Positions 1 to 64,000 of a stretch of 64,000 nucleotides of DNA are shown in pieces (the first letter of the stretch is position 1; the number at the start of each line of letters is the position of its first letter). The notes beneath the pieces were generated by a model. That model was given only the letters and a program-made list of their open reading frames with translations. It did not search any database and was not told the DNA's origin. A program made the position numbers and the translations under genes. This DNA comes from Luteolibacter luteus (GTDB taxonomy: Bacteria; Verrucomicrobiota; Verrucomicrobiia; Verrucomicrobiales; Akkermansiaceae), in the NCBI RefSeq assembly GCF_012913485.1, contig NZ_CP051774.1, forward strand, positions 1 to 64,000. Reading direction: 5' to 3'.

Positions 1-180
1 GCCGCGCGTGCCTACTTCGGCATCGTCTTCGGCCGCACCGCCGCCATCAACAAAGCCGAGCGCGATGGCAAGTTCGACCGCGAAGGAGCAGACGCCTTCA
101 TCGACAAGCTCTTCGGCCTGCATGGGGAAGTATCCCGAGCGGAACGTCCTGAAGGAGGTGAAGCTGCTACGGAACTTTGA
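1..180 (+). CDS. C-terminal end of a hypothetical protein (truncated by window start)
   Basis: An open frame runs from the first base to a TGA at 178-180 and uses the GC-rich third positions typical of coding sequence here. The 59 visible residues (starting AARAYFGIVFGR) give no recognisable domain. Since a tail fibre gene follows on the same strand, a phage structural or assembly protein is possible, but this is inference from context only. The last 15 residues read less convincingly and might reflect a frame disturbance. Confidence 0.45.
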   Translation, partial: AARAYFGIVFGRTAAINKAERDGKFDREGADAFIDKLFGLHGEVSRAERPEGGEAATEL

Positions 181-270
181 GAAGGATCAAAAGGTACGAA
201 AGGCGTTCAAGCGGCTGGAATACAATTTTGAAAACCTGTTCCCAATCGAAAGGATGAAGACCTGTGGCTC

Positions 271-687
271 ATGATGCTTGAAGCATTCATGCGCGGCTTA
301 TCCCGCGATGTCCGCCGCACTGTCAACTACCTCCGCAATGGTGCCACCGTGCGCGAGGTCATCCATGAGAAGACCCTCGGCTTCCGACTCCAACCGCCAG
401 CGCGCGAACCTCGACCGACGCCCAGCCGCTATGCCATGTGGGAGGACGGAAGGAACTTCACCGCAGTAAGCACGTATCCAAAAAGAAGCTTGCTGGCAGT
501 AGAAGAGCCCGGGCCGGTTCCCTACCCTGCACGGAAATGGCTATCATCTCACAAGTTTCTCAATTCATCTTTACCGGCAACGGCTCGACCTCGGTTCCCT
601 ATGCACTGCCGCAGCTCCGCTTTGACGACGAATCGTGGTTGTCCGTCGAGAAGATCGATCGAACCAGCCGGGCGGTCACGCCATTGA
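271..687 (+). CDS. possible small phage ORF of unknown function, perhaps disrupted
   Basis: An ATG at 271 opens a 138-codon frame whose first 85 or so codons have GC-rich third positions and a plausible composition (MMLEAFMRGLSRDVRR...). The second half overlaps the tail fibre start at 537 and looks non-coding, so either only the first part is real or the gene is decayed. A shorter frame ending at 274 overlaps it by ATGA. I do not recognise the product. Low confidence; it is listed so that the space between 180 and 537 is not silently empty. Confidence 0.25.
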   Translation: MMLEAFMRGLSRDVRRTVNYLRNGATVREVIHEKTLGFRLQPPAREPRPTPSRYAMWEDGRNFTAVSTYPKRSLLAVEEPGPVPYPARKWLSSHKFLNSSLPATARPRFPMHCRSSALTTNRGCPSRRSIEPAGRSRH

Positions 688-3158
688 CACGCGGGTTTCA
701 CTACAAGATCACCGGCAACGGGCTGACGGGGACCGGACAAATCGTGACCCACGGCGGAGCCATCCCGGACAGCGATTACCTTCGGGTAAGCCGGAACACC
801 CCCTTGGAGCAGGAGAGCACCCTGACCGCGAACGGGAAGATTCCTTCCGCCACCCTCGAGCGCATGGCGGATTGGCGCGTGATGGCACAGATCGATGAAA
901 AGCGCCGGCAGGAAGAAGCTCTCAACCGATCCATTCACCTCCCGGACGGCGAGCTGCTTTTGCCTGCAGAGGAGGATCGCATGCAACTCGCCCCCGCTGC
1001 GGATCGCAAGGGCAAGTACGTCGGATTCGACCAAACCGGAAAGCTCGACGTCTTCACCCCGCTGGAGATCGCCTCGGCCTTCGACACCGACCTCGCCGAA
1101 GCCGTCTCAAGCGCCCTCAATGCGGCGAGCGAGGCTGACACGAGCGCTGCCAACGCTGCCACCTCAGCAAGCCAAGCCGCAACGTCAGCAATGGTTGCGG
1201 CTCCAACGATTGAAAGAAACCCCGGAAATCTTCTGAATCTTCGAAGGCATCTCCGTGCATTACTGAACCGGTCTGGCAATCCCGGTGTTGTAGGGCTCGG
1301 GGCTACCGGAGATTCCATTGCTCATACCGGTGGCCCATGGCATTGGATAACTGCAGCGCTCATCCAAACCTACGGTCTCGGCGGAGTAATGAGCGCCACA
1401 CTCGAAAATTCGCGTTACCAGGCGGCTACCTTCGATGCACCCGGCCTCACGCCTGTATTCACTGGCGGAGCCGCTTTCTACCCGGTAGCAACAGCCTCCG
1501 GCAGCTACATTTACACCCCCACCGGAAGCTACTTCATGATGCCTTCTGGCTCGACCGTCACCGAGAGCCCCCGAAACGCGACCCTGCTGACTCACTGGAA
1601 TTCAGTAAAAGCCATCTACGGCGTGAAAACGGGCGGAGGCAACCTGCAATTCCAGCTCAAGATAAACGGCGTGGTCGTCTCCACAAAAACAGTCAGCACG
1701 GTACCCGGAGCCGTCAATACTGGACCGGGGGTCAGCACAAATGGCGCTTCAGGCACGATCAACACAGTGGAATTCGTAGCCACCGATGGTCTTCCCCTCT
1801 GCGGATCCATCTCCCTAGTCACCACCTGTTCAACGAGCGAGTCCCACTACATCGGAACCTTCGTAAGAAGAGAAAAAGGAGTCGTCAGCGTCTCATTGGG
1901 ACGTGGTGGTAACAGCTATGTTCAGCATCAAACGATTCCTAACAGCACTTGGATACAGCTCGCCGCGATCTTCAACATTCAGGCATGGTGCCACGCTCAG
2001 AAAGGAGAACCGCAGTCTTCGATCGATTCACATTTGGACAAGATGAAGCTTCTTTTTCCCGGCAAGACGCACGTTTGTATCGGCAACTCACCAATTCAAC
2101 TTGATCCAGGCAACGGACAAAAAAGCGAACGCGATTATTGGCTCGCAGCCGCCGCACGGAACAACTTCTACTTCAACAATGGCTGGGACTACTTTTCGAG
2201 TTGGGCGGAGATCTCAGCGCTGGGATTCCAAGGAGACAACGTCCACCTGAGTGACGAGGCTCGCATCCTATGGGCCGAAGACATCCTCAGCCGCATTCGC
2301 GTCACTTCTCCCATCGGCGACACAGGTGGTGAGAGCCCGCTAGCGCTTGACTCTGAGGGAGAACTTATGACCGCCCGAGATTGGGCGATGATGAATGTCA
2401 TCGGCAGCACCACACGCGTATTCCCTCTTCTGAGCGACGCAGCCGATTCGGGCTTGCCGACCGGGATAACCAAGAATCTCTCAAAAGGAACATTCCTTCT
2501 GAACAACTCCACGAGCGCTGCAGCCAATACGATTGGCGGGGTCGAAATCGGAACCGGAGACAATGCTCACGGATTCGACAATTTTGCTTGGCGCTTCGAA
2601 CTCAATGAGGCCATCACGAGCCTCTACGGCACTCCGAGTCCAAACGGTTTCGTAAAGATCGCGATTCAGACTGGCTTTCCCGTTGTTGGCAACATCGACG
2701 CGGCTGGTATTGTTTGGGAGTTTGGATGCGACGTCGGGCCCCTTCCATGGGTAAGGTTTCACATCAGTGACGGCGCAATACACCAGACCAGCGAAAAGTT
2801 CTATATCCCGGTCACGACGCAGACGGTGGGCTACAATATAAACGGACTCACCCGCCACAAATTCGTGGTGATTTACCGCAACACAGGCACTCTAACCAAA
2901 AATCTTGAATGTTGGGTAGCTCCAAGCCGATCGGCACAGAACCCCGCCAGGGCCGAGAAACCCTTCATGTTCGCTCTGTGGCGCCCCTCCGTGGCGCAGC
3001 ACCATGTTTGGAACGACTCTGTTAACAAGCTAAGCTTCAATATTGGCTCGCGAACAGCAGCCCCCACGGTTAACTGGCACGCGCAGCTACTCTACTTCGA
3101 GAAGGACTCAAACATTGCAGCGGATAGCGGCTTTCGAAATCGACCTTGGATTTACTAA
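537..3158 (+). CDS. phage tail fibre protein with SGNH-type esterase domain
   Basis: An 873-residue protein. Its N-terminal 150 residues (MAIISQVSQFIFTGNGSTS...) resemble the virion-attachment domain of T7 gp17-type tail fibres, including the stretch around SATLERMADWRVMAQ where gp17-like proteins contact the tail. An Ala/Ser/Thr-rich segment (about residues 205-235) resembles the coiled region of fibres. After it comes an SGNH hydrolase fold: block I is GATGDSIAHT (nucleophile Ser in GDS), and block V is GDNVHLSD, giving the D-x-x-H pair. The C-terminal part is beta-rich. Such enzymes deacetylate or de-esterify host surface glycans during adsorption. The ATG at 537 was chosen over the upstream GTG at 438 because homology-like sequence begins there; the Shine-Dalgarno is weak. 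It ends directly against the convergent gene, with no spacer. Substrate unknown. Confidence 0.8.
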   Translation: MAIISQVSQFIFTGNGSTSVPYALPQLRFDDESWLSVEKIDRTSRAVTPLTRGFHYKITGNGLTGTGQIVTHGGAIPDSDYLRVSRNTPLEQESTLTANGKIPSATLERMADWRVMAQIDEKRRQEEALNRSIHLPDGELLLPAEEDRMQLAPAADRKGKYVGFDQTGKLDVFTPLEIASAFDTDLAEAVSSALNAASEADTSAANAATSASQAATSAMVAAPTIERNPGNLLNLRRHLRALLNRSGNPGVVGLGATGDSIAHTGGPWHWITAALIQTYGLGGVMSATLENSRYQAATFDAPGLTPVFTGGAAFYPVATASGSYIYTPTGSYFMMPSGSTVTESPRNATLLTHWNSVKAIYGVKTGGGNLQFQLKINGVVVSTKTVSTVPGAVNTGPGVSTNGASGTINTVEFVATDGLPLCGSISLVTTCSTSESHYIGTFVRREKGVVSVSLGRGGNSYVQHQTIPNSTWIQLAAIFNIQAWCHAQKGEPQSSIDSHLDKMKLLFPGKTHVCIGNSPIQLDPGNGQKSERDYWLAAAARNNFYFNNGWDYFSSWAEISALGFQGDNVHLSDEARILWAEDILSRIRVTSPIGDTGGESPLALDSEGELMTARDWAMMNVIGSTTRVFPLLSDAADSGLPTGITKNLSKGTFLLNNSTSAAANTIGGVEIGTGDNAHGFDNFAWRFELNEAITSLYGTPSPNGFVKIAIQTGFPVVGNIDAAGIVWEFGCDVGPLPWVRFHISDGAIHQTSEKFYIPVTTQTVGYNINGLTRHKFVVIYRNTGTLTKNLECWVAPSRSAQNPARAEKPFMFALWRPSVAQHHVWNDSVNKLSFNIGSRTAAPTVNWHAQLLYFEKDSNIAADSGFRNRPWIY

Positions 3159-5234
3159 CTAGGGAAGAACGGAAAGATTTACCTCTCCTGAGCCTCCCAG
3201 AGCATGGGTAAAAGTCTCAAGAGCTTGCTCCAGAATGCTCACATCTGCTCCCGTGCTGCAGGTGGCAACTGCCGCTTCGGGAGTCGCCGATAAAAATCCG
3301 GGAGCGTATTTGCCACCTCGGTGAAGCAGGAGGTCGCAGCGACGGAGACGCTCCTCATCCACTGCATTCGCCGCGGAGAGAGAGGGAATGACCAGCGAGC
3401 GCAGGTTTGCGAAGCCTTGCACCGCGACAAGATTCTCGCAGGCTTGAAAACCGGCTTCGGTGAGTTGGGCGCCTGAATCGATCGCACGCATTGCGATCAA
3501 CCTCGCGTCGCTGCTCATCGTGGCCAAGCGCTCGCTCGAATTGATCAGACGGACCGCTGCTCGGCAAAAGCGTTCGGCTCCGGTGTTCGGTATCTGGGAT
3601 GCCTGATACTGGGGATTCGAGAAATGCACTCCGTCATGCCTCGGAAACTCGGCCGTATCGACAAGCAGATACCGGGGTTCCCCACTCAATGCTTGCAACT
3701 GGCTCTCTCGCTGGCGGTACCCCGCTTCAATCTGAAGAGGGGTCAATGAGAAGCTGGGACTAAAGGCCACCCGCTCATAGATGAAAGTCATGTCATCATG
3801 ACCGGTGCTCTGGCGGATTGCCCTATTCCAAGCGACAGAGCGCGGTCCGTAGGTATCGGCTAACCAGTAAGGCTCTGTGTAGGCAAGGTTCCACTGCCCA
3901 TTCCCATTGGGTCGCCATAGTTTTGTGGAGTCGCCCATATCGGTCTCGCCCTGAACGAAAACGCACACTTTCCGAGGCTTCGGATGTTTCTTGAGATGAC
4001 TTACGCGAACATTCCAAGAATCGAGAATCCGGGTGCCCGAGTGATTCTCTCCAACCCAAGCCGCGGCGGTCCCGGATGGAGCCCCGCTGGGATCGTAGAA
4101 AGGACAAACCTCAAAGCCAGTGAGGTCGGGGTTGTCATTCATCCAGAGATTCAGAGGCGACCCTCCGTAATGACGACTGAAGGCGAGGGACACATTGCCC
4201 AATGCGGCGGGGAACTCCCGGCGCATGGCATCCACGCTACCCAGATAATTGCTCTGCCCGCCACCGTAGATCACGGTCACGGGCGGGTATTCCCCCCTTT
4301 TCTTCCGCTCCATCCAACGTAGCATTCGCACGGCATCATCGTCCGACAGGGCGTGGGGAAAAAAGGAAGCATAGCGGACGGTTAGAGGCGAGGAGGTAGT
4401 CGCAGCAAGATATCCGCAGCCGAGATTGAATCTACCTTGCTGAGATGTGGTTGGCGGAGTTGCTGTCATCTCGCGCTCATACCAGTCAAAGCGCACCTTG
4501 AGCGTGGTTCCCGTAGAGCGCAGCAACAAAACACGCCAATTGTCTGAAGGATGTGCAGCACACTCGTCCGAGCTAACGATAGACTTGTAGCCTGGCGTGA
4601 AGCTATTTAGGCCCGTATCGCGAAAGGAGACGTCAAGAGCACGCGCAGCGGTCACGTCGCAGCCGAATAACGATCGATCTTGCAATACCCCTTGCCGGAT
4701 CTTCATGAGCACCGCAAGAGTCCACTGCTGCCCGATCCCTCCCTCCCACATCGGGAACGAGAGATTGTCACCTTGGCCATCAAATACGATCCCCCCCCCT
4801 TGGAAGACTGGTTGATCCACTACTACTGGCTGAGCAACGGAGGAGATTCCACTTCCCGTCCACTGGTTCACTGGCTGTCCTTCCGCAGCCTGGGGAAAAT
4901 CGGTTTCGGCGTCGAGCTGCCACTTCGGGGAAAGATCGGTCGGTTCAAAATCCTCGGGCGCCACCGTAACTCTGAAGAACTTCCGTTCTCCCGTGCGAGG
5001 CTCCGTGTAAATCATGGGGAGACCATCGCCAATCCGGGGTGCACCAATGGGATCCCACGCCCCGGAAACGATGCCAGAACTCTCAAGTTGATACACCTGC
5101 CCAAGTGAGCTCTCCCATTCCAGATGGACCTCGTGCGCTGTAATCGACGAATCAATCAATGAAGGGAGCTCAACGAAACTGTCGCCCAAGGCAGTCAATC
5201 CGAGAATGATCCATACAGAGAGGGCAACGCGCAT
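3159..5234 (-). CDS. secreted SGNH/sialate O-acetylesterase-like protein with LamG-like domain
   Basis: A 691-residue protein with an N-terminal hydrophobic signal-like segment (residues 2-18). Residues 35-92 form a small beta module (VYQLESS ... FFRV) that recurs in other secreted proteins of this window. Residues 105-310 look like a LamG/concanavalin-type jelly roll. Residues 320-570 form an SGNH esterase of the SASA (sialate O-acetylesterase-like) type: GGGQSN (nucleophile Ser328), VQGETD (428-432) and DGVH (534-537). The remaining C-terminus is unassigned. It faces the tail fibre gene tail to tail with no gap. On the opposite strand between fibre and lysis genes, it looks like an independently expressed cargo gene of the element, although a host gene next to a prophage remnant is also possible. 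Confidence 0.72.
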   Translation of the reverse strand: MRVALSVWIILGLTALGDSFVELPSLIDSSITAHEVHLEWESSLGQVYQLESSGIVSGAWDPIGAPRIGDGLPMIYTEPRTGERKFFRVTVAPEDFEPTDLSPKWQLDAETDFPQAAEGQPVNQWTGSGISSVAQPVVVDQPVFQGGGIVFDGQGDNLSFPMWEGGIGQQWTLAVLMKIRQGVLQDRSLFGCDVTAARALDVSFRDTGLNSFTPGYKSIVSSDECAAHPSDNWRVLLLRSTGTTLKVRFDWYEREMTATPPTTSQQGRFNLGCGYLAATTSSPLTVRYASFFPHALSDDDAVRMLRWMERKKRGEYPPVTVIYGGGQSNYLGSVDAMRREFPAALGNVSLAFSRHYGGSPLNLWMNDNPDLTGFEVCPFYDPSGAPSGTAAAWVGENHSGTRILDSWNVRVSHLKKHPKPRKVCVFVQGETDMGDSTKLWRPNGNGQWNLAYTEPYWLADTYGPRSVAWNRAIRQSTGHDDMTFIYERVAFSPSFSLTPLQIEAGYRQRESQLQALSGEPRYLLVDTAEFPRHDGVHFSNPQYQASQIPNTGAERFCRAAVRLINSSERLATMSSDARLIAMRAIDSGAQLTEAGFQACENLVAVQGFANLRSLVIPSLSAANAVDEERLRRCDLLLHRGGKYAPGFLSATPEAAVATCSTGADVSILEQALETFTHALGGSGEVNLSVLP

Positions 5235-5607
5235 TTCCAGAAACCCGAGCTAAGCCAGATGAACAAGTCAAGTGATCAGACGAGGTTCCCTGTGGTTTTA
5301 ACGGATCTTTGACGGTGGAGTTCTTCACCCTTTCGTTCCATCGCGGAGGAAATGAGATCGCTCGCTATCGTCACCCGAGATTTTCCACCGTTCCTAGTTT
5401 CCGCTTTCTCTATTACCAGCCCCCCCCTCCGCTGGCAGTAGAAGCTTTGTGCGGCTTTGGGATAGGGTGTTCGTCGATCAACAAAACACGATTGACGAGA
5501 TGAACTCTGCGATGCTTTCGGGGCTTTCTTATTCTTATCCTCCGGGAGCCGGGAGGGGTGAATTCAATGGTGGGGACGGCGGCGGCGGGCCGGGAAGGGC
5601 TCGCGGT
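5235..5607. other. intergenic region between divergent esterase and lysis genes
   Basis: About 370 bases that should hold promoters for the leftward esterase and the rightward lysis cassette. I see no clear -35/-10 pair, terminator or RNA gene. A weak rightward open frame (ATG at 5449 or 5500) runs into the lipoprotein below, but the segment before 5608 has a low-complexity Gly-rich composition and is probably not translated. Confidence 0.4.
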
Positions 5608-5835
5608 GTGTTGCGGTATTTGGTGCTGCTGGCCTTGGCCTGCTTGCTGGCATGGGCTTTCAGCGGTTGTGCGGAGGCGAGGATGCGGGTGACTTCAGCG
5701 GGTAGGCCGGAGAGTTCCCGGAAGGCCATCCGGCAGGCGGCGGGGCAGGATTCCTGGTGCTGCATCGGGGAACCGGCAGGGGCGCGGTCCCAGCAACCGC
5801 GAAGCGGGTTAGAGGGAGAAAGGAGGACGAAATAA
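5608..5835 (+). CDS. small lipoprotein upstream of endolysin, candidate spanin or lysis accessory
   Basis: Starting at the GTG at 5608 (purine-rich GGGAAGGG lies six bases upstream) gives 75 residues with a textbook lipoprotein signal: a basic start, the hydrophobic run YLVLLALACLLAW and the lipobox FSGC, with Cys21 as lipidation site. The mature part is only about 55 residues, polar and basic. It ends one base before the lysozyme ATG, so translation is likely coupled. Position and size fit an outer-membrane spanin (Rz1-like) or similar lysis protein, but it is not proline-rich as Rz1 is and no inner-membrane partner is visible. The lipoprotein call is good; the lysis role is inferred from position. 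Confidence 0.5.
   Translation: MLRYLVLLALACLLAWAFSGCAEARMRVTSAGRPESSRKAIRQAAGQDSWCCIGEPAGARSQQPRSGLEGERRTK
5819..5826 (+). promoter_or_regulatory. strong Shine-Dalgarno of the lysozyme gene
   Basis: AAAGGAGG lies ten bases before the ATG at 5837. It fixes the lysozyme start and is one of few canonical ribosome binding sites in the window. Confidence 0.75.
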
Positions 5836-5836
5836 G

Positions 5837-6427
5837 ATGAGCATCGGAAGCTTCCTTCGAAACCTGAGCGCGCCGTTCCGCGGACTGTTCTTCAATCTGA
5901 TCGATCACGATCCCTATTCAAAAAAGCCGGAGCCGGAGAGCGCGCCGCCGCAGCGCAAGCAGCGCGAGGTGAATGCCCGGGGGATCGAGCTGATCAAGCA
6001 CTTCGAGGGCTGCTACCTGAGCGCCTATCGGGATAGCGTCGGCGTGTGGACCATCGGCTACGGACACACCGGCCTAGTGCATCGCGATGGCACCGTGAAG
6101 GCGGGAAGGACCATCACCCAGAAGGAGGCGGAGGAACTCCTGCGCCACGATCTTCAGGTCTTCGCCAAACGCGTCACCGAGGGCACGTCGGTGCCATTGA
6201 GCGATGACCAATTCGCAGCACTGGTCTCCTTCGACTTCAATACGGGCGGATTCCTGAAGTCCACCTTGCGAAAGAAGCTGAATGCGCGGGATTACATGGC
6301 AGCAGCAGAACAACTGCTCCTGTGGGACAAGGCCGGCGGCAAGAGATTGCGCGGACTGACACGGCGACGCAGGTCGGAACGGAGGCTCTTCCTGGGAGAG
6401 GACGACTTCATCGAGCGAGAGTCCTGA
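5837..6427 (+). CDS. phage-type lysozyme (endolysin), glycoside hydrolase family 24
   Basis: A 196-residue muramidase that cleaves the MurNAc-GlcNAc bond of peptidoglycan to release phage. Residues 46-190 form the GH24 domain. The T4 lysozyme triad is conserved with exact spacing: Glu57 (in HFEGC), Asp66 (in YRDSVG) and Thr72 (in WTIGYGH), matching Glu11, Asp20 and Thr26. The N-terminal 45 residues are an extra, proline- and charge-rich leader with a weakly hydrophobic patch (FRGLFFNLID); they could be a signal-anchor, as in SAR endolysins, or a linker. The gene lies between a lipoprotein and a putative holin, forming a lysis cassette. Confidence 0.9.
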   Translation: MSIGSFLRNLSAPFRGLFFNLIDHDPYSKKPEPESAPPQRKQREVNARGIELIKHFEGCYLSAYRDSVGVWTIGYGHTGLVHRDGTVKAGRTITQKEAEELLRHDLQVFAKRVTEGTSVPLSDDQFAALVSFDFNTGGFLKSTLRKKLNARDYMAAAEQLLLWDKAGGKRLRGLTRRRRSERRLFLGEDDFIERES

Positions 6428-6519
6428 AGTACGAGATCCATGGTAGTAGACCCCAAGGACGGCAACCGGAAACACCCGCCATCCCCCGCTCCAAGTGAAC
6501 ATCACATCCACTTTTAATC

Positions 6520-6945
6520 ATGCTTGCTGCATTCTTTGAGAAACTCTTCTTCGGTGCCGCCGTGCTGGTCGCGAGCGCACTTGGCTGGACCGGCGCGATC
6601 CTTTCCGAGGGCGAATGGCGCTGGCTCTGCATCGCGTTCACCAGCTCGATCCTGATGGGAACCCTGGTGGCACTCATCGTAAAGGGCCCTACGGACACGA
6701 TGAAGGTAACCATCGGTCGGACCGGCGTGGCAATCCTGGTCGGAACACTCGGCACGCGGGAAATCGTGATCCAGTGGGGCATCCAGGCCTTCCAGGGCGA
6801 TGCCATCCGCCTCGCCGGCTGGGCAGCTGCCATGACCCTGATCGGCATGACCGTCGGCTACCCCCTCATCCTGCTCTTGAATACGCGCGGAAAGAGCATC
6901 GCGCGGAGATGGCTGGAGAGATGGTCGGGGAAAGAGGGCGAATGA
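6520..6945 (+). CDS. small polytopic membrane protein, putative holin
   Basis: A 141-residue protein with about four hydrophobic segments (residues 6-28, 34-56, 66-85 and 99-121) and a short basic C-terminal tail (RRWLERWSGKEGE). Small membrane proteins with a charged tail directly after an endolysin are commonly holins, which permeabilise the inner membrane to trigger lysis. No family motif is identifiable by eye, so the assignment rests on topology and position. There is no Shine-Dalgarno before the ATG. Confidence 0.55.
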   Translation: MLAAFFEKLFFGAAVLVASALGWTGAILSEGEWRWLCIAFTSSILMGTLVALIVKGPTDTMKVTIGRTGVAILVGTLGTREIVIQWGIQAFQGDAIRLAGWAAAMTLIGMTVGYPLILLLNTRGKSIARRWLERWSGKEGE

Positions 6946-6969
6946 CCCGCCGCCCATGAAAGTTGAGGC

Positions 6970-7490
6970 TTGAGATCGCATGCGGATGACAATCTTCTTC
7001 CCTCACTAAATCCCGCATCTCCAGACAAGTCGCAGCCGCATCCCGATCAAGAAACGATCGATGCGTGGCAGACGGATGCCGCGGAGAAGGACAAGCTGAA
7101 GGTCCGCGAGCAAGAGGTCGAGGAGACGCTGGCGCGGAAGCGCTCCCGGGCGACCCATCTGATCGGCTGGCTGCCATACATCGGGAAGAAAAGAACAAGC
7201 AGCTCCTCGATCGATTCCCGGACGAAGTCCGGATGGCGGATGAGTATCTGAGGACTCATGGATCCTCCGCGCGCGCCTTCCATGAAATCATGTCCTCTCC
7301 GGTCATCCGCGACTTCAGCGTCTTCTGGGAACCCAATGCCATGGGCGTATCCTATCTCATGAAGACCCCGGCCGAGGACGCGGATAAAAAGCAAATCCGC
7401 GAGGCCACCCGCTTGGATGAAACTTCCCTCCGGTCAATGGTCGAGGATCCAGCTGGAATTCCTGATACCGGAGCTTGGGACTTGAGATAA
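6970..7490 (+). pseudogene. broken first copy of a tandem membrane-protein family
   Basis: From the TTG at 6970 the frame encodes an N-terminus that matches the next two genes (ASPDKSQPHPDQETIDAW... LIGWLPYIGKK compared with SPDEEGQSAWQ... RILGLMMVGG). At about 7190 the match moves to another frame, which reads NKQLLDRFPDEVRMADEYL, the counterpart of NKQLIHMFPKEVQLAENYL in the intact gene at 7518. The transmembrane middle, about 140 codons in the intact copies, is missing. This is therefore an internal deletion with a frameshift. The C-terminal part after the conserved helix has diverged. The frame ends at 7490 in a TTGAGATAA that overlaps the conserved leader of the next copy. Confidence 0.7.
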
Positions 7491-7517
7491 GGTGCGAGCC
7501 GGGCTTCCCTTGCCTCA

Positions 7518-8381
7518 TTGAATAGCGATTCTCCAAATGAAGCGGGACACACCGCATGGCAGGCCATGGCGGAAGCGAAGGATCACGCGCAGATCCTCAC
7601 GCAGGACGAGGAGGAGCGCCACGCCAGAAAGCACTCCATCCCAACGCGAATCCTCGGGTGGATGTTGATCGCCGGGTTCATCCTTGAAACCACGAGCTCA
7701 CTGTTCAGCCAGCATCTCGACTTGGGCGGGCTGCTCTATTTCGTCGCCGGCATCGTCATCCTTATGGGTAGCCAGACCGCGCTTCGCTTTGTCGCCTTCT
7801 GTGGCATCCTCATGATGCTGCTGAATTTGGGACAGCTCATCTGGTCGCTGGCCATGGATCAGCCGGTGAAGCTGAAGCGGGAGTGGCTGGACTACCGGGA
7901 GCTCCGCTTCTGGACAGCCTTCGTCTTCCCCGCGCTCTTCATGTTTGGCGAAAGCCTGCTTGCCTTGGTCGCCCTGCGTCAGCGACAGCTCCCCTACTGG
8001 ACCAGGATGGTGAAGATCTTCACCGCAGCGTTCATCGTGATCTTCCTCGCCATCTCCCTGATAAGGGTCACCACGGACCTGAGGAACAAGCAGCTGATCC
8101 ACATGTTCCCGAAGGAAGTGCAGCTCGCGGAGAATTACCTGCGCACCCATGGGACGATGATCTCATCCCCCGCGACCGATGGACCGCAGGCCGAAATCAA
8201 GGCACTGCCATCCCTACACTCGATCTCCTTCTCGGAGGGAGGCACGAGAGGATGGGAATGGACAAGCAGTGCCTCCGTTCCTCCGGACCCGATCCAGAGG
8301 GCAACCCACCCGGTGAGATTGCCATCGGGCAAGTGGGGAAAGATTGAATTCGAGTTCATCGCCCGCGGGGACCAGCCCTAA
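7518..8381 (+). CDS. membrane protein of unknown function, tandem paralogue 2
   Basis: A 287-residue protein starting at a TTG. It has a polar, acidic N-terminus (residues 1-40), then about five membrane segments between residues 45 and 185, and a soluble C-terminal domain of about 100 residues. It is clearly paralogous to the next gene: shared blocks include ARKHSIPTRILG compared with ASGHSVSTRILG, FMFGESLLALV compared with YMFGESLLAFV, FPKEVQLAENYLRTHG, and the near-identical WTSSASVPPD followed by a THxVxLPSGxWxxIEFEFI pattern. Neither the family nor its function is recognised. Its place beside phage lysis genes could mean immunity or a moron function, but nothing in the sequence shows that. 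Confidence 0.7.
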   Translation: MNSDSPNEAGHTAWQAMAEAKDHAQILTQDEEERHARKHSIPTRILGWMLIAGFILETTSSLFSQHLDLGGLLYFVAGIVILMGSQTALRFVAFCGILMMLLNLGQLIWSLAMDQPVKLKREWLDYRELRFWTAFVFPALFMFGESLLALVALRQRQLPYWTRMVKIFTAAFIVIFLAISLIRVTTDLRNKQLIHMFPKEVQLAENYLRTHGTMISSPATDGPQAEIKALPSLHSISFSEGGTRGWEWTSSASVPPDPIQRATHPVRLPSGKWGKIEFEFIARGDQP

Positions 8382-8408
8382 CAGCAAGCGCGGAACAGAA
8401 GTTGCGGC

Positions 8409-9305
8409 TTGAGCCAGAAGGCCGGCGCAGCTCTCATCACCCCATTGAAAGCTGGCTCTCCAGATGAAGAAGGCCAATCCGCGTGGCAAGCAGCGGAGGA
8501 GCCCGGGGCAAGGAGTCATGGAGAATTCTCAAGTCGGGAAGAGGAGGAAATCCATGCCAGCGGGCACTCCGTGTCCACGCGGATCCTCGGCCTCATGATG
8601 GTGGGCGGAGTCATCCTGGAGTTTCTGGGCTCTCACTGGGGCCAAAGTATCGGGGTCGGCGGCTTCGTCTATTTGATCGCCGGCGCCGGCGTTCTTTGCG
8701 GCATCCAGGCACCGGTTCGCTTCACCGCACTCTGCGGCTGCGTCGTCATGGCGGATTGCCTCGCACCTATCATCTGGTCGCTGGGAATGGGACGGCCGCT
8801 GGAGTTCCGGAGCCGCGTATTCGACGTCACGGGCCCCGGCTCCTGGACCGACTATTTTCTTCCTGCGGCCTACATGTTCGGCGAGTCGCTTCTCGCTTTC
8901 GTGGTCCTGCGTCATCGGCGGCTCACCTACTGGACCGGAGCCATGAAGTTCTTTACCGCCGTGATCACACTGCTGTTCCTGGGGAGGGCGACGCTTGCGA
9001 TTTCCCACGAGGTAAGGAGCAGGCAACTGATCCGCATGTTTCCGGAGGAAGTGCGAATCGCAGAGAAGCTTCTGCTCACGCATGGAGGGATGCTCTCGTC
9101 CTCGATGGCGGATCGTCCCTTGGATGAGTTCATAGGCCTCCCCTCGCTACATTCGGTCTTATTCCGGGAGAGACTCTCGAAGCGATGGGGATGGACAAGC
9201 AGCGCCTCCGTGCCGCCCGACCAGCTCCGGAAGGCGACCCACTGGGTGAAATTGCCATCCGGCGAGTGGGCAACGATTGAGTTCGAGTTTATCGTGCCGG
9301 AGTGA
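8409..9305 (+). CDS. membrane protein of unknown function, tandem paralogue 3
   Basis: A 298-residue paralogue of the gene at 7518 with the same plan: acidic N-terminus, about five membrane segments (residues 57-205) and a soluble C-terminus ending IEFEFIVPE. It starts at a TTG within a GGCTTGAG leader that also precedes the remnant copy at 6970, so duplication included upstream sequence. The 27-base gap to the preceding gene suggests co-transcription. Function unknown. Confidence 0.7.
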   Translation: MSQKAGAALITPLKAGSPDEEGQSAWQAAEEPGARSHGEFSSREEEEIHASGHSVSTRILGLMMVGGVILEFLGSHWGQSIGVGGFVYLIAGAGVLCGIQAPVRFTALCGCVVMADCLAPIIWSLGMGRPLEFRSRVFDVTGPGSWTDYFLPAAYMFGESLLAFVVLRHRRLTYWTGAMKFFTAVITLLFLGRATLAISHEVRSRQLIRMFPEEVRIAEKLLLTHGGMLSSSMADRPLDEFIGLPSLHSVLFRERLSKRWGWTSSASVPPDQLRKATHWVKLPSGEWATIEFEFIVPE

Positions 9306-9332
9306 TAGGCGGCCCGCTCACCGGCACGGCCA

Positions 9333-9373
9333 TCCCCGGGAGCGCGGAGGCTCCGCCCCGCAGAGCGGTCCCT
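9333..9373. repeat. left 41-nt inverted REP-like palindrome flanking the RAYT gene
   Basis: This 41-nt segment is repeated in inverted orientation at 10108-10148 with a single mismatch. It contains an internal palindrome (GCGGAGGCTCCGC) able to fold into a hairpin. Palindromes flanking a RAYT gene are the expected substrates (REP/REPIN) of that transposase. Confidence 0.8.
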
Positions 9374-9454
9374 CAGGCCCGCCTCCATCCAGCGGATCGA
9401 TATCGCCTTCTCCGGGGGATGAGATGGATTGCACTCATCATCACTCCCTAGAGC

Positions 9455-10045
9455 CTAGTCCACCCTCTCCCGATAGGCCGCGCTTCCCCAGCGCCATTCG
9501 GCAGGACTCGCGCACAGCTTCGCCCGGACAGGATTGTTCCGGATGTATGCTCTCGCATCGTGAAAATGATCAAGGTCCCGAATGTACCGATCATGGTAGT
9601 CCTCTGCCCAGACGTTACCGGCACTGCCCCGCTTCCGATGGATCGCGTGTGCCGTGTAGGTCTTCCAGCGTCGAACGATGTCCCCGAGTGATGCCCCGGG
9701 AAGACACGCGATCAGAACATGCACGTGGTTTGGCATGATGCACCATTCGAGCAATCGATAGTGGTTGCCATCGCCATGCAGGAGAGCTTCCTGAACCGTC
9801 GCCGCATGGTCATCACTGCCAAGCAAGCACGAGCCGTGGCCTGCATCCTCGTAGACTGCGATCTGCCGGCGAAGCTGCAAGTCGCCGCCCTTGGTCCCTT
9901 GGAGCTCGCGTTTCCAACATTCGATAACCTTCCGCGGCAATGAATCGGCCAGCCGGAATGTCAGTGCCTGCAACTCACCCGGCGCATCCAGATGGGGAAG
10001 GTAGCCACGAGAATGCCAACCCTTGTGAAGCGGACGCCGATCCAT
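9455..10045 (-). CDS. REP-associated tyrosine transposase (RAYT, TnpA_REP family)
   Basis: A 196-residue Y1-type HUH transposase related to IS200/IS605 TnpA. The metal-binding HUH motif is MPNHVHVL (His107, His109), and the likely nucleophile is Tyr150 in EDYHDRYIRD. The family hallmarks RGYLPHLD near the N-terminus and YIRNNPVRAKL near the C-terminus are present. Length is normal, so the gene appears intact. RAYTs cleave and join single-stranded REP palindromes and usually occur as single-copy domesticated genes flanked by REPs. Here 41-nt inverted repeats lie on both sides, consistent with a functional REP-RAYT unit. Confidence 0.9.
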   Translation of the reverse strand: MDRRPLHKGWHSRGYLPHLDAPGELQALTFRLADSLPRKVIECWKRELQGTKGGDLQLRRQIAVYEDAGHGSCLLGSDDHAATVQEALLHGDGNHYRLLEWCIMPNHVHVLIACLPGASLGDIVRRWKTYTAHAIHRKRGSAGNVWAEDYHDRYIRDLDHFHDARAYIRNNPVRAKLCASPAEWRWGSAAYRERVD

Positions 10046-10107
10046 CGATGAAGCACGGGATCACAATCAGGCGGGCGCGTCGAGCTCTTGGGATGAGACA
10101 GGCTCGC

Positions 10108-10148
10108 AGGGACCACTCTGCGGGGCGGAGCCTCCGCGCTCCCGGGGA
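10108..10148. repeat. right 41-nt inverted REP-like palindrome flanking the RAYT gene
   Basis: Inverted partner of 9333-9373 (40 of 41 positions). It lies 62 bases upstream of the RAYT start and carries the hairpin GCGGAGCCTCCGC. Confidence 0.8.
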
Positions 10149-10241
10149 AGACCGTCCCAGTCATCGTTGCGATCGAGCGCCAATCCCCCCACCTTCAACC
10201 CTTGAGCTTCCCCTCATCCTCGCCCATACTCCGCCGAGCTC

Positions 10242-11135
10242 ATGCCGCGCGCCTTTCATCACCGTGACTTCTCCGATCTCCCCGCCCTCGTCGCGGCGAA
10301 GGAAGCCGCGGGCCTGCGCGTCTCGCTCTGCATCCCCACGCTCAATGAAGAAGGCACCATCGCCCGCGTCGTCTCCGTCCTCCGCGATGAGCTGTTAGAG
10401 AAACACCCGCTGCTCGATGAACTGGTCGTCATCGACTCCGGCTCCAATGATCGCACGCGCGCCCTTGCCGCCGATGCCGGGGCGGAGGTCATCCTCGCTT
10501 CCGACATCCTGCCCTTCCAGGGCCACCGCATGGGCAAGGGCGAGAACCTCTGGAAAGCCGTCCATCATCTCCGCGGGGACATCCTCTGCTTCGTCGATGG
10601 AGACATCGGGAATATCCACCCGCGCTTCGTCTATGGCACCGTGGGCCCGCTGATCCGGCATGCGGAGATCGGCTATGTGAAAGGCTTCTACGAGCGCCCG
10701 CTCCTCGCCGCGGAGGGCGTCGATCCCCGCGGCGGCGGCCGCGTCACGGAGATCCTCGTGCGCCCGCTCCTGCAGCGCTTCGTCCCCGAGCTCGCCGGGC
10801 TGCATCAACCGCTTGCCGGCGAATACGCCGCACGGCGCGAGATCCTCGAAGCCATCCCCTTCCCCACGAACTACGGCGTGGAAACGGCGCACCTGCTCGA
10901 TGTCCATCGCAGCCATGGCATCGGTGCCATCGCCCAGACGGACCTCGATGAGCGCATCCACCGGAACCGCTCGCTCGCGCAGCTCGGGCGCATGTCCGGG
11001 GAGATCCTCGACGCGTTTTTCGCGCGCATCCCCGTGCCCACGGTGCTTGCGGGTGAACGCCCGCCAATGATTTCGCTGCCGGAGTATTGCAAGCGCTTCC
11101 CAGCGGCGGCGGAGCGCGCTAAGAAAGGCGCGTGA
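10242..11135 (+). CDS. gpgS: glucosyl-3-phosphoglycerate synthase
   Basis: A 297-residue GT-A glycosyltransferase (GT81) expected to transfer glucose from an NDP-glucose to 3-phosphoglycerate, the first step to the compatible solute glucosylglycerate. Visible features: the CIPTLNEE nucleotide-binding start (residues 30-37), IDSGSNDRT, the metal-binding DGD motif at 119-121, and the family signatures GGGRVTEILVRPLL and QPLAGEYA followed by YGVE. Length matches bacterial GpgS. It leads an apparent operon whose second gene overlaps it by GTGA. No obvious glucosyl-3-phosphoglycerate phosphatase lies alongside. There is no Shine-Dalgarno; the leader is pyrimidine-rich. Confidence 0.88.
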   Translation: MPRAFHHRDFSDLPALVAAKEAAGLRVSLCIPTLNEEGTIARVVSVLRDELLEKHPLLDELVVIDSGSNDRTRALAADAGAEVILASDILPFQGHRMGKGENLWKAVHHLRGDILCFVDGDIGNIHPRFVYGTVGPLIRHAEIGYVKGFYERPLLAAEGVDPRGGGRVTEILVRPLLQRFVPELAGLHQPLAGEYAARREILEAIPFPTNYGVETAHLLDVHRSHGIGAIAQTDLDERIHRNRSLAQLGRMSGEILDAFFARIPVPTVLAGERPPMISLPEYCKRFPAAAERAKKGA

Positions 11136-11584
11136 TCGCACCCGCACCGGAGATACGCGAACTCGGCCCGGATGACCTCGATGCCGCCACGCAGATGCTG
11201 GCGCACCTGAATCCCGGGATTTCCCATGAGCTGCTGCGGCAGCGCTTTGACACCATCCTCGCCGAGCATCCGCACTATCATGCCTTCGGCGCCTTCATCG
11301 ATGGCCGGTTGCGCGCCGTCGCCGGTGTCTGGATTGCCACGAAGATCTGGTGCGGCCGCTATCTGGAAATCGACAATCTCGTCGTCGATCCCGAGCTCCG
11401 CTCCTCTGGCCTGGGCTCTGCTCTGATCGCCCACCTCGAAGCCTTCGGGCGTTCGAAAAACTGCTATCTCGCCGTGCTCGACAGTTATACTTCCAATCAC
11501 GCCTCCCACCGGCTTTATCATCGCCTGGGATTCGAGATCTGGGGCTTTCACTTCGTCAAACCCTTCCGTCCGCTCGACCGCTGA
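11132..11584 (+). CDS. GNAT-family N-acetyltransferase
   Basis: A 150-residue acetyl-CoA-dependent acetyltransferase. The motif A pattern VVDPELRSSGLGSALI binds the pyrophosphate of acetyl-CoA, and the C-terminal YTSNHASHRLYHRLGFE is motif B. Its GTG start overlaps the gpgS stop (GTGA), so translation is coupled. The substrate is unknown; its position between gpgS and a glycosyltransferase gives no direct clue. Confidence 0.8.
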   Translation: MIAPAPEIRELGPDDLDAATQMLAHLNPGISHELLRQRFDTILAEHPHYHAFGAFIDGRLRAVAGVWIATKIWCGRYLEIDNLVVDPELRSSGLGSALIAHLEAFGRSKNCYLAVLDSYTSNHASHRLYHRLGFEIWGFHFVKPFRPLDR

Positions 11585-11615
11585 CACCCGCATCTGACAC
11601 GTCGCCATCCTTGCC

Positions 11616-13085
11616 ATGAGCGTTCCTTTTTGCGTCGCCATCGTCCACTATCACCTTCACCGCGGCGGGGTCACCCGTGTGATCCACACCGCCTCGCAGT
11701 GCCTCACGGATGCGGGCGTTCCCCACGTGATCCTGAGCGGTGAGCCGGATGAAAGCGGGACGAAGCTGCCGGTGCAGATCGTGGACGGCCTGCGCTACGG
11801 CACCGAGGCCGGCGGCATCAGCGGCATCCAGCTCGTCCAGGCCATGCGCGGCGCGGTGTCCAGCATGCTGGGACCGCTGCCCGTGGTGTGGCATTTCCAC
11901 AATCACTCGCTGGGGCGGAATCGCGTGATGGCAGATGCCGTGGCGATCCTCGCGGAGGCGGGCGAGGCCATGGTCCTCCAGCTCCACGACTTCGCCGAAG
12001 ATGGCCGCCCGCAGAATTACCCCGTCATCGCGGATACGGACACGCTCTACCCGCACTCGCCGCGCATCCGCCAGGCCTTCCTGAATTCACGGGATCGCTC
12101 GTACTTCATCAGTGCCGGCCTGCCCGCGGCGCACTCCACCCTCCTGCCAAATGCGATCACGCCGCCAGCCGTGCTGAAGCCTCTGGAAAATCCGCCGGAG
12201 CATCCGCTGGTCCTCTATCCGGTCCGCGGCATCCGCAGGAAAAATCTCGGCGAGATCTTCCTGCTCGCCGCGCTCTCGCCGAAGGGCACGCGCTATGCTG
12301 TCAGCCTCGGGCCCGACAATGAACGGTGGATCCCCATCCATGATGAATGGGTGGCCTTCGCGGAAGACACGCAGCTGCCCGTGATGCTCGATGTCGTGGG
12401 CCGCCTATCCCCGGCACCGAAGGCCCCGCGCACCTTCGCCAGCTGGCTGCGGCACTCCACGCATTGCCTCAGCACCTCGGTCGCGGAGGGATTCGGCCTC
12501 GGCTTCCTCGAGCCGATCACCTTGGGCAAGCCCTTGCTCGGGCGGAATCTGCCCGCAGTCACCAATGACTTCGCGGAAGCAGGCATCGTCGCGGGCCGTC
12601 TCTATGACCGCCTGTTAGTCCCGGTCGAGTGGGTGGGCCGGGAAACCCTGCGGCAGCGCCTGGTGCGCACCCTGCGCGTGAGCCTGGAAACCTACGGCCT
12701 GGCCATGTCGAACGAACATCTGGAGCGCTCCTTCGCCGCGATGCTCCATAAGGGGCACCTCGATTTTGGAAACCTTCCGGAAGACCTCCAGCGCCAAGTC
12801 ATCCACCGCATCCTGGCCGGTGACGGTGCGGATAGCGTGCTGGTGGAAATCCGCGCCGAGACCCAGCCCTTGCGCGCATGGCTGCGGCGGACGCTGAAGC
12901 AGACGACACCCACGGCAAAGCCGCAGGACCTCCTGGCCTATGCGCCGGAAGCGTATGGCGCGCGCCTGGAAAAGCTCTACTCCACTCTCATCGGGACGAA
13001 GCCATCGGCCCCCGAGTACCTGCCGAAGCACAAGGTGCTCGCCCGCTTTGTGAAGCCCGGGTCCTTCAATTTCCTGTGCACCTGA
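11616..13085 (+). CDS. GT-B fold glycosyltransferase-like protein
   Basis: A 489-residue protein. The N-terminus (VAIVHYHLHRGGVTRVI) looks like the acceptor-side Rossmann fold of GT4 enzymes. The centre carries VLYPVRGIRRKNLGEIF, the usual start of the nucleotide-sugar domain, and the block ARSVAEGFGLGFLEP-like sequence (here STSVAEGFGLGFLEP, about residues 289-303), where the E-x7-E motif is expected. The C-terminal 130 residues are extra. It follows the acetyltransferase by 31 bases and probably ends the gpgS operon. A role in glucosylglycerate metabolism or in another glucoside is possible but not shown. Confidence 0.7.
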   Translation: MSVPFCVAIVHYHLHRGGVTRVIHTASQCLTDAGVPHVILSGEPDESGTKLPVQIVDGLRYGTEAGGISGIQLVQAMRGAVSSMLGPLPVVWHFHNHSLGRNRVMADAVAILAEAGEAMVLQLHDFAEDGRPQNYPVIADTDTLYPHSPRIRQAFLNSRDRSYFISAGLPAAHSTLLPNAITPPAVLKPLENPPEHPLVLYPVRGIRRKNLGEIFLLAALSPKGTRYAVSLGPDNERWIPIHDEWVAFAEDTQLPVMLDVVGRLSPAPKAPRTFASWLRHSTHCLSTSVAEGFGLGFLEPITLGKPLLGRNLPAVTNDFAEAGIVAGRLYDRLLVPVEWVGRETLRQRLVRTLRVSLETYGLAMSNEHLERSFAAMLHKGHLDFGNLPEDLQRQVIHRILAGDGADSVLVEIRAETQPLRAWLRRTLKQTTPTAKPQDLLAYAPEAYGARLEKLYSTLIGTKPSAPEYLPKHKVLARFVKPGSFNFLCT

Positions 13086-13107
13086 GGAGAACTGCAACTG
13101 CCGCGGC

Positions 13108-13710
13108 TCAGGTGCGCTCCGTCGCTTTTCCTTCAAATTGGCCGACGATATTTGTCACGAAGTTCTCGGAGAAGCCCGCAAGGAAGGCCCAGAAAACAAG
13201 CTTGGCATAGTCACTCGGCCGGCCCGCGATCGTGGCTACAATGTCGAGGCCGGCCCTGTATCCTTCAAGCCCCGTGACGCCGGTTTCGGACGTTGTGCCG
13301 CCGGATGCCACTTTCACATCCCCAGGGGAAACGATCGCCAAGAACTTGGGAAACAGATCTCCGGCGAGAAGACCGGAAACGAAAAGCACATACACCAGAA
13401 AACCCAGAAGCCCACCAATGAAAGGCGAGAGCCAAGTGTAGATAAGCGATTTCGACATCAATGCCAGATCATGAGGCTCCAAGGTCTTCAATCGACGCTG
13501 GATACCGATGAACCCTCCGAAAACGCCGGCGAGAAAGGCCGCTGTCGGTGCTGCCGAACCAGGGAACCACCCTTTGTTACTGCTATTCACGGCTGCAACT
13601 CCCAATGAGATCACCACGCAGATCCCCAAGGCCCATAGCAATCTCTTGCTGATCAGAAGTATCACCGCGTCTACTTCATTACTCTCCTTATCTTCCGGGA
13701 GGTCACTCAT
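13108..13710 (-). CDS. membrane protein of unknown function
   Basis: A 200-residue protein with a polar acidic N-terminus (MSDLPEDKESNEVD) and about three or four hydrophobic segments (residues 25-42, 54-70, 93-117, and a weaker one near 168-186). It contains FLAGVFGGFIGIQRRLK and ends near FLAGFSENFVTNIV. I do not recognise the family. It converges on the gpgS operon with a 22-base gap. The 175 bases upstream (13711-13886) are markedly AT-rich for this genome and probably hold its promoter; the contrast might mean the gene was acquired. Confidence 0.6.
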   Translation of the reverse strand: MSDLPEDKESNEVDAVILLISKRLLWALGICVVISLGVAAVNSSNKGWFPGSAAPTAAFLAGVFGGFIGIQRRLKTLEPHDLALMSKSLIYTWLSPFIGGLLGFLVYVLFVSGLLAGDLFPKFLAIVSPGDVKVASGGTTSETGVTGLEGYRAGLDIVATIAGRPSDYAKLVFWAFLAGFSENFVTNIVGQFEGKATERT

Positions 13711-13886
13711 AGCGCCCGGATATAACCTCAGGCCCGAACCCGCTCAATAAAAAGAACACACATCTTTAACCGTAAAATCACCATATCATTATTAATCATT
13801 TATCCATTCATTCTAGACCCTTGCATGATGAGGAACCTCCCCTCAGCGCGAGCACCACGGATCATCCGTGACATCAAAGTACCTGT

Positions 13887-14612
13887 ATGAATCATCCGCG
13901 CCCGAATCCGGCGATGAACGAAGCTAGAAATGACCACTTTGGCGGGCATCACCCCCTTACCGGGATCAAGGCCATCCTCTTCGACATCTACGGCACGCTG
14001 TTAGGCTCCACCGCAGGCGAGATCCATCCGGACCCGGAACTCCGCGCCCTCATCGCGGAAGCCCACGCACGCTCCCCGCACCCCTTCCCTGAAGTCGAGA
14101 TCCGGGAGATCCACGCACTCCGACACCCCGGCCTCCCTGTCGAAGAAATCGAAGCGCTCGCCCTTCGCCACGAACGCTCCGTGAATCCCGTCGAAGCCAT
14201 GCCCGGCGCGAGCGAAACCCTTCACGCGCTGAAAGCCCGCGGCCTCCCCCTCGGCCTCGTCTCGAATGCCCAATTCTACACCCTCCCCGAGCTCGAGCGC
14301 TGCCTCGGCCCGATCGATACCCTCGGCATCGATCCCGGACTCTGCTTTTTCTCCTACGAGCACCTGCGCGCGAAGCCGGATCCCTTTCTCTTCGAGCTCG
14401 CAAAGGGTCGCCTGTTAGAACGCGGCATCCACGCGACAGAAACCCTCTACATCGGAAACGACGTCCGCAACGACATCGACCCCGCCGCGCGGACCGGCTT
14501 CCGCACCGCCCTCTTCGCCGGCGACGCCCGCTCGCTCCGCCTGCGCGGACGCAGGCTGGATAACAGCGGCGCGGATCACATCATCACGGAACTCCGGCAG
14601 CTACTGGAGTAA
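13887..14612 (+). CDS. HAD-superfamily hydrolase
   Basis: A 241-residue HAD protein. Motif I is LFDIYGTLLG (nucleophile Asp33), motif II is near LVSNAQF, motif III is the Lys in RAKPDP, and motif IV is GNDVRNDIDPA. The second Asp of the phosphatase motif DxDGT is Tyr (DIYGT), as in 2-haloacid dehalogenase-type members, which makes a classical phosphatase role (for example acting after GpgS) less likely. The ATG at 13887 was taken; a second ATG at 13914 is also possible. Substrate unknown. Confidence 0.75.
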   Translation: MNHPRPNPAMNEARNDHFGGHHPLTGIKAILFDIYGTLLGSTAGEIHPDPELRALIAEAHARSPHPFPEVEIREIHALRHPGLPVEEIEALALRHERSVNPVEAMPGASETLHALKARGLPLGLVSNAQFYTLPELERCLGPIDTLGIDPGLCFFSYEHLRAKPDPFLFELAKGRLLERGIHATETLYIGNDVRNDIDPAARTGFRTALFAGDARSLRLRGRRLDNSGADHIITELRQLLE

Positions 14613-14614
14613 GC

Positions 14615-15415
14615 TCAATCGAGCTTCAGCTTCGTCCAATTGTTCTCCAGCCCCTTCACGAAGACATCGCCCGCGCTGTCGCGGAAGAAGGGAATGCTAT
14701 CGATCCAGAAGTCCGCCTTGTCGTTCTTCGCGGTCGCAAGCCGCGCGGATTCATCGGTTGGATCCGCCAGCACCAGCACCATCGATTTCCCCGCTACCCA
14801 ATCCATCTTCGCCTTCGGCACCGCGTTGAAATCCTGGACACTCGGATCCAGGAAAAAGGTCCACTCCACCGGAGGCCGCTCCAGCACGGCATCGAAGAGC
14901 CCGCGGATGCCAGCCTCATCCTTCGCCTTCATCGCTGCGAACAACGCGACGGACCAATCCAACAGCTTGTCCTTGTCGCCAGGCGACCACTCGCCCGCAA
15001 TCCCCGTGCCCGGCGGCGGCGGCACGTTTGCCAGCTCGAACTCCCCGCGCAGGTTCTTCTCACCCTCCTGCTTCAGCTCCACCTCCAGCTCGGTCTTTCC
15101 TGAAACCGTCGCCGCACCCATCCGCTCTTCTTCCTTCGAGTCGATGAAGCGTTCGATCAGCACTTCATTCCGCCCCTGCTTCAGGGGAAAGCCCGTCACC
15201 AGCGGGAAGGTCGATTCATTGGCACTCCCCTTCACCGGCTCACCATTCACCCGGAAGACCGCCCTGCGTTGGGAGAAAGCCACCAGCGCCAACTGATCGC
15301 CGGTGGACTTCCCGGCAGATGCCGCCGCTGCGGGAGCAGCAGCAACAGGAGCCTTCTTCTCACCACATGAAGCGAGCAAGAGGCAAGACGCAGCGGCAAA
15401 TGTCAGGGACTTCAT
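14615..15415 (-). CDS. lipoprotein of unknown function
   Basis: A 266-residue protein from the ATG at 15415 with a lipoprotein signal (MKSLTFAAASCLLLASCG; lipobox LASC, Cys17), then an Ala/Pro-rich linker to about residue 37. The mature domain contains an RVNGEPVKG segment and an acidic central region; no enzyme motif is visible. It is convergent with the HAD gene (2-base gap) and divergent from the reductase at 15653. An ATG six codons upstream would place extra residues before the signal and is less likely. Confidence 0.65.
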   Translation of the reverse strand: MKSLTFAAASCLLLASCGEKKAPVAAAPAAAASAGKSTGDQLALVAFSQRRAVFRVNGEPVKGSANESTFPLVTGFPLKQGRNEVLIERFIDSKEEERMGAATVSGKTELEVELKQEGEKNLRGEFELANVPPPPGTGIAGEWSPGDKDKLLDWSVALFAAMKAKDEAGIRGLFDAVLERPPVEWTFFLDPSVQDFNAVPKAKMDWVAGKSMVLVLADPTDESARLATAKNDKADFWIDSIPFFRDSAGDVFVKGLENNWTKLKLD

Positions 15416-15652
15416 CGGGGTGGGAACAGTCACGGGTGAATGGCCAAAGCTCTAACTTCCCCGCATCCGTTTGGCTACTCCCCATCGCGCGAAAATCAGG
15501 ACTCGCGGGAGACGAACATTCACTACCGGACTTTTCCATCCCCACCTGTCACGCCGCGCCGCCGCTTCCGTAAGTCTGGCATGAACCGCGGAGTCCTCGG
15601 GCAAATCCATGCCCCGCTCCGCCATGAACCAAGCACTGAACCCTCATTATTC

Positions 15653-16468
15653 ATGAAATCACAAAGCGGAATCTCCCAAGAGAAAAGCAGCACTGGAAAG
15701 CTCAGCATCGTCGTCATCGGCGGCACCGGCCGCGTCGGCACCCGGCTGGTGAAGACCCTGCGTGCCAAGGGCCACGAAGTCCTCGCCGCCTCGCCCTCCA
15801 CCGGCGTGGACACCATCACGAAGATGGGCCTGAAGGAAGCACTCATCGGTGCCGATGTCGTCGTGGATGTCACGCAGTCGCCCTCTTTTGAGCCAAAGGC
15901 GGTGCTCGAGTTCTTCCAGCAATCCGGCCACCATCTCCTCGCCGCGGAGGCACGCGCCGGCATCGCCCATCACGTCGCGCTCTCCGTCGTCGGCACGGAT
16001 CGCATGCTGGAGAGCGGTTATTTCCGCGGGAAGATGGCTCAGGAGAATCTCATCACCTCCTCCACTGTTCCCTACACCATCGTCCGCGCCACCCAGTTCT
16101 TCGAGTTCGCCGCCGCCATCGCAGGCTCCGCCACCACGGGAAATGAAGTCCACCTCCCGCACACCGTGCTGCAGCCGATGTCGTCGGATGACCTCGTGGC
16201 GGCACTCGCGGAGATCGCGATCGCCCCGCCGCAGAATGGCATCGTGGACGTCGCCGGTCCCGAGGAACTCCACATGGATGACTTCGTGCGGCAGTTCCTC
16301 ACGGCCAGCGGCGATGAGCGCAAGGTGGTCACCGATGCGAAGGCGAAATACTTCGGCGCGGTGGTGGACCGTCACAGCCTCACTCCCGGCAAGCGCGCGC
16401 TCTACGGCTCCACCCGTTTCACGGATTGGCTGGAGCACGCCATGCCAAAGGCGAAAGCCGCGCGATGA
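15653..16468 (+). CDS. NAD(P)-binding atypical SDR (NmrA-like)
   Basis: A 271-residue Rossmann-fold protein. GGTGRVGTRLV near the N-terminus is the glycine-rich nucleotide-binding loop of atypical SDRs, followed by HEVLAASP and a DVVVDVTQSP strand. No Tyr-x3-Lys catalytic pair is evident, as in NmrA-like and NAD(P)H-quinone reductase-like members, which can be sensors or reductases. The ATG at 15653 was chosen because the longer frame upstream reads as non-coding. The next SDR follows by 67 bases, suggesting a two-gene unit. Confidence 0.75.
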   Translation: MKSQSGISQEKSSTGKLSIVVIGGTGRVGTRLVKTLRAKGHEVLAASPSTGVDTITKMGLKEALIGADVVVDVTQSPSFEPKAVLEFFQQSGHHLLAAEARAGIAHHVALSVVGTDRMLESGYFRGKMAQENLITSSTVPYTIVRATQFFEFAAAIAGSATTGNEVHLPHTVLQPMSSDDLVAALAEIAIAPPQNGIVDVAGPEELHMDDFVRQFLTASGDERKVVTDAKAKYFGAVVDRHSLTPGKRALYGSTRFTDWLEHAMPKAKAAR

Positions 16469-16535
16469 GCCGCACCACGGCCGGGCGTGACGGACCACCG
16501 GCAGCCCGGCCTTCCTCTCACTTCCTCAAAAGATC

Positions 16536-17285
16536 ATGAAGACACTCACGGACAAGGTCGCGATCGTCACCGGTGCCTCAAAGGGAATCGGCGCCGCCAT
16601 TGCCAAGTCATTCGCCCGCGAAGGCGCCGCCGTCGTGGTGAACTACGCCACCAGTAGTAGCGACGCCGACAGCGTGGTCGCGGAGATTACCGATGCCGGC
16701 GGCCGCGCCATCGCCATCCAGGCCAGCGTCTCCGAGCCCTGCGCGGTGAAGCGGCTCTTCCAGGAGACCAAGGAGGCCTTCGGCAAGCTCGACGTGCTGG
16801 TGAACAACGCCGGCGTCTTCAAGTTCGAGCCCTTCGAGGCCATCACCGTCGCCGAGTTCCAGCGCGAGTTCTCCACGAATGTGCTCGGCACCATCCTCAC
16901 CATTCAGGAAGCGATCGAGCAATTCGGCTTTGAAGGCGGCAGCGTCATCAATCTCAGCTCGCTCGCCGGCAGCCACTCCCTGCCGCAGGGCGTCCTCTAT
17001 TCCGCCACGAAAGCCGCCGTGGAAAGCATCACCCAAGGACTCTCCGCCGAGCTTGGCGACCGCCGCATCCGCGTGAATGCCATCGCGCCCGGCTACACCC
17101 GCAGTGAGGGCACCGTGGCGGAAGGCCTCTTCGGGGAAGAAAGCGTGAAGCTCTACCTCTCCCTCACCCCGCTCGCGCGCATCGGGGAGCCTGTCGACAT
17201 CGCAAGGGTCGCCACCTTCCTCGCCTCCGATGCCTCTGCATGGATCACCGGAGAAACGATCCGCGTGGCAGGCGGCGCAAGGTGA
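16536..17285 (+). CDS. classical SDR-family oxidoreductase
   Basis: A 249-residue short-chain dehydrogenase/reductase. Visible motifs: TGASKGIG cofactor loop (residues 12-19), NNAG (90-93), catalytic Ser141/142, and YSATK with Tyr155 and Lys159. It ends in the usual TGETIRVAGG tail. It resembles FabG-like or glucose-dehydrogenase-like reductases; the substrate cannot be read from sequence. The leader is pyrimidine-rich without a Shine-Dalgarno. Confidence 0.85.
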   Translation: MKTLTDKVAIVTGASKGIGAAIAKSFAREGAAVVVNYATSSSDADSVVAEITDAGGRAIAIQASVSEPCAVKRLFQETKEAFGKLDVLVNNAGVFKFEPFEAITVAEFQREFSTNVLGTILTIQEAIEQFGFEGGSVINLSSLAGSHSLPQGVLYSATKAAVESITQGLSAELGDRRIRVNAIAPGYTRSEGTVAEGLFGEESVKLYLSLTPLARIGEPVDIARVATFLASDASAWITGETIRVAGGAR

Positions 17286-17336
17286 TCGGCCAGTTTTACT
17301 CATCACCCCCGGCACGGCAGCTGCGAAGAGAACCCC

Positions 17337-17516
17337 ATGAGCAAGGGAATCGATGAAGGATTGGAGAAGCTGAAGGACGCACTGCTCGCCGGGAAGCCGG
17401 GACTCAGCGATGAGGATTTCCATGCCGCCGTAGAGCAATGCATGGCGGAGAATGATCCCGGCTTCACGCCGGACCGTCTCTTCGCCTGCGTGAAGGAGCG
17501 TCTTGGAATCGAATAA
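17337..17516 (+). CDS. small hypothetical protein (59 aa)
   Basis: An ATG-initiated 59-codon frame (MSKGIDEGLEKLKDALL...) with good coding composition and a helical, amphipathic pattern, ending LGIE. GAAGAG lies about nine bases upstream. It contains two cysteines. Function unknown. It follows the SDR by 51 bases. Confidence 0.5.
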   Translation: MSKGIDEGLEKLKDALLAGKPGLSDEDFHAAVEQCMAENDPGFTPDRLFACVKERLGIE

Positions 17517-17638
17517 GGGTGATGCAAATCGCGCGAGGGTTACGCGATTCGCCACGCGGGATTTCGTGAAAGGAATCCCGTATCCCTGATGCATCCTAGG
17601 ACGAAGCGGGTGGAATGGATCCTGCAAGGAGACATGTC

Positions 17639-17863
17639 ATGAACGAGATGGACGACAGCAATCTGCAAGGGCGCGATCCTTCGCCCCACCTCAGTGACTC
17701 CGAGAAGCGGAATGTCGTGGAGCATTTCATCGAGGAAGGAAGCCAGGTGACCATCGGAGAAGTGGAAGCGGCCTTGGAAGCAGCGTTAAAGAAGATCGCC
17801 CCATCGGAGAATCGGGAAGAACTCGTCGAGGCGATGGAAGAGATCCTCGGGGATCACGGGTAG
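17639..17863 (+). CDS. small acidic hypothetical protein (74 aa)
   Basis: From the ATG at 17639, preceded by AAGGAG at a suitable distance, 74 residues are encoded (MNEMDDSN...). The protein is acidic and predicted helical, with Glu-rich repeats such as EVEAALEAALKK. No domain is recognised. The good ribosome binding site supports a real gene. Confidence 0.6.
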   Translation: MNEMDDSNLQGRDPSPHLSDSEKRNVVEHFIEEGSQVTIGEVEAALEAALKKIAPSENREELVEAMEEILGDHG

Positions 17864-18295
17864 GGTCCACTAAATCGGTCAGGCGAAAGGTAGGGTCGCC
17901 CCCCGGCCGACTGTGGTGCGGCCCGCATCACCGAACCACTCGCGGGGCGCTTGTCCCTACCTTTGAATGACGAATGGATGATCCCGCGATTCGGCCCATG
18001 CCGCCAAAGTCCGACGCTCATAGAGCGCCGCTACATTTTCACCCTGACCGCTCCTGCGGAGCATCCCGCGGAACCTACTTCTTCACCTTCGGAAGCCGCG
18101 GGTGCATCGGAGGATCCTCTCACCACGCTCCTTCGGAGCGCTCCGAAAGAAAATGTAGCGTCGGTCTATGACCGTCGCAAACTCGCGGCATCAGCCGCAT
18201 CGGGGGATCATCGATTCTCTAACAAGTTCCAGCTGATCCGATCTCATTGCCCGGAGGGTCCAGCTGATCCGGTCTCATTGCCCGGAGGGCAAATA

Positions 18296-18334
18296 GCCAA
18301 TAGCCGGTGGTCGAGCGCAGCGAAAACCACCGGT
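18296..18334 (+). repeat. left arm of island 1 (39 nt)
   Basis: Perfect inverted partner of 18510-18548. The arm also folds on itself through CCGGTGGT / ACCACCGG. It differs at one base from the equivalent arm of island 2 (GCGCAGCG here, GCGTAGCG there). Confidence 0.85.
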
Positions 18335-18509
18335 TAGGTCGGAAGTGATATTGAACCCCGGCAGGGGTTCCGGCGCGCGGGAAGTCACCTCGATATCCCC
18401 CATCCGCACCAATCCGAAGGTTTCTTGGACATCACCAGCTCCACGAACTTCATCCGGGCATCGGGGCACATCGCTGGAATCCCATCCGGGGTTCAATTTG
18501 CGTGGGCTT

Positions 18510-18548
18510 ACCGGTGGTTTTCGCTGCGCTCGACCACCGGCTATTGGC
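18510..18548 (-). repeat. right arm of island 1 (39 nt)
   Basis: Perfect reverse complement of 18296-18334, including the compensating base (CGCTGCGC) that keeps the pairing intact. Confidence 0.85.
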
Positions 18549-18602
18549 TGTCACCCCTCCGGGGCATGAAATGCGGGCTAGGAAGGTGCGGCGACCACTC
18601 CC

Positions 18603-18624
18603 GGACAAGCGGGGGCGCTTGTCC
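18603..18624. repeat. strong hairpin at the right end of island 1
   Basis: GGACAAGCG and CGCTTGTCC pair over nine bases around a GGGG loop. It lies 69 bases before the LysM gene. It lacks a T-run, so it is more likely part of the repeat family than a terminator. Confidence 0.6.
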
Positions 18625-18692
18625 CTACCTTCCAGAACCCACTTCCTTCCGATTCCCTTTGCGGGAAATGCCCGCTTCGCTATCCTGCCAAC

Positions 18693-20282
18693 ATGTGTGG
18701 TCGAATGATGCGTTTGCCGGGGGCGCAGGTCGTGGTGCTGGGGATGTTCGCGGGATCCTTGCTCGCCCAGACGGCTCCGCCCGCGACACCGGTGCCGGCA
18801 CCGGCCCCTCCACCATCGAAGGCCGAGGCCGGTCTCGAAGAAGCGGTGAATTGGAAGTGGAGCGTGGCCCCATCCGCCGCGAAGGACTGGGGCATGCCGC
18901 TGCCTGACGAGCTGAAGCCGAAGGACCCGGCTGCCGCGGCAGAAGACCCCAAGCCCGTCGAAGTACGCCCCACCACTTACGAAGTCCAGAAGGGCGATGC
19001 CCTCGTGAAGATCGCACGGAAGTTCAACATGACCGTGGCCCAGTTGAAGCAATTCAACGAGCTGAAGAACGACCGCATCGTCATCGGCCAATCCTTGAAG
19101 ATCCCCACGCCCGGCGAGATCCTGGCGATGGAGCCACCGCCGCCGCCGCCACCGGAGCCCGGAAAGGAGAATGAGGAGGGAAAGAAGAAGAAGAAGGAAC
19201 CCTCCATGGAGGATGAGGACTACGAGCCCATGACCCTCGAACAACTCGAGATGGAGACCGTGCTCATCCAAGTCTTCCTCGATCGCGAGATGTTTTCCTG
19301 CGGTGCCATCGATGGCAAGGAAGGCCCCACCTTCCAGAAAATCACCCAGCTCTATCAATCCATGCACCCCGAGCTCGCGGACCCGCACGAGCTGCGGAAG
19401 AAGGCGCTCGCCGAGTTGAAGCAACCGTATGCGAACTATGTCCTGCGCGCGGATGACTTCCGCTTTATCAAGGTCCGGGACATCCCGCCCGCGGCCATCG
19501 CCGTGACTCCGCCAGGCGCAAAGAAGGAAAAGCCGAAGCCCGGTAAGCCCGCAGCTCCCAAGCTGCCGCCTCCACTGAGCTATGAGGAAATGGTGGCGGA
19601 GCATTTCCTCGGCTACGCCAGCGCATGGGAATTCGTCGCGGAGCGCTTTCACTGCGATGAAGCATTCCTGCGCCGCCTCAATGACAAGGTGGGCGACAAG
19701 CCCGCGGTGGGCACGATCTTCCAGGTGCCGAATGTGATTCCCTATGAGATCGAGAAAGCCGGCGACCAGGCGCTGCAACCGGCGGCCGATCCCCAGAAGC
19801 CGGTCACCGCGGAGATCGTGGATGTCTCCATCCTGAAAGTCTCCCGCGATGGCAAATTGATCGCCGCCATGCCCCTCGCCTCCGCACGTCCCGGCCTCCG
19901 CGGCCGGGGATCGTGGACTGTGCTCGACGCGATCGCGCAGCCGAAGCTGGTGACCAAGCACGAACCGCGCGAAGCACCGAAAGCCACAGCGGATGCCCCC
20001 GCCGCGACACCCGCGCCGGCACCGGTGGCGGAGAAAGAAGAAACTCTCGCCGCCGGACCGAACAACCCGGTGGGCGTGGTGTGGATCAATCTCGCCAAGG
20101 CAAAGAGCAAGGACGCCCTGTCCTACGGCCTGCACGGCACCGGCATCCCCGCGCAGATGAAATCGAAGGAAGGCATCGGCGGCTTTCGCATGACGAATTG
20201 GGACATCGATCGCGCGGTGCGATTGCTCCCCGCGGGCACGCCGCTCGTCTGGCCTGCGGAAGTGGTGAAGCCGCGGCGCTGA
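18693..20282 (+). CDS. LysM / L,D-transpeptidase-like protein lacking the catalytic cysteine
   Basis: A 529-residue secreted protein: a signal-like N-terminus (cleavage near SLLAQ), a LysM peptidoglycan-binding domain (about residues 93-140, TYEVQKGDALVKIARKF), a proline/lysine-rich linker, a degenerate peptidoglycan-binding region (VFLDREMFSCGAIDGKEG, about 190-215), and a C-terminal YkuD-like domain. The YkuD landmarks are HGT at 481-483 and FRMTNWD (498-504). Active enzymes carry a Ser-His-Gly-Cys block directly before the Arg; here residues 491-499 read SKEGIGGFR, so both catalytic Cys and His are absent. It therefore looks catalytically dead and may bind or scaffold peptidoglycan. The start could be the first ATG or the one at 18705 or 18708. 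Confidence 0.8.
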   Translation: MCGRMMRLPGAQVVVLGMFAGSLLAQTAPPATPVPAPAPPPSKAEAGLEEAVNWKWSVAPSAAKDWGMPLPDELKPKDPAAAAEDPKPVEVRPTTYEVQKGDALVKIARKFNMTVAQLKQFNELKNDRIVIGQSLKIPTPGEILAMEPPPPPPPEPGKENEEGKKKKKEPSMEDEDYEPMTLEQLEMETVLIQVFLDREMFSCGAIDGKEGPTFQKITQLYQSMHPELADPHELRKKALAELKQPYANYVLRADDFRFIKVRDIPPAAIAVTPPGAKKEKPKPGKPAAPKLPPPLSYEEMVAEHFLGYASAWEFVAERFHCDEAFLRRLNDKVGDKPAVGTIFQVPNVIPYEIEKAGDQALQPAADPQKPVTAEIVDVSILKVSRDGKLIAAMPLASARPGLRGRGSWTVLDAIAQPKLVTKHEPREAPKATADAPAATPAPAPVAEKEETLAAGPNNPVGVVWINLAKAKSKDALSYGLHGTGIPAQMKSKEGIGGFRMTNWDIDRAVRLLPAGTPLVWPAEVVKPRR

Positions 20283-20285
20283 GCT

Positions 20286-20756
20286 TCACTCGTCCGCTTC
20301 GAAGCTCACCGTCCACACGCCCTCTTCCGCGGAGAAGTGGAAGCGGTAAAAGGCGATCTTCGCGAAATCATCCTCCGTGCACGTTAGCCAGTCCGGCTGC
20401 TCCCTCGCCCAGCGCTGGAGCATCCGTGCGAAGACCTCCACCACCGCGTGTACCGGTAGCTCTTCATCCTCCAGCGGGAAGGGCAGGTGACGATAGCAGT
20501 AGCTGCGCTTTCCCTTCGGGATCGTCGTGAAAAGCCCGCACATCATCATGCGGCTCGTCTTCCCCAGAGGCACCACTTTCACCTCTCCGCCCTGGTCATC
20601 CACCGCACGGATCTTTTCGCGCGCCTCTTCATCGGAGCTCAGCGCCAGTACGTCGGCAATCGTCATCGGCCCCTCCACCTCGAAGGCAAATTCCTGCTCC
20701 GGCTCTGAATTTTTCACGCCCTCGAAGAGCGAGCTCAGGTCGAAATCATCGCTCAT
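20286..20756 (-). CDS. hypothetical protein
   Basis: A 156-residue protein (MSDDFDLSSLFEG...) starting at 20756, where GAGGAG sits a few bases upstream. It is acidic, has no signal peptide or membrane segment, and contains Trp and Cys residues in its C-terminal half (QPDWLTCTEDDF). No family is recognised. It converges on the LysM gene with a 3-base gap and diverges from the PqaA-like gene. Confidence 0.6.
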   Translation of the reverse strand: MSDDFDLSSLFEGVKNSEPEQEFAFEVEGPMTIADVLALSSDEEAREKIRAVDDQGGEVKVVPLGKTSRMMMCGLFTTIPKGKRSYCYRHLPFPLEDEELPVHAVVEVFARMLQRWAREQPDWLTCTEDDFAKIAFYRFHFSAEEGVWTVSFEADE

Positions 20757-20840
20757 CGTCTCTCCTCTATGCTCCTGCGCTACCCGTATCAAGCATGAGT
20801 GCCTGCTTGTGCCGGGCCGGGAGACGGCTAGGATCTGCCA

Positions 20841-22175
20841 ATGCGCTCATTCGGAAAACTTTTCCTGCCGCTGTTGCTGCTCGGCAGTGTCACCCTGTCA
20901 CCGGCGAAGGATGCACCCGCGGTGCCGGAGGATCTGGCCCAGTACATCGCGAAGGCGGAGCCGGATTTCACGTGGAAGGTGGAGGACACGAAGGAATTCG
21001 GCATCACGAAAATCTGGCACCTGAAGCTGACTTCGCAGGTGTGGCAGGGCATCCCGTGGACGCATGATCTGCTGGTAGTGAAGCCCGTCGGCGTGCCGAC
21101 CGGGAAAATGCTGCTCCTCAATGACGGCGGCAGCGCCTCCCAGGAAAGGGCGATGTATGCCGCGCTGCTCGCGGGAAAGATCAAGGCCCCCGTCGCGATG
21201 CTGCTCGGCGTGCCGAACCAGCCCTTGTTCGATGGCAAGAAAGAGGACCACCTCATCGCGGAGACCTTCGTGCGCTATCTTGATTCCGGAGATGCTTCGT
21301 GGCCGCTGCTCTTCCCGATGGTGAAGAGCGTGGTGAAGGCGATGGATTCGCTGCAGGATCTCAGCGCGAAGGAATGGCAGGAGCCGGTGACGAAGTTCAT
21401 CGTCGGCGGCGGCTCGAAGCGCGGCTGGACAACCTGGCTGACGGCTGCCAGCGATCCGCGGGTGATGGCCATCACGCCGATGGTGATCGACGTGCTGAAC
21501 ATGCGCGAGCAACTGACCCACCAGCAGAGCTCGCTGGGCGGGCCCAGCGCGGAGATCTCTCCCTACACGGATCGCGGGCTGGTGCCAATCCCGGATACGC
21601 CGCGCGCGAATCATCTCTGGAGCATGGTGGACCCGTGGACTTATCGCGCCCGCTTCACCATGCCGAAGCTCATCGTGCTGGGGAACAATGATCCCTACTG
21701 GAGCACGGATGCGCTGAATCTTTATTGGGATGCACTGCCGGGGGAGAAATACATCTCCTACTCGCCGAATGCGGGGCACGACCTTACCGAGCGGGACTCC
21801 GCGGGGAAGAAACTGAATGCGGACCGGGCGATCAACAACGTGTCCGCCTTCGTCCGCTATCAGCTCAGCGGGAAGCCGCTGCCGAAGCTCGAGTGGAAGC
21901 ACGAGACACAGGCCGACGGAAGCCTCGCGCTGAAGGTCACGGCGGACCCTGCGCCGAAGGAGGCGCGGCTGTGGGTGGCGAAGTCGGACACGAAGGACTT
22001 CCGGAAGGCGCGTTGGGAATCACGGGAGATCGCGCTGAAGGGAGGCGAGCCGGTGAATGCCAGCATCGCGAAGCCGGAGAAGGGCTTCATCGCTTACTAT
22101 GCGGACCTCGGCTATGAGATCGATGGCCTGCCCCAGTGGCTGTGCACGCAGCTGAAGGTGGCGGCCGCGGAGTGA
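20841..22175 (+). CDS. PhoPQ-activated pathogenicity-related protein-type alpha/beta hydrolase
   Basis: A 444-residue secreted protein with a signal peptide (residues 1-22). It matches the PhoPQ_related (PqaA) family: LLLNDGGSAS near residue 92, the nucleophile elbow VGGGSKRGW (Ser192), ITPMVIDVLN, a NNDPYW segment before the acid, and NAGHD for the likely catalytic His. The C-terminal 100 residues form a beta-rich domain typical of this family. In Salmonella a relative is PhoPQ-regulated; the enzymatic substrate is not established. Length agrees with the family. Confidence 0.85.
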   Translation: MRSFGKLFLPLLLLGSVTLSPAKDAPAVPEDLAQYIAKAEPDFTWKVEDTKEFGITKIWHLKLTSQVWQGIPWTHDLLVVKPVGVPTGKMLLLNDGGSASQERAMYAALLAGKIKAPVAMLLGVPNQPLFDGKKEDHLIAETFVRYLDSGDASWPLLFPMVKSVVKAMDSLQDLSAKEWQEPVTKFIVGGGSKRGWTTWLTAASDPRVMAITPMVIDVLNMREQLTHQQSSLGGPSAEISPYTDRGLVPIPDTPRANHLWSMVDPWTYRARFTMPKLIVLGNNDPYWSTDALNLYWDALPGEKYISYSPNAGHDLTERDSAGKKLNADRAINNVSAFVRYQLSGKPLPKLEWKHETQADGSLALKVTADPAPKEARLWVAKSDTKDFRKARWESREIALKGGEPVNASIAKPEKGFIAYYADLGYEIDGLPQWLCTQLKVAAAE

Positions 22176-22218
22176 GGCGATTTTTGCACCGCGCCCGGCG
22201 ACTTTTGCATTCTGTTAG

Positions 22219-22329
22219 TCAGTGGTTCAAGAGGGTGCTGACTAGCAGGGAGACGGCGAAAGCCCATAGAATATAGGCTCCGAAGGAGGCGGCGGGGTCT
22301 TCCCGATCATTGGGACGATGATCTTGCAT
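22219..22329 (-). CDS. possible small membrane protein (36 aa)
   Basis: An ATG-initiated 36-codon frame on the minus strand, with a polar acidic N-terminus (MQDHRPNDRED) followed by one hydrophobic helix (AYILWAFAVSLLVSTLL) and ending NH. The clean amphipathic-to-membrane layout suggests a real small protein. There is no clear ribosome binding site, so confidence is limited. Confidence 0.35.
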   Translation of the reverse strand: MQDHRPNDREDPAASFGAYILWAFAVSLLVSTLLNH

Positions 22330-22331
22330 GG

Positions 22332-22368
22332 CCGCCCTAACGCATGAGCCGTGCCGGTGTTAGGGCGG
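22332..22368. repeat. inverted repeat upstream of the small membrane ORF
   Basis: CCGCCCTAAC (22332-22341) and GTTAGGGCGG (22359-22368) form a 10-bp perfect stem with a 17-base loop. The related 8-mers GTTAGGGC and GGCCCTAAC recur in the next 80 bases. It could be a regulatory hairpin or a repeat element. Confidence 0.5.
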
Positions 22369-22447
22369 AAACGAGAGAGCCCCAACGGTTAGGGCAAGGC
22401 GTGCTTTTCGCCCGAGCTCGTGGCGATTTGCAACGGCCCTAACGGAA

Positions 22448-22477
22448 GAACCCACCCCCGTTGCCGGGGATGGGTTC
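22448..22477 (-). terminator. terminator-like hairpin after the outer-membrane barrel gene
   Basis: GAACCCACCCCCG and CGGGGATGGGTTC pair over 13 positions with one mismatch around a four-base loop, 36 bases beyond the stop of the leftward gene. The T-run is weak. Confidence 0.55.
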
Positions 22478-22512
22478 CATGCGCATATGAATACCGAATA
22501 CAACCAATAGAA

Positions 22513-23115
22513 TCAGAAGTTGAAACGGATGCCACCGCCGACACCCACGTCATCGAGGTCGTCGATGTTGGTGCCGAAGAGGCTCACGTCGTCCATCCAG
22601 ATGTAGCGTGCACCTGCATAGATTTCGAAGCTCGAGGAGACATTGTAGACGAGGCCTGCGAAGGCCTGAGCGGTGAAGACCCACTCGTCGTCGCCCAGTG
22701 CACCCACGTTCACGTCAACGTTCGAAGCGCCGAGACCGCCGCCGACGTAGAAGCCGAGGCGTTCGGTGAAGTTGTACTGGTACTTGTAGTTCAGGGTGAC
22801 CGGAACGATGTCGACATCGATGTTCGCGAGAACGGGGAAGACGGTGGTTTCTTCCTCACCCGTCCAGCCGGACTCGATGTACAGCGCGGAGCCGTTACCG
22901 AAGTCGTAACCGAAGTGGCCATTGTAGAAGGCTTCTTCGGCGTCGACCAGGTAGTCCACGCCACCGCCAAGGATCCAGTGTGGCGTTTCGCCGTAGCTGG
23001 TGGACTGGGTGATGGTGCCCGTGGAGGCGGTGTTGGTCACAACGGCGTCGCCGGCCAGAAGAGTGCCCGAGAGGGCGAAGGCAGCGGCGATGCTGAGTGC
23101 GATAGTGCTTTTCAT
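22513..23115 (-). CDS. outer-membrane beta-barrel protein
   Basis: A 200-residue protein from the ATG at 23115 with a signal peptide (MKSTIALSIAAAFALSGTLLAG). The mature part alternates aromatic and polar residues in about eight strands and ends in GGIRFNF, with the C-terminal Phe recognised by the BAM complex. It resembles small OmpW/OmpA-type barrels. The putative terminator and its own long upstream region suggest a single-gene unit. Ligand or role unknown. Confidence 0.8.
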   Translation of the reverse strand: MKSTIALSIAAAFALSGTLLAGDAVVTNTASTGTITQSTSYGETPHWILGGGVDYLVDAEEAFYNGHFGYDFGNGSALYIESGWTGEEETTVFPVLANIDVDIVPVTLNYKYQYNFTERLGFYVGGGLGASNVDVNVGALGDDEWVFTAQAFAGLVYNVSSSFEIYAGARYIWMDDVSLFGTNIDDLDDVGVGGGIRFNF

Positions 23116-23599
23116 AGGTATCGGTTGCTTTGGACTACGTTGGTTTGTCGTGTGATGTGGCTTGGCGGCCCCTAAGCCGGGCGCGCACGAGGGCGCGACC
23201 GCGGGAAACCAGCTGCGTCGCTTTTCGCTAGCAGCGTGCCAACTTTTTGTTGGGGACCTGAGACCGGGAGGAATTCGGGTTCCTAACGATGCCATAAAAC
23301 ACCCTCAGAGGGGGGTCTGGCAAGGCAGAAGGTTAGGGAAAGTTGAATAATTGGACGGCTGGGGATCAGTGGCTTCCGGGGTTCGGGAGGCGTGAAACCG
23401 GGGCGGCGGGGGCGACGGTTCTTCCCTCGCCTGATAGGGCCTGATAAAAAGTGGAAATTTAACAGGGGACAGGTTCGGCTGAAGGGTCGGACGGGACGGG
23501 ATGGGTCGCGGTTCTCACGGGCGGATGATGGAGGGAATGAGAAAGGCGATCTACTGCCAGGAGGGGTGATGATCGGGAGCTTGCCGGTGTTCCGGCTTC
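23116..23599. other. intergenic region upstream of the barrel gene
   Basis: About 480 bases without a convincing gene. It should contain the leftward promoter of the barrel gene, but no clear -35/-10 pair stands out. Beyond about 23600 the sequence becomes the palindromic island. Confidence 0.4.
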
Positions 23600-23729
23600 T
23601 TCCCGTGCTCCGCAGGAGCTGTTGGAAAGAGAATGTAGCGGCGGTCTATGACCGTCGGACTCTCGCGGCATCAGCCGCATCGGGGGATTTTCGACAAACG
23701 CTTGCGTCCAAGGCCCCTCCGGGGCCTTA

Positions 23730-23768
23730 GCCAATAGCCGGTGGTCGAGCGTAGCGAAAACCACCGGT
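23730..23768 (+). repeat. left arm of island 2 (39 nt)
   Basis: Perfect inverted partner of 23948-23986. It is one base different from the island 1 arm. Confidence 0.85.
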
Positions 23769-23947
23769 CAGGTCGGAGGCGATATTGAACCCCGGCAGGG
23801 GTTCCAGCGCGCGAGAAGTCACCTCAAGATCCCCGATCCGCAACTACCCGGGAACTCCTTCGGCATCACGGATCTCCCGCAATTTCATCCGGGCATCGGG
23901 GCGCATCGCTGGAACCCCGTCCGGGGTCCCATTCACACTCCATCTCT

Positions 23948-23986
23948 ACCGGTGGTTTTCGCTACGCTCGACCACCGGCTATTGGC
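23948..23986 (-). repeat. right arm of island 2 (39 nt)
   Basis: Perfect reverse complement of 23730-23768, carrying the compensating base (CGCTACGC). Confidence 0.85.
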
Positions 23987-24040
23987 TGATTGCCCTCCGG
24001 GCAATGAGATCGGACCAGCTGGCACTTGTTAGAGAATCGA

Positions 24041-24313
24041 TGATCCCCGATGCGGCCCGTGCCGCCAATCACCGACGGTCATAGACCGACGCTACATTTT
24101 CCTTCGGACCGCTCCGGAGGAGCGTAGGAGGTAAATCCATCGATGCGGCCAGTGCCGCCAATCACCGACGGTCATAGACCGACGCTACATTTTTTATCCT
24201 GATCGCTCCGGAGGAGCGTGGGAGGTGAATCCATCGATGCGGCCCGTGCCGCCAATCACCGACGCTCATAGAGCGCCGCTACATTTTTGTTAGGGCGCTC
24301 CGGAGGAGCGTGT
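24041..24313. repeat. three tandem ~90-nt hairpin units
   Basis: Three direct copies begin near 24045, 24138 and 24231. Each has a GCGGCC...GCCGCC palindrome, a hairpin (CGGTCATAGACCG twice, CGCTCATAGAGCG once), the word GCTACATTTT, and a GCTCCGGAGGAGC hairpin. The third copy shows a paired base flip in the stem that preserves complementarity. Confidence 0.8.
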
Positions 24314-24314
24314 T

Positions 24315-27300
24315 CTAGTGGAACTCGAAGCGGAGGCGGAGGAAGAGGTTCCCGGGTCCGGGGGGGCGCGGGACTTTGACCTGGAGGGTTTCCCTGCCGT
24401 TGGCGGTGGAGATGAGCTCGAGGACGACGGGTTCCCAGCCGCCGAGGGTGGAGCCGGACTCGGCGATGCATTCGACATCGGTGATGCCGGCGGGGCGTTC
24501 GAAGCTGAGGATGAGGTGGGTTTCATCCAGGCTCATGGCAGGGCCCGGGGTGAAGGCGAAGGGATCGCTGCCGAGGGCATATTCGGCGAGATTGGCGAGA
24601 CCATCGTGGTCGGGATCTTCCCCGGCTGCGGCGAGATTGGCCGCGACCTGCTCTTCGGTGAAATGGGCGGCCTGCCAGCTGGCGAAGTTGCTGCCGGTGA
24701 TTTCCAAGACGGCAGTCCCCTGCCCTTCGTGGTTCGGATCCGTGATGGTGGCGGCCACGGCGTAGCTTCCGGCAGCCGAGGGCGGAGTACTACTTCCATC
24801 GTAGGTCACCGCGACCTCGAGGCCCGCGGGATCGGTCGTGACGGTGACGGTTTTCGGCGTGCCGTCGTAGGGCTGCGAAAGATTCCCGATCACCACGTCG
24901 GCTTGCACCTTCGCGATCTCCATTACACCGCTGGCAGAGCCTTGATAAGAAGGGTCCGTGATATTCGCCTCCACCGCATAGCTGCCCGCATTCACCGGCG
25001 GTTCGAGCGAGCCATTGTAGGTCACCCTCACCGGCAAGCCCGCCGGATCGGTCGTCACGTTCACGGCATGCGGGCTACCATCGTAAACCTGCGCCAAGCC
25101 GGAAATGCTTACCGATGCGGCAGCGGGTGTCACCGTGACCGATGCCGTGGCGGTGAACCCGGCGGCCGTGGCAGAGATCACGAAGGGACCACCCGTGGTG
25201 GCCGCGGTGAAGATGCCCGCGGCATTGATACTGCCGCCGCCATTCTCCGACCACACCGCGCTGACATCCGAAAGCACCGCGCCGAATTGATCGTGCAGGG
25301 TCGCGGTGAAAGCCTGCATCCCGCCCACCGGCACCACGGCTGATGCCGGACTCACCGCCAGATCGGACGGCGTCTGCACCACCCGCACCTTCACATCGCT
25401 GGTGGCGGTCAGGCCCGCGGCATCGGTGACCAGCACGGACAAATGGTAATCGCCCGGGGCGTGGAAACTCGCCTCGCTTTGCTGCGCCGCATTGCTGCCA
25501 TTCGCAGAGAAGCCCACCGGGTCCCCGGGACCGCTGGCGACCGACCACAAGTAGGTCAATGCCTCTTCCCCGCCGTCGTCGGTGCAGCCCACGGTGAGCG
25601 GCGCCGAGGCACCCCGCACGATGTGGAAGATGCTGCCATCCGCATCCGTCACGGCTTCCGTGCCCGGAGCGTCCGCCGCATCCGTCACCACCGGCGCCTG
25701 GTTCACCAGATCCCCGCCACCGATCAGCACCATGCTATCGAGATACCATCCCGGGCTGGCGATTGAGCCATTCGTGGCCAGACGCCAGCGCATGCGCAGC
25801 GCGTGGCCGGCAAACTTCGCGGTATCGGTGAAATTCACCACCGTCTCCAAGAAGCCATTGCTATTCCCCGACCATGCCGGGAGTCCTGCGAACTCGCTGC
25901 GCAAGCTCGGCGAACCCGTCGCGGCGATGGTGGCATTGTAGCCATTCGCTGCGAAGGCGAGTCCCGAGTTCGCGCTGGAAACCTCGAACCAAGCGCCGCC
26001 ATCCACGGAAAATTCCAGCTTCCCGCCATCCTGCGCGTTCTGGAAATTGTAGCTCTGCCAGAAGCGGAACTGGAGGTTGCTGGCATTCGCGGGAAGCACG
26101 ATGGAAGGCGTGACCAATGCCACCGTGGACTTCGTTTCCGGAGCCGGTGCGAAGTACGAGGTCTGCGGAGAATGGCTGGCCGCGGTGCTGAACATCCACG
26201 CATTCCCGCCCATGCCAGCCTGCGAGGCCCAGCCGTTCACCGTGCCATCGAAGGACTCGCTCCACAGCGCGCCGACCACCGTGAAGGCATCTGCCAGGCT
26301 CGCACTCTCCTCGGCATCCGTCACCACCACATTCCACAAGCCCGGTGCGGCACCGGTGAGATTCAACTGCCCGCGCAGCGAGGTCACGCCGAGCAACTGG
26401 AGATCCGTCGCCACGATATCCGGCTGGCCGCTGCGCGTCAGCTTCAGGCCGGTGCCGGTGCCGAAGCCATCCCCCGTCACCTCGATCGTGGCCGTGCCCG
26501 GAAAGCCGCTGGCCGGACTGACCGCGGTGAGCGAAAGTGGTGGCAGCGGCGGCTCCTCGGCGGCGCTTCCGGAAATCAACAGCGAGTAATTCTGCGCCGC
26601 GTTCGTCAGCGTGCCGGAGAAGGAAACCGTGACCTGATAGGTGCCCGCGACTCCCGGCGAGGCGATCCGCACCTGCTCGACGTTATCCGTATGGTTCACC
26701 CCGGTGGTAGCCGCGGAGTCCATGGACGCCTCCGACCAATCTCCCACGAAGGGCATCACATAGGGCAGATACTCCGCGCCTCCGGGGCCGGTGATCTTCA
26801 GGTCGAGATTGTTCACCAGGCGCGCGGTGCGCAGGTCCGAAGTGCTGGTGGAAGAGCCCGCGGGATCCGTCCAGCACAGCGTGGCCACGATTGGCGAGAC
26901 CCCGTCCCAGACGATCGATTCGGTGCGACTGGCGATGCTGCTGCCGAGCGAGGACTCGGTGACGTGCTTCCTCAGCGGATTCGCCGAGTGATCGTTGATC
27001 AGGTCCGCAGCCGCCTTCGCATTCACCAGACCCCAGCCGAACTTGTAGTCCGGCCCCGGATTCCCGCGATCGTCGGCACTGTGGATCAGCAGGCCCTTCA
27101 GCGTGCTGGCACGCATCGCCTGCCCGGGGAAAAGCCGGCCGTAGAGCTCGATGAGCAGCGCCGCGGAGCCCGCGGCATTCGGCGTGGCCATGCTGGTGCC
27201 ACTATAGGTACCGTAGGACGTATTGCTGCCATTCAGCGAGGAATAGAGCGCATCCCCGTTTGCCACCAGGTCCGGCTTGATGCGGCCATCATCGGTCGGC

Positions 27301-28379
27301 CCCCAGGAAGAAAAGGTGCTGCTATTCGCCTTCGCCACATCGCGCGTGCCGCCGGTCACGGCATCCGTCACCGAGCCGATGGTGATCACGTTCTTCGCCA
27401 GCGACTCGAAGCCGATGGTCTCGAAGCCGCCGTGATAATCGCCATCTCCCGCCGGATGCAGCGCGGGGTCATAGCTGACCACCTGTGCGCTGGCGGGTGC
27501 CAGCGAGACGTTCTCGCCCGGCCCGGGATTGTCCACGCGCTCGTTCCCCGCGCTGCGGAAGATCGAGTAATAGGGAGCCGCGAAGGCCAGCGCATCCTGG
27601 TCCCGCGCGTAAGTACTATAGCGCCCGAAGTCCTGCTCCGTGCCCGTGCTGGTGGTGCCGTTCCCGTTCCACTCCCACACGCGGATGCCATCGTCCACAT
27701 AATTCCAGCCGCTGATGAAGCCATAGCTGTGGTTTGAAAGGTAGATCTTCCCCTCCTGCCCCGGCGCGCTGGCCCCGCGGGACGTCATCTCGGAAACATC
27801 ATTGTTCCAATCGTAGCTATCCACCGTGATGGCCGGAGCCATGCCCTTCGCATTTGCCACCACGCCTGCGGCGGCGAGCGTTCCCGCCACGTGGGTGGCG
27901 TGATCCACGGAGGCCGCACCATCCATCGCCACCACACGGCCGCCAAACTCCTGATGCGTGGCGCGCGCCGAGCCGCCATCCCAGAGGCCGATGGTCAAGC
28001 CGTCGCCATCTACTGCAAATGCAGTTCTTGTTAGATTCGCCGCCGTGCTAATTGCAGCGTTTGCATTATGCGTGCTGCGGTAGCGCGGCTCATCGCCCTC
28101 GAAGCCCTCGATCTCCTGCAGCACGCCATTCGGGCGCTGGATGCGGAGTGGCAGCTTCCGCTCCGCCGCACGCTGGCGTGCCTCCGCGAGCCGCTGTGAC
28201 TGCGCACCTCTCACCGCTGTGGCAATGCGCGCACGCGAAGCATCATCGCGCAGATTTCCGTTTGGCTGGGCGAGCATCTGCGCCAAGGAGGCAGGCTCCG
28301 CCGCGAAAGCCCGGGCGAAGCACCACAAGACGACGGCGAAACGGAATGATCGACCCGCGAAGGGCGAACAGGACTTCAT
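24315..28379 (-). CDS. very large secreted subtilisin-family (S8) serine protease
   Basis: A 1354-residue protein with a signal peptide (cleavage near AFAAE, residue 28). The S8 catalytic domain spans about residues 120-465: Asp134 (IGLWDGG), His160 (DHATHVAGT; the common Gly after His is Ala), Asn279 (SAGNE, oxyanion) and Ser396 (GTSMATP). It is followed by a beta-sandwich resembling the C-terminal domain of S8 convertases, an IPT/TIG-like domain, a LamG/MAM-like domain (WSESFDGTVNGW), Ig-like domains, two MBG-type repeats (QVYDGSPHAV and QPYDGTPKTV), a calcium-binding DPDHDGLANLAEYALGSDP-type segment, and a C-terminal beta module. It likely acts at or outside the cell surface. It lies directly beside repeat island 2. 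Confidence 0.88.
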   Translation of the reverse strand: MKSCSPFAGRSFRFAVVLWCFARAFAAEPASLAQMLAQPNGNLRDDASRARIATAVRGAQSQRLAEARQRAAERKLPLRIQRPNGVLQEIEGFEGDEPRYRSTHNANAAISTAANLTRTAFAVDGDGLTIGLWDGGSARATHQEFGGRVVAMDGAASVDHATHVAGTLAAAGVVANAKGMAPAITVDSYDWNNDVSEMTSRGASAPGQEGKIYLSNHSYGFISGWNYVDDGIRVWEWNGNGTTSTGTEQDFGRYSTYARDQDALAFAAPYYSIFRSAGNERVDNPGPGENVSLAPASAQVVSYDPALHPAGDGDYHGGFETIGFESLAKNVITIGSVTDAVTGGTRDVAKANSSTFSSWGPTDDGRIKPDLVANGDALYSSLNGSNTSYGTYSGTSMATPNAAGSAALLIELYGRLFPGQAMRASTLKGLLIHSADDRGNPGPDYKFGWGLVNAKAAADLINDHSANPLRKHVTESSLGSSIASRTESIVWDGVSPIVATLCWTDPAGSSTSTSDLRTARLVNNLDLKITGPGGAEYLPYVMPFVGDWSEASMDSAATTGVNHTDNVEQVRIASPGVAGTYQVTVSFSGTLTNAAQNYSLLISGSAAEEPPLPPLSLTAVSPASGFPGTATIEVTGDGFGTGTGLKLTRSGQPDIVATDLQLLGVTSLRGQLNLTGAAPGLWNVVVTDAEESASLADAFTVVGALWSESFDGTVNGWASQAGMGGNAWMFSTAASHSPQTSYFAPAPETKSTVALVTPSIVLPANASNLQFRFWQSYNFQNAQDGGKLEFSVDGGAWFEVSSANSGLAFAANGYNATIAATGSPSLRSEFAGLPAWSGNSNGFLETVVNFTDTAKFAGHALRMRWRLATNGSIASPGWYLDSMVLIGGGDLVNQAPVVTDAADAPGTEAVTDADGSIFHIVRGASAPLTVGCTDDGGEEALTYLWSVASGPGDPVGFSANGSNAAQQSEASFHAPGDYHLSVLVTDAAGLTATSDVKVRVVQTPSDLAVSPASAVVPVGGMQAFTATLHDQFGAVLSDVSAVWSENGGGSINAAGIFTAATTGGPFVISATAAGFTATASVTVTPAAASVSISGLAQVYDGSPHAVNVTTDPAGLPVRVTYNGSLEPPVNAGSYAVEANITDPSYQGSASGVMEIAKVQADVVIGNLSQPYDGTPKTVTVTTDPAGLEVAVTYDGSSTPPSAAGSYAVAATITDPNHEGQGTAVLEITGSNFASWQAAHFTEEQVAANLAAAGEDPDHDGLANLAEYALGSDPFAFTPGPAMSLDETHLILSFERPAGITDVECIAESGSTLGGWEPVVLELISTANGRETLQVKVPRPPGPGNLFLRLRFEFH

Positions 28380-28650
28380 GAAGACGGTCTGAGACGGATG
28401 TGAATGAGACAGGGCCTGCTGCCAGGCCTCGAACGGCTAACGCCACCGGCACGCCCTGAAGCGGAACGGCAGCCCACGGGATGCCCTCTCCGGAGCACCA
28501 TTTTCTTTCTCCCGCTTCACGCCGGGGCAGAGCACTGCTACCTGCCCGGTCGGTCAGCGGTTGCCCCTTTTGCAGGGGCATCTGGAAAGTCGCGGGGGTG
28601 CTACGACATTCGATCTACTATGCTTGGATGAGATCGTCCCGGGCGGGGAA

Positions 28651-29496
28651 TTAATTTCCCGGGTCGATCTCGTCGAAAAGGTTTCTGCCGCCGCGGGAGT
28701 CCGGCGTCTCGGTCTCCGTCTCCCCGCCATCGGACGCGGGGGGCGTCCCGGCGGCGGGATCGGAATCCATGCCTCCACCGGTCGTCGCGCGTTCCGGCTC
28801 GGGCTCGGGGCTTGCGTCCGCGATCTCGCCGGGAGTGGCGCGATCCAGTTCGCGGGTGAGATCCCCGATGATCTCTTCCCAGATCAATTGCTCGCCGATG
28901 CGGCGCTCGATGAGGGCATCTTCCTGCGCGCCGCTCAACTCCTGCTGCACCAGATCGCGCTCCGAGGAGCGGTCCAGCGGCGTGCTGTCCGAAGACGGCA
29001 ATGCCGAGGCATGGCTGCCAAGGACGATGCGCATGCCGGGATCATAGGACTGCGAGCTGCGCACCAGCAGCGGGAAGATCTTCTCCTGCTGCGCATCGGT
29101 AAGATCCAACTGGTCCGTCATCAGGCCCAAGCGGCGCTTCGCATCCGTCTCCACCGCATCCGCCTGCTGCAGCAGCTCGGCACGGCGCGGATGATTCGCG
29201 GGCACCTCCACGGCCAGGCCGGCGTGCACGCTCGGCTTCACCAGGCGCTGCCGGACATTGGAAAGATCATCATCCGCTCTCTCCCGGGTAGCCGCACGCG
29301 GGCGCTCATGGGAGGTCTGGCGGATCTTGTTGCCACCCCAGCCCCGCACGGAGCCGTGGGCATCCTCTTCCTCATGCCGGGCCGCAGCCTCGCGGCCATC
29401 CTTCAACTCCTCCCGCTGCACCACAAAAAACACGGAGGTGCCGGCAACGACCAGCATCACCACTCCGGATATGAAATTGAGGCGTTGGGACATCAA
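28651..29496 (-). CDS. membrane-anchored helical periplasmic protein, second sensor-like partner of ECF operon
   Basis: A 281-residue protein with one N-terminal membrane helix (NFISGVVMLVVAGTSVFFVV) and a long, charged, helical periplasmic part. Residues 127-148 contain DQLDLTDAQQEKIFPLL, similar to the LTxxQ repeats of Spy/CpxP/CnrX-type proteins. The C-terminal 55 residues are Pro/Glu/Gly-rich and likely disordered. It is the last gene of an operon led by an ECF sigma factor, 12 bases after the preceding gene. A stress- or metal-sensing role is inferred from this context. Confidence 0.6.
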   Translation of the reverse strand: MMSQRLNFISGVVMLVVAGTSVFFVVQREELKDGREAAARHEEEDAHGSVRGWGGNKIRQTSHERPRAATRERADDDLSNVRQRLVKPSVHAGLAVEVPANHPRRAELLQQADAVETDAKRRLGLMTDQLDLTDAQQEKIFPLLVRSSQSYDPGMRIVLGSHASALPSSDSTPLDRSSERDLVQQELSGAQEDALIERRIGEQLIWEEIIGDLTRELDRATPGEIADASPEPEPERATTGGGMDSDPAAGTPPASDGGETETETPDSRGGRNLFDEIDPGN

Positions 29497-29508
29497 AAAG
29501 GATGCGAC

Positions 29509-29901
29509 TCAGGTGCTCGGGCGCAGGGACTTGATCTTCTCGTCCAGGGCCTTCTTCTCCTCCTTCAGTTTTTCGGCATTCGCTCCATCGAGCTGCTTGA
29601 TGAGACGTCCGTAGAGCGCGGAGACCTCCTCGTGATAACCGAGGATCGTCTCGTCCCGCTTCAGGCGGATGCCGGTGGCGGCGCGATCGATCTCCGCATT
29701 CACCACCTGCAGCTCGTCTTCATTCAGATCCAGCGTGCGTGTCAGGATCGAGAACGTCTCTTCTTCCCAACGCGCGCCGACTTCCGGCTTCGGGAGCGGA
29801 CGCTTCGAACCGGTGACATGGCCGGCGCCGAAGCCGCAGACGAAGACCGTCAGCAGCGCCAGCAGGATCGAGGCATGGTCTTTGATGCTGGGCTTGATCA
29901 T
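29509..29901 (-). CDS. CnrX/Spy-like membrane-anchored periplasmic sensor candidate
   Basis: A 130-residue protein: membrane helix (residues 10-28), then a helical hairpin-rich periplasmic domain with TLDLNEDELQVVNAEI, reminiscent of the Spy/CpxP/CnrX fold (periplasmic heavy-metal sensor superfamily). Only His88 (GYHEEV) among typical metal ligands is conspicuous in that domain, so metal binding is uncertain. Its start overlaps the preceding gene by ATGA, indicating coupled translation. Confidence 0.6.
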   Translation of the reverse strand: MIKPSIKDHASILLALLTVFVCGFGAGHVTGSKRPLPKPEVGARWEEETFSILTRTLDLNEDELQVVNAEIDRAATGIRLKRDETILGYHEEVSALYGRLIKQLDGANAEKLKEEKKALDEKIKSLRPST

Positions 29902-30209
29902 GGCGCGGCAGGGATCGGGATTCTGGGGAGCACGGCATCATGGTCCGCGGAGAAGGCCCCGCGGGCATGGAACCAGGCAGCCGCCATCACGGCGGCGGAA
30001 ATCAGGATGGCGGCGATCGACCAGCGCCGCCAGATGAGGCGCAGGAACATCGCGTGGATCTTCTCCGGCAGCTCCGGCAGCCAGGCAATCTCCGCAGTGG
30101 GAGCCGGCGCGGATGGCGATGCCGATGCTGAAGCGGATGGCGCATGCCCCTCCCCGCTGCGGCGGGCGGCGGCAGCCATCTTCTTCCATGGATGCGTGTC
30201 CGGGTTCAT
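29898..30209 (-). CDS. single-pass membrane protein, candidate anti-sigma factor
   Basis: A 103-residue protein with about 60 cytoplasmic-side residues (basic start, then Ala/Ser/Pro-rich, then WLPELPEKIHAMFLRL), one membrane helix (about 64-80) and a short outer tail. It directly follows an ECF sigma gene with an ATGA overlap. A small protein with a short cytoplasmic sigma-binding helix and one membrane span matches the CnrY-type anti-sigma layout, but no ZAS motif or similarity is demonstrable by eye. Confidence 0.5.
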   Translation of the reverse strand: MNPDTHPWKKMAAAARRSGEGHAPSASASASPSAPAPTAEIAWLPELPEKIHAMFLRLIWRRWSIAAILISAAVMAAAWFHARGAFSADHDAVLPRIPIPAAP

Positions 30210-30796
30210 GGCCTCTCCATCCGTTGGATCATTTCATTCAGCTTCTTGCGGGCCCGGAAGGCGGTGACCTTCACCTTCGAAGCACCCCAGCCGGTGAGCT
30301 CGGAAATCTCCGCCACCGACTTCTCCTCGAGGTCGAGCAGGCGGATGATGATCTGCTCCTGCGGCTTCAAGGAACCGATCAAGCGGTCCAGCAGATCTCC
30401 AAGGAGCTCGATGCGGCTGCTGCCTGCCTCATGGTCATCCGTAGTGGCCATGACACCCTGCAGAGCCACGCGCTCCGGCTCCGAAAGATCCGTATCGATG
30501 GTCGCGGGGCGCGCCTTCTGACGGCGCAGCCAATCGTAGCAGGTGGTGATGCTGAGCCGGCTGACCCAGTGGCTGAAAGGCTGCGGACCGTGATACTGGT
30601 CCAGCTTCACGAAGACCTTCACGAAGATCTCCTGCACCACATCCTCCAGATCGGCAGTGCGGCGGATCTGCCCGCGCACCAAGCGGCTCACCATCGGGTG
30701 AAGCACGGTCACGATCCAGCGACAGGCATCCTCGTCCCCATTGCGGGCCCTCGCGAGGAGCTCCGCAGCGGGCTCTTCGCTCGCATTCTCAACCAT
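30206..30796 (-). CDS. ECF-type RNA polymerase sigma factor
   Basis: A 196-residue sigma-70 family protein from the ATG at 30796 (an upstream ATG at 30922 would add 42 untypical residues). Region 2 spans the DLEDVVQEIFVKVF block (core binding and -10 recognition) and the WVSRLSITTCYDWLRR helix. Region 4 is LKPQEQIIIRLLDLEEKSVAEI followed by a helix-turn-helix ending SKVKVTAFRARKKL. No regions 1 or 3 are present, as expected for ECF factors. It is first in a four-gene operon with a candidate anti-sigma factor and two Spy/CnrX-like proteins. Confidence 0.9.
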   Translation of the reverse strand: MVENASEEPAAELLARARNGDEDACRWIVTVLHPMVSRLVRGQIRRTADLEDVVQEIFVKVFVKLDQYHGPQPFSHWVSRLSITTCYDWLRRQKARPATIDTDLSEPERVALQGVMATTDDHEAGSSRIELLGDLLDRLIGSLKPQEQIIIRLLDLEEKSVAEISELTGWGASKVKVTAFRARKKLNEMIQRMERP

Positions 30797-30926
30797 GGAA
30801 TCTTGTTGCCGGGGCAGCACGACCACCTGTGGCTTCCGGAGGGGCTGCCCCTGATCACGTCCGATCAAGCCCGCGCGGAACGCGAGACCTGCAAAGACGG
30901 AACTGGGGATGGCCTCGCTCATCGCT

Positions 30927-31877
30927 TCAGGGGAAGGTGGGGGTCCTCATGACCCGGTAAAATTTACAGGCGGGGGAAGGTTCGGAGGGATCGGTGAAGG
31001 AAAGGGTCTTCTCGCTGGCATTCGCCGCGAAGAGCGAGCCGGGCAGGTCATTCTTCCACGACTTCATGTCCGGAGAGTACTGGACCTGGTAATCGAAGCC
31101 GCTGTGGCCAGGCCACGCGATCTCCGCCTGCCGGCTGGCATTCAGCGCGAAGGACTGCGGCTCGAAAGGACCGGGAGGAATGGAGGCCACCAGCAAGTCC
31201 GCGACGAGGAGCCAATTGTCACCGGCCTGACCTGCGCCACCGGAGGGAATATCCCACTCAAAGGCCAGCGGCCCCAAGCTCAGCGGCTTCTGGATGGAGG
31301 TGAAGGCCTGGCTGAAAAGCGGGATGCCATCGAGACTGGCCTGCCACTCGTTCCGGTCGAAATCAATCGCCACGGTCAGGATCTGGAGTGCCGCCACGCC
31401 GAGCGTCTGGTCGCCGCGGATGAAAGGCACGCCGGTATCCTTCACCGTCACGCCATCATCGGAGAGCACCATCCCGGTGGTATTGTCGAAGATGATCGCG
31501 GCGAGGAAATACCCCTCTATGTTGTAGAAGGAGACGTAAAAATAGTCCCGCTTCGTGGAGGTGGAGTCTTGGACGCCCAGCAGGGTATCGAACTCGATCC
31601 TCGGAAAGCCGGTAGCGACCGGGTCGTGATTGATCGTCCGGTAGACCTTCGTGATCTTAGAAGTCGGCGAGGCGTAGCCGAGGTAGCCGGCCTTTCCGAT
31701 CGGCAGGTCCTTCACGGGGTCCTGGATGATTCCCTGGGAGCCGCTCTTGGTATTGTCTGATACCCAACCGTTTGATCCCCCCCAACGGTTGTTGCCCGCG
31801 GTGAATTCCTCGAACTGCGTGGCATAAAGCGTCCCTCCTTCTGACACGGCTGTCAGAAGTGCTACCAATTTCGCCAT
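30927..31877 (-). CDS. secreted beta-rich protein of unknown function
   Basis: A 316-residue protein from the ATG at 31877 with a signal-like start (MAKLVALLTAVSEGGTLYA). The body looks like a jelly-roll (LamG-like) domain (YRTINHDP, VAIDFDRNEWQASLDG). Residues 235-316 form the recurrent terminal beta module (FDYQVQYSPDMKSW ... KFYRV) also seen in the esterase at 3159 and the metalloprotease at 36176. It lies upstream of the sigma gene in the same direction and could be co-transcribed with it or be independent. Confidence 0.55.
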   Translation of the reverse strand: MAKLVALLTAVSEGGTLYATQFEEFTAGNNRWGGSNGWVSDNTKSGSQGIIQDPVKDLPIGKAGYLGYASPTSKITKVYRTINHDPVATGFPRIEFDTLLGVQDSTSTKRDYFYVSFYNIEGYFLAAIIFDNTTGMVLSDDGVTVKDTGVPFIRGDQTLGVAALQILTVAIDFDRNEWQASLDGIPLFSQAFTSIQKPLSLGPLAFEWDIPSGGAGQAGDNWLLVADLLVASIPPGPFEPQSFALNASRQAEIAWPGHSGFDYQVQYSPDMKSWKNDLPGSLFAANASEKTLSFTDPSEPSPACKFYRVMRTPTFP

Positions 31878-31952
31878 TGCAGCAAACCGGGTCACACAGC
31901 AGTTCTGTCGATCATTCGTAGGGCGACTTTCTCTCTCTTTCGGAAGGCTGGG

Positions 31953-31989
31953 GGCAACCCGGCCGCCAGGGCCGGGTTGCCTCGTTTTT
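31953..31989 (+). terminator. strong hairpin with T-run
   Basis: GGCAACCCGGC and GCCGGGTTGCC form a perfect 11-bp stem (31953-31963 with 31971-31981), followed on the + strand by TCGTTTTT. This is a textbook intrinsic terminator for + strand transcription, yet no + strand gene lies upstream nearby; on the minus strand it sits between two genes but has no T-run. Confidence 0.6.
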
Positions 31990-32051
31990 CGAGAGAAGCA
32001 AGACGAACATCCCACCCCGGGTTGCGCGCCAAAACTTCCCTCAAATCATCA

Positions 32052-32606
32052 TTATGATCCGCCGGATGACTTGGGTTTGTCCGGTCCCTTACCTCTTCCT
32101 ATCCCCCGAAAGAATTCGGTAAGCGTGACCAGGCCGTCGTCATCGGCATCCATCATGTTGAAAAGATTCGCGGCCTTCTGAGGCGGCGTGTTTTTGAACT
32201 GCGGCAGGGTGGCGAATTCCTCGAGGCTGAGCAGCTCGTCATCTCCCGCGAGGTCGAGGAAGAGATTGGCGATCTTGTTCTCAAGGTTGGACTTCAGCGT
32301 CTGGACCGCGGCGTTGCGCTCGTCGTCATCGACGACGCCATCGCCATTCGTGTCCCACTTGCTGTTGCCCTGGCCGTTTCCGTTATTGCCGTTGTTTCCG
32401 TTCCCGTTGTTCGACCCCTTGCCATTGGCATTGCCATTGTTCTCGCGCGCGGCCTTGCGGGCCTCCGCGTACGCTTGGCGCTCGGCTTCGGAGATCTTCC
32501 CGTCGTTGTCCGTATCCAGGAACGCCGGGACCCCTGTCGTGGCACTGGGCGGCACTGCCCCACAGACCCCGCAGAGGAGGAATGGAAGGAGGAGGCGCAG
32601 TTTCAT
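32052..32606 (-). CDS. secreted EF-hand calcium-binding protein with Asn/Gly-rich linker
   Basis: A 184-residue protein with a signal peptide (MKLRLLLPFLLCGVCGA). EF-hand loops are DTDNDGKISEAE (residues 31-42), DTNGDGVVDDDE (about 85-96) and DADDDGLVTLTE (about 152-163), with a degenerate one at AGDDELLSLEEF. Between the first two lies an Asn/Gly repeat, a low-complexity spacer. It likely binds calcium at or outside the cell envelope. Confidence 0.8.
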   Translation of the reverse strand: MKLRLLLPFLLCGVCGAVPPSATTGVPAFLDTDNDGKISEAERQAYAEARKAARENNGNANGKGSNNGNGNNGNNGNGQGNSKWDTNGDGVVDDDERNAAVQTLKSNLENKIANLFLDLAGDDELLSLEEFATLPQFKNTPPQKAANLFNMMDADDDGLVTLTEFFRGIGRGKGPDKPKSSGGS

Positions 32607-32916
32607 GGACGATTAGGGAGGAATCGGGTTCTTGAAAGGGAACGACGCATTAGCCCGGGTCTCGGTTACATTGAAATTTGCAATTTTGCAGAATTTTGGG
32701 AGGGGCTCCCGCAGAGGCAAATCTTATGCTGAAAATTAGCAGGTTACAAAGGAAATTAGGATTGCGAAATTTTCGGGGAAGAGGGCCGATTTGTGGGAGC
32801 AGCGGAAAAAATCGGAGAAAAACGAGTTCTCCAGCGGGCCGCGCCTACGCCGATGACCTAGAGCCAGCCTGCCATTCCACCTAGTAACATCCCCTGATAT
32901 CTTCCGTCCTATAGAG
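32607..32916. other. intergenic, AT-richer stretch
   Basis: About 310 bases with a distinctly AT-rich core (about 32660-32780), probably carrying the promoter of the EF-hand gene. No gene or structured element was recognised. Confidence 0.4.
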
Positions 32917-33132
32917 ATGAACCATGGCGAAACGTGGCAGCCTGCTCCAGGAGGCGGGCTCCAGCACCAGCGGGCGAATCTGGTAAAAGCGGCGAAGGAC
33001 TACCTTCTGGCGGCAAACCGGGACCGGGTCCTGATCCGTGAGGAAGTGGAAGAGGGCATCGCGATCATCGTGATGCTGCGGCGGATGGATGAGGAGGCCC
33101 CCATGGAAAAAGAAGCTGGCGGCCGGGATTGA
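32917..33132 (+). CDS. small hypothetical protein (71 aa)
   Basis: An ATG-initiated 71-codon frame (MNHGETWQPAPGG...). The central part is predicted helical and charged (AANRDRVLIREEVEEGIAIIVMLRRMDEE) with a natural composition. There is no good Shine-Dalgarno. Function unknown. Confidence 0.42.
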   Translation: MNHGETWQPAPGGGLQHQRANLVKAAKDYLLAANRDRVLIREEVEEGIAIIVMLRRMDEEAPMEKEAGGRD

Positions 33133-33666
33133 GAAGTCCCGTACCGCCAGCGTAGCGGGCCGTTATCCCCCCGGATGGGGCCCGCACCCTCATGGAAAAC
33201 CCCCGCGCCAAGCCGGGTCAAGCGGCCGCATCTAGTTGAAATCCCTAATGCTTCCTCCTTGTTGGCTAGTTGGGATGGCGGCATCTTGACGTGTGCTGTC
33301 CCGTATTCCCCCCTCGGGCACTGGCATTGGGGCGACCCGGTGCTCATGGCCTTCCCCGGGTCGCCCCTCGCCAAAAGGGAAAGCGTTGTTTGCTCCCTTT
33401 GGAGAGATCTGATTTCAGGCGAAAAAATGGGGGTGCTTCCGCGCACGTGGGAGCACCCCGCTCTTTCTGCTGGCTCGCATTGGCCGGGAAACCGGGTGTT
33501 AGCGGCTGCTTGAGCATGTAAGGGAGGTCGCAGCACGGAGCAGATCGCTCTGCGGGCGGGCCTTGGAGCCCGATGCCCCTGCGGGCTCAGTGACAGGAAA
33601 TCGAAAATAAACTCGTTTTACCTATCAACCCAATCAGGTAGACCCATTTCCCGAAGAAGATCCTCC
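33133..33666. other. intergenic region with two strong hairpins
   Basis: About 530 gene-free bases. GGCGACCCGG (33331-33340) pairs perfectly with CCGGGTCGCC (33356-33365). A second stem, GGGGTGCTTCC (33430-33440), pairs with 33449-33459 with one mismatch. Neither has a long T-run. They may be terminators, repeat elements or parts of an RNA; the sequence alone does not decide. Confidence 0.5.
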
Positions 33667-36048
33667 GTGCCGATGATGATTTCCCGCCCCGTCTTCCCCT
33701 TACCCCTCCCCCTTTCCGTGCTGATGCTCGCCACCGCTGTCGTCCACGCGGAGGCGGTGCCGAATCGCGAACCGCTGCAGGCGACGCCGTTCACTGCCCT
33801 CGAGCTGGGATCGATCCGTGCGCGGGGTTGGCTGGAGAATCAGCTGAAGCTGCAGGCGGATGGCCTGACCGGTCATGCGGAAGAAGTGATCCCGGAGCTG
33901 GGTCCGGAAAATGGCTGGCGCGGTGGCGAGGGCGAAGCTTGGGAGAAGGGCCCCTACTATCTGCGCGGTCTGGTGAGCCTGGCCTACGTGAAGGATGATC
34001 CGAGGCTGAAGAAGCAGGCGCAGGTGTGGATCGATTCGCTGTTGAAGACGCAGCGCGAGGACGGGCAGCTGGGCCCGAAGTCGAACAACGATTGGTGGCC
34101 GCGGATGGTGATCACGTGGACGCTGCGCGATTACCACGAGGCGACGAAGGATGATCGTGTGATCCCGGCACTGATGAAGTATGCGCGCTACCTGCATGCG
34201 AACTTGCCGCAGCAGCCGCTGCAGGAGTGGGCGAAGGCGCGCGCGGGCGACCAGATCGACACGCTTTACTGGCTCTACAACCGGACCGGAGAGAAGTTTC
34301 TGTTAGAGACGGTGGACGAGCTGCGGAAGCAGGCGAACCGGTGGAATCCTTTCTTCCAGACGCTGCGCGGATCGCCGGAGGATTTCCGGATCGAGCACGG
34401 CGTGAATGTTTCGCAGGCGATGAAGTATCCGGTGGTGAATTACGTCCGCACCGGCGAGGCGAAGGACCGCGCGGTCTTCGGCGAGGCATGGGAAGTCCTG
34501 CCGAAGAAGCATGGCTTGCCGATCGGGATGTGGAGCGGCACGGAGCCGCTGGCGGGTCGCTCGACCACGCAGGGGATCGAGATGTGCTCGATCGTCGAGC
34601 AGATGCTAAGCAACGAGGTGGCGTTGGAAGCGCTGGGTGATCCGGTGATCGGCGACCGGCTGGAGAAGATCGCCTTCAATCTCTTGCCCGGCGGGACGAC
34701 GAAGGACTTCAAGCAATTCCAGTATTACACGCTGCCGAATGTCCCGGTGGCGCGGAAGAATGTGCCGCGGACCTTGCCCTTTGCGGATGACCATGGGGAT
34801 GACTTGCTGGTGAGCCCGCACTCGGGCTTTCACTGCTGCTGCTACAACCTGCACATGGGCTGGCCGAAGTATGTGCAGCACGCGTGGATGGCGACGGGCG
34901 ATGGGGGCTTGGCCGCGGTGGCTTACGGGCCGACGGAGGTTTCGACGACGGTGAAGAAGACGCCGGTGACGATCCAGGAAGAGACGGACTATCCCTTCAG
35001 CGATGTGATCCGCTTCACGGTGAATCCGGCGAAGCCGCTGGCCTTTCCGCTGAAGCTGCGCATCCCGGAGTGGGCTTCAAAGGCGCGGGTGGCGGTGAAT
35101 GGCGAGATGATCGCGGGAGTGAAGAGCGGCGCTTTCCTCACGGTGGATCGCACATGGAAGGCAGGCGACAAGGTGACGATGGAGCTGCCCGCGGAGCTGA
35201 AGACGGAGAATGGCTATCGTGGCTCCGCGGCGATCTGGCGTGGTCCCTTGGTTTTCTCACTGAAGATCGCGGAGACGGTGAAGACGTTCACGAAGATCGG
35301 CGGCGGCTTCGATGAGATCGAGATGACGCCATCGACGCCATGGAACTATGCGCTGGATCTGGAGCGCGAAAACCCGGCGGCACAGGTAAAGCTGCAACGT
35401 GCGAAGATGCCGGAGAATCCGTGGCTGCCGGAGAGCACGCCGATCACGCTGACGGTGCCTGCGAAGCGTCTGCCGCAGTGGGGCTTGGTGCGGGATGAGA
35501 GGATGGCGGACGAGGTGCCGGAGAGCCCGGCAGCGAGCGATCAACCGCTGGAGCAGGTGACGCTGGTGCCCTTTGGCGCGCAGACGCTGCGGATCACGGC
35601 TTTCCCGCTGCTGCGGGGGAAGGAGATCCCGGACCCGGGCTTGAGCTTTTCGCATCACCATGGCGGGGATGCCACGGATGCGATCCTGACGAATGCGGCC
35701 CCATCGTCTTCGCGCGGCGAGGACATCCCGCGGATGACTTTCTGGGATCACACGGGCAGCGCGGAGTGGTTGCAATGGTCGTTTGAAAAGGCGGAGGAGA
35801 TTTCCTCGGTGAGTGTTTATTGGTTCGACGACAGCGGCTCCGGGCGCTGCCGGGTGCCGGCATCGTGGTCGCTTTCCTACAAGGATGGCGGCGAGTGGAA
35901 GCCGGTGAAGGGCGCGGGGGCCTTTGGCGTGGAGAAAGACGCGCCGAACCGCGTGAGCTTCGAGCCGGTGACGACCACGGCGATCCGCCTCGATATCCAG
36001 TTGCAAGAGGGGTTCTCGGGAGGGCTTCTGGAACTGCGCCGCAACTGA
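33667..36048 (+). CDS. glycoside hydrolase family 127 (DUF1680), beta-L-arabinofuranosidase-like
   Basis: A 793-residue secreted enzyme with a signal peptide (residues 1-29). The alpha/alpha barrel spans about 35-430, and beta-sandwich domains follow. The GH127 active-site pattern is visible: Glu305 and Cys307 (GIEMC) and the cysteine cluster 390-392 (FHCCCYN), corresponding to the zinc-binding Glu and Cys residues and the cysteine nucleophile of HypBA1-type enzymes. The C-terminal 130 residues resemble a discoidin-type (F5/8C) carbohydrate-binding module. It probably trims arabinose or related sugars from plant or surface glycans. Confidence 0.85.
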   Translation: MPMMISRPVFPLPLPLSVLMLATAVVHAEAVPNREPLQATPFTALELGSIRARGWLENQLKLQADGLTGHAEEVIPELGPENGWRGGEGEAWEKGPYYLRGLVSLAYVKDDPRLKKQAQVWIDSLLKTQREDGQLGPKSNNDWWPRMVITWTLRDYHEATKDDRVIPALMKYARYLHANLPQQPLQEWAKARAGDQIDTLYWLYNRTGEKFLLETVDELRKQANRWNPFFQTLRGSPEDFRIEHGVNVSQAMKYPVVNYVRTGEAKDRAVFGEAWEVLPKKHGLPIGMWSGTEPLAGRSTTQGIEMCSIVEQMLSNEVALEALGDPVIGDRLEKIAFNLLPGGTTKDFKQFQYYTLPNVPVARKNVPRTLPFADDHGDDLLVSPHSGFHCCCYNLHMGWPKYVQHAWMATGDGGLAAVAYGPTEVSTTVKKTPVTIQEETDYPFSDVIRFTVNPAKPLAFPLKLRIPEWASKARVAVNGEMIAGVKSGAFLTVDRTWKAGDKVTMELPAELKTENGYRGSAAIWRGPLVFSLKIAETVKTFTKIGGGFDEIEMTPSTPWNYALDLERENPAAQVKLQRAKMPENPWLPESTPITLTVPAKRLPQWGLVRDERMADEVPESPAASDQPLEQVTLVPFGAQTLRITAFPLLRGKEIPDPGLSFSHHHGGDATDAILTNAAPSSSRGEDIPRMTFWDHTGSAEWLQWSFEKAEEISSVSVYWFDDSGSGRCRVPASWSLSYKDGGEWKPVKGAGAFGVEKDAPNRVSFEPVTTTAIRLDIQLQEGFSGGLLELRRN

Positions 36049-36175
36049 GCCCCTACTACGTGTTTTACTTATTGCGGGATACGCGGAATACGCGACATTA
36101 TCCGGCCCTTATTCTTCCTCCAGTCCCGGAGCGCGTCCCCACCAAGCCACGCGCCACCGGGAAACTCGAAAGCTC

Positions 36176-39100
36176 GTGAAGAAAGCCCAGCTCGTCCTGC
36201 TCGGGACCCTAATCCCTGTAGGTCTCGCGATGATTGGTGTTGTGCAGCGTCCTGCCCAACAGCCGCCGGATCTGAGCCCGGGCCAAGGGCCGATTGCGGA
36301 GAAATCGCCGTTGGCGGAAGCCGCGCGGGTGGCGCAGGCGGATCTTCCCGCGCTGGCATCCGATGCCGGGCGGAAGGTGCCGCACTTGCATGGCGGCGAC
36401 TGCATCAGCTGCGCGGCCGGGAAGCCGCACACGGAGCCGGTGCGGCTTTCGAAAGTACTACAAGCTTCGTACTTCGAGGGAATGAAGGAGAAAGGCGGGA
36501 GCTTCGGGCTCGCGCTGCCGGACGGCAAGGAAGGCGTGGCGGTCGTCGAGCGGGTGGAGCTGGACGCCGCGGGAAACTGGGTGATGAGCGAGGGCCGGAT
36601 GACCGCGCCTGCGGAGGGACGCTTCCTTTTCCGCCGCCAGCCGGAGGGCACGCCCTCGGGACGCTATGCCGGGGCGATCCGCTTTCCCGCGGAGAGCTAT
36701 GGCTATCTTTTCGAACAAGCGGAGGATGGCAGCCCGCAGCTGACCTATGCCCATGCCGATGGCGTGAGCTGCGTGAACTACGCGAAGCCTCAGGCGATCC
36801 CGCTGGCGGAGAATGCCCCGGAGGCGGAATACCTGCTGCCGGACGAGCATCCGACGGATGCGCAGATCCCGGCGTACCAGAACGGCGTGATCCCGCTGCA
36901 AAGCCTGCCGCGGGCGACGGGCGTGGTGTATCTCGACTTCGATGGCGAGGAGGGCCCCTTCGAGGGCTGGGGAAATTTCGATGCCGCGCCCTCCGGCTCG
37001 AACAACGCGCAGATCTTCGAGGTGTGGTCGCGCGTGGCGGAGGACTTCGCGCCTTTCAACATCAATGTCACCACGGACCTCCAGATCTACCTGGATGCGC
37101 CGGAGACTTCCCGCCAGCGCTGCATCATCACGCCGACCACGAATGCCGCGCCCGGCGCCGGCGGGGTCGCTTACATCGGCTCATGGAATTGGGATGGCGA
37201 CACGCCGTGCTGGGCCTTCTACACGACCGGGAAGAACAGCGCGGAAGTGATCTCCCATGAAGTGGGCCACACGCTGGGGCTAGGCCACGATGGACGCGTG
37301 GCGGAAGGGACCAGCGACGCGGAGGGCTACTATGGCGGCCACTCCGGCTGGGCACCGATCATGGGCGTGGGGTATTACCAGAACCTCAGCCAGTGGTCGA
37401 AGGGCGAGTATGCCCGCGCCGACCAGAAGCAGGATGACCTGGCGGTGATGGATAGTTTCAATGCGGTGGATTTCCGTGCGGATGACAGCGGCGACAGCCC
37501 GGCCACGGCCAGCCCGCTGGAGCTCTTTGGCACGACGATCAACGACGACGGGATCATCGGCACCCGCAGCGATGTGGATGTCTATAAATTCACCACCACC
37601 GGCGGCAGCGCGGCGATCGCGATCAAGCCGCTGAACCAAGGTCCGAACCTGGATATCAGCGCGGAGCTGCGCAATGCGGGAGGCTCCGTGATCGCCACCT
37701 CGAACCCGGATCCGGGGATCGATGCATCCTTCAACCTCAACCTCGCGGCGGGGACCTACACCCTCCACATCGATGGCACGGGCCGTGGCGATGTGCTGGC
37801 CGATGGCTATTCGGACTACGGCTCGCTGGGCCACTATGTGATCGATGGCAACATCGCGGGAGCGATCTCGCCGGATCGTTTCTCGGTGAATGAATTCGCG
37901 CCCGTGGGCACGGCGGTGGGCACGGTGACGCCGGACAAGAATCACGGCGCGAATCCCCTCGCCTTCTCGATTGTCCCGGGCAACAGCGGCAGCAGCTTCG
38001 CAATCAATCCGGTGACCGGCGCGATCACGGTGGCAAATCCCACGCGGCTCGACTTCAGCCTGCTTTCCTCCGGCTGGGATGATCCCGCGGTGATGGAGCT
38101 GCTGGTGCAGGTCACGGATGCCGCGCAGCCCGCGCTGAATGAAACCATCCGCGTGGTGGTGACGGTGATCGATACGGGTGCCACGTCCCCGGCGATCCTG
38201 AAGCACCGCTATTCCTTCACGACCGGCACGAACGATTCCATCGGCACGGCGCATCTCAGCCTGGCCGGTAGCGCCACCGTGAGCGGCGGCAAGCTGGACC
38301 TCCCGGGCGGGCTGACGCGCACGAACCACGCGACCGCGCAGGGTGCGGGTCTGGCCGAGCTGGCAGCCACGATCCATGGCTCCACGGCGGTGACGATGGA
38401 GGCGTGGTTCAACCAGGATACCTTCCAGAATTTCGCCAAGCTCTTCATGGCCGGCACGGCTTCGGGTGCGGACTACCTCGACATCACGCCACGCCGCGGG
38501 TCGGATGGAAATGTTTCCAGCATCTCGATCCGCAAGAACTCCGGCGGGGAATCGAACGTGAAGGGCGGCAGCGCGATGTGGCCGAACGTGGAATACTACG
38601 TCGCCGCGATCTGGGACGAGGTGACGGACTGCATCACGCTGAAGGTCGGCCCGGTCGGCGGCAGCCTGACGACGGTCAGCGAGCCGATGAACGGCAGGAA
38701 ACTCGAGGACCTGGAGATCAGCCAGTTTTTCCTGGGCTCCGCGGTCTTCTGGCCTGACCCGGATTTCGATGGGCAGCTCGATGAATTCCGCATCTGGCGC
38801 GGCGTGCCCAGCGACAGCCGGATCGCGAAGAGCTTCGCAGCCGGTCCGAATCCCTCCGGTGATAGCGATCTCGATGGCCTGCCGGATTCGTGGGAGCTTT
38901 CCTTCACGGGCATCAACAACCTGACGATGCTCGATGGCAACCGCTACGCGAAGAGCGGCTCCGGTGCGGGCAGCGGCGACTACGATGGCGACGGACTCTC
39001 CGACTACGACGAATACAACGGCGGCAGCGGCAGCACGAACCCGACGAAGACCGACAGCGACAACGATGGCTTCAGCGACCTGCTGGAGCGAGCGGAAGGC

Positions 39101-40960
39101 ACGAACCCGAATGACCCGAACAGCGGGCCCTCCGCGAAGCTGGCGCACCGCTATGGCTTCAATGCCGGCGCGATCGACATCGTGGGCACGGCGGACCTGA
39201 CGCTGAAGGGCGGGGCGAGCGTGGCCAATGGCAGCCTGGATGTGCCGGGCGGCCCGCCGCGCGACAGCCAGGCCTATGCCGAAGGCCCCGCGCTGGCGGA
39301 AGTCGCCGCGACAATCCAGAACGCCTACGCGGTGAGCATCGAGGCCTGGTTCAAGCAGGATGTGGCGCAGAACTGGGCGAAGGTGGTGATGGCCGGCAAG
39401 GGTTCGGACGGAAACTACATCGACCTCACCCCGCGCCGCGGCGTGAACAACAATGTCTCCAGCGCATCCTTCAATACGGGCGCGGGCGAAAGCACGGCGA
39501 TCGGCGGGCCAAACGGGACCGCGCTGGTGAATGGCACGAAGTACTATGCCGCTGCGATTTGGAATCCGCTGACGGATTTGCTCACGCTGCGGATGGGCCC
39601 GGTGGGTGGCACGCTGAGCACCTTCACCACGCCGATGGGCGGCAAGAAGCTGTCCCAGCTCCTGGTGAATGAATTCCGCATCGGCGCGGCGGTGCAATTC
39701 GACGATCCGAATTTCGACGGCCAGATCGATGAGGTCCGGGTGTGGAAGGGCGTGCTTTCGAATGCGCAGATCGCGACGAACTTCGCTGCGGGTCCGGTGC
39801 AACCGGCCGGCGATGCCGATGGCGACGGGCTGCCGGACGAGTGGGAGATGTCCTTCCCCGGCATCCATACGCTGCACGTCCTGGGACCGGCGAAGGACTT
39901 CGATGGCGATGGCCTGCTCGATACGGCGGAGCCGCTGGCCGGCACCAGCCCGCTGGACAATGACACCGACCACGATGGCTTCAGCGATCTGGCGGAGGTG
40001 AATGCCGGAACAAATCCGACGGACCCGAACAGCGCACCGGCGGTACCGCCGGCACTGCTCACGCACCGCTATTCCTTCAGTGGAAACCTTGCGGACTCCG
40101 TGGGCACGGCGAACCTGAGCCTGGTGGGCACCGCATCGGTGACGGGTGGAAAGCTGAACCTCCCGGGAGGCGCGACGCGAACGAACCATGCACGGGCCCA
40201 GGGGGCATCCCTCGCCGAGCTGGCCTCGACGATCGATGGTGCCAGCGCGCTGACGATCGAGGGATGGTTCACGCAGGACACCGCGCAGGATTGGTCGAAG
40301 CTCCTGATGCTGGGCCTGAGCACGGGCGGCAACTACATCGACATCACGCCGAAGCGCGGGATCGATGGCAACGTGCCGAGCGCCTCGATCAATCCGGGGA
40401 ATGGCGAAGCGCGGGTGCTGGGCGGGACACCGCTGCCAAATGCCACACCGCATTACTTCGCCGCGACCTGGGACGTGCCGAACAACCGGCTGGTGCTGCG
40501 GATCGGCCCGGTGGGCGGCACGCTGAAGACCTTCCTCTCGACCATGGGCGGCAAGAACCTGGGCGGCTTGAACATCGACCAATTCTTCCTCGGAGCCGCG
40601 GTGGCTTTCGGCGATCCGGACTTCGACGGCCAGATCGACGAGCTGCGGATCTGGAAAGGCTCGCTGACCCGGACGCAGGTGCTGGATCACTTCGCGGTGG
40701 GTCCGGAGGAAGTGGGCACGCAGCCGACTTTCCGCGGCTCCGCCGTGAATGTGGGGGCCACGGGCATCACGCTGAATTACGGGAAGCTGGTGGCAGGCCA
40801 AGTGTATCACGTGGAGTCCAGCCCGACCTTGTCGAACTTCACGCCGGTGCCCGGATCGGAATTTACCGCGGGCTCGGAGAGCGGATCGGTAAGCCTGCCG
40901 ATCAACAAGGGAGTCGATCCCAAGCTCTTCTTCCGCCTGATGAAGGGACCGATCCCGTAA
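36176..40960 (+). CDS. giant secreted zinc metalloprotease with three LamG repeats
   Basis: A 1594-residue protein starting at GTG with a signal-like segment (residues 2-24). The zinc site HEVGHTLGLGHD (361-372) is a metzincin-type H-E-x-x-H-x-x-G-x-x-H motif, with ATGVVYLDFDGE preceding it. A pre-peptidase-like PPC domain (about 445-565) and a cadherin-like segment (570-670) follow. Then come three LamG/concanavalin repeats (about 675-895, 985-1200, 1285-1500) with nearly the same start (HRYSF/HRYGF) and the shared phrases YLDITPRRG / YIDLTPRRG / YIDITPKRG. Between them lie Asp-rich calcium repeats (SDLDGLPDSWELSF, DGDGLPDEWEMSF). It ends with the recurrent VYHVESSP...FFRL module. Confidence 0.85.
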   Translation: MKKAQLVLLGTLIPVGLAMIGVVQRPAQQPPDLSPGQGPIAEKSPLAEAARVAQADLPALASDAGRKVPHLHGGDCISCAAGKPHTEPVRLSKVLQASYFEGMKEKGGSFGLALPDGKEGVAVVERVELDAAGNWVMSEGRMTAPAEGRFLFRRQPEGTPSGRYAGAIRFPAESYGYLFEQAEDGSPQLTYAHADGVSCVNYAKPQAIPLAENAPEAEYLLPDEHPTDAQIPAYQNGVIPLQSLPRATGVVYLDFDGEEGPFEGWGNFDAAPSGSNNAQIFEVWSRVAEDFAPFNINVTTDLQIYLDAPETSRQRCIITPTTNAAPGAGGVAYIGSWNWDGDTPCWAFYTTGKNSAEVISHEVGHTLGLGHDGRVAEGTSDAEGYYGGHSGWAPIMGVGYYQNLSQWSKGEYARADQKQDDLAVMDSFNAVDFRADDSGDSPATASPLELFGTTINDDGIIGTRSDVDVYKFTTTGGSAAIAIKPLNQGPNLDISAELRNAGGSVIATSNPDPGIDASFNLNLAAGTYTLHIDGTGRGDVLADGYSDYGSLGHYVIDGNIAGAISPDRFSVNEFAPVGTAVGTVTPDKNHGANPLAFSIVPGNSGSSFAINPVTGAITVANPTRLDFSLLSSGWDDPAVMELLVQVTDAAQPALNETIRVVVTVIDTGATSPAILKHRYSFTTGTNDSIGTAHLSLAGSATVSGGKLDLPGGLTRTNHATAQGAGLAELAATIHGSTAVTMEAWFNQDTFQNFAKLFMAGTASGADYLDITPRRGSDGNVSSISIRKNSGGESNVKGGSAMWPNVEYYVAAIWDEVTDCITLKVGPVGGSLTTVSEPMNGRKLEDLEISQFFLGSAVFWPDPDFDGQLDEFRIWRGVPSDSRIAKSFAAGPNPSGDSDLDGLPDSWELSFTGINNLTMLDGNRYAKSGSGAGSGDYDGDGLSDYDEYNGGSGSTNPTKTDSDNDGFSDLLERAEGTNPNDPNSGPSAKLAHRYGFNAGAIDIVGTADLTLKGGASVANGSLDVPGGPPRDSQAYAEGPALAEVAATIQNAYAVSIEAWFKQDVAQNWAKVVMAGKGSDGNYIDLTPRRGVNNNVSSASFNTGAGESTAIGGPNGTALVNGTKYYAAAIWNPLTDLLTLRMGPVGGTLSTFTTPMGGKKLSQLLVNEFRIGAAVQFDDPNFDGQIDEVRVWKGVLSNAQIATNFAAGPVQPAGDADGDGLPDEWEMSFPGIHTLHVLGPAKDFDGDGLLDTAEPLAGTSPLDNDTDHDGFSDLAEVNAGTNPTDPNSAPAVPPALLTHRYSFSGNLADSVGTANLSLVGTASVTGGKLNLPGGATRTNHARAQGASLAELASTIDGASALTIEGWFTQDTAQDWSKLLMLGLSTGGNYIDITPKRGIDGNVPSASINPGNGEARVLGGTPLPNATPHYFAATWDVPNNRLVLRIGPVGGTLKTFLSTMGGKNLGGLNIDQFFLGAAVAFGDPDFDGQIDELRIWKGSLTRTQVLDHFAVGPEEVGTQPTFRGSAVNVGATGITLNYGKLVAGQVYHVESSPTLSNFTPVPGSEFTAGSESGSVSLPINKGVDPKLFFRLMKGPIP

Positions 40961-41075
40961 GACGGACCCAAGCGGAGCGACATCTTCCCACAAAAACAGA
41001 TTGGGCACCGCAATGCCCAATCTGCATCGTAGATGTCAGAGGCCCGGATGGAGGCCGAGACGATTCCAATGGGGT

Positions 41076-41912
41076 TCAAGAAGCTACCGAAGACCTCCGG
41101 CGGCGCAGAAGGCAAAAGGAGCCCGCCAAGCCGGCGAGCAGGGCGCTGGAAGGTTCAGGAACAACCGTCGCCCCTTCTCCAAGCTGGACCGCGACCTGAC
41201 TGGAATAGACCTCGTTCTCCGTAAGGCTCTCGTGTGCGCTCAAAACGGAATACCCGGAAATAGGGCCGGAAAGCTTGATGTCATCGAACAAGATGCTGGC
41301 TGAATCGAAGCCGAGTGATGAATTCCACACGGCAGTCACCACATTGGTCCCCACTCCGCTGATTTCATAATTTCCCAGACCCGATCCACCGAAGGCGGTG
41401 AAGATCCCGCCTCCTTCGAGTGTGAATGTGATCGTCGAGCTGGTAAAGCTGAGGTCCTCGCCGCTTATGCCGCTCAGACCATAAGAGAGCCAACCGTTTT
41501 CAGCCGCCGATGTCTGGCCAGAGGAAGGTCCAAAGTCAACGGACTGATCAAGGGTGAATCCAAGGTCTTCTACCCAGGACGCCTCCCCCGGGCTATAGGA
41601 AGTGGTGATCGAGTTGGCTTCAAAGGAAGGGAAATATTGCTCCGCGTTGACAATGTTCGCGGAAAAATTCAGCGCGACCGCAACACCTCCTGAAGAATGG
41701 ATCTGGGTCGTAGGATGAAATCCCTGGCTGCCATCCGGTTCCGAGGTGTATTCGATGACGCCATTCCATTCTGTTAGATCCCATCGGCCCGTATCCTGAG
41801 CCTGTGAGCTGGCGATCAAAGCCGCGACACCGATCCCCGAGGCAACCAACGCAACGGAATGCCGTGACAGCCTCGGATAACAGCAATATCGAGATATCGT
41901 TCTAATCTTCAT
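41076..41912 (-). CDS. PEP-CTERM sorting-domain protein
   Basis: A 278-residue exported protein from the ATG at 41912 with an N-terminal signal (hydrophobic run VALVASGIGVAALIASS, then AQD). The middle is a beta-rich domain with no known motif. The C-terminus is a clear PEP-CTERM tripartite signal: VPEPSSALL, a hydrophobic segment (LAGLAGSFCLL) and RRRR. Such proteins are cleaved and anchored by an exosortase; none is encoded in this window. These substrates often accompany exopolysaccharide loci, as here. Confidence 0.85.
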   Translation of the reverse strand: MKIRTISRYCCYPRLSRHSVALVASGIGVAALIASSQAQDTGRWDLTEWNGVIEYTSEPDGSQGFHPTTQIHSSGGVAVALNFSANIVNAEQYFPSFEANSITTSYSPGEASWVEDLGFTLDQSVDFGPSSGQTSAAENGWLSYGLSGISGEDLSFTSSTITFTLEGGGIFTAFGGSGLGNYEISGVGTNVVTAVWNSSLGFDSASILFDDIKLSGPISGYSVLSAHESLTENEVYSSQVAVQLGEGATVVPEPSSALLAGLAGSFCLLRRRRSSVAS

Positions 41913-42636
41913 TGAATAACTGTAAGGGTTCCTGAAGTCATCCAAACCCAACTAAGGCCTCAAGTAAAAAATCGGGAGTGACCTGCTAGACATCGCCTGC
42001 TGTTAGACTCCATCCCTGAGAGCCTCACCTCGTCACGATTCGAATTCGTGTCGCGTTGGCGACATCTCGATAAGCGCCTAAATCACTAACGACCAGAACC
42101 ACAAAGACCAGGCATCTTTGAAAGCGCTTCAGTTTCCATCTTCGATCCGGCTCTCATTTCAAACAGCCCATCCGGCGAGAACTCGTGCGGCGCGACTGAA
42201 AATAAAAGTCATTTTATTCAACTGCATGAGAAAACCTGTTTACCGACCAATGGGCGTCACCGACGACTGGAAATAATATCTCACCATCCAAGGACATCAC
42301 CCCAAGTCACTCTAACGAGAGCACCCTGTTCGCGTCATCGACAGCCTACTCCATCATCAGGCGGCAGCACGCCCGTGACGATGACCACGCAAATCGCGAA
42401 AGGGCCATCACCCGGTGGTACGAACCGTGACCATCGGCCTCTACCCGGGATACGCGGCTAACATCTTCGACAACCTCAAGTTCTCCGGTGCCGTTTCAAG
42501 CATCCAGATTCTCCAGCCCGAAGCCATCGCCGCGTTCCATGCTAACAGGATCTAACCAATCACGCTCCGTTTCTTGTGCCCGGTCTCCCCTATGGCCCGG
42601 ATCAATGCCAGCAGCTGACGGGAAAAAGATTGCAGA
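41913..42636. other. long intergenic region
   Basis: About 720 bases upstream of the PEP-CTERM gene and the AraC regulator. Apart from the possible gene remnant below I recognise no gene, RNA or clear promoter. The first 400 bases are comparatively AT-rich. Confidence 0.4.
42427..42555 (+). pseudogene. possible C-terminal remnant of a surface protein gene
   Basis: A frame ending in TAA at 42553 reads TIGLYPGYAANIFDNLKFSG..., a phrase typical of the terminal strands of secreted jelly-roll proteins (FDNLKxxG). Upstream the frame is closed at 42382 and no start is convincing. It might be a decayed gene end, but chance cannot be excluded. Confidence 0.28.
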
Positions 42637-43512
42637 TTGCCCGGCACACTCCGTATTTTTGGCTCTGTGTCGGCATCGATCATCAAGTCGCATATCCGAA
42701 GGGTTTCCGGAAGCGGGCATGCATTGGAGCACGTGATCATCGAGCGAAGCTTGGAAGCTCCTTTCATGGAGTATGCCGTCAACTACCGCCCTCCATCCCA
42801 ACACATTCTTGTGGCTCCCACGGAGGAGACATCGCTCTCCTGGTCCCCGGACGGACGGGGAAGGCGCAAGGAGGCAAATTTTTCCTCTGCGGATTTGATC
42901 CTCAACCCAAGCGGTTGCTTCACCCGTCCGCAATGGGATCGTGAGACGAGCTTCATTCTCGTGGCCGTGCAGCCGAAGGGGGTGATACAGGTGTGCGATG
43001 AGCTGGAGATACGGACAGCGGAGGTGCCGGAGCGCTTTCATTTCCGGAACGGTGCCCTGCTCAGGGCGATCCAGCGGCTCATGATGTGCTTCGATGTCGC
43101 CGGGCAACCGATGATGAAGGCGCGGGAGATGGAGCTCACCTTGATCCGGAGCCTGGTCAGCGAATGTGAGAACCTGCGCGATGGCAATCACCGGCTCTCC
43201 AAGTCGCGACTGGAAGCCGTTCACGCCTTCGTTCTGGACCGTCTTTCGTCCACGATCACCCTTGAGGAGATGGCGAAAGTTGCAGGCTACAGCAACTCGC
43301 GCTTTCTGCTGCTCTTCCGGAATACGATGGGGTTCTCGCCACACCAGTATGTCATGAGGGAGCGAATCGAAAAGGCCCGCGTGCTACTGGCGCGGACTCG
43401 CCTGCCGCTCAGCCATGTAGCGACTGACTGTGGATTCTCGGACCAGAGTCATTTCGCGAGGCTCTTCAAGCGGCATACCGGGATGACCCCGCACCAGTGG
43501 CGGTGCGGGTAG
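42637..43512 (+). CDS. AraC-family transcriptional regulator
   Basis: A 291-residue regulator. The C-terminal 100 residues carry two helix-turn-helix motifs (TLEEMAKVAGYSNSRFLLLFRN and LSHVATDCGFSDQSHFARLFKR, each continuing beyond) ending in the family signature TGMTPHQWR. The N-terminal part is a beta-rich sensor domain. The SDR gene starts 145 bases downstream on the same strand and may be its target. The actual start could be one of several ATGs. Confidence 0.85.
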   Translation: MPGTLRIFGSVSASIIKSHIRRVSGSGHALEHVIIERSLEAPFMEYAVNYRPPSQHILVAPTEETSLSWSPDGRGRRKEANFSSADLILNPSGCFTRPQWDRETSFILVAVQPKGVIQVCDELEIRTAEVPERFHFRNGALLRAIQRLMMCFDVAGQPMMKAREMELTLIRSLVSECENLRDGNHRLSKSRLEAVHAFVLDRLSSTITLEEMAKVAGYSNSRFLLLFRNTMGFSPHQYVMRERIEKARVLLARTRLPLSHVATDCGFSDQSHFARLFKRHTGMTPHQWRCG

Positions 43513-43657
43513 GCTATGGAGAGCGGGATGCACGTCACCGGGGCTGGTGATTAATAAGCATTTTGTTCAATACGCCAAGGGAAGCGACACCATGGTGAGG
43601 AGGCTCACTTCCCGGCTCAGCCGAAAGAAGGGAGCCCAATCGAAACTCCATCCATCC

Positions 43658-44431
43658 ATGAGTAGACACAGCATTCAAGGGAAGGTCGCAATCGTCGCCG
43701 GCGGAGCAAAGAACCTCGGGGGGCTGATCAGCCGCGCGCTGGCGGAAAAGGGAGCGAGGGCGGTGGTGGTTCACTATAATAGCGACTCGAGTCGCAAGGA
43801 TGCGGAAGAGACCGTGGCTGCGGTCAAGGCGCTTGGCGCGGACGCGATCGCCGTGCAGGGAGACCTTAGCATTCCGGCAAACAACACCCTGCTCTTCGCC
43901 GAGGCGATCAAGGTTTTTGGCGGGGTTGATATCGCCATCAACACTGCCGGGAAAGTGGTCAAGAAGCCCATCTCCGACGTCTCCGAGGAGGACTACGACC
44001 AGAGCTTCGACATCAACGCGAAGGCGGCCTTCTTCTTCATCAAGGAATCCGGGCTGAAGCTGAATGACCACGGCAAGGTCCTCACCATCGTAAGCTCCCT
44101 GCTTGCGGCCTACACGCCCTTCTATGCGGTCTATCCGGGTAGCAAGGCTTCGGTGGAGCATTTCACCCGTGCCGCGTCCAAGGAATTCGGCTCACGCGGG
44201 ATCTCGGTGAATGCCCTGGGGCCGGGCCCCATGGATACGCCGTTCTTTTATCCGGCGGAAGCACCGGAAGCAGTGGCCTACCACAAGACCGCTGCCGCCC
44301 TCAGCGCGCATAGCCCGACCGGCCTGACCTCTCCCGAAGACATCGTCCCCACGGTTCTCCACTTGGTTTCCGATGGCTGGTGGATCACGGGACAAACCAT
44401 TTTCTCAAACGGCGGCTACACGACACGCTGA
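43658..44431 (+). CDS. SDR-family oxidoreductase next to AraC regulator
   Basis: A 257-residue SDR from the ATG at 43658. The cofactor loop is GGAKNLGG (residues 15-22), where the usual TGxxxGxG start is altered; N95-T-A-G replaces NNAG; Ser146/147, Tyr159 and Lys163 (YPGSK) form the catalytic set. HYNSDSSRKD after the second strand suggests NADP preference. It ends with TGQTIFSNGGYTTR. Upstream coding-looking sequence from 43547 is not convincing as part of this protein. Substrate unknown. Confidence 0.8.
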   Translation: MSRHSIQGKVAIVAGGAKNLGGLISRALAEKGARAVVVHYNSDSSRKDAEETVAAVKALGADAIAVQGDLSIPANNTLLFAEAIKVFGGVDIAINTAGKVVKKPISDVSEEDYDQSFDINAKAAFFFIKESGLKLNDHGKVLTIVSSLLAAYTPFYAVYPGSKASVEHFTRAASKEFGSRGISVNALGPGPMDTPFFYPAEAPEAVAYHKTAAALSAHSPTGLTSPEDIVPTVLHLVSDGWWITGQTIFSNGGYTTR

Positions 44432-44744
44432 TCTCCCCACTGATGTGCCCGGGCCTGGTGCAGCTGTTCTCTTTGGGAACCAGCTTGCCGGGTCCCGCTT
44501 TCCGGCGGAATCACCGCTGAGCCTGCGAAGCTGGCAGGGCTCTTCTTCGGCCGAGCATCCCCGAGAGGCTGCGGCTCAGCGGAACTCGTGCTCATGCCCA
44601 AGAAAGCACAGGCACGCGCCGTATGGTGAAATGGATGTCCTCATGACTGATTCTCCGTTTCAACGGACAGGCCTTCCCCGCATCCCCCCGGAGAGTCAGC
44701 ATCGGGTTCAAGGCGCAAGCAAAGACCTGTACGGTTTAACTCAA
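44432..44744. other. intergenic between SDR and response regulator
   Basis: About 310 bases. The response-regulator frame stays open upstream but reads as non-coding. No terminator or clear promoter was identified. Confidence 0.35.
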
Positions 44745-45377
44745 ATGGAAGACGGAAAAAAGAATACGATTTATTTGCTGGATGACGACCCCTTGATCCT
44801 AGGCAGGCTTGGTTACATCCTCGAGGATCATGGCTACGCCACCGAGGTGTATACCGATCCCACGGAATTCCTACAGTTGCAGGCACCTTTGTCTGAGTCG
44901 TGTCTTCTCGTGGATTTCCAGATGCCGAAGATGGACGGAATCCAAGTGCAGAATTTCGTGAGGGACCGGAACTGGAATTTGCCGATGATTTTCATGTCCG
45001 CCTATGGGACCGTCCCTGTGGTCGCCACGGCCATGAAGCAAGGAGGCGTGGACTTCATCCAGAAGCCTCTGATCAAGGCACAGGTCCTCTCCGCCGTGGA
45101 TCGGGCTCTCCACATTTCACGGGAGCGGCATCTCGCGCGGACTGAAGCCGAGAACGCGCGGGAGATGCTCGGCTCCTTGACGGAGCGTGAGTTCGACGTG
45201 CTGGATTTGCTCGTGCGCGGGCTTCTGAACAAACAGATCGCCGTGGGGCTCGGTATTGGCGAGCGCACCGTGAAAGTTCATCGTTCCCGGATCCTAACGA
45301 AGCTGGGAGTCAATGCGGTTCCCCTGCTGGTGCCCATCGTGATGGCGGCCGGTTTAAAACCGGAGAAGATTCGCTGA
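44745..45377 (+). CDS. FixJ/NarL-type response regulator
   Basis: A 210-residue two-component regulator from the ATG at 44745. The receiver domain has the acidic pocket DDD (13-15), phospho-acceptor Asp57 (LLVDFQMP), a conserved Ser in MSAYG, and the Lys of FIQKPL. The C-terminal LuxR-type helix-turn-helix starts with LTEREFDVLDLLVRG and contains GIGERTVKVHRSRI. It is tail to tail with a histidine kinase gene (7-base gap), its probable partner. Confidence 0.9.
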   Translation: MEDGKKNTIYLLDDDPLILGRLGYILEDHGYATEVYTDPTEFLQLQAPLSESCLLVDFQMPKMDGIQVQNFVRDRNWNLPMIFMSAYGTVPVVATAMKQGGVDFIQKPLIKAQVLSAVDRALHISRERHLARTEAENAREMLGSLTEREFDVLDLLVRGLLNKQIAVGLGIGERTVKVHRSRILTKLGVNAVPLLVPIVMAAGLKPEKIR

Positions 45378-45384
45378 TTGCCGG

Positions 45385-47052
45385 CTAAAGAGAGCTCTCC
45401 GGTGGAAGTGGCAGCGTGAAATGAAAAGCGCTGCCTTCATTCGGCAAGCTGTCCACCGAGAGGTCCCCCCCATTGGCATCCAGGAAGCTCGAGACGATCT
45501 GCAGGCCGAGTCCAGCGCCTCGTTCTCGCGCGGTACCGACCGAAGTCGAGAACCCCTTTCCTTCTTCGAACAGTCCGTCCGTTTGTTGAGACGTCATCCC
45601 CACTCCATTGTCCTCCACGGTGATCCTCCAGGATCCTCCCGCGCGGGATGCGGATAGCCTGACGCGCCCACCCCGGCCAGTGAACTTGATCGCGTTTGAA
45701 AGGAGGTTCCGGAGGATGGAGCCAAGGTGGTGCCGATCTGCCCATACCATGGCATCGCCATCGATATCGATCACCACCTTGATGGCCTTGAATTCGGCAT
45801 TGACGCGCAGGAGCTCCACCGCGTCTTCGGCCATCGCGAGGACCCGGCATGACATTGGCGCAGGTTTGAGTTCATCGAGCTGCAGGGTGGCCCATTCCAT
45901 GATGTTCTCCAGCGTCCACCGGGTGCTGTCCGTCGCCAGCCTCAGCTGCTTCTTGATGGAGAAGAACTCCGACTGCTCCATTCTGCCCTCTTTCACGAGA
46001 TCGAGTGCCGTGCTCAGGCTTGCGATCGGACTTCTCACGTCATGACCGATGATGGCAAGGAGCTGTTCCTTCGCGCGGTTTGCCTGAATAAGCTGCGCGG
46101 TTTTCTCCCGCAGCTGGCTACACAACGCGGAAATGACCAGTGAGGAGGCCACGCCTGCGAGAATCAGAAAATCGGCGTAGAGCACCCGACCTTGGGTGGA
46201 AAAATAAAGCAGTGATTCGGGGCTGATGGCGATCGACAGCACGAACCCCATCGTGATGAGGAAATTAATTGCCGATGTGACAAGTGTTCCCGACTGGACC
46301 GAGCTCCAGATCAATACAAGATAGAATCCCCCAAAGACCGCGAACCAATAGAGCCGGTCGATTTCCCCTAGCCGGAAATAGCTGAACATCAGGATTCCGG
46401 CGCCATAGAGCCCGAGAATGGCCGAGCTGCGGACCAGCTCCCTGCGATCAAAGCGCAGACCGGCGCTGCACCAGGTGAGAAGGATGGGAACCAGCAAGAA
46501 TTGTCCCATCGTGTTTCCAGCCCAGGAATAGATGGAGAGGTGGATGACCTCTTCAGGCACCGATATGCTCATCCTGGGAAGAGCTTTGGCGAGTGCCGAA
46601 GCGGGCTGGAGGACGAGCGCGATCATGGCGAAAAGCCGGACAACATCCCGTGGCCTTCCAAGGGAAGGTGAGATCCGCCATTTCCAGAAAAGCCATCCGC
46701 CAATGGAATCCCCGATCGCGTTGACGAGTCCAAATGCGGCACCCACCGCGGCCGGTACTCCGAGCGATACCGAAAGGACCAGTTGTCCCAGGAAGATTCC
46801 CAAGGACACCCGCGGTCCAAAGATGATGGTGAACGCCAGGGCTAAACCCTCGGGTAGAAATGCAATGCTCGTGGCACTGCCTTCGGAAACTGCCATGGCG
46901 AAGGCCAGCCGGCCCAAGAGAAAATAGCCCACCGCCAGCGCTACCGTGAGGTTCACGGAATTGGCCCAGCTTCCATCGATCGGGCCAGACCGTCGCCCTA
47001 GAGACCGGAGCCGAGTCACAAATCCGGTATCATCTTCGAATCCCCCTGACAT
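45385..47052 (-). CDS. membrane histidine kinase with MASE1 sensory domain
   Basis: A 555-residue kinase from the ATG at 47052 (preceded by AAAGGTGA). Residues 30-310 form about eight membrane helices of the MASE1 type (TVALAVGYFLLGRLAF, SIAFLPEGLALAF, LFGP-like FGPRVSLGIFLGQL). The HisKA motif IIGHDVRSP contains the phospho-accepting His337, and the ATPase domain has NLLSNAIKF (N-box) and DNGVGM (G1), with GAGLGLQIV (G2). It is probably the partner of the convergent FixJ-type regulator. The MASE1 ligand is unknown. Confidence 0.88.
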   Translation of the reverse strand: MSGGFEDDTGFVTRLRSLGRRSGPIDGSWANSVNLTVALAVGYFLLGRLAFAMAVSEGSATSIAFLPEGLALAFTIIFGPRVSLGIFLGQLVLSVSLGVPAAVGAAFGLVNAIGDSIGGWLFWKWRISPSLGRPRDVVRLFAMIALVLQPASALAKALPRMSISVPEEVIHLSIYSWAGNTMGQFLLVPILLTWCSAGLRFDRRELVRSSAILGLYGAGILMFSYFRLGEIDRLYWFAVFGGFYLVLIWSSVQSGTLVTSAINFLITMGFVLSIAISPESLLYFSTQGRVLYADFLILAGVASSLVISALCSQLREKTAQLIQANRAKEQLLAIIGHDVRSPIASLSTALDLVKEGRMEQSEFFSIKKQLRLATDSTRWTLENIMEWATLQLDELKPAPMSCRVLAMAEDAVELLRVNAEFKAIKVVIDIDGDAMVWADRHHLGSILRNLLSNAIKFTGRGGRVRLSASRAGGSWRITVEDNGVGMTSQQTDGLFEEGKGFSTSVGTARERGAGLGLQIVSSFLDANGGDLSVDSLPNEGSAFHFTLPLPPESSL

Positions 47053-47179
47053 TTCACCTTTGATCCAAAATTCCGCCCATTCCCGGTCTGGTCTGAATAG
47101 AAAGAGCACAGGACTCCGAAAGCCCTGTGCCCGATCGCGCGAAGCAACTTCTATTCGCTGAAACTTTGAACCGACGCCG

Positions 47180-47204
47180 CGAGTTCCCCGGGGGAAAGAA
47201 CTCG
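47180..47204 (-). terminator. hairpin after PEP-CTERM gene
   Basis: CGAGTTC (47180-47186) pairs with GAACTCG (47198-47204), 15 bases beyond the stop of the leftward PEP-CTERM gene. The T-run is weak. Confidence 0.45.
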
Positions 47205-47218
47205 GGCCGGGAGGGGAA

Positions 47219-47959
47219 CTAGCGGCTGCGACGGCGGACCACCAGCCCGATTGTGCCGATCAAGCCGAGCATGGCGGCGGAAGGCTCTGGCACGACATCG
47301 TAATTGTACTTCACGGTGACGAAGCCTTGCACATCGGACACGACGTAAGCTTGCTGCAAACCTCCCATGCCCGTTGCGCCAGTGGTTTGTAGCGCGCCGA
47401 AGTTCAGGACAAAGGTGTTGTTTCCGCCCGCGGCGACGTAGCCACCATTGAAGAGCGAATTGATCGTGCCGGAAGCCGAAACCGTGAGGTTGCTTGGGGC
47501 GAAAATGTAGTAGTCACTCTGCCCGGTGTTGTTGAACTCGGTGGTCGGGTCACCGGAAGTGGCACCGATCCCGAGTCCATCGAGCGAACTTGTGGCATTG
47601 AGAGTGGCCCCGATCGGGTTGAACGCGAGATCCAGCAGGCTGATGCCGCCGGACACTACCGTGAGGCTGCCGTTGATCGTGTGTTGCAGGCCGATCGTCC
47701 CCGCGCTGGCGGAATCATTGTCCACAGCCAGGCTTCCACCGGTCTTCGTGAACTCAAGCGTGACTTCGACGCTCTGCAAAACACGAGTGCCGCCCTGATC
47801 GTCAAACTTATCGAAGGTCACCTGCTGGGAGCCGTTTGGCAGGAATCCGAAGTTCTCGGTTTGGGAAAGGACATAAGCAGCCTGGGCCTTGGCACCGGCA
47901 ACGGCCAGCAAGGTGAGGGTGGAGACAGCGGATGTGGTGAACCATTTTTGCAGATGCAT
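47219..47959 (-). CDS. PEP-CTERM protein with choice-of-anchor E-type domain
   Basis: A 246-residue exported protein with a signal peptide (cleavage near AKAQA). The body is a predicted beta-sandwich resembling choice-of-anchor E domains (QTENFGFLPNGSQQVTFDKFD). The C-terminus is VPEPSAAMLGL, a hydrophobic helix, and RRRSR, the PEP-CTERM sorting signal. It is probably processed by an exosortase and retained with surface polysaccharide. It lies 1.3 kb from the start of the exopolysaccharide cluster. Confidence 0.85.
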   Translation of the reverse strand: MHLQKWFTTSAVSTLTLLAVAGAKAQAAYVLSQTENFGFLPNGSQQVTFDKFDDQGGTRVLQSVEVTLEFTKTGGSLAVDNDSASAGTIGLQHTINGSLTVVSGGISLLDLAFNPIGATLNATSSLDGLGIGATSGDPTTEFNNTGQSDYYIFAPSNLTVSASGTINSLFNGGYVAAGGNNTFVLNFGALQTTGATGMGGLQQAYVVSDVQGFVTVKYNYDVVPEPSAAMLGLIGTIGLVVRRRSR

Positions 47960-48084
47960 GCGCAGCGATGAAAGGGGCGGTTTCGTGCCCCTTCAATTTC
48001 CTCAAGGGGAAATGTTCATTCGAACATTTACCATCCGTAGCTAGGCACAGCGAGGGCAGCAGCCTTGCCCATCCCGGTTCTGGA

Positions 48085-48136
48085 CGCGGGCTCGGAGAGC
48101 GGATCGGTGAGCTTGGTGAAGGGACCGATCCCGTAA
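48085..48136 (+). pseudogene. remnant of the metalloprotease C-terminus
   Basis: This piece repeats the last codons of the gene at 36176 (AGSESGSVSL and KGPIP followed by TAA) with about 45 bases deleted between the two parts. The frame is still open into a stop 45 bases upstream. It looks like the scar of a lost paralogous surface-protein gene. Confidence 0.55.
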
Positions 48137-48783
48137 GGCCGGGGGCTCATCGGCTGGAGCGCGGACGAAGCGGAAGAACTTGAGGTTCAGCGAGAAAGGG
48201 TATCGACCCTTGGCGGGGATCGCCCGGCCTTAAAGCATGGGAGGGCAGCTCCGATCCCCCGAAGAGGCGTCCGGGTGCCCACAGTTGTCGGATAGCCTGC
48301 TCATTTAAGGATACCGGATTATCGCTACCGTCAGTTATGAAGTAACCAAAGGGACAACAATACACGCGATAACGTAGGAGAACATGCAATACGCACACTT
48401 ATCCGGCTAAAAACATGTCGATTTTATACCCGACGACTACCCCGACCCTTACCGCGGGCGCTTCAGCAACAAGCGGACAGAGAAATCCATCCCAAAGTTT
48501 GGCAGGAGCAAAAAACTTGAAATTCGCTTATTTCGGAACCAACCAAACAATTTAAGAAACCCGAGCTATCTTTGGCAGGGCATCATCAATTCTCAGCTAT
48601 TTTCCGGGAAATTTTCAGGGTCCTCGCGGGGCCTTTCTCAGAAAAACTCCGAGGCCGGGAAGGAGAGGGCCCCATTTTTCCTCAATTCGTTAGAAATCAA
48701 CGGTTAGCAAACCAAACAGATAGATTGCAAAATCATATGGAAAAGGATGCCCGCGATACCCTAACCGATCGCGTAGGGGGGCG

Positions 48784-48799
48784 TGGCATGCGTAGTGCT
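48784..48799 (+). promoter_or_regulatory. possible sigma-54 promoter
   Basis: TGGCATGCGTAGTGCT keeps the invariant GG and GC with the correct 12-base offset of a -24/-12 element. It lies 420 bases before the first gene of the polysaccharide cluster. One match of this kind can arise by chance. Confidence 0.28.
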
Positions 48800-49218
48800 A
48801 CTTATAAGGGGAATCCTCTCCACCTCCCTTCTTCTAACGCTTCAGGGGGCCAATCCCCCGAAGTTCACCGGTGATCTGGAAAGTCCGCAAACGGTGCAAA
48901 ATCGGACAGAAAATTCCCCCGGTGTCTCAAATTTTATTGCCACCTTCGACCGCGTTCCTGTAGTTCAAAACTCATCAATCGGTTTTCTCACCCTCCGGTT
49001 GACTTAAGACACCCTTCGCCTCCCCGGCGAATTCCCCCCACCCCCCATGATACAGCAAGCTGCCTTTGCAGGCATGTGCTCAATGCACTTGCCCTATCTC
49101 CATCCCCTAGCGGGGGACGAGCATCCTGATCCTGGGATGCTACCGGATAGAGCCGAGGCGCGCCCGCTGTAATCCTCCCACCCCCAAGTTCCCCCACCCA
49201 CTTCTCCCCCACCCGGAC

Positions 49219-50658
49219 ATGTTCCCCCTCCCTTCGAGACTGCTGCTGCTTTCTTGCGCCCTGATTTCCGCTCCCTGCTGCGCCCTCGCCCAGGATCTGG
49301 AAACGCCTGCCTTGCCACCGGAGACCGGGAGCCTCCCGGAGCCAGTCACCGGAGATGTGGGAGCCACCGCAGCGCTGGCCCCTGATGCCACGAGCGTCCC
49401 GGCGGTCTACATCGAGCCGGTGTCCCAAGATCCGATGCTGCCCGCCGATGAGGCACCGATCGCGGAAGCTCCCGCGACGCCCGAGGAGCCGGTGAGACAG
49501 CAGTTGCAAGCCCCGGCCGTGACGGCCCCGAGCGGCTTCACCAATCCGGTGAGTCCCTTCGCTTCCAGCGCTCTCGGCAGCGGCTTGGAGGATGTGGCAC
49601 GGCGCTTCCACCTCGGCCTTTCGAGCGCGCTTACTTACGATTCGAATTTCTTCCAGACCTCCTCCAACGAGGATGACGAGGTCACCTTCGTGATCTCGCC
49701 GACCTTCAGTTTCCAGACTCAAGGAGCGGCCTTCCAGTTCATCGGCCAAGCGGCGCTGAACTATAACACCTACTTCGAGAACTCCGACAACAACGGCCTC
49801 GGTTACAACCTCTCGCTGGAAGGTAACTACGACGGTGGCGGACCGCTTTCCGCGCATGCCTCGATCTCCAGCTCCAAGGAGCAGGGGGTGAACCGCTACT
49901 ACGGCAGCGCCTTCGTGGAGACCATGAATTTCAACACCTCGCTCGGCGCGTCTTACCGCATCAGCCAGAAGACCTCGATCGATGGCCGCTTCGGCTACTC
50001 ATGGACGGATCCGGATGAGGCCGGCCTGAGCCAAACCGAGAACACCAGCTTCGACCTCTCCGCGATGTGGCAGGCGACGCCGCTGCTCCGGATCGGCCCG
50101 GGTGTTTCCTGGAGCCTGGCAGAAGGCTCGAACCAGGACGACCGCGAAACCATCGGTCCCATCCTGCGGGCGCAGTACAAGCTGAGCAACCGCATCGCGC
50201 TGGACGGCACGGTGGGACTCGACTTCGCGGACTACGGCGGCGGCGGGGATTCGGATACGGATTTCAACTGCTCGCTGGGAGTCGCCTACCGCTGGTCGGA
50301 GCTCTGGGGCATGAGCCTGCGCCTCTACCACGGCACCTCTGCCGATGGCTCGAGGCTGGGCACCGCTACCGGTTCCTTCCGGGAAACGACATCGATCGGC
50401 CTCGGCTACCACCGCCAGGTGATGCGCGCCCTCTGGGACGTGAGCCTGAACTACTCGATGGACGATTCCAGCAACCCGAACGGCCTGCTGGCACCGGGTG
50501 ACAGCGATTACTTCACCTTCCGCACCTCCTTGGGCATGCCGATCTTCGCGAACCGCGCCAACGCCTCCGTCTTCTACTCGTGGATGGATGAGTCCGGTGG
50601 CCTGCGGGGCGATTGGAACGGCCACCAGGTAGGCTTCCAGATTTCCACGGGCTTCTGA
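49219..50658 (+). CDS. outer-membrane beta-barrel protein of the polysaccharide cluster
   Basis: A 479-residue protein with a signal peptide (cleavage near ALAQ) and a Pro/Ala-rich linker to about residue 115. From residue 130 to the end it has repeated amphipathic strands (LGLSSALTYDSNFF ... VGFQISTGF) with a C-terminal Phe. This matches the putative beta-barrel porin type often first in PEP-CTERM-linked exopolysaccharide loci, where it may serve as the secretion pore. The leader is strongly C/T-rich and has no Shine-Dalgarno. Confidence 0.8.
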   Translation: MFPLPSRLLLLSCALISAPCCALAQDLETPALPPETGSLPEPVTGDVGATAALAPDATSVPAVYIEPVSQDPMLPADEAPIAEAPATPEEPVRQQLQAPAVTAPSGFTNPVSPFASSALGSGLEDVARRFHLGLSSALTYDSNFFQTSSNEDDEVTFVISPTFSFQTQGAAFQFIGQAALNYNTYFENSDNNGLGYNLSLEGNYDGGGPLSAHASISSSKEQGVNRYYGSAFVETMNFNTSLGASYRISQKTSIDGRFGYSWTDPDEAGLSQTENTSFDLSAMWQATPLLRIGPGVSWSLAEGSNQDDRETIGPILRAQYKLSNRIALDGTVGLDFADYGGGGDSDTDFNCSLGVAYRWSELWGMSLRLYHGTSADGSRLGTATGSFRETTSIGLGYHRQVMRALWDVSLNYSMDDSSNPNGLLAPGDSDYFTFRTSLGMPIFANRANASVFYSWMDESGGLRGDWNGHQVGFQISTGF

Positions 50659-50710
50659 TCTCCCTCACCAAGCCCTCTTCCTGAACCGAACCAACCAACG
50701 GGTCACGACC

Positions 50711-51505
50711 ATGAGAAACTTGTACCAGCTTGCAGCCTCTTTGATCGCCCTTGTCACCACGGGCCTCGCCGCGCCATCCGACGCGACGCTGAAGGTGAAC
50801 GATACCATCCGCGTGGAGGTCTTCAACGAGACCGACCTGAATGCGGTGACCAAGATCCTGAAGTCCGGCGAAGTCGTGCTGCAATTCATCGGGCCGGTGA
50901 AGATCGCCGGGCTGACGGTGGCGGAAGCGAACGAGAAGATCCGCGGTCTCTACGACAAGGATTACCTGGTCGACCCGAAGCTGACGCTGACGGTGGAAGC
51001 CTACTCGCAGGATATGATCTCGGTGACCGGTGCGGTGACCGGTGGCGGACAATTTCCCTATCCCCAGAATGCGAAGCTGGACCTGGCCTCCGCACTGGCG
51101 ATGGCCGGTGGCACGACCCGTTATGCCGATCCAAAGGGCGTGACGGTAACGCGCGTCGACGGCGGCAGCTCCACCTACCCGATCAGCGGTGCCTCCACCG
51201 TGCAGATCCAGCCGGGCGACCAGATCACCGTGCGCCGCAGCAACTACGCGGACAAGGTGGCATACGTCTTCGGCCAGGTGCGCAAGCCGGGCCCGGTGGC
51301 CTTCCCGCCGGATGGCCGCCTGACACTGCTCGATGCGATCGCGCAGGCCGGCAACTACACCGAACTCGGCAATGCGAAGGCGGTGAAGATCAATCGCAAC
51401 GGCAAAGTCACCGAGGTCAATCTCCGGGAGATGACCGAAAAGGGCAGCGAGCACTACATGCTGCAGCCCGAGGACAAGATCACCGTCCCCGACCGCATCT
51501 GGTAA
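50711..51505 (+). CDS. polysaccharide export protein (Wza-like, with SLBB domains)
   Basis: A 264-residue periplasmic protein with a signal peptide (cleavage near LAAPS). Residues 26-95 form the Poly_export domain (LKVNDTIRVEVFNE ... LTVEAY), followed by two SLBB domains (ISVTGAVTGGG and AYVFGQVRKPGP). Unlike Wza it has no lipobox and no obvious C-terminal amphipathic helix, so it may dock onto the barrel encoded upstream rather than form its own outer-membrane pore. Confidence 0.88.
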   Translation: MRNLYQLAASLIALVTTGLAAPSDATLKVNDTIRVEVFNETDLNAVTKILKSGEVVLQFIGPVKIAGLTVAEANEKIRGLYDKDYLVDPKLTLTVEAYSQDMISVTGAVTGGGQFPYPQNAKLDLASALAMAGGTTRYADPKGVTVTRVDGGSSTYPISGASTVQIQPGDQITVRRSNYADKVAYVFGQVRKPGPVAFPPDGRLTLLDAIAQAGNYTELGNAKAVKINRNGKVTEVNLREMTEKGSEHYMLQPEDKITVPDRIW

Positions 51506-51568
51506 GTTCCCACCACCCTCCAGAGCTTTTCTCCCCCCTCTTCACCCACTCTCCCACTTCCCACCCCC

Positions 51569-53737
51569 ATGGCCAATTATCACGCCCCAAAGTCAGCTCA
51601 CGACGATGGTGATCAGGATTCGGCAGGCTACGATGCCAAGGCACAAGGCTCCCGCGGCATCAAGCAGGCGATGCGCGATGTCCTCTCCCGCTGGTACTGG
51701 ATCGTGCTCTTCCTGATCCTGGGAGTACTCGGCTCGCACTACTACCTTTCGAAGAAGCCGAAGGTGTACACCGCCACCTGCACGCTGCTGGTGAAGCATA
51801 CCGTGGCGTCCGTGCTTTCGCGCGGCCAGGCGGAAGAGGTGAACATGTCCGGCTCCGAAGGCATGAACACGGTGGCCGAGCAGATCCGCACCTTCGAGGT
51901 GATGCAGATGGTCGCAGGCGATGACCAGCTGCGCTCGATGCCGGGACTGGTGCCCGCGCCGGTGAACTGGATGCCGGACTGGCTGGACAAGAAGCTGGGC
52001 AACAATTCCGAGGAGGAAGTCAGCAAGGAGCCGCCGGCTCCCGCGCTGCTGGCCGGCATGATCGGCAGTTGGACCCGTGTCTCGACCCGCCGCTACACGC
52101 GCTTGCTCGACATCTCCGTGACCCACCCGAACCCGGAAGTCGCGAAGGAAGTGGCGAACAAGATCGCGGACTACTATTTCCGTGTCGTCAGCAAGGCCAG
52201 TCGTGATGGCCGTGGCGGTTCGATGGACCTGCTCACCGTGAAATCCGGCGAAGCCCAGACGCAGGAGCAAAAGGACTCCGCGGTGCTGGCGACCTACCAG
52301 CGCTCCCTGGAGCTCCATGCGGAGCTCGACAAGCGCGAGACCGAACTCGACCGGGTGGCGCTGCGCTATCGCGACAAGCACCCGAAGAAGGTTGAGGCGG
52401 TGGCGCTGATGGAAGACGCCAAGGAGCGCTTCCTGAAGGACTTCAAGGCGGTCCTCACGCAGAAGCAGGATGAGGAATACTGGAAGGGCGTCGGCCTGCC
52501 GGATGATGCGGCCAATCCCGGAGACTATCTGGTGATGGCGCGGCAGAAGCTTCTCGCCCGGGTGGGCAAGCTGGACGGCGACATCGCTCGGGCGAAGAAG
52601 ATCGTCGACACGATGGAGACGAAGAAGAAGGACCTCGAGCTCGACCAGAATGCCCAGAACGTGATCGTGGAGCCGAGCAGCTTCGCCCGTGTGCCCGGCC
52701 CGCCATCCGGCCCGGACCGCCAGAAGATCCAGACCTCCGGAGCGATGGGCGGCCTGATGCTGGGCGTCGGCCTGGCGCTGCTGCTGGGCAGGCTGGACAA
52801 CCGCTACCACACGGTGGCGCAGGTCTCCGCGGAAACGGGAGCGCCGGTGCTGGCAGCGATCTCCGAGATCAAGCCGGGCGATCTGAAGCGTGCCGAGCGC
52901 GATCAGAAGAGACGCAATGGCGGCACCCTGCAGGACGGCCCCGAAGAGTGGAACAAGATGCTGCTTTTCCGCCCCGGCGCGGCGAATACGACCTATGCAG
53001 AAATGTTCCGCGTGCTGCGTGCATCGGTCTCCCTGCTGGGCGATGAGACGAAGCGGAAGGTGACGCTTTTCACCAGCGCGCTGCCGGGTGAAGGCAAGTC
53101 CTCGATCTCCACGAACTTCGCACTCGCCGCGGCGAGCCAGGGCAAGCGCACGCTGCTCATCGACTTCGACCTGCGCAAGCCGTCGCTGCACCGCTTGCTC
53201 GGCAGCGACCGGAATCCACCGGGCGGCGGCCTGACCGACTTCCTCGCGAATCAGGCACCGCTGCATGAGGTGGCGGTCCCGGTGCCGGGCACGACGCACC
53301 TGCACCTGGTGGCCTCCGGCAACCGCGCGCCGAATCCCGGCGAGCTGATGGATGCGGTGAAGATCCGCGAGCTGCTGATCCTGGCCTGCCGCCACTTCGA
53401 CGTGGTGGTGCTGGACACCGCACCGCTACTGTCCGTGCCGGACACGCGCATCCTCCTGCCGCTGGTGAACAATGCCTGCCTGGTGGTGCGTGCGGAGTAT
53501 ACCCGCAAGAAAGCCTTCGAACGCGCGCTCTCCATCTTCGATGAAGATCGTAGCTCGCTCAGCGGCGTGGTGGTGAATGCCTACCGCGAGAAGCGCCGCC
53601 TGATGGGCGAAAACTTTTCCTACGGCTACTACGGTAGCGACGGCTCAGGAGGCTATGGCGCCTACGGTGCCTATGGCCACGACGACGACGACGGCGACAA
53701 GCCGAAGAAGAAGACCCGCAAGGTCCGGAGCGCCTGA
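51569..53737 (+). CDS. Wzc-type polysaccharide co-polymerase and tyrosine autokinase
   Basis: A 722-residue inner-membrane protein: first membrane helix at about 43-59, Wzz chain-length domain, a coiled-coil periplasmic region (200-370), second membrane helix (about 390-410), and a cytoplasmic BY-kinase domain. The kinase has Walker A (LPGEGKSS, about residue 508), Walker A-prime (LLIDFDLRKPSL) and Walker B (VVVLDTAPLL, about 611). The C-terminal tail is a Tyr/Gly cluster (YGYYGSDGSGGYGAYGAYG), the expected autophosphorylation site. It regulates polymer length and export. Confidence 0.9.
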   Translation: MANYHAPKSAHDDGDQDSAGYDAKAQGSRGIKQAMRDVLSRWYWIVLFLILGVLGSHYYLSKKPKVYTATCTLLVKHTVASVLSRGQAEEVNMSGSEGMNTVAEQIRTFEVMQMVAGDDQLRSMPGLVPAPVNWMPDWLDKKLGNNSEEEVSKEPPAPALLAGMIGSWTRVSTRRYTRLLDISVTHPNPEVAKEVANKIADYYFRVVSKASRDGRGGSMDLLTVKSGEAQTQEQKDSAVLATYQRSLELHAELDKRETELDRVALRYRDKHPKKVEAVALMEDAKERFLKDFKAVLTQKQDEEYWKGVGLPDDAANPGDYLVMARQKLLARVGKLDGDIARAKKIVDTMETKKKDLELDQNAQNVIVEPSSFARVPGPPSGPDRQKIQTSGAMGGLMLGVGLALLLGRLDNRYHTVAQVSAETGAPVLAAISEIKPGDLKRAERDQKRRNGGTLQDGPEEWNKMLLFRPGAANTTYAEMFRVLRASVSLLGDETKRKVTLFTSALPGEGKSSISTNFALAAASQGKRTLLIDFDLRKPSLHRLLGSDRNPPGGGLTDFLANQAPLHEVAVPVPGTTHLHLVASGNRAPNPGELMDAVKIRELLILACRHFDVVVLDTAPLLSVPDTRILLPLVNNACLVVRAEYTRKKAFERALSIFDEDRSSLSGVVVNAYREKRRLMGENFSYGYYGSDGSGGYGAYGAYGHDDDDGDKPKKKTRKVRSA

Positions 53738-53854
53738 GCACCTCTACATAGCCCCCGGAGTCCCACCCCTTTCCAGCAATCACGCAAGAACCACGTCCCA
53801 CCCCCTGTTCATAATCCGCTGAACAACGGAAGCAGACAGAACCTACCTGACCTC

Positions 53855-54343
53855 ATGCCCACTCAATGTCACAAGCAAGCCGACAATGAAGCGAGCGAAG
53901 CCTTGGCATCTTATTTCTGCCGAATGGCGGACACCATCGGTGTCCCTCGCTCCGTGGCCCTCATTTACCATATCCTCTATCTTTCGAAGGAGCCGATGAG
54001 CTTTTCCGAAGTGGTCGAGCGCTCCGGCTGCAGCAAGGCCAGCGCTTCCACCGGACTGAAGCTGCTGGAGCGGATCCGCGGGGTGGAAGTGGTGATCCTT
54101 CCGGATGACCGCCGCACTTTCTACCGCCCGGAACTCTCGCTCCGCCGCCTGGTCACCGGCTTCATCCAGGAGAACTTCGTGAGCGGCGTGGAAGCCGGCC
54201 AGCGGATCCTGGACTCCCCGACGACGGTGCCGGAGTCCGAGCTTTCCCCGCTGCTTGCCGAGCGTCTGGAAAGCCTGCGCAACTGGCACCAGACCCTGCA
54301 GGCCGTGATTCCCACGGCTGCCCTTGAGCGCTCGCGCAATTGA
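53855..54343 (+). CDS. GbsR/MarR-type transcriptional regulator
   Basis: A 162-residue protein with a winged helix (about 35-85): LIYHILYLSKEPMSFSEV leads into SGCSKASASTGLKLLE as recognition helix, and a DDRRTFY wing. The C-terminus is helical. This pattern matches GbsR-type MarR-family regulators. Its place inside the polysaccharide cluster suggests it controls the downstream export and sugar genes, possibly in response to osmotic or metabolite signals. Confidence 0.75.
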   Translation: MPTQCHKQADNEASEALASYFCRMADTIGVPRSVALIYHILYLSKEPMSFSEVVERSGCSKASASTGLKLLERIRGVEVVILPDDRRTFYRPELSLRRLVTGFIQENFVSGVEAGQRILDSPTTVPESELSPLLAERLESLRNWHQTLQAVIPTAALERSRN

Positions 54344-54546
54344 AGGAAGGCGACACCCCGCCTTTTCCGGTCCTGTTCACCCCACCCCGATCCGAGTTCC
54401 GCTCACCCGGCCTCTGATCCGTCCCTCCCACCCCCAGGCCTTTGATTCAGGTTTTTCCGGAGTTCTCCGGAAATCGACCAAGGGCGGCAGCTTGAATACT
54501 TGAAACCGGGCGTCGTCGCACGCTCTCCCCCCCATTCCCTTTCCTG

Positions 54547-55365
54547 ATGCAAACGATCCTCGAACCCGGTCGCGCCGAGAAGAACTACTGGCAAGACCTC
54601 TGGCACTACCGGGAACTCTTCCAAGTCCTGGCATGGCGCGACCTCTCGGTGCGCTACAAGCAAACCATCATCGGTGTGGCCTGGGCGCTGGTCCGGCCCT
54701 TCCTGACGATGATCATTTTCACGATCATCTTCGGCAAGGTGGCGAAGCTGCCCACGGAAGGGTCCGCGCCGTATGCGCTGATGGTCTTCGCCGGGATGCT
54801 GCCGTGGACCTTCTTTGCCACCGCGCTTTCAGATGCCTCGAATTCGCTGGTCTCGAATGCGAACCTGATCTCGAAGGTTTATTTCCCGCGGCTCATCGTC
54901 CCGACGGCGACGGTGGTGGTGGCGCTGGTGGATTTCCTCATCAGCTTCATCATCCTGGTGGGCATGATGATCTGGTACCGCTATCTGCCGGGCTGGCAGA
55001 TCCTGCTGCTGCCGGGCTTCGTGCTGATGGCCTTCCTCGCCTCGCTGGGGCCGGGCCTGTGGATCACGGCGCTGAACGTGAAGTACCGCGACTTCCGCTA
55101 CGTGATTCCTTTCATGGTGCAGTTCGGCCTCTACGTCTCCCCGGTGGGCTTCTCCAGCTCCGTGGTCCCGGAGAAGTGGCGCCTGCTCTACTCGCTGAAC
55201 CCGATGGTGGGCGTGATCGATGGCTTCCGCTGGTGCGTGCTCGGCCGGGATGTCTCCTTCGACCCGCGGACCTTCGGCATCAGCATCGCTGTCACCGTCT
55301 TCTTCCTGTGGCTGGGCATCCGCCAATTCCGCCGCATGGAAAAATCCTTCGCCGACCTGGTCTAA
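54547..55365 (+). CDS. ABC-2 type polysaccharide export permease (Wzm-like)
   Basis: A 272-residue inner-membrane permease with six membrane segments. The N-terminal cytoplasmic stretch (LFQVLAWRDLSVRYKQTIIG) and the SLGPGLWITALNVKYRDFRY motif are typical of Wzm/TagG/KpsM proteins. Together with the ATPase encoded next it should move an undecaprenyl-linked polysaccharide to the periplasm. Confidence 0.9.
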   Translation: MQTILEPGRAEKNYWQDLWHYRELFQVLAWRDLSVRYKQTIIGVAWALVRPFLTMIIFTIIFGKVAKLPTEGSAPYALMVFAGMLPWTFFATALSDASNSLVSNANLISKVYFPRLIVPTATVVVALVDFLISFIILVGMMIWYRYLPGWQILLLPGFVLMAFLASLGPGLWITALNVKYRDFRYVIPFMVQFGLYVSPVGFSSSVVPEKWRLLYSLNPMVGVIDGFRWCVLGRDVSFDPRTFGISIAVTVFFLWLGIRQFRRMEKSFADLV

Positions 55366-55419
55366 CAACCACACCGCCCCACGGCCCAAGGCTCCCTTTC
55401 CCCTTCCCCTTTTCCCCGC

Positions 55420-56685
55420 ATGTCAAACGACGTCGTTATCTCCGTCGACAAGCTCTCGAAGCGCTACCTGGTAGGTCATGAAGGCCCGCAGGAACGCTAT
55501 CACTCCCTGCGCGACAGCCTGGTGCGCCACGGCCGGAACTTCGCCCGCAAGACCCTGGACATGGCCCGCGGCCGCCAGATCGTGCAGGGCGACGAGGTCG
55601 AGGAATTCTGGGCGCTGAAGGATGTCTCCTTCGAAGTGAAGCGCGGTGAAGTGCTCGGCATCATCGGCCGCAACGGTGCCGGCAAGTCCACGCTGTTGAA
55701 GATCCTCTCCCGCATCACCGAGCCCAGCGCCGGACGCGTGGTGCTGGATGGCCGCGTGGCCTCGCTGCTGGAAGTCGGCACCGGCTTCCACCCGGAACTG
55801 ACCGGCCGTGAAAACGTCTTCCTGAATGGTGCCATCCTCGGCATGAGCAAGGCGGAGATCCGCCGCAAGTTCGATGAGATCGTGGATTTCTCCGGCGTGG
55901 AGAAATTCCTCGATACACCGGTGAAGCGCTACTCCTCCGGGATGTATGTCCGCCTCGCCTTCGCCGTGGCCGCACACTTGGAACCGGAAATCCTGATCGT
56001 GGACGAGGTGCTGGCCGTGGGTGACCAGGAGTTCCAGAAGAAGTGCCTGGGCAAGATGCAGGATGTGGCGACCGCGGGCCGGACCGTGCTCCTCGTCTCG
56101 CACAACATGGCATCCGTGCAGTCGCTCAGCACCAGCTGCTGCCTTCTGGAAAGAGGTCACTTGCAGCGCTTCGACGATCCGCAGGACGCCATCGACCGGT
56201 ATAACCAGTCCTATGGTGCGGGATCCGGCAGTCCCAAGTATTCCTATCCGGTAAAGAGCATCCAGATGAATGATGCGGCGACCGGCGTCGCGGGCGATAC
56301 GATCCCGATCGGGGAGACCGCGAACTTCCTCATCGAGCTCACCGAGGAGTTCGACTGCGAGCATTTCGATCTCGTGCTCGCCTTCAAGCATCCCCAGCGG
56401 GAGCGCGTCATGTCCGCATCCACCCATCACGTGGGCCTGAAGTTTTCCACCACCAAGGGCCGCAGCTACAACTGCCGGATCCAGAACCTCCGGCTTTTGC
56501 CCGGGGAATACATGGTGGAAGTGATCGTGCGCAGCCCGAGCGCGACCTTGGCTTCGAGCGTGTTTCCCTTCCGCGTCACGGACCAGGACATCTACTCCTC
56601 CGGCGTGGTGCCGAATGCGAACTTCGGCATCTTCGCGCCCGAGCAGGCCTGGTCCATGATCACCCCAACCGCGCGCCAAAATTGA
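55420..56685 (+). CDS. ABC transporter ATPase with carbohydrate-binding C-terminus (Wzt-like)
   Basis: A 421-residue ATPase. Walker A GRNGAGKST (about 84-92), signature YSSGMYVRLAFA (about 171), Walker B ILIVDEVLAVGD (about 191) and the switch SHNM (about 228) are intact. Residues 265-421 form an extra beta domain like the Wzt C-terminal domain, which binds the capped end of the glycan and couples chain termination to export. This indicates an O-antigen-like ABC pathway. Confidence 0.92.
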   Translation: MSNDVVISVDKLSKRYLVGHEGPQERYHSLRDSLVRHGRNFARKTLDMARGRQIVQGDEVEEFWALKDVSFEVKRGEVLGIIGRNGAGKSTLLKILSRITEPSAGRVVLDGRVASLLEVGTGFHPELTGRENVFLNGAILGMSKAEIRRKFDEIVDFSGVEKFLDTPVKRYSSGMYVRLAFAVAAHLEPEILIVDEVLAVGDQEFQKKCLGKMQDVATAGRTVLLVSHNMASVQSLSTSCCLLERGHLQRFDDPQDAIDRYNQSYGAGSGSPKYSYPVKSIQMNDAATGVAGDTIPIGETANFLIELTEEFDCEHFDLVLAFKHPQRERVMSASTHHVGLKFSTTKGRSYNCRIQNLRLLPGEYMVEVIVRSPSATLASSVFPFRVTDQDIYSSGVVPNANFGIFAPEQAWSMITPTARQN

Positions 56686-57716
56686 ACCACTTTGCCGTCA
56701 GGGAGAATCACCGGACCGATAACCTCGGCGACCGGCTGATCACCAGCAACATGGTTTCGACCCTGGCGCGTTACGGCCAGGTGCGCGCATGGAATCCTGC
56801 CCTGTTCCTGGACCGGCTCGAAGAGTATCGCCCTTTCGTTCATAGCTCCCGGAACAAGCGGATCCTCGCCGCGCTTTCCGGAAAGGGACATTACCTGATC
56901 GATGCGCCGGGCGGATTCGGCGAAGTTCAGCCCGCGGCAACTGCAGCCGGCAAGCGTGGCAGACAGCTCACGGATTCCATCAAGCGCCTCATCTTGCCCA
57001 GAAAGATCGCGCTTGGTTTCTCGATCACGATCAAGCCGGATGATCCGCGCTATGACGACTACGATTGCATCGGAGTCCGGGACCACAAATCGCTGGCGAG
57101 CCTCAAATCCCGCCACCTCGGAAAAGCACTCTATTTCCCTGATTGGGCATTCTTCTCCCCGCTGACCGCGGCCTCGGGAGAACGCACCAAAGGACTGGCG
57201 CTTTCGTTCCGGCAATACAATCCCGATCACAAGTCCGACCTCTCCGCGGATGAGCTGACACCCGTGATCGAGACGCTGGCCCAGCACTTCGGCAGGCCCG
57301 CCTTCTTCCATCAGGTCGATGAAGACGAAGCTTTCGTCGCCTCCCTTTCCGCCGGGCTGAGCCTTCCGCATGACCGCTCTTCCCGGCCGCTGGGTCCGGA
57401 TTCCTATGAGGAGTTCTATCGGAATACCCGCGTGGTCGCGAGCAATCGCCTGCACTGCCTGCTCTTCGCCGCGGTCAACGGAGCCCTTCCGATCGCCTTG
57501 GTGAGCGAGGGCCACGCCAAGATCACGTCCCTTTTCGAGACCCTGAAGTGGACCGACCTGATCGTCCCGGTCGGTCCCGATTCCGCTTCCTCGATTGCGA
57601 AGATCGTAGCCCGCCGTGAAGAACTCGCCGGGATGGTTGCACGGACCTGCAACGAGCAACGCAGCTTGGGTGAATCGATCCTGACCTCGAAGTTCGGAAC
57701 GCCCATCCGCCCGTGA
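56682..57716 (+). CDS. polysaccharide pyruvyltransferase family protein
   Basis: A 344-residue protein starting at a TTG that overlaps the ATPase stop. It shows the family pattern: DNLGDRLI near the N-terminus, GIRDHxS-like GVRDHKSLASL in the middle, and SNRLHCLLFAAVNGALPIAL near residue 250. Members transfer pyruvate from phosphoenolpyruvate onto sugars, adding an acidic ketal, although some are sugar transferases. Coupled translation with Wzt suggests modification linked to export. Confidence 0.75.
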   Translation: MNHFAVRENHRTDNLGDRLITSNMVSTLARYGQVRAWNPALFLDRLEEYRPFVHSSRNKRILAALSGKGHYLIDAPGGFGEVQPAATAAGKRGRQLTDSIKRLILPRKIALGFSITIKPDDPRYDDYDCIGVRDHKSLASLKSRHLGKALYFPDWAFFSPLTAASGERTKGLALSFRQYNPDHKSDLSADELTPVIETLAQHFGRPAFFHQVDEDEAFVASLSAGLSLPHDRSSRPLGPDSYEEFYRNTRVVASNRLHCLLFAAVNGALPIALVSEGHAKITSLFETLKWTDLIVPVGPDSASSIAKIVARREELAGMVARTCNEQRSLGESILTSKFGTPIRP

Positions 57717-58741
57717 GCACTGTTTCGATCATCATACCGGCTCGCAACCGGCATGACCTTGTCCGCGCCACGGTCGCGTCGGCATTGGCGCAGGATCACG
57801 CCGGCACCGAGGTGATCCTGGTGGACAACGGATCCACTCCCGCGCTGCACAAACAAGATTTCGCCGAGTTCGCCGCGCTGCCCGCCTTCGCCGGATTCCA
57901 GGTGCTTGCATGCCCTTCGGGAAATGCCAACGCCGCCAGGAACTTCGGCTATGACCATAGCAACGGCGAGTTCGTACTCTTCCTGGATTCCGATGACCTG
58001 CTTGCTGAAAGCTGCGTGCGCCTGCGGCTCGAAGAGTTCGGCAAGCATGAGGGGATCGACGCCATCATCGGCCGCTGTGAATACTTCGGGGAAACCCCCG
58101 GCGACATGGCCGGGAAATACTGGGGCAAGTGGGACGACCGCTTCACCGACATGGAGAGCTTCCTCGGCGTCACTTCCGACAACTGGCAGACAGCCGGTCC
58201 GCTGTGGAGGCGCTCATTCATGGAGGCGAGCTCCCTCCGCTGGGATGAATCCATCAACAAGGGCCAGGACTGGGAGTTTCATGTCCGCGCCTTGTCCAAG
58301 GGGCTGCGCTACGTGAAGGTTCCGCTCCTGGATCACTTCTGGCGCTGTGATCCCACCGGCACGCAGATGAGCAGCCCGAAGAGCCAGCTGCTTTCCCTTT
58401 CCCGGGGCCAGCTTCTCCGGACCCTTGAATGCATGTTCACCCACGCGATCCGCTCCGGGTATGTCTCCACGGATGCCCTGCGCAAGCGCCTGCGTCAGCG
58501 CGGCATGCAGGCCCTCTTTCTCCGGACTGTCCGGGATTCCAGATCGGCCGGCCTGCCGTGGAATGAATGCCTTCATCATTTCCGCACGAACCACGGCCTC
58601 GGGGTCATCAATTTCGCCAAGACCTTGGAAGCCCTGGCCTATCTGGGAGCATGGAAGGCTCCCGGCTTGGGACAGAGAATCGCCAAGTCCCTCTTTCACC
58701 GCCGCTTCAATCACCTGCTGCATGTAACGCTGGAAGATTGA
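57713..58741 (+). CDS. GT2-family glycosyltransferase
   Basis: A 342-residue GT-A enzyme starting at a GTG that overlaps the previous stop. SIIIPARNRHDLV opens the fold, VILVDNGST follows, and LFLDSDD is the metal-binding DxD motif. The second half has WDESINKGQDWEFHVRAL, the acceptor-side ED-type motif. The sugar donor cannot be predicted. Confidence 0.85.
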   Translation: MSTVSIIIPARNRHDLVRATVASALAQDHAGTEVILVDNGSTPALHKQDFAEFAALPAFAGFQVLACPSGNANAARNFGYDHSNGEFVLFLDSDDLLAESCVRLRLEEFGKHEGIDAIIGRCEYFGETPGDMAGKYWGKWDDRFTDMESFLGVTSDNWQTAGPLWRRSFMEASSLRWDESINKGQDWEFHVRALSKGLRYVKVPLLDHFWRCDPTGTQMSSPKSQLLSLSRGQLLRTLECMFTHAIRSGYVSTDALRKRLRQRGMQALFLRTVRDSRSAGLPWNECLHHFRTNHGLGVINFAKTLEALAYLGAWKAPGLGQRIAKSLFHRRFNHLLHVTLED

Positions 58742-58837
58742 TCTTCCGACCCCGCAGCCACGCGCCATCCCCCCGCGATCCCGGCACGATCTGATGTCCG
58801 GGATCATGAGATTCCCCCCCGACCTTTCTTTAGCCGC

Positions 58838-60061
58838 ATGCGCCTCGCCTTGATCAGCTTTGAATTTCCTCCGGCCGTCGCCATCGGTGGCATCGGTGCG
58901 TATGCTTGGCAAGCCGCCATCATGATGAAGGCGGCCGGCTGGGATGTGGAAGTCTTTGCGGCGGGAAGCCCGGGCCGTGAGCCGGCAGAAGATCATGGCA
59001 TCAAGGTTCACCGCTTTCCCACCGAGAACCGCATCGACTTCAAGAACCTCATCGTAGACACCTTCATCCAGCGCCATCGGGCGAAAGCCTTTGACGTGTT
59101 GGAAAGCCCGGAGATCGGAGCGGAAGGCTCGGCGATCGCGGCGGCATGCCCGGAACTGCCGGTCGTGGTGAAGCTTCACACGCCCACCTATCTGGTCAGC
59201 AAGGTGGGCTACGAACCGCCCTCGCTGCTGCAGAAGACAAGGTTCTCTCTGGGTGCCTTGGCACGCGGGAGATTCGCCGTGCTCAGCAAGCCCGCCTACC
59301 AGCCCGAGCAAGATCCGGAGCGGAAATTCGCACTCGCTGCGGATGAGATCGCGGCACCCAGCCAGGCGATTGGCGAGACCCTCGTGGAAGACTGGTCGCT
59401 GGATCGCGGAAAGGTTTCCTGTTTCCCGCTGCCCTTCTGTCCGGACCCGGAGCTTCTGAATCTGCCAATCCCGGGAAACGTCACGACCGTCGGCTTCCTG
59501 GGCCGGCTGGAGGCGCGCAAGGGAGTGGTGGAACTGGCGAAGGCGATTCCCGCCATCCTCAAACGCCGTCCCGACCTGCGCTTCCGCTTCATCGGTCCCT
59601 CATGGCCTTTCCGGGGAAGTGACATGGAGAGCTACATCCGCGGCGTGTGCCGGAAGCATCTGGACCAGCTCGAATTCACCGGCCCGGTCGCGAGACCGAA
59701 GATCCCGGAGCAGATCCGCTCCTGCGATATCGTGGTGCTGCCGAGCCGGTGGGAGAACTTCCCCTTCGCCTGCTGGGAGATGATGGCGGCAGGAAGAGCG
59801 GTCATCGCCTCGAATGCCGGCGGGATGCGGGATGTCATCGAAGACAAGGTCTCCGGCCTCCTGATCCCGCCTCACGATCCCCAGGCGATCATGGAAGCCG
59901 TGCTCTGGCTCTGCGAAGACAAGGAACGCGTGTCCAGGCTCGGCACCGCTGCCCGGGCCCGGGTCCTTGATCTTCTCAATCCCGAGCGGGTCCTCCTGCA
60001 GCAGACGGCGAGCTACCATCGCGCGATCGCGAGAAGATCGAAGAAGGTCGCCTGCGCCTGA
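58838..60061 (+). CDS. GT4-family glycosyltransferase
   Basis: A 407-residue GT-B enzyme. LALISFEFPPAVAIGGIGAYA is the N-terminal signature (glycine-rich acceptor loop). VGFLGRLEARKGVVEL begins the donor domain, and LPSRWENFPFACWEMMAAG carries the E-x7-E motif. It probably adds a hexose to the repeat unit. It is separated from the GT2 gene by 96 bases. Confidence 0.88.
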   Translation: MRLALISFEFPPAVAIGGIGAYAWQAAIMMKAAGWDVEVFAAGSPGREPAEDHGIKVHRFPTENRIDFKNLIVDTFIQRHRAKAFDVLESPEIGAEGSAIAAACPELPVVVKLHTPTYLVSKVGYEPPSLLQKTRFSLGALARGRFAVLSKPAYQPEQDPERKFALAADEIAAPSQAIGETLVEDWSLDRGKVSCFPLPFCPDPELLNLPIPGNVTTVGFLGRLEARKGVVELAKAIPAILKRRPDLRFRFIGPSWPFRGSDMESYIRGVCRKHLDQLEFTGPVARPKIPEQIRSCDIVVLPSRWENFPFACWEMMAAGRAVIASNAGGMRDVIEDKVSGLLIPPHDPQAIMEAVLWLCEDKERVSRLGTAARARVLDLLNPERVLLQQTASYHRAIARRSKKVACA

Positions 60062-60085
60062 CTAGGGCATCTTCCGTTCACCCGC

Positions 60086-61165
60086 ATGATCCTGAATCTC
60101 CAGATCCTCCGTGCGATCGCAGCCGTGCTGGTGATCCTCGCGCACCTCAAGTTCGTCCTGCCGGCCGCGGCGGGTCAACTGCCGGAGCTCTTGCACGGTG
60201 CCGGCCTGAGTTGTGGCGTGGACCTCTTCTTCGTGCTCAGCGGCTTCGTGATCGCGCACACCGCGCTCAAGTCCGATCCGGGATGGAAGCAATTCCTTAC
60301 CAACCGGATCATCCGGGTGATGCCGCTCTACTGGCTGGCTACGCTGCCCTTCCTGATCCCGGCGGTGACCAAGGCGGTGGCGAAGGGAGACCTACCCTTC
60401 CGCACCATCTGGAACAGCATCTTCCTGGTGCCGGTCCTCGACAAGCTGGGGATCAATGATCCTGCACACCCCTTCGGATGGACACTGAGCTTCGAGATGT
60501 GGTTCTACGTGCTCTTCAGCCTCCTGCTCGTCGCCCTTCCCGCGCGGAAGGTCCCGTGGGCCTTGATCGCGATCTTCGCCGTGAGCGCGCCCCTGCCCTT
60601 CCTGTGGAAGCTCAGTTGGAAGTTTCCTTACTTCGCCTTTCATCCCATGTGCTGGGAATTCGCGATGGGCTGCGGGGCCTACCTGCTGACGCGCAAGGCG
60701 AGGCTCGGCCCGAAGACCGCACTGGCGATGCTCGTGCTGGGGACGGGACTGCTTCTCTCCACCGCGCTCCTCTTCGAATACCTGGGCTGGCACAATAGCA
60801 TCCGCATGGTGCCGGTGCTCTCCGCCCAGCGAGCCCTCTTCTGGGGCGTGCCTGCCTTCCTGATCGTGGTCTCCTGCGTCTGGTGCGAACCGCTTCTTCC
60901 GAAGCGGAATCCGGTGGTGCGATTGCTGGTGGAACTGGGCGCCGCGTCCTACGCCATCTATCTGGTCCAGCCTCTGGTCTTCAGGTTCCTCCGTACCATG
61001 TCCGCGCCCCTCGGTTCGGTTCACTGGCTCGCAGGTGCCGTGGCCTGCACCCTCCTCTGTTGTGCGGCTGGCTGGGTGGTCCACCGCCTTGTCGAGCTTC
61101 CCCTGACGGCATGGCTGCGCTCGACCGTGCGTCGCCGTGAAGCAGCGGTCCAAGCCACCGCCTGA
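60086..61165 (+). CDS. acyltransferase 3 family membrane protein
   Basis: A 359-residue protein with about ten membrane helices. LRAIAAVLVILAHLKF (the family His) and GVDLFFVLSGFVI are hallmarks of Acyl_transf_3 (OafA/OacA-type) proteins, and RIIRVMPLYWL carries the conserved Arg motif. Such enzymes O-acetylate or otherwise acylate surface polysaccharides. Confidence 0.9.
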   Translation: MILNLQILRAIAAVLVILAHLKFVLPAAAGQLPELLHGAGLSCGVDLFFVLSGFVIAHTALKSDPGWKQFLTNRIIRVMPLYWLATLPFLIPAVTKAVAKGDLPFRTIWNSIFLVPVLDKLGINDPAHPFGWTLSFEMWFYVLFSLLLVALPARKVPWALIAIFAVSAPLPFLWKLSWKFPYFAFHPMCWEFAMGCGAYLLTRKARLGPKTALAMLVLGTGLLLSTALLFEYLGWHNSIRMVPVLSAQRALFWGVPAFLIVVSCVWCEPLLPKRNPVVRLLVELGAASYAIYLVQPLVFRFLRTMSAPLGSVHWLAGAVACTLLCCAAGWVVHRLVELPLTAWLRSTVRRREAAVQATA

Positions 61166-61199
61166 ACAAGAAACACCCCATCCCACCTCCCTCCCCTGT

Positions 61200-62381
61200 A
61201 TGAGCAAGTGTGAAGTCATCTGGTTCCGGAATAGCCACGACCACTCGGTCCACTATTTCAAGCTGGGCCTGATGCGGCTGGCCCGGCAGGGCGAGATCCG
61301 CTTCCGCGAGATGCGGAACGAGGAGGCCGGAGAGCTGCTCCCGGCGAAGCTCCGCGAGCACAAGCACCGCCGCACCGCCACGCTCAGCATCCGTGAAGGG
61401 AACGGGAAACCGCGCATCGTGGTACTCGATGGAGAGGACTCGATCTTCCAGCTTTCCCCGCTCATCGAGTCTTGCGACCGCTACTTCTCCTGCACCTACC
61501 GCCGCCGCTTTTTCGAGGGAGAAGACTTCGACCTCGCGCTTCCCTGGCAAACGGAGGACGAGCTTTCCCACTACCGCGACCGTTACCGCAAGCTCCAGCA
61601 GGACTACCGCGCGCACATGCCGAAAGCCCGGCCGCTGATGCCGATCGGCCCGGATCTCGAGTGGACCGGTCCTGTCGGCGGGCTGGAAAGGAAGCTCCAG
61701 TCGCTCCGCCACCGGATCTCGAAGCTGCGGGCTCCTTGGCTCGATTGGCAGCCGCAGCATGAGAGCTTCGAAAAACGCTGGAGCCACTTCGAGCGCCTGC
61801 GCGCGCTGCCGGTGGACTATGACGTCTCGCTGAAAGACAGCCTGTGGGGCTGGCCGCGCCACCGCACCGCCCTGCACCGGGAACTGGCCCGTCATGCGGA
61901 CCGCTACCAGATCCGCACCGATCTGACTTTCCGGAACCCGCTTGACTTCGAACTCGGACAGCATCCCGCACCCGATCCGAAGGACTACCCGATGAAGAGC
62001 GGCGGCGGCGTGACCGGCAACTATGAGGAGCAGATCGCCCGCAGCCGGCTCGGTGTCTTCGCCACCGGCTTCCACTATGGATGCCGTAGCATCGTCACCC
62101 TGGCATGGCTGCTGGGAGTGCGGACCTTCTCCGATCCGCTTTCCTTCGAGAGCATCTACGATTTCGACGAACTCGGCGGCCTGAGCATCCACCGCAGCGG
62201 CGACTGGAGCGAACTGGCCCAAGAGTTGGAAACCGCGCGCAACGAAGCGCCCTCCGCACGACTCGAACGGCAAGCCACCTTCGACCGCATCGCCTCGCCG
62301 GAGCGCGCGGCCCGCTGGATCCTGGAGGAAACCCTGGCCGGGACCGTGTCCGGGCGGTCCGCCCATGCTGCCGCCCGCTGA
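61200..62381 (+). CDS. hypothetical protein of the polysaccharide cluster, perhaps a glycosyltransferase
   Basis: A 393-residue protein from the ATG at 61200 (the longer frame would overlap the previous gene). No clear motif: IVVLDGEDSIFQLSPL, a central basic coil (LERKLQSLRHRISKLRAPW) and a C-terminal GVFATGFHYGCRS followed by TLAWLLGVRTFSDPLSF. The last part recalls the donor domain of GT-B-like enzymes, but I cannot assign a family. Its gene order supports a sugar-related role. Confidence 0.6.
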   Translation: MSKCEVIWFRNSHDHSVHYFKLGLMRLARQGEIRFREMRNEEAGELLPAKLREHKHRRTATLSIREGNGKPRIVVLDGEDSIFQLSPLIESCDRYFSCTYRRRFFEGEDFDLALPWQTEDELSHYRDRYRKLQQDYRAHMPKARPLMPIGPDLEWTGPVGGLERKLQSLRHRISKLRAPWLDWQPQHESFEKRWSHFERLRALPVDYDVSLKDSLWGWPRHRTALHRELARHADRYQIRTDLTFRNPLDFELGQHPAPDPKDYPMKSGGGVTGNYEEQIARSRLGVFATGFHYGCRSIVTLAWLLGVRTFSDPLSFESIYDFDELGGLSIHRSGDWSELAQELETARNEAPSARLERQATFDRIASPERAARWILEETLAGTVSGRSAHAAAR

Positions 62382-62420
62382 TCAATCAAGCTTCTGCCGT
62401 CTTCCTCTTTTCCGCTGTTT

Positions 62421-63356
62421 ATGAAGCCCCTGCTAAGTTCACTCAAGACCACCCTGTATCGTCGTCCGAAGGACGAGATCCAGCGTATGCTGCGCTGGGG
62501 ACCGCGCGCCTATCTCCTGTGCGACCAGTGGGCAAAGCAGATGGAGGACTCGGTCTCCCTCCTGACACCGCAGGACGAAGCGGGAAAAACCGGCAAGGAA
62601 GTCGAGATCTGGTTCCTCACTGGCCGGAACCACTGGTATCAAACCGCCTTCTGCGCGTGGACGCTTGCCAAGCATTCCAGACATCGGATCCGTCCCGTGA
62701 TCCTCGATGATGGCACGCTTGAGGACAGCCAGATCTCCCAGATCCGACGGATCTTCCCGCAGACCGTGGTTCATCGGAAGACGGATTGCGATGCGAGGGT
62801 CGATGCCTTGCTGCCCAGGGAGGAATTCCCGAACATCCGCAGGTGGCGGGATCGCCAGTTGCTTTTCCGCAAGCTCACCGACATCCACGCGGGCTCGAGC
62901 GAGTGGAGGCTGTTCCTTGATTCCGACATGCTGTTCTTCGCTCCTCCGGTGGCGATCGACGATTATCTCGACAATCCCTCCGGCTGTATCGTTCAGGCAG
63001 ACTGCTGGGAATCCTATGGATACTCCCGGACCCTGGTGGAGTCCCTGTGCGGCCACACCCTGCCAAAGGCGGCGAACATCGGGATCTTCTCGCTGAACGG
63101 AGATTCCATCCCGTGGAAAGAGGTGGACGGCTGGCTTGCCAAAATGGAAGAGGCGGAGGGGACGAGATACAATGTCACCCAATGTACGTCCGCGATGCTG
63201 ATGAGCGGCCTCGATTACCAGATCCTGGACAAGGAAGACTACAAGGTCCATCCGGTCCGCCCGGGTCCGTCCCATACTCCCCGCATCCTGGAACACTACG
63301 TTTCCGACAGCAAACCGTGGTATCTCGGAAAAGCTTGGCGAACCACACTCTCCTGA
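62421..63356 (+). CDS. GT-A fold nucleotide-sugar transferase-like protein
   Basis: A 311-residue protein. RLFLDSDMLFFAPP holds a DxD motif (about residue 173-175) typical of GT-A glycosyltransferases with a broad GT8/GT32-like plan, and EVEIWFLTGRNHWYQTAF opens the fold. NVTQCTSAMLM and KVHPVRPGPSH follow. Acceptor and donor are unknown. It lies 39 bases after the previous gene. Confidence 0.7.
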   Translation: MKPLLSSLKTTLYRRPKDEIQRMLRWGPRAYLLCDQWAKQMEDSVSLLTPQDEAGKTGKEVEIWFLTGRNHWYQTAFCAWTLAKHSRHRIRPVILDDGTLEDSQISQIRRIFPQTVVHRKTDCDARVDALLPREEFPNIRRWRDRQLLFRKLTDIHAGSSEWRLFLDSDMLFFAPPVAIDDYLDNPSGCIVQADCWESYGYSRTLVESLCGHTLPKAANIGIFSLNGDSIPWKEVDGWLAKMEEAEGTRYNVTQCTSAMLMSGLDYQILDKEDYKVHPVRPGPSHTPRILEHYVSDSKPWYLGKAWRTTLS

Positions 63357-63404
63357 CGCGGGCTTCCCGCGACTCTCACGATACCCCCTCTCTCTCGATT
63401 TGCC

Positions 63405-64000
63405 ATGATCACCGTAGTCATCCCGACCCATAATCCCAAGAGCGCGTTCCTGGAGCGGACTCTTGAAGCTCTGCGCGGGCAAACCATGCCGCCGGAGAAA
63501 TGGGAGCTGCTGATTATCGACAACGCCAGCTCGACTCCCGTGGACTCTGCGCTGGTAGCCTGGCACCCTGCCGCACGGATCGTGCGGGAGATGGAGCTGG
63601 GTCTGACCCATGCACGGCTCCGCGCGATCCGTGAAGCACGGGGTGCGCTGATGGTCTGGGTGGACGATGACAACGTGCTGGATGCCAGCTACCTCGAAAG
63701 AGCGGCAGCAGCCTTCGAGAAATCCCCGCGTCTGGGCGCTGCCGGAGGACGCTCTATCCCCGAATACCAGGAGCCTCCGCCGAAGTGGTTCCGCCTCGGT
63801 CTCGCGCCCTGCGGTTGCAGGGACCTGGGCCCGGAAGCGCGGGTCGCCACCTGGGATGCAGCCAAGCCGGAGTATCCGGCCTGTGCCCCGATCGGTGCCG
63901 GGATGGTCATCCGCAAGGAAGCAATGGTCCCGTGGGCGGAGGCGGTCGTGGCCGATCCACGGCGCCAGGCTCTGGGCCGCAAGGGCAAGTCGCTGACCTC
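63405..64000 (+). CDS. GT2-family glycosyltransferase (truncated by window end)
   Basis: The first 198 codons of a GT2 enzyme. VVIPTHNPK opens the fold, LLIIDNASS follows, MVWVDDDNVL is the DxD motif, and IGAGMVIRKEA near the end matches the usual central loop. The gene continues beyond the window. Confidence 0.85.
   Translation, partial: MITVVIPTHNPKSAFLERTLEALRGQTMPPEKWELLIIDNASSTPVDSALVAWHPAARIVREMELGLTHARLRAIREARGALMVWVDDDNVLDASYLERAAAAFEKSPRLGAAGGRSIPEYQEPPPKWFRLGLAPCGCRDLGPEARVATWDAAKPEYPACAPIGAGMVIRKEAMVPWAEAVVADPRRQALGRKGKSLT

Follow-up and report, generated by a model that had tools for sequence, protein, structure and literature searches.

Two versions of a GTAG-tagged REP hairpin that differ by one turned base pair, and the composite islands that carry them in Luteolibacter luteus

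The three tandem units at positions 24041-24313 of the window, by which we mean the first 64,000 bases of the one-contig genome of Luteolibacter luteus (6,412,079 bases), are copies of a GTAG-tagged REP element; such elements are known as small mobile hairpins of bacteria. They come in two stem versions, G-C or C-G at one turned base pair. It is likely that these REP hairpins are handled by a RAYT, that the turned pair saves the short hairpin and disfavors a long stem, and that the islands carrying them stand on the end repeats of an IS200-like transposase. RAYT binding and cutting, mobility, and the reason for mixed ends are what we infer. The RAYT would bind the REP hairpin as single-stranded DNA and cut beside GTAG, and either G-C or C-G at the turned pair would preserve the short hairpin. 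In related genomes, the mobile unit would consist of two facing REPs (a REPIN), its ends mostly of different versions. The turned pair would thus retain each short hairpin as the putative RAYT substrate, and it would add two mismatches to the competing long stem expected from an inverted pair of equal REPs. In the window genome, islands with REP edges, partly tandem-multiplied, would have spread around the IS200-like gene.

The sequence-only reading of this DNA had described three tandem units of about 90 nt with two stem variants. This was borne out, with CGGTCATAGACCG occurring twice and CGCTCATAGAGCG once at a spacing of 93 and 94 nt, and so was the presence of the same two variants in an island near 18015 and 18163. 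In the window, CGGTCATAGACCG matches at 24076-24088(+), 24169-24181(+), 18162-18174(-), and 23642-23654(-), the last of which was absent from the earlier list, and CGCTCATAGAGCG matches at 24263-24275(+) and 18015-18027(+). The stem of the units is CGSTC / GASCG with an ATA loop, and past a mismatch, A.A or A.C, two outer pairs follow. On the minus strand, the core reads GTAG-CGtCGGTC-TAT-GACCGtCG or GTAG-CGgCGCTC-TAT-GAGCGtCG, that is, a GTAG tag followed by an imperfect palindrome, with predicted DNA folding energies of -5.3 kcal/mol for the GGTC form and -7.0 kcal/mol for the GCTC form. The REP hairpins are located at 24073-24095 (unit 1, G-C type, GTAGCGTCGGTCTATGACCGTCG), 24166-24188 (unit 2, G-C type), and 24260-24282 (unit 3, C-G type, GTAGCGGCGCTCTATGAGCGTCG), all on the minus strand.

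Each unit contains two extra hairpins, GCGGC-n4-GCCGC and GCTCC-n3-GGAGC. The former is found in unit 1 as GCGGC-CCGT-GCCGC at 24052-24065 (counterparts at 24145-24158 and 24239-24252), the latter as CGCTCC-GGA-GGAGCG, written CGCTCCGGAGGAGCG, at 24110-24124 (counterparts at 24204-24218 and 24296-24310). Across the 61 copies found in the window genome (see below), the stems of both are conserved and their loops are variable. We rejected compensated changes in these hairpins, as the two stems show 3.1% and 3.6% changes per site with only one two-sided cell. The arms of the C-G version of the REP (CGCTC/GAGCG) are identical to those of the third hairpin (CGCTCC/GGAGCG); owing to these equal arms, the predicted fold of unit 3 allows the REP at 24260-24282 to pair with the third hairpin.

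We determined the distribution of the two versions over the window genome. Exact copies of CGGTCATAGACCG number 19, compared with 0 for the reversed control, and TCATAGANNGNCGCTACATTTT with at most three mismatches, permitted in the right arm and tail, yields 61 copies compared with 1. The copies were read again allowing up to five substitutions, and 60 of the 61 (27 + 33) deviate from GTAGCGNCGNNCTATGNNCGNCG at no more than one position. At the flipped position, 36 copies have C-G and 21 have G-C, and the remaining 4 are unpaired, two with G-G and two with C-C. Counting pairs by script, we thus found the position paired in 57/61 copies, whereas shuffling one side gave a mean of 32.3 and a maximum of 45. 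The change from G to C on one side of the stem that is matched by C to G on the other, as noted from the sequence, is therefore real. Covariation, for which that reading had asked a test over all genomic copies, is confined to the flipped pair among the freely tested positions. At the stem mismatch (position pair 7-21), 39 copies have G.T, which is a wobble, 21 have T.T, and 1 has G-C. It had further been proposed that unpaired stem changes as frequent as loop changes would argue against a role for the hairpin. Here, the outcome is equivocal: broken stem pairs amount to 8/427 (seven pairs) and changed loop letters to 2/183, and the comparison is indecisive because loop and stem are equally conserved. 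At one locus (L011; 6,356,021-6,356,090), copies of the hairpin core in its C-C broken form follow one another in a short tandem array with a 14-base period.

Both states are also present in related genomes. A core pattern with only three free position pairs (the flipped pair, its neighbor, and the mismatch) is matched in 33/195 genomes of the same family, our own included, and in 6/16 genera. With the reversed control, most of the 195 genomes had no match and the rest had one or two, so a lone match in a genome may be due to chance. We analyzed 257 listed copies from 24 related genomes, which derive from two pattern listings (six genomes from the second) and exclude the copies of the window genome as well as three rows unlike the family (G078, G141, G155). 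The flipped position reads G-C in 154 of these and C-G in 88; a further 4 have some other standard pair, and 11 are broken there. It is thus paired in 246/257 listed copies, compared with 162.8 in within-genome shuffles (maximum 186). The neighboring free pair is broken in 30 of the 257 listed copies (227 paired, 224.4 when shuffled, S.D. 1.3), and neither this pair nor the mismatch position (198 versus 196.6, S.D. 1.9) shows clear covariation in this set. As one pair with two states is common to many genomes, the flip, judged from these alignments, is one old two-state polymorphism of the hairpin family. With two states of such age and wide occurrence, the three tandem units provide no independent evidence. 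The earlier argument that a stem kept despite sequence change matters consequently stands insofar as the flip is paired well above shuffles, both in the window genome and in relatives, but it has to rely on a single covarying pair. Its suggestion that the hairpin may act as single-stranded DNA finds support in the available text of Corneloup et al. 2021 (PMC8266576), in which sequences of this kind serve as hairpins recognized by a RAYT.

The hairpin may extend beyond this family. A search for its 24-letter core that permitted either state gave at least 120 stretches in genomes of named species, a set that may overlap the genomes of other relatives. The titles of the 80 loci listed (L150-L229) name Verrucomicrobiota in 59 cases, Acidobacteria or Terriglobia in 17, one Betaproteobacteria assembly in 3, and a Bacteroidetes assembly in 1; these labels are record titles as given, nearly all of metagenome assemblies. 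Both stem states are present under the Verrucomicrobiota and Acidobacteria labels.

We next consider how the two versions are combined. Among 73 genomes of one related genus that were searched for two-REP units, 18 contain 124 exact units, and the 75 of these REPINs that were listed in full, from 13 genomes, were used for analysis. We found 53 of the 75 to be mixed, 15 to be G-C/G-C, 5 C-G/C-G, and 2 G-C/G-T; permutation within genomes gave a mean of 36.2 mixed units and a maximum of 51. The excess persists with one unit per inner flank (40/62 compared with 29.7 expected, P 0.002) and when the richest genome is left out (29/48 versus 22.5, P 0.018), with the proviso that such permutation P values are too small because the copies are related by descent. 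Mixed ends are found in 28/32 units of at least 100 nt and in 25/43 shorter units, and one genome (G183) holds equal G-C units exclusively (4/4). Over the 75 listed REPINs, the flipped position is paired in 150/150 cases inside the REPs and in 42/150 end to end. In the relatives, 12/24 inverted REP pairs are mixed (8.0 expected, P 0.049), in a set that overlaps the 75 REPINs. Same-strand neighbors at most 120 bases apart are alike instead, with 1/16 mixed and 7.6 expected (P 0.0003). Thus, in the related genus, the two stem versions are often the two ends of one mobile unit. No mixed-end excess was found in the window genome, where 6 of the 13 innermost pairs spanning islands are mixed, and no clear excess in the named-species set (17/37 pairs mixed, 14.5 expected, P 0.18). 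The inverted pairs of the window genome, with GTAG facing outward, are 214-695 bases apart and mostly enclose other hairpins (the B hairpins described below), compared with a REPIN criterion of about 130 nt.

These data bear on a neutral origin of the flip, in which quasipalindrome correction, a hairpin-templated repair, copied a mutation from one arm to the other, and transposition and recombination later spread the two versions. This scenario would account for a change confined to one pair with two states, and the broken forms (4/61 in the window genome, 11/257 listed in relatives) could be its intermediates. It also agrees with a weak tree of the flanks, into which 60 of the 61 copies were entered and which requires at least 10 version switches for 56 copies, below the 13-20 of shuffled data and above one. 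It leaves unexplained, however, why opposite ends are joined in REPINs when same-strand neighbors are alike, and why the two versions have different inner flanks: ATG follows 31/63 C-G ends, whereas CTG, CTA, or CAC follows 52/85 G-C ends. We regard a purely neutral flip as possible, on the doubtful side. The same flank difference may hint that a RAYT reads the two versions differently, as a left and a right end, with the effect on the long stem being a by-product. In the available text of PMC8266576, y REPs are mixed with z REPs in Escherichia coli units, in keeping with such a reading, but TnpA(REP) is reported to act on y, z1, and z2 alike, and 20/75 of our listed REPINs have two equal ends. 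Distinct left and right ends thus remain a tentative alternative to the reading we prefer, in which the turned pair acts on folding.

We calculated the DNA folding of 51 units, a set that includes some pairs nested in tandem arrays. The 37 mixed units average -28.6 kcal/mol and reach -35.6 kcal/mol once their ends are equalized by a two-base swap. The predicted probability of the long stem is 0.62 in mixed and 0.91 in equalized units, and that of the short hairpin rises from 0.01 in equalized to about 0.14 in mixed units, with the long stem still the favorite in most of the latter. By this calculation, mixing the ends would weaken the long stem without abolishing it, given a loss of about 7 kcal/mol and yet a probability of 0.62.

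We searched for the enzyme that could act on these hairpins. The window genome encodes five Y1 transposases, one of which scores above the RAYT model cut-off (REP_Tyr_transpos NF047646, 84.2 bits, cut-off 80). This RAYT-like gene, at 9455-10045(-) with an inferred start codon, belongs to another subfamily, and it is bordered by its own 34-base flanking repeat at 9338-9371(-) and the inverted partner of this repeat at 10110-10143(+). Its protein is about 25% identical to RAYTs that adjoin REPs of the present kind. The sequence-only reading had proposed to test cleavage of the units by the RAYT protein; we rejected this gene as their partner on account of its distant subfamily and its own repeats. 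Its flanking repeats recur past the contig end at 6,367,665, 6,367,963, and 6,379,029, within 216 kb scanned. No partner RAYT for the REPs was found in the window genome, which is an estimated 97.6% complete, so that the gene may have been missed. In other genomes, one RAYT subfamily (56-77% identical to the protein of locus L059) lies within about 170 bases of such REPs at 4/5 loci, namely L058, L059, L065, which is from the genus of the window, and L193, the exception being L060. At L059, the REPIN to the left of the RAYT gene is mixed.

A role of the hairpins as RNA at transcript 3' ends, as terminators or stabilizers, was also considered. The ten outer unit edges closest to a predicted gene all face the stop codon of that gene (19/33 edges face a stop overall), and one of the versions allows wobble G-T pairs, as could be expected for RNA. 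There is, however, no terminator-like site (a GC hairpin with a direct T run) in 24041-24313, and the region contains 7 such sites compared with 5.4 +- 2.3 when shuffled. No Rfam family scores above threshold in the window, the best weak match in the island of the three units being malK-III at 23864-23936(-) with 22.6 bits against a cut-off of 50. An RNA function is thus improbable, and the GTAG tag and the RAYT neighborhood would point to a function as DNA.

The REPs form the edges of composite islands. In these, REPs are outermost, single or in tandem, with GTAG facing outward, and they enclose a pair of B hairpins 163-211 bases apart. The island carrying the three units has a G-C type REP hairpin at its left edge (23635-23657(+)) and an inner inverted pair of B hairpins, with the left arm, GGTGGTCGAGCGTAGCGAAAACCACC, at 23740-23765(+) and the right arm at 23951-23976(-). 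The other island of the window contains REP hairpins of C-G type at 18012-18034(-) and of G-C type at 18155-18177(+), together with B arms at 18306-18331(+) and 18513-18538(-). A third repeat type, GGTAGGG...CGCTTGTCCCTACCTT, adjoins the islands at 17885-17964 and 18600-18632 and forms part of their edges, which gives the islands the look of mosaics assembled from three or more palindromic families. The B hairpin has 43 matches in the window genome, and an IS200-like gene at 6,331,237-6,331,683(-) sits between REP-free B pairs. Relatives of this gene in two other genomes are likewise bordered by B repeats on either side. The islands are thus built on the B end repeats of an IS200-like transposase other than the RAYT. 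A tandem run of CCGGGCAATGAGACCGGCCCTGTCT units adjoins a B pair at 6,332,500-6,332,700.

Islands are crowded around this transposase. An arc of about 123 kb, from 6,313,000 to 24,400 across the contig end, surrounds the IS200-like gene and holds 56/61 REPs and 41/43 B hairpins; by our own gene calls, the 56 REPs are intergenic or at most slightly overlap a gene edge. The genes of the cluster are collinear in relatives. Nine relatives with both neighbors lack the island at about 6,326,955-6,327,543, having 24-47 bases in place of about 590, and a 2-kb block with the transposase is missing in nine relatives with both neighbors aligned, where 24-108 bases are found. With collinear genes and with one island and the transposase block missing in relatives, the islands appear to be insertions into an old chromosome. 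An empty site could not be demonstrated for either of the two islands in the window, as their flanking neighbors do not occur together in relatives. Several other explanations for the clustering were rejected. It is not linked to the origin, as dnaA lies at 1.041 Mb and the cluster begins at 6.31 Mb, crosses the contig end, and stops at 24 kb. Nor is it an acquired island, since G+C and third-position G+C of the cluster genes are not odd and the genes are collinear in relatives, and the three units had no match in plasmid records, contrary to plasmid transfer. Local insertion is not general in this genome, given that the end repeat of a related transposase (4.814 Mb) is spread over 22 matches, five of them at its own gene. 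A recent burst is contradicted by the 20 B pairs, which differ by 14.8% on average (4.9-22.3%); the decay over distance is weak (rho 0.195, P 0.057).

Taken further, the one turned pair could be an end-identity switch by which each REP stays foldable and the two ends are kept from folding together, a two-state code written into the same 23-24 letter hairpin in two labeled phyla, with islands in the window genome multiplied almost only within about 60 kb of the IS200-like transposase, as if insertion were local. We put this forward as a speculative extension. The system offers a clean case for the preference for mixed dimers, with one pair in two states that is paired inside the REPs and lost between the ends. 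RAYTs with their own REPs in relatives make the role of mixed ends testable, as the crowding of islands around one transposase does for local insertion.

We compared our REPs with known systems. Among open papers, Di Nocera et al. 2013 (PMC3733652) was the only pertinent title on REPs or RAYTs in Verrucomicrobia, and none was found on RAYTs with local clustering. The available text of that study describes GTAG REPs as short, intergenic palindromes in single, paired, and grouped copies, with Opitutus terrae (Verrucomicrobia) rich in such repeats. It reports subfamilies with alternative complementary stem residues and heterodimers, that is, REP pairs with different stems, which were suggested to avoid large hairpins and their removal; the preference for mixed dimers is said there to lack an obvious explanation. 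The GTAG tag, the palindrome, intergenic copies, complementary stem variants, and mixed pairs are common to both systems. Complementary stem variants and mixed dimers were thus already published in 2013, and what we add is the measured contrast at one position between pairing inside REPs and between ends, which, like the present sequence, was not met in the text available. Most GTAG families there are genome-wide, GTAG-23 of T. roseum being the exception, whereas the present copies are clustered.

The E. coli REPs y, z1, and z2, which form BIMEs and are acted on by TnpA(REP), likewise have two inverse versions, a required GTAG, and a conserved mismatch in the available text of PMC8266576. Here, in contrast, the versions differ by one turned pair, the mismatch, which is T.T or G.T when read on the GTAG strand, occupies one position, and no partner RAYT was found in the present genome. 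REPINs of Pseudomonas fluorescens SBW25 (Bertels and Rainey 2011, PMC3116915) share inverted REPs with a spacer and compensatory changes. The accessible portion of that paper stresses a long hairpin of the whole REPIN with compensation across its two sides, whereas here compensation occurs inside each REP and the long stem is broken. Finally, TIRYTs, transposases with terminal inverted repeats (PMC3733652, as far as its available text goes), resemble the IS200-like gene that is flanked by B hairpins in three genomes, and the RAYT-like gene at 9.5 kb likewise has its own flanking repeats. What sets the present case apart is that composite islands combine B pairs with GTAG REPs.
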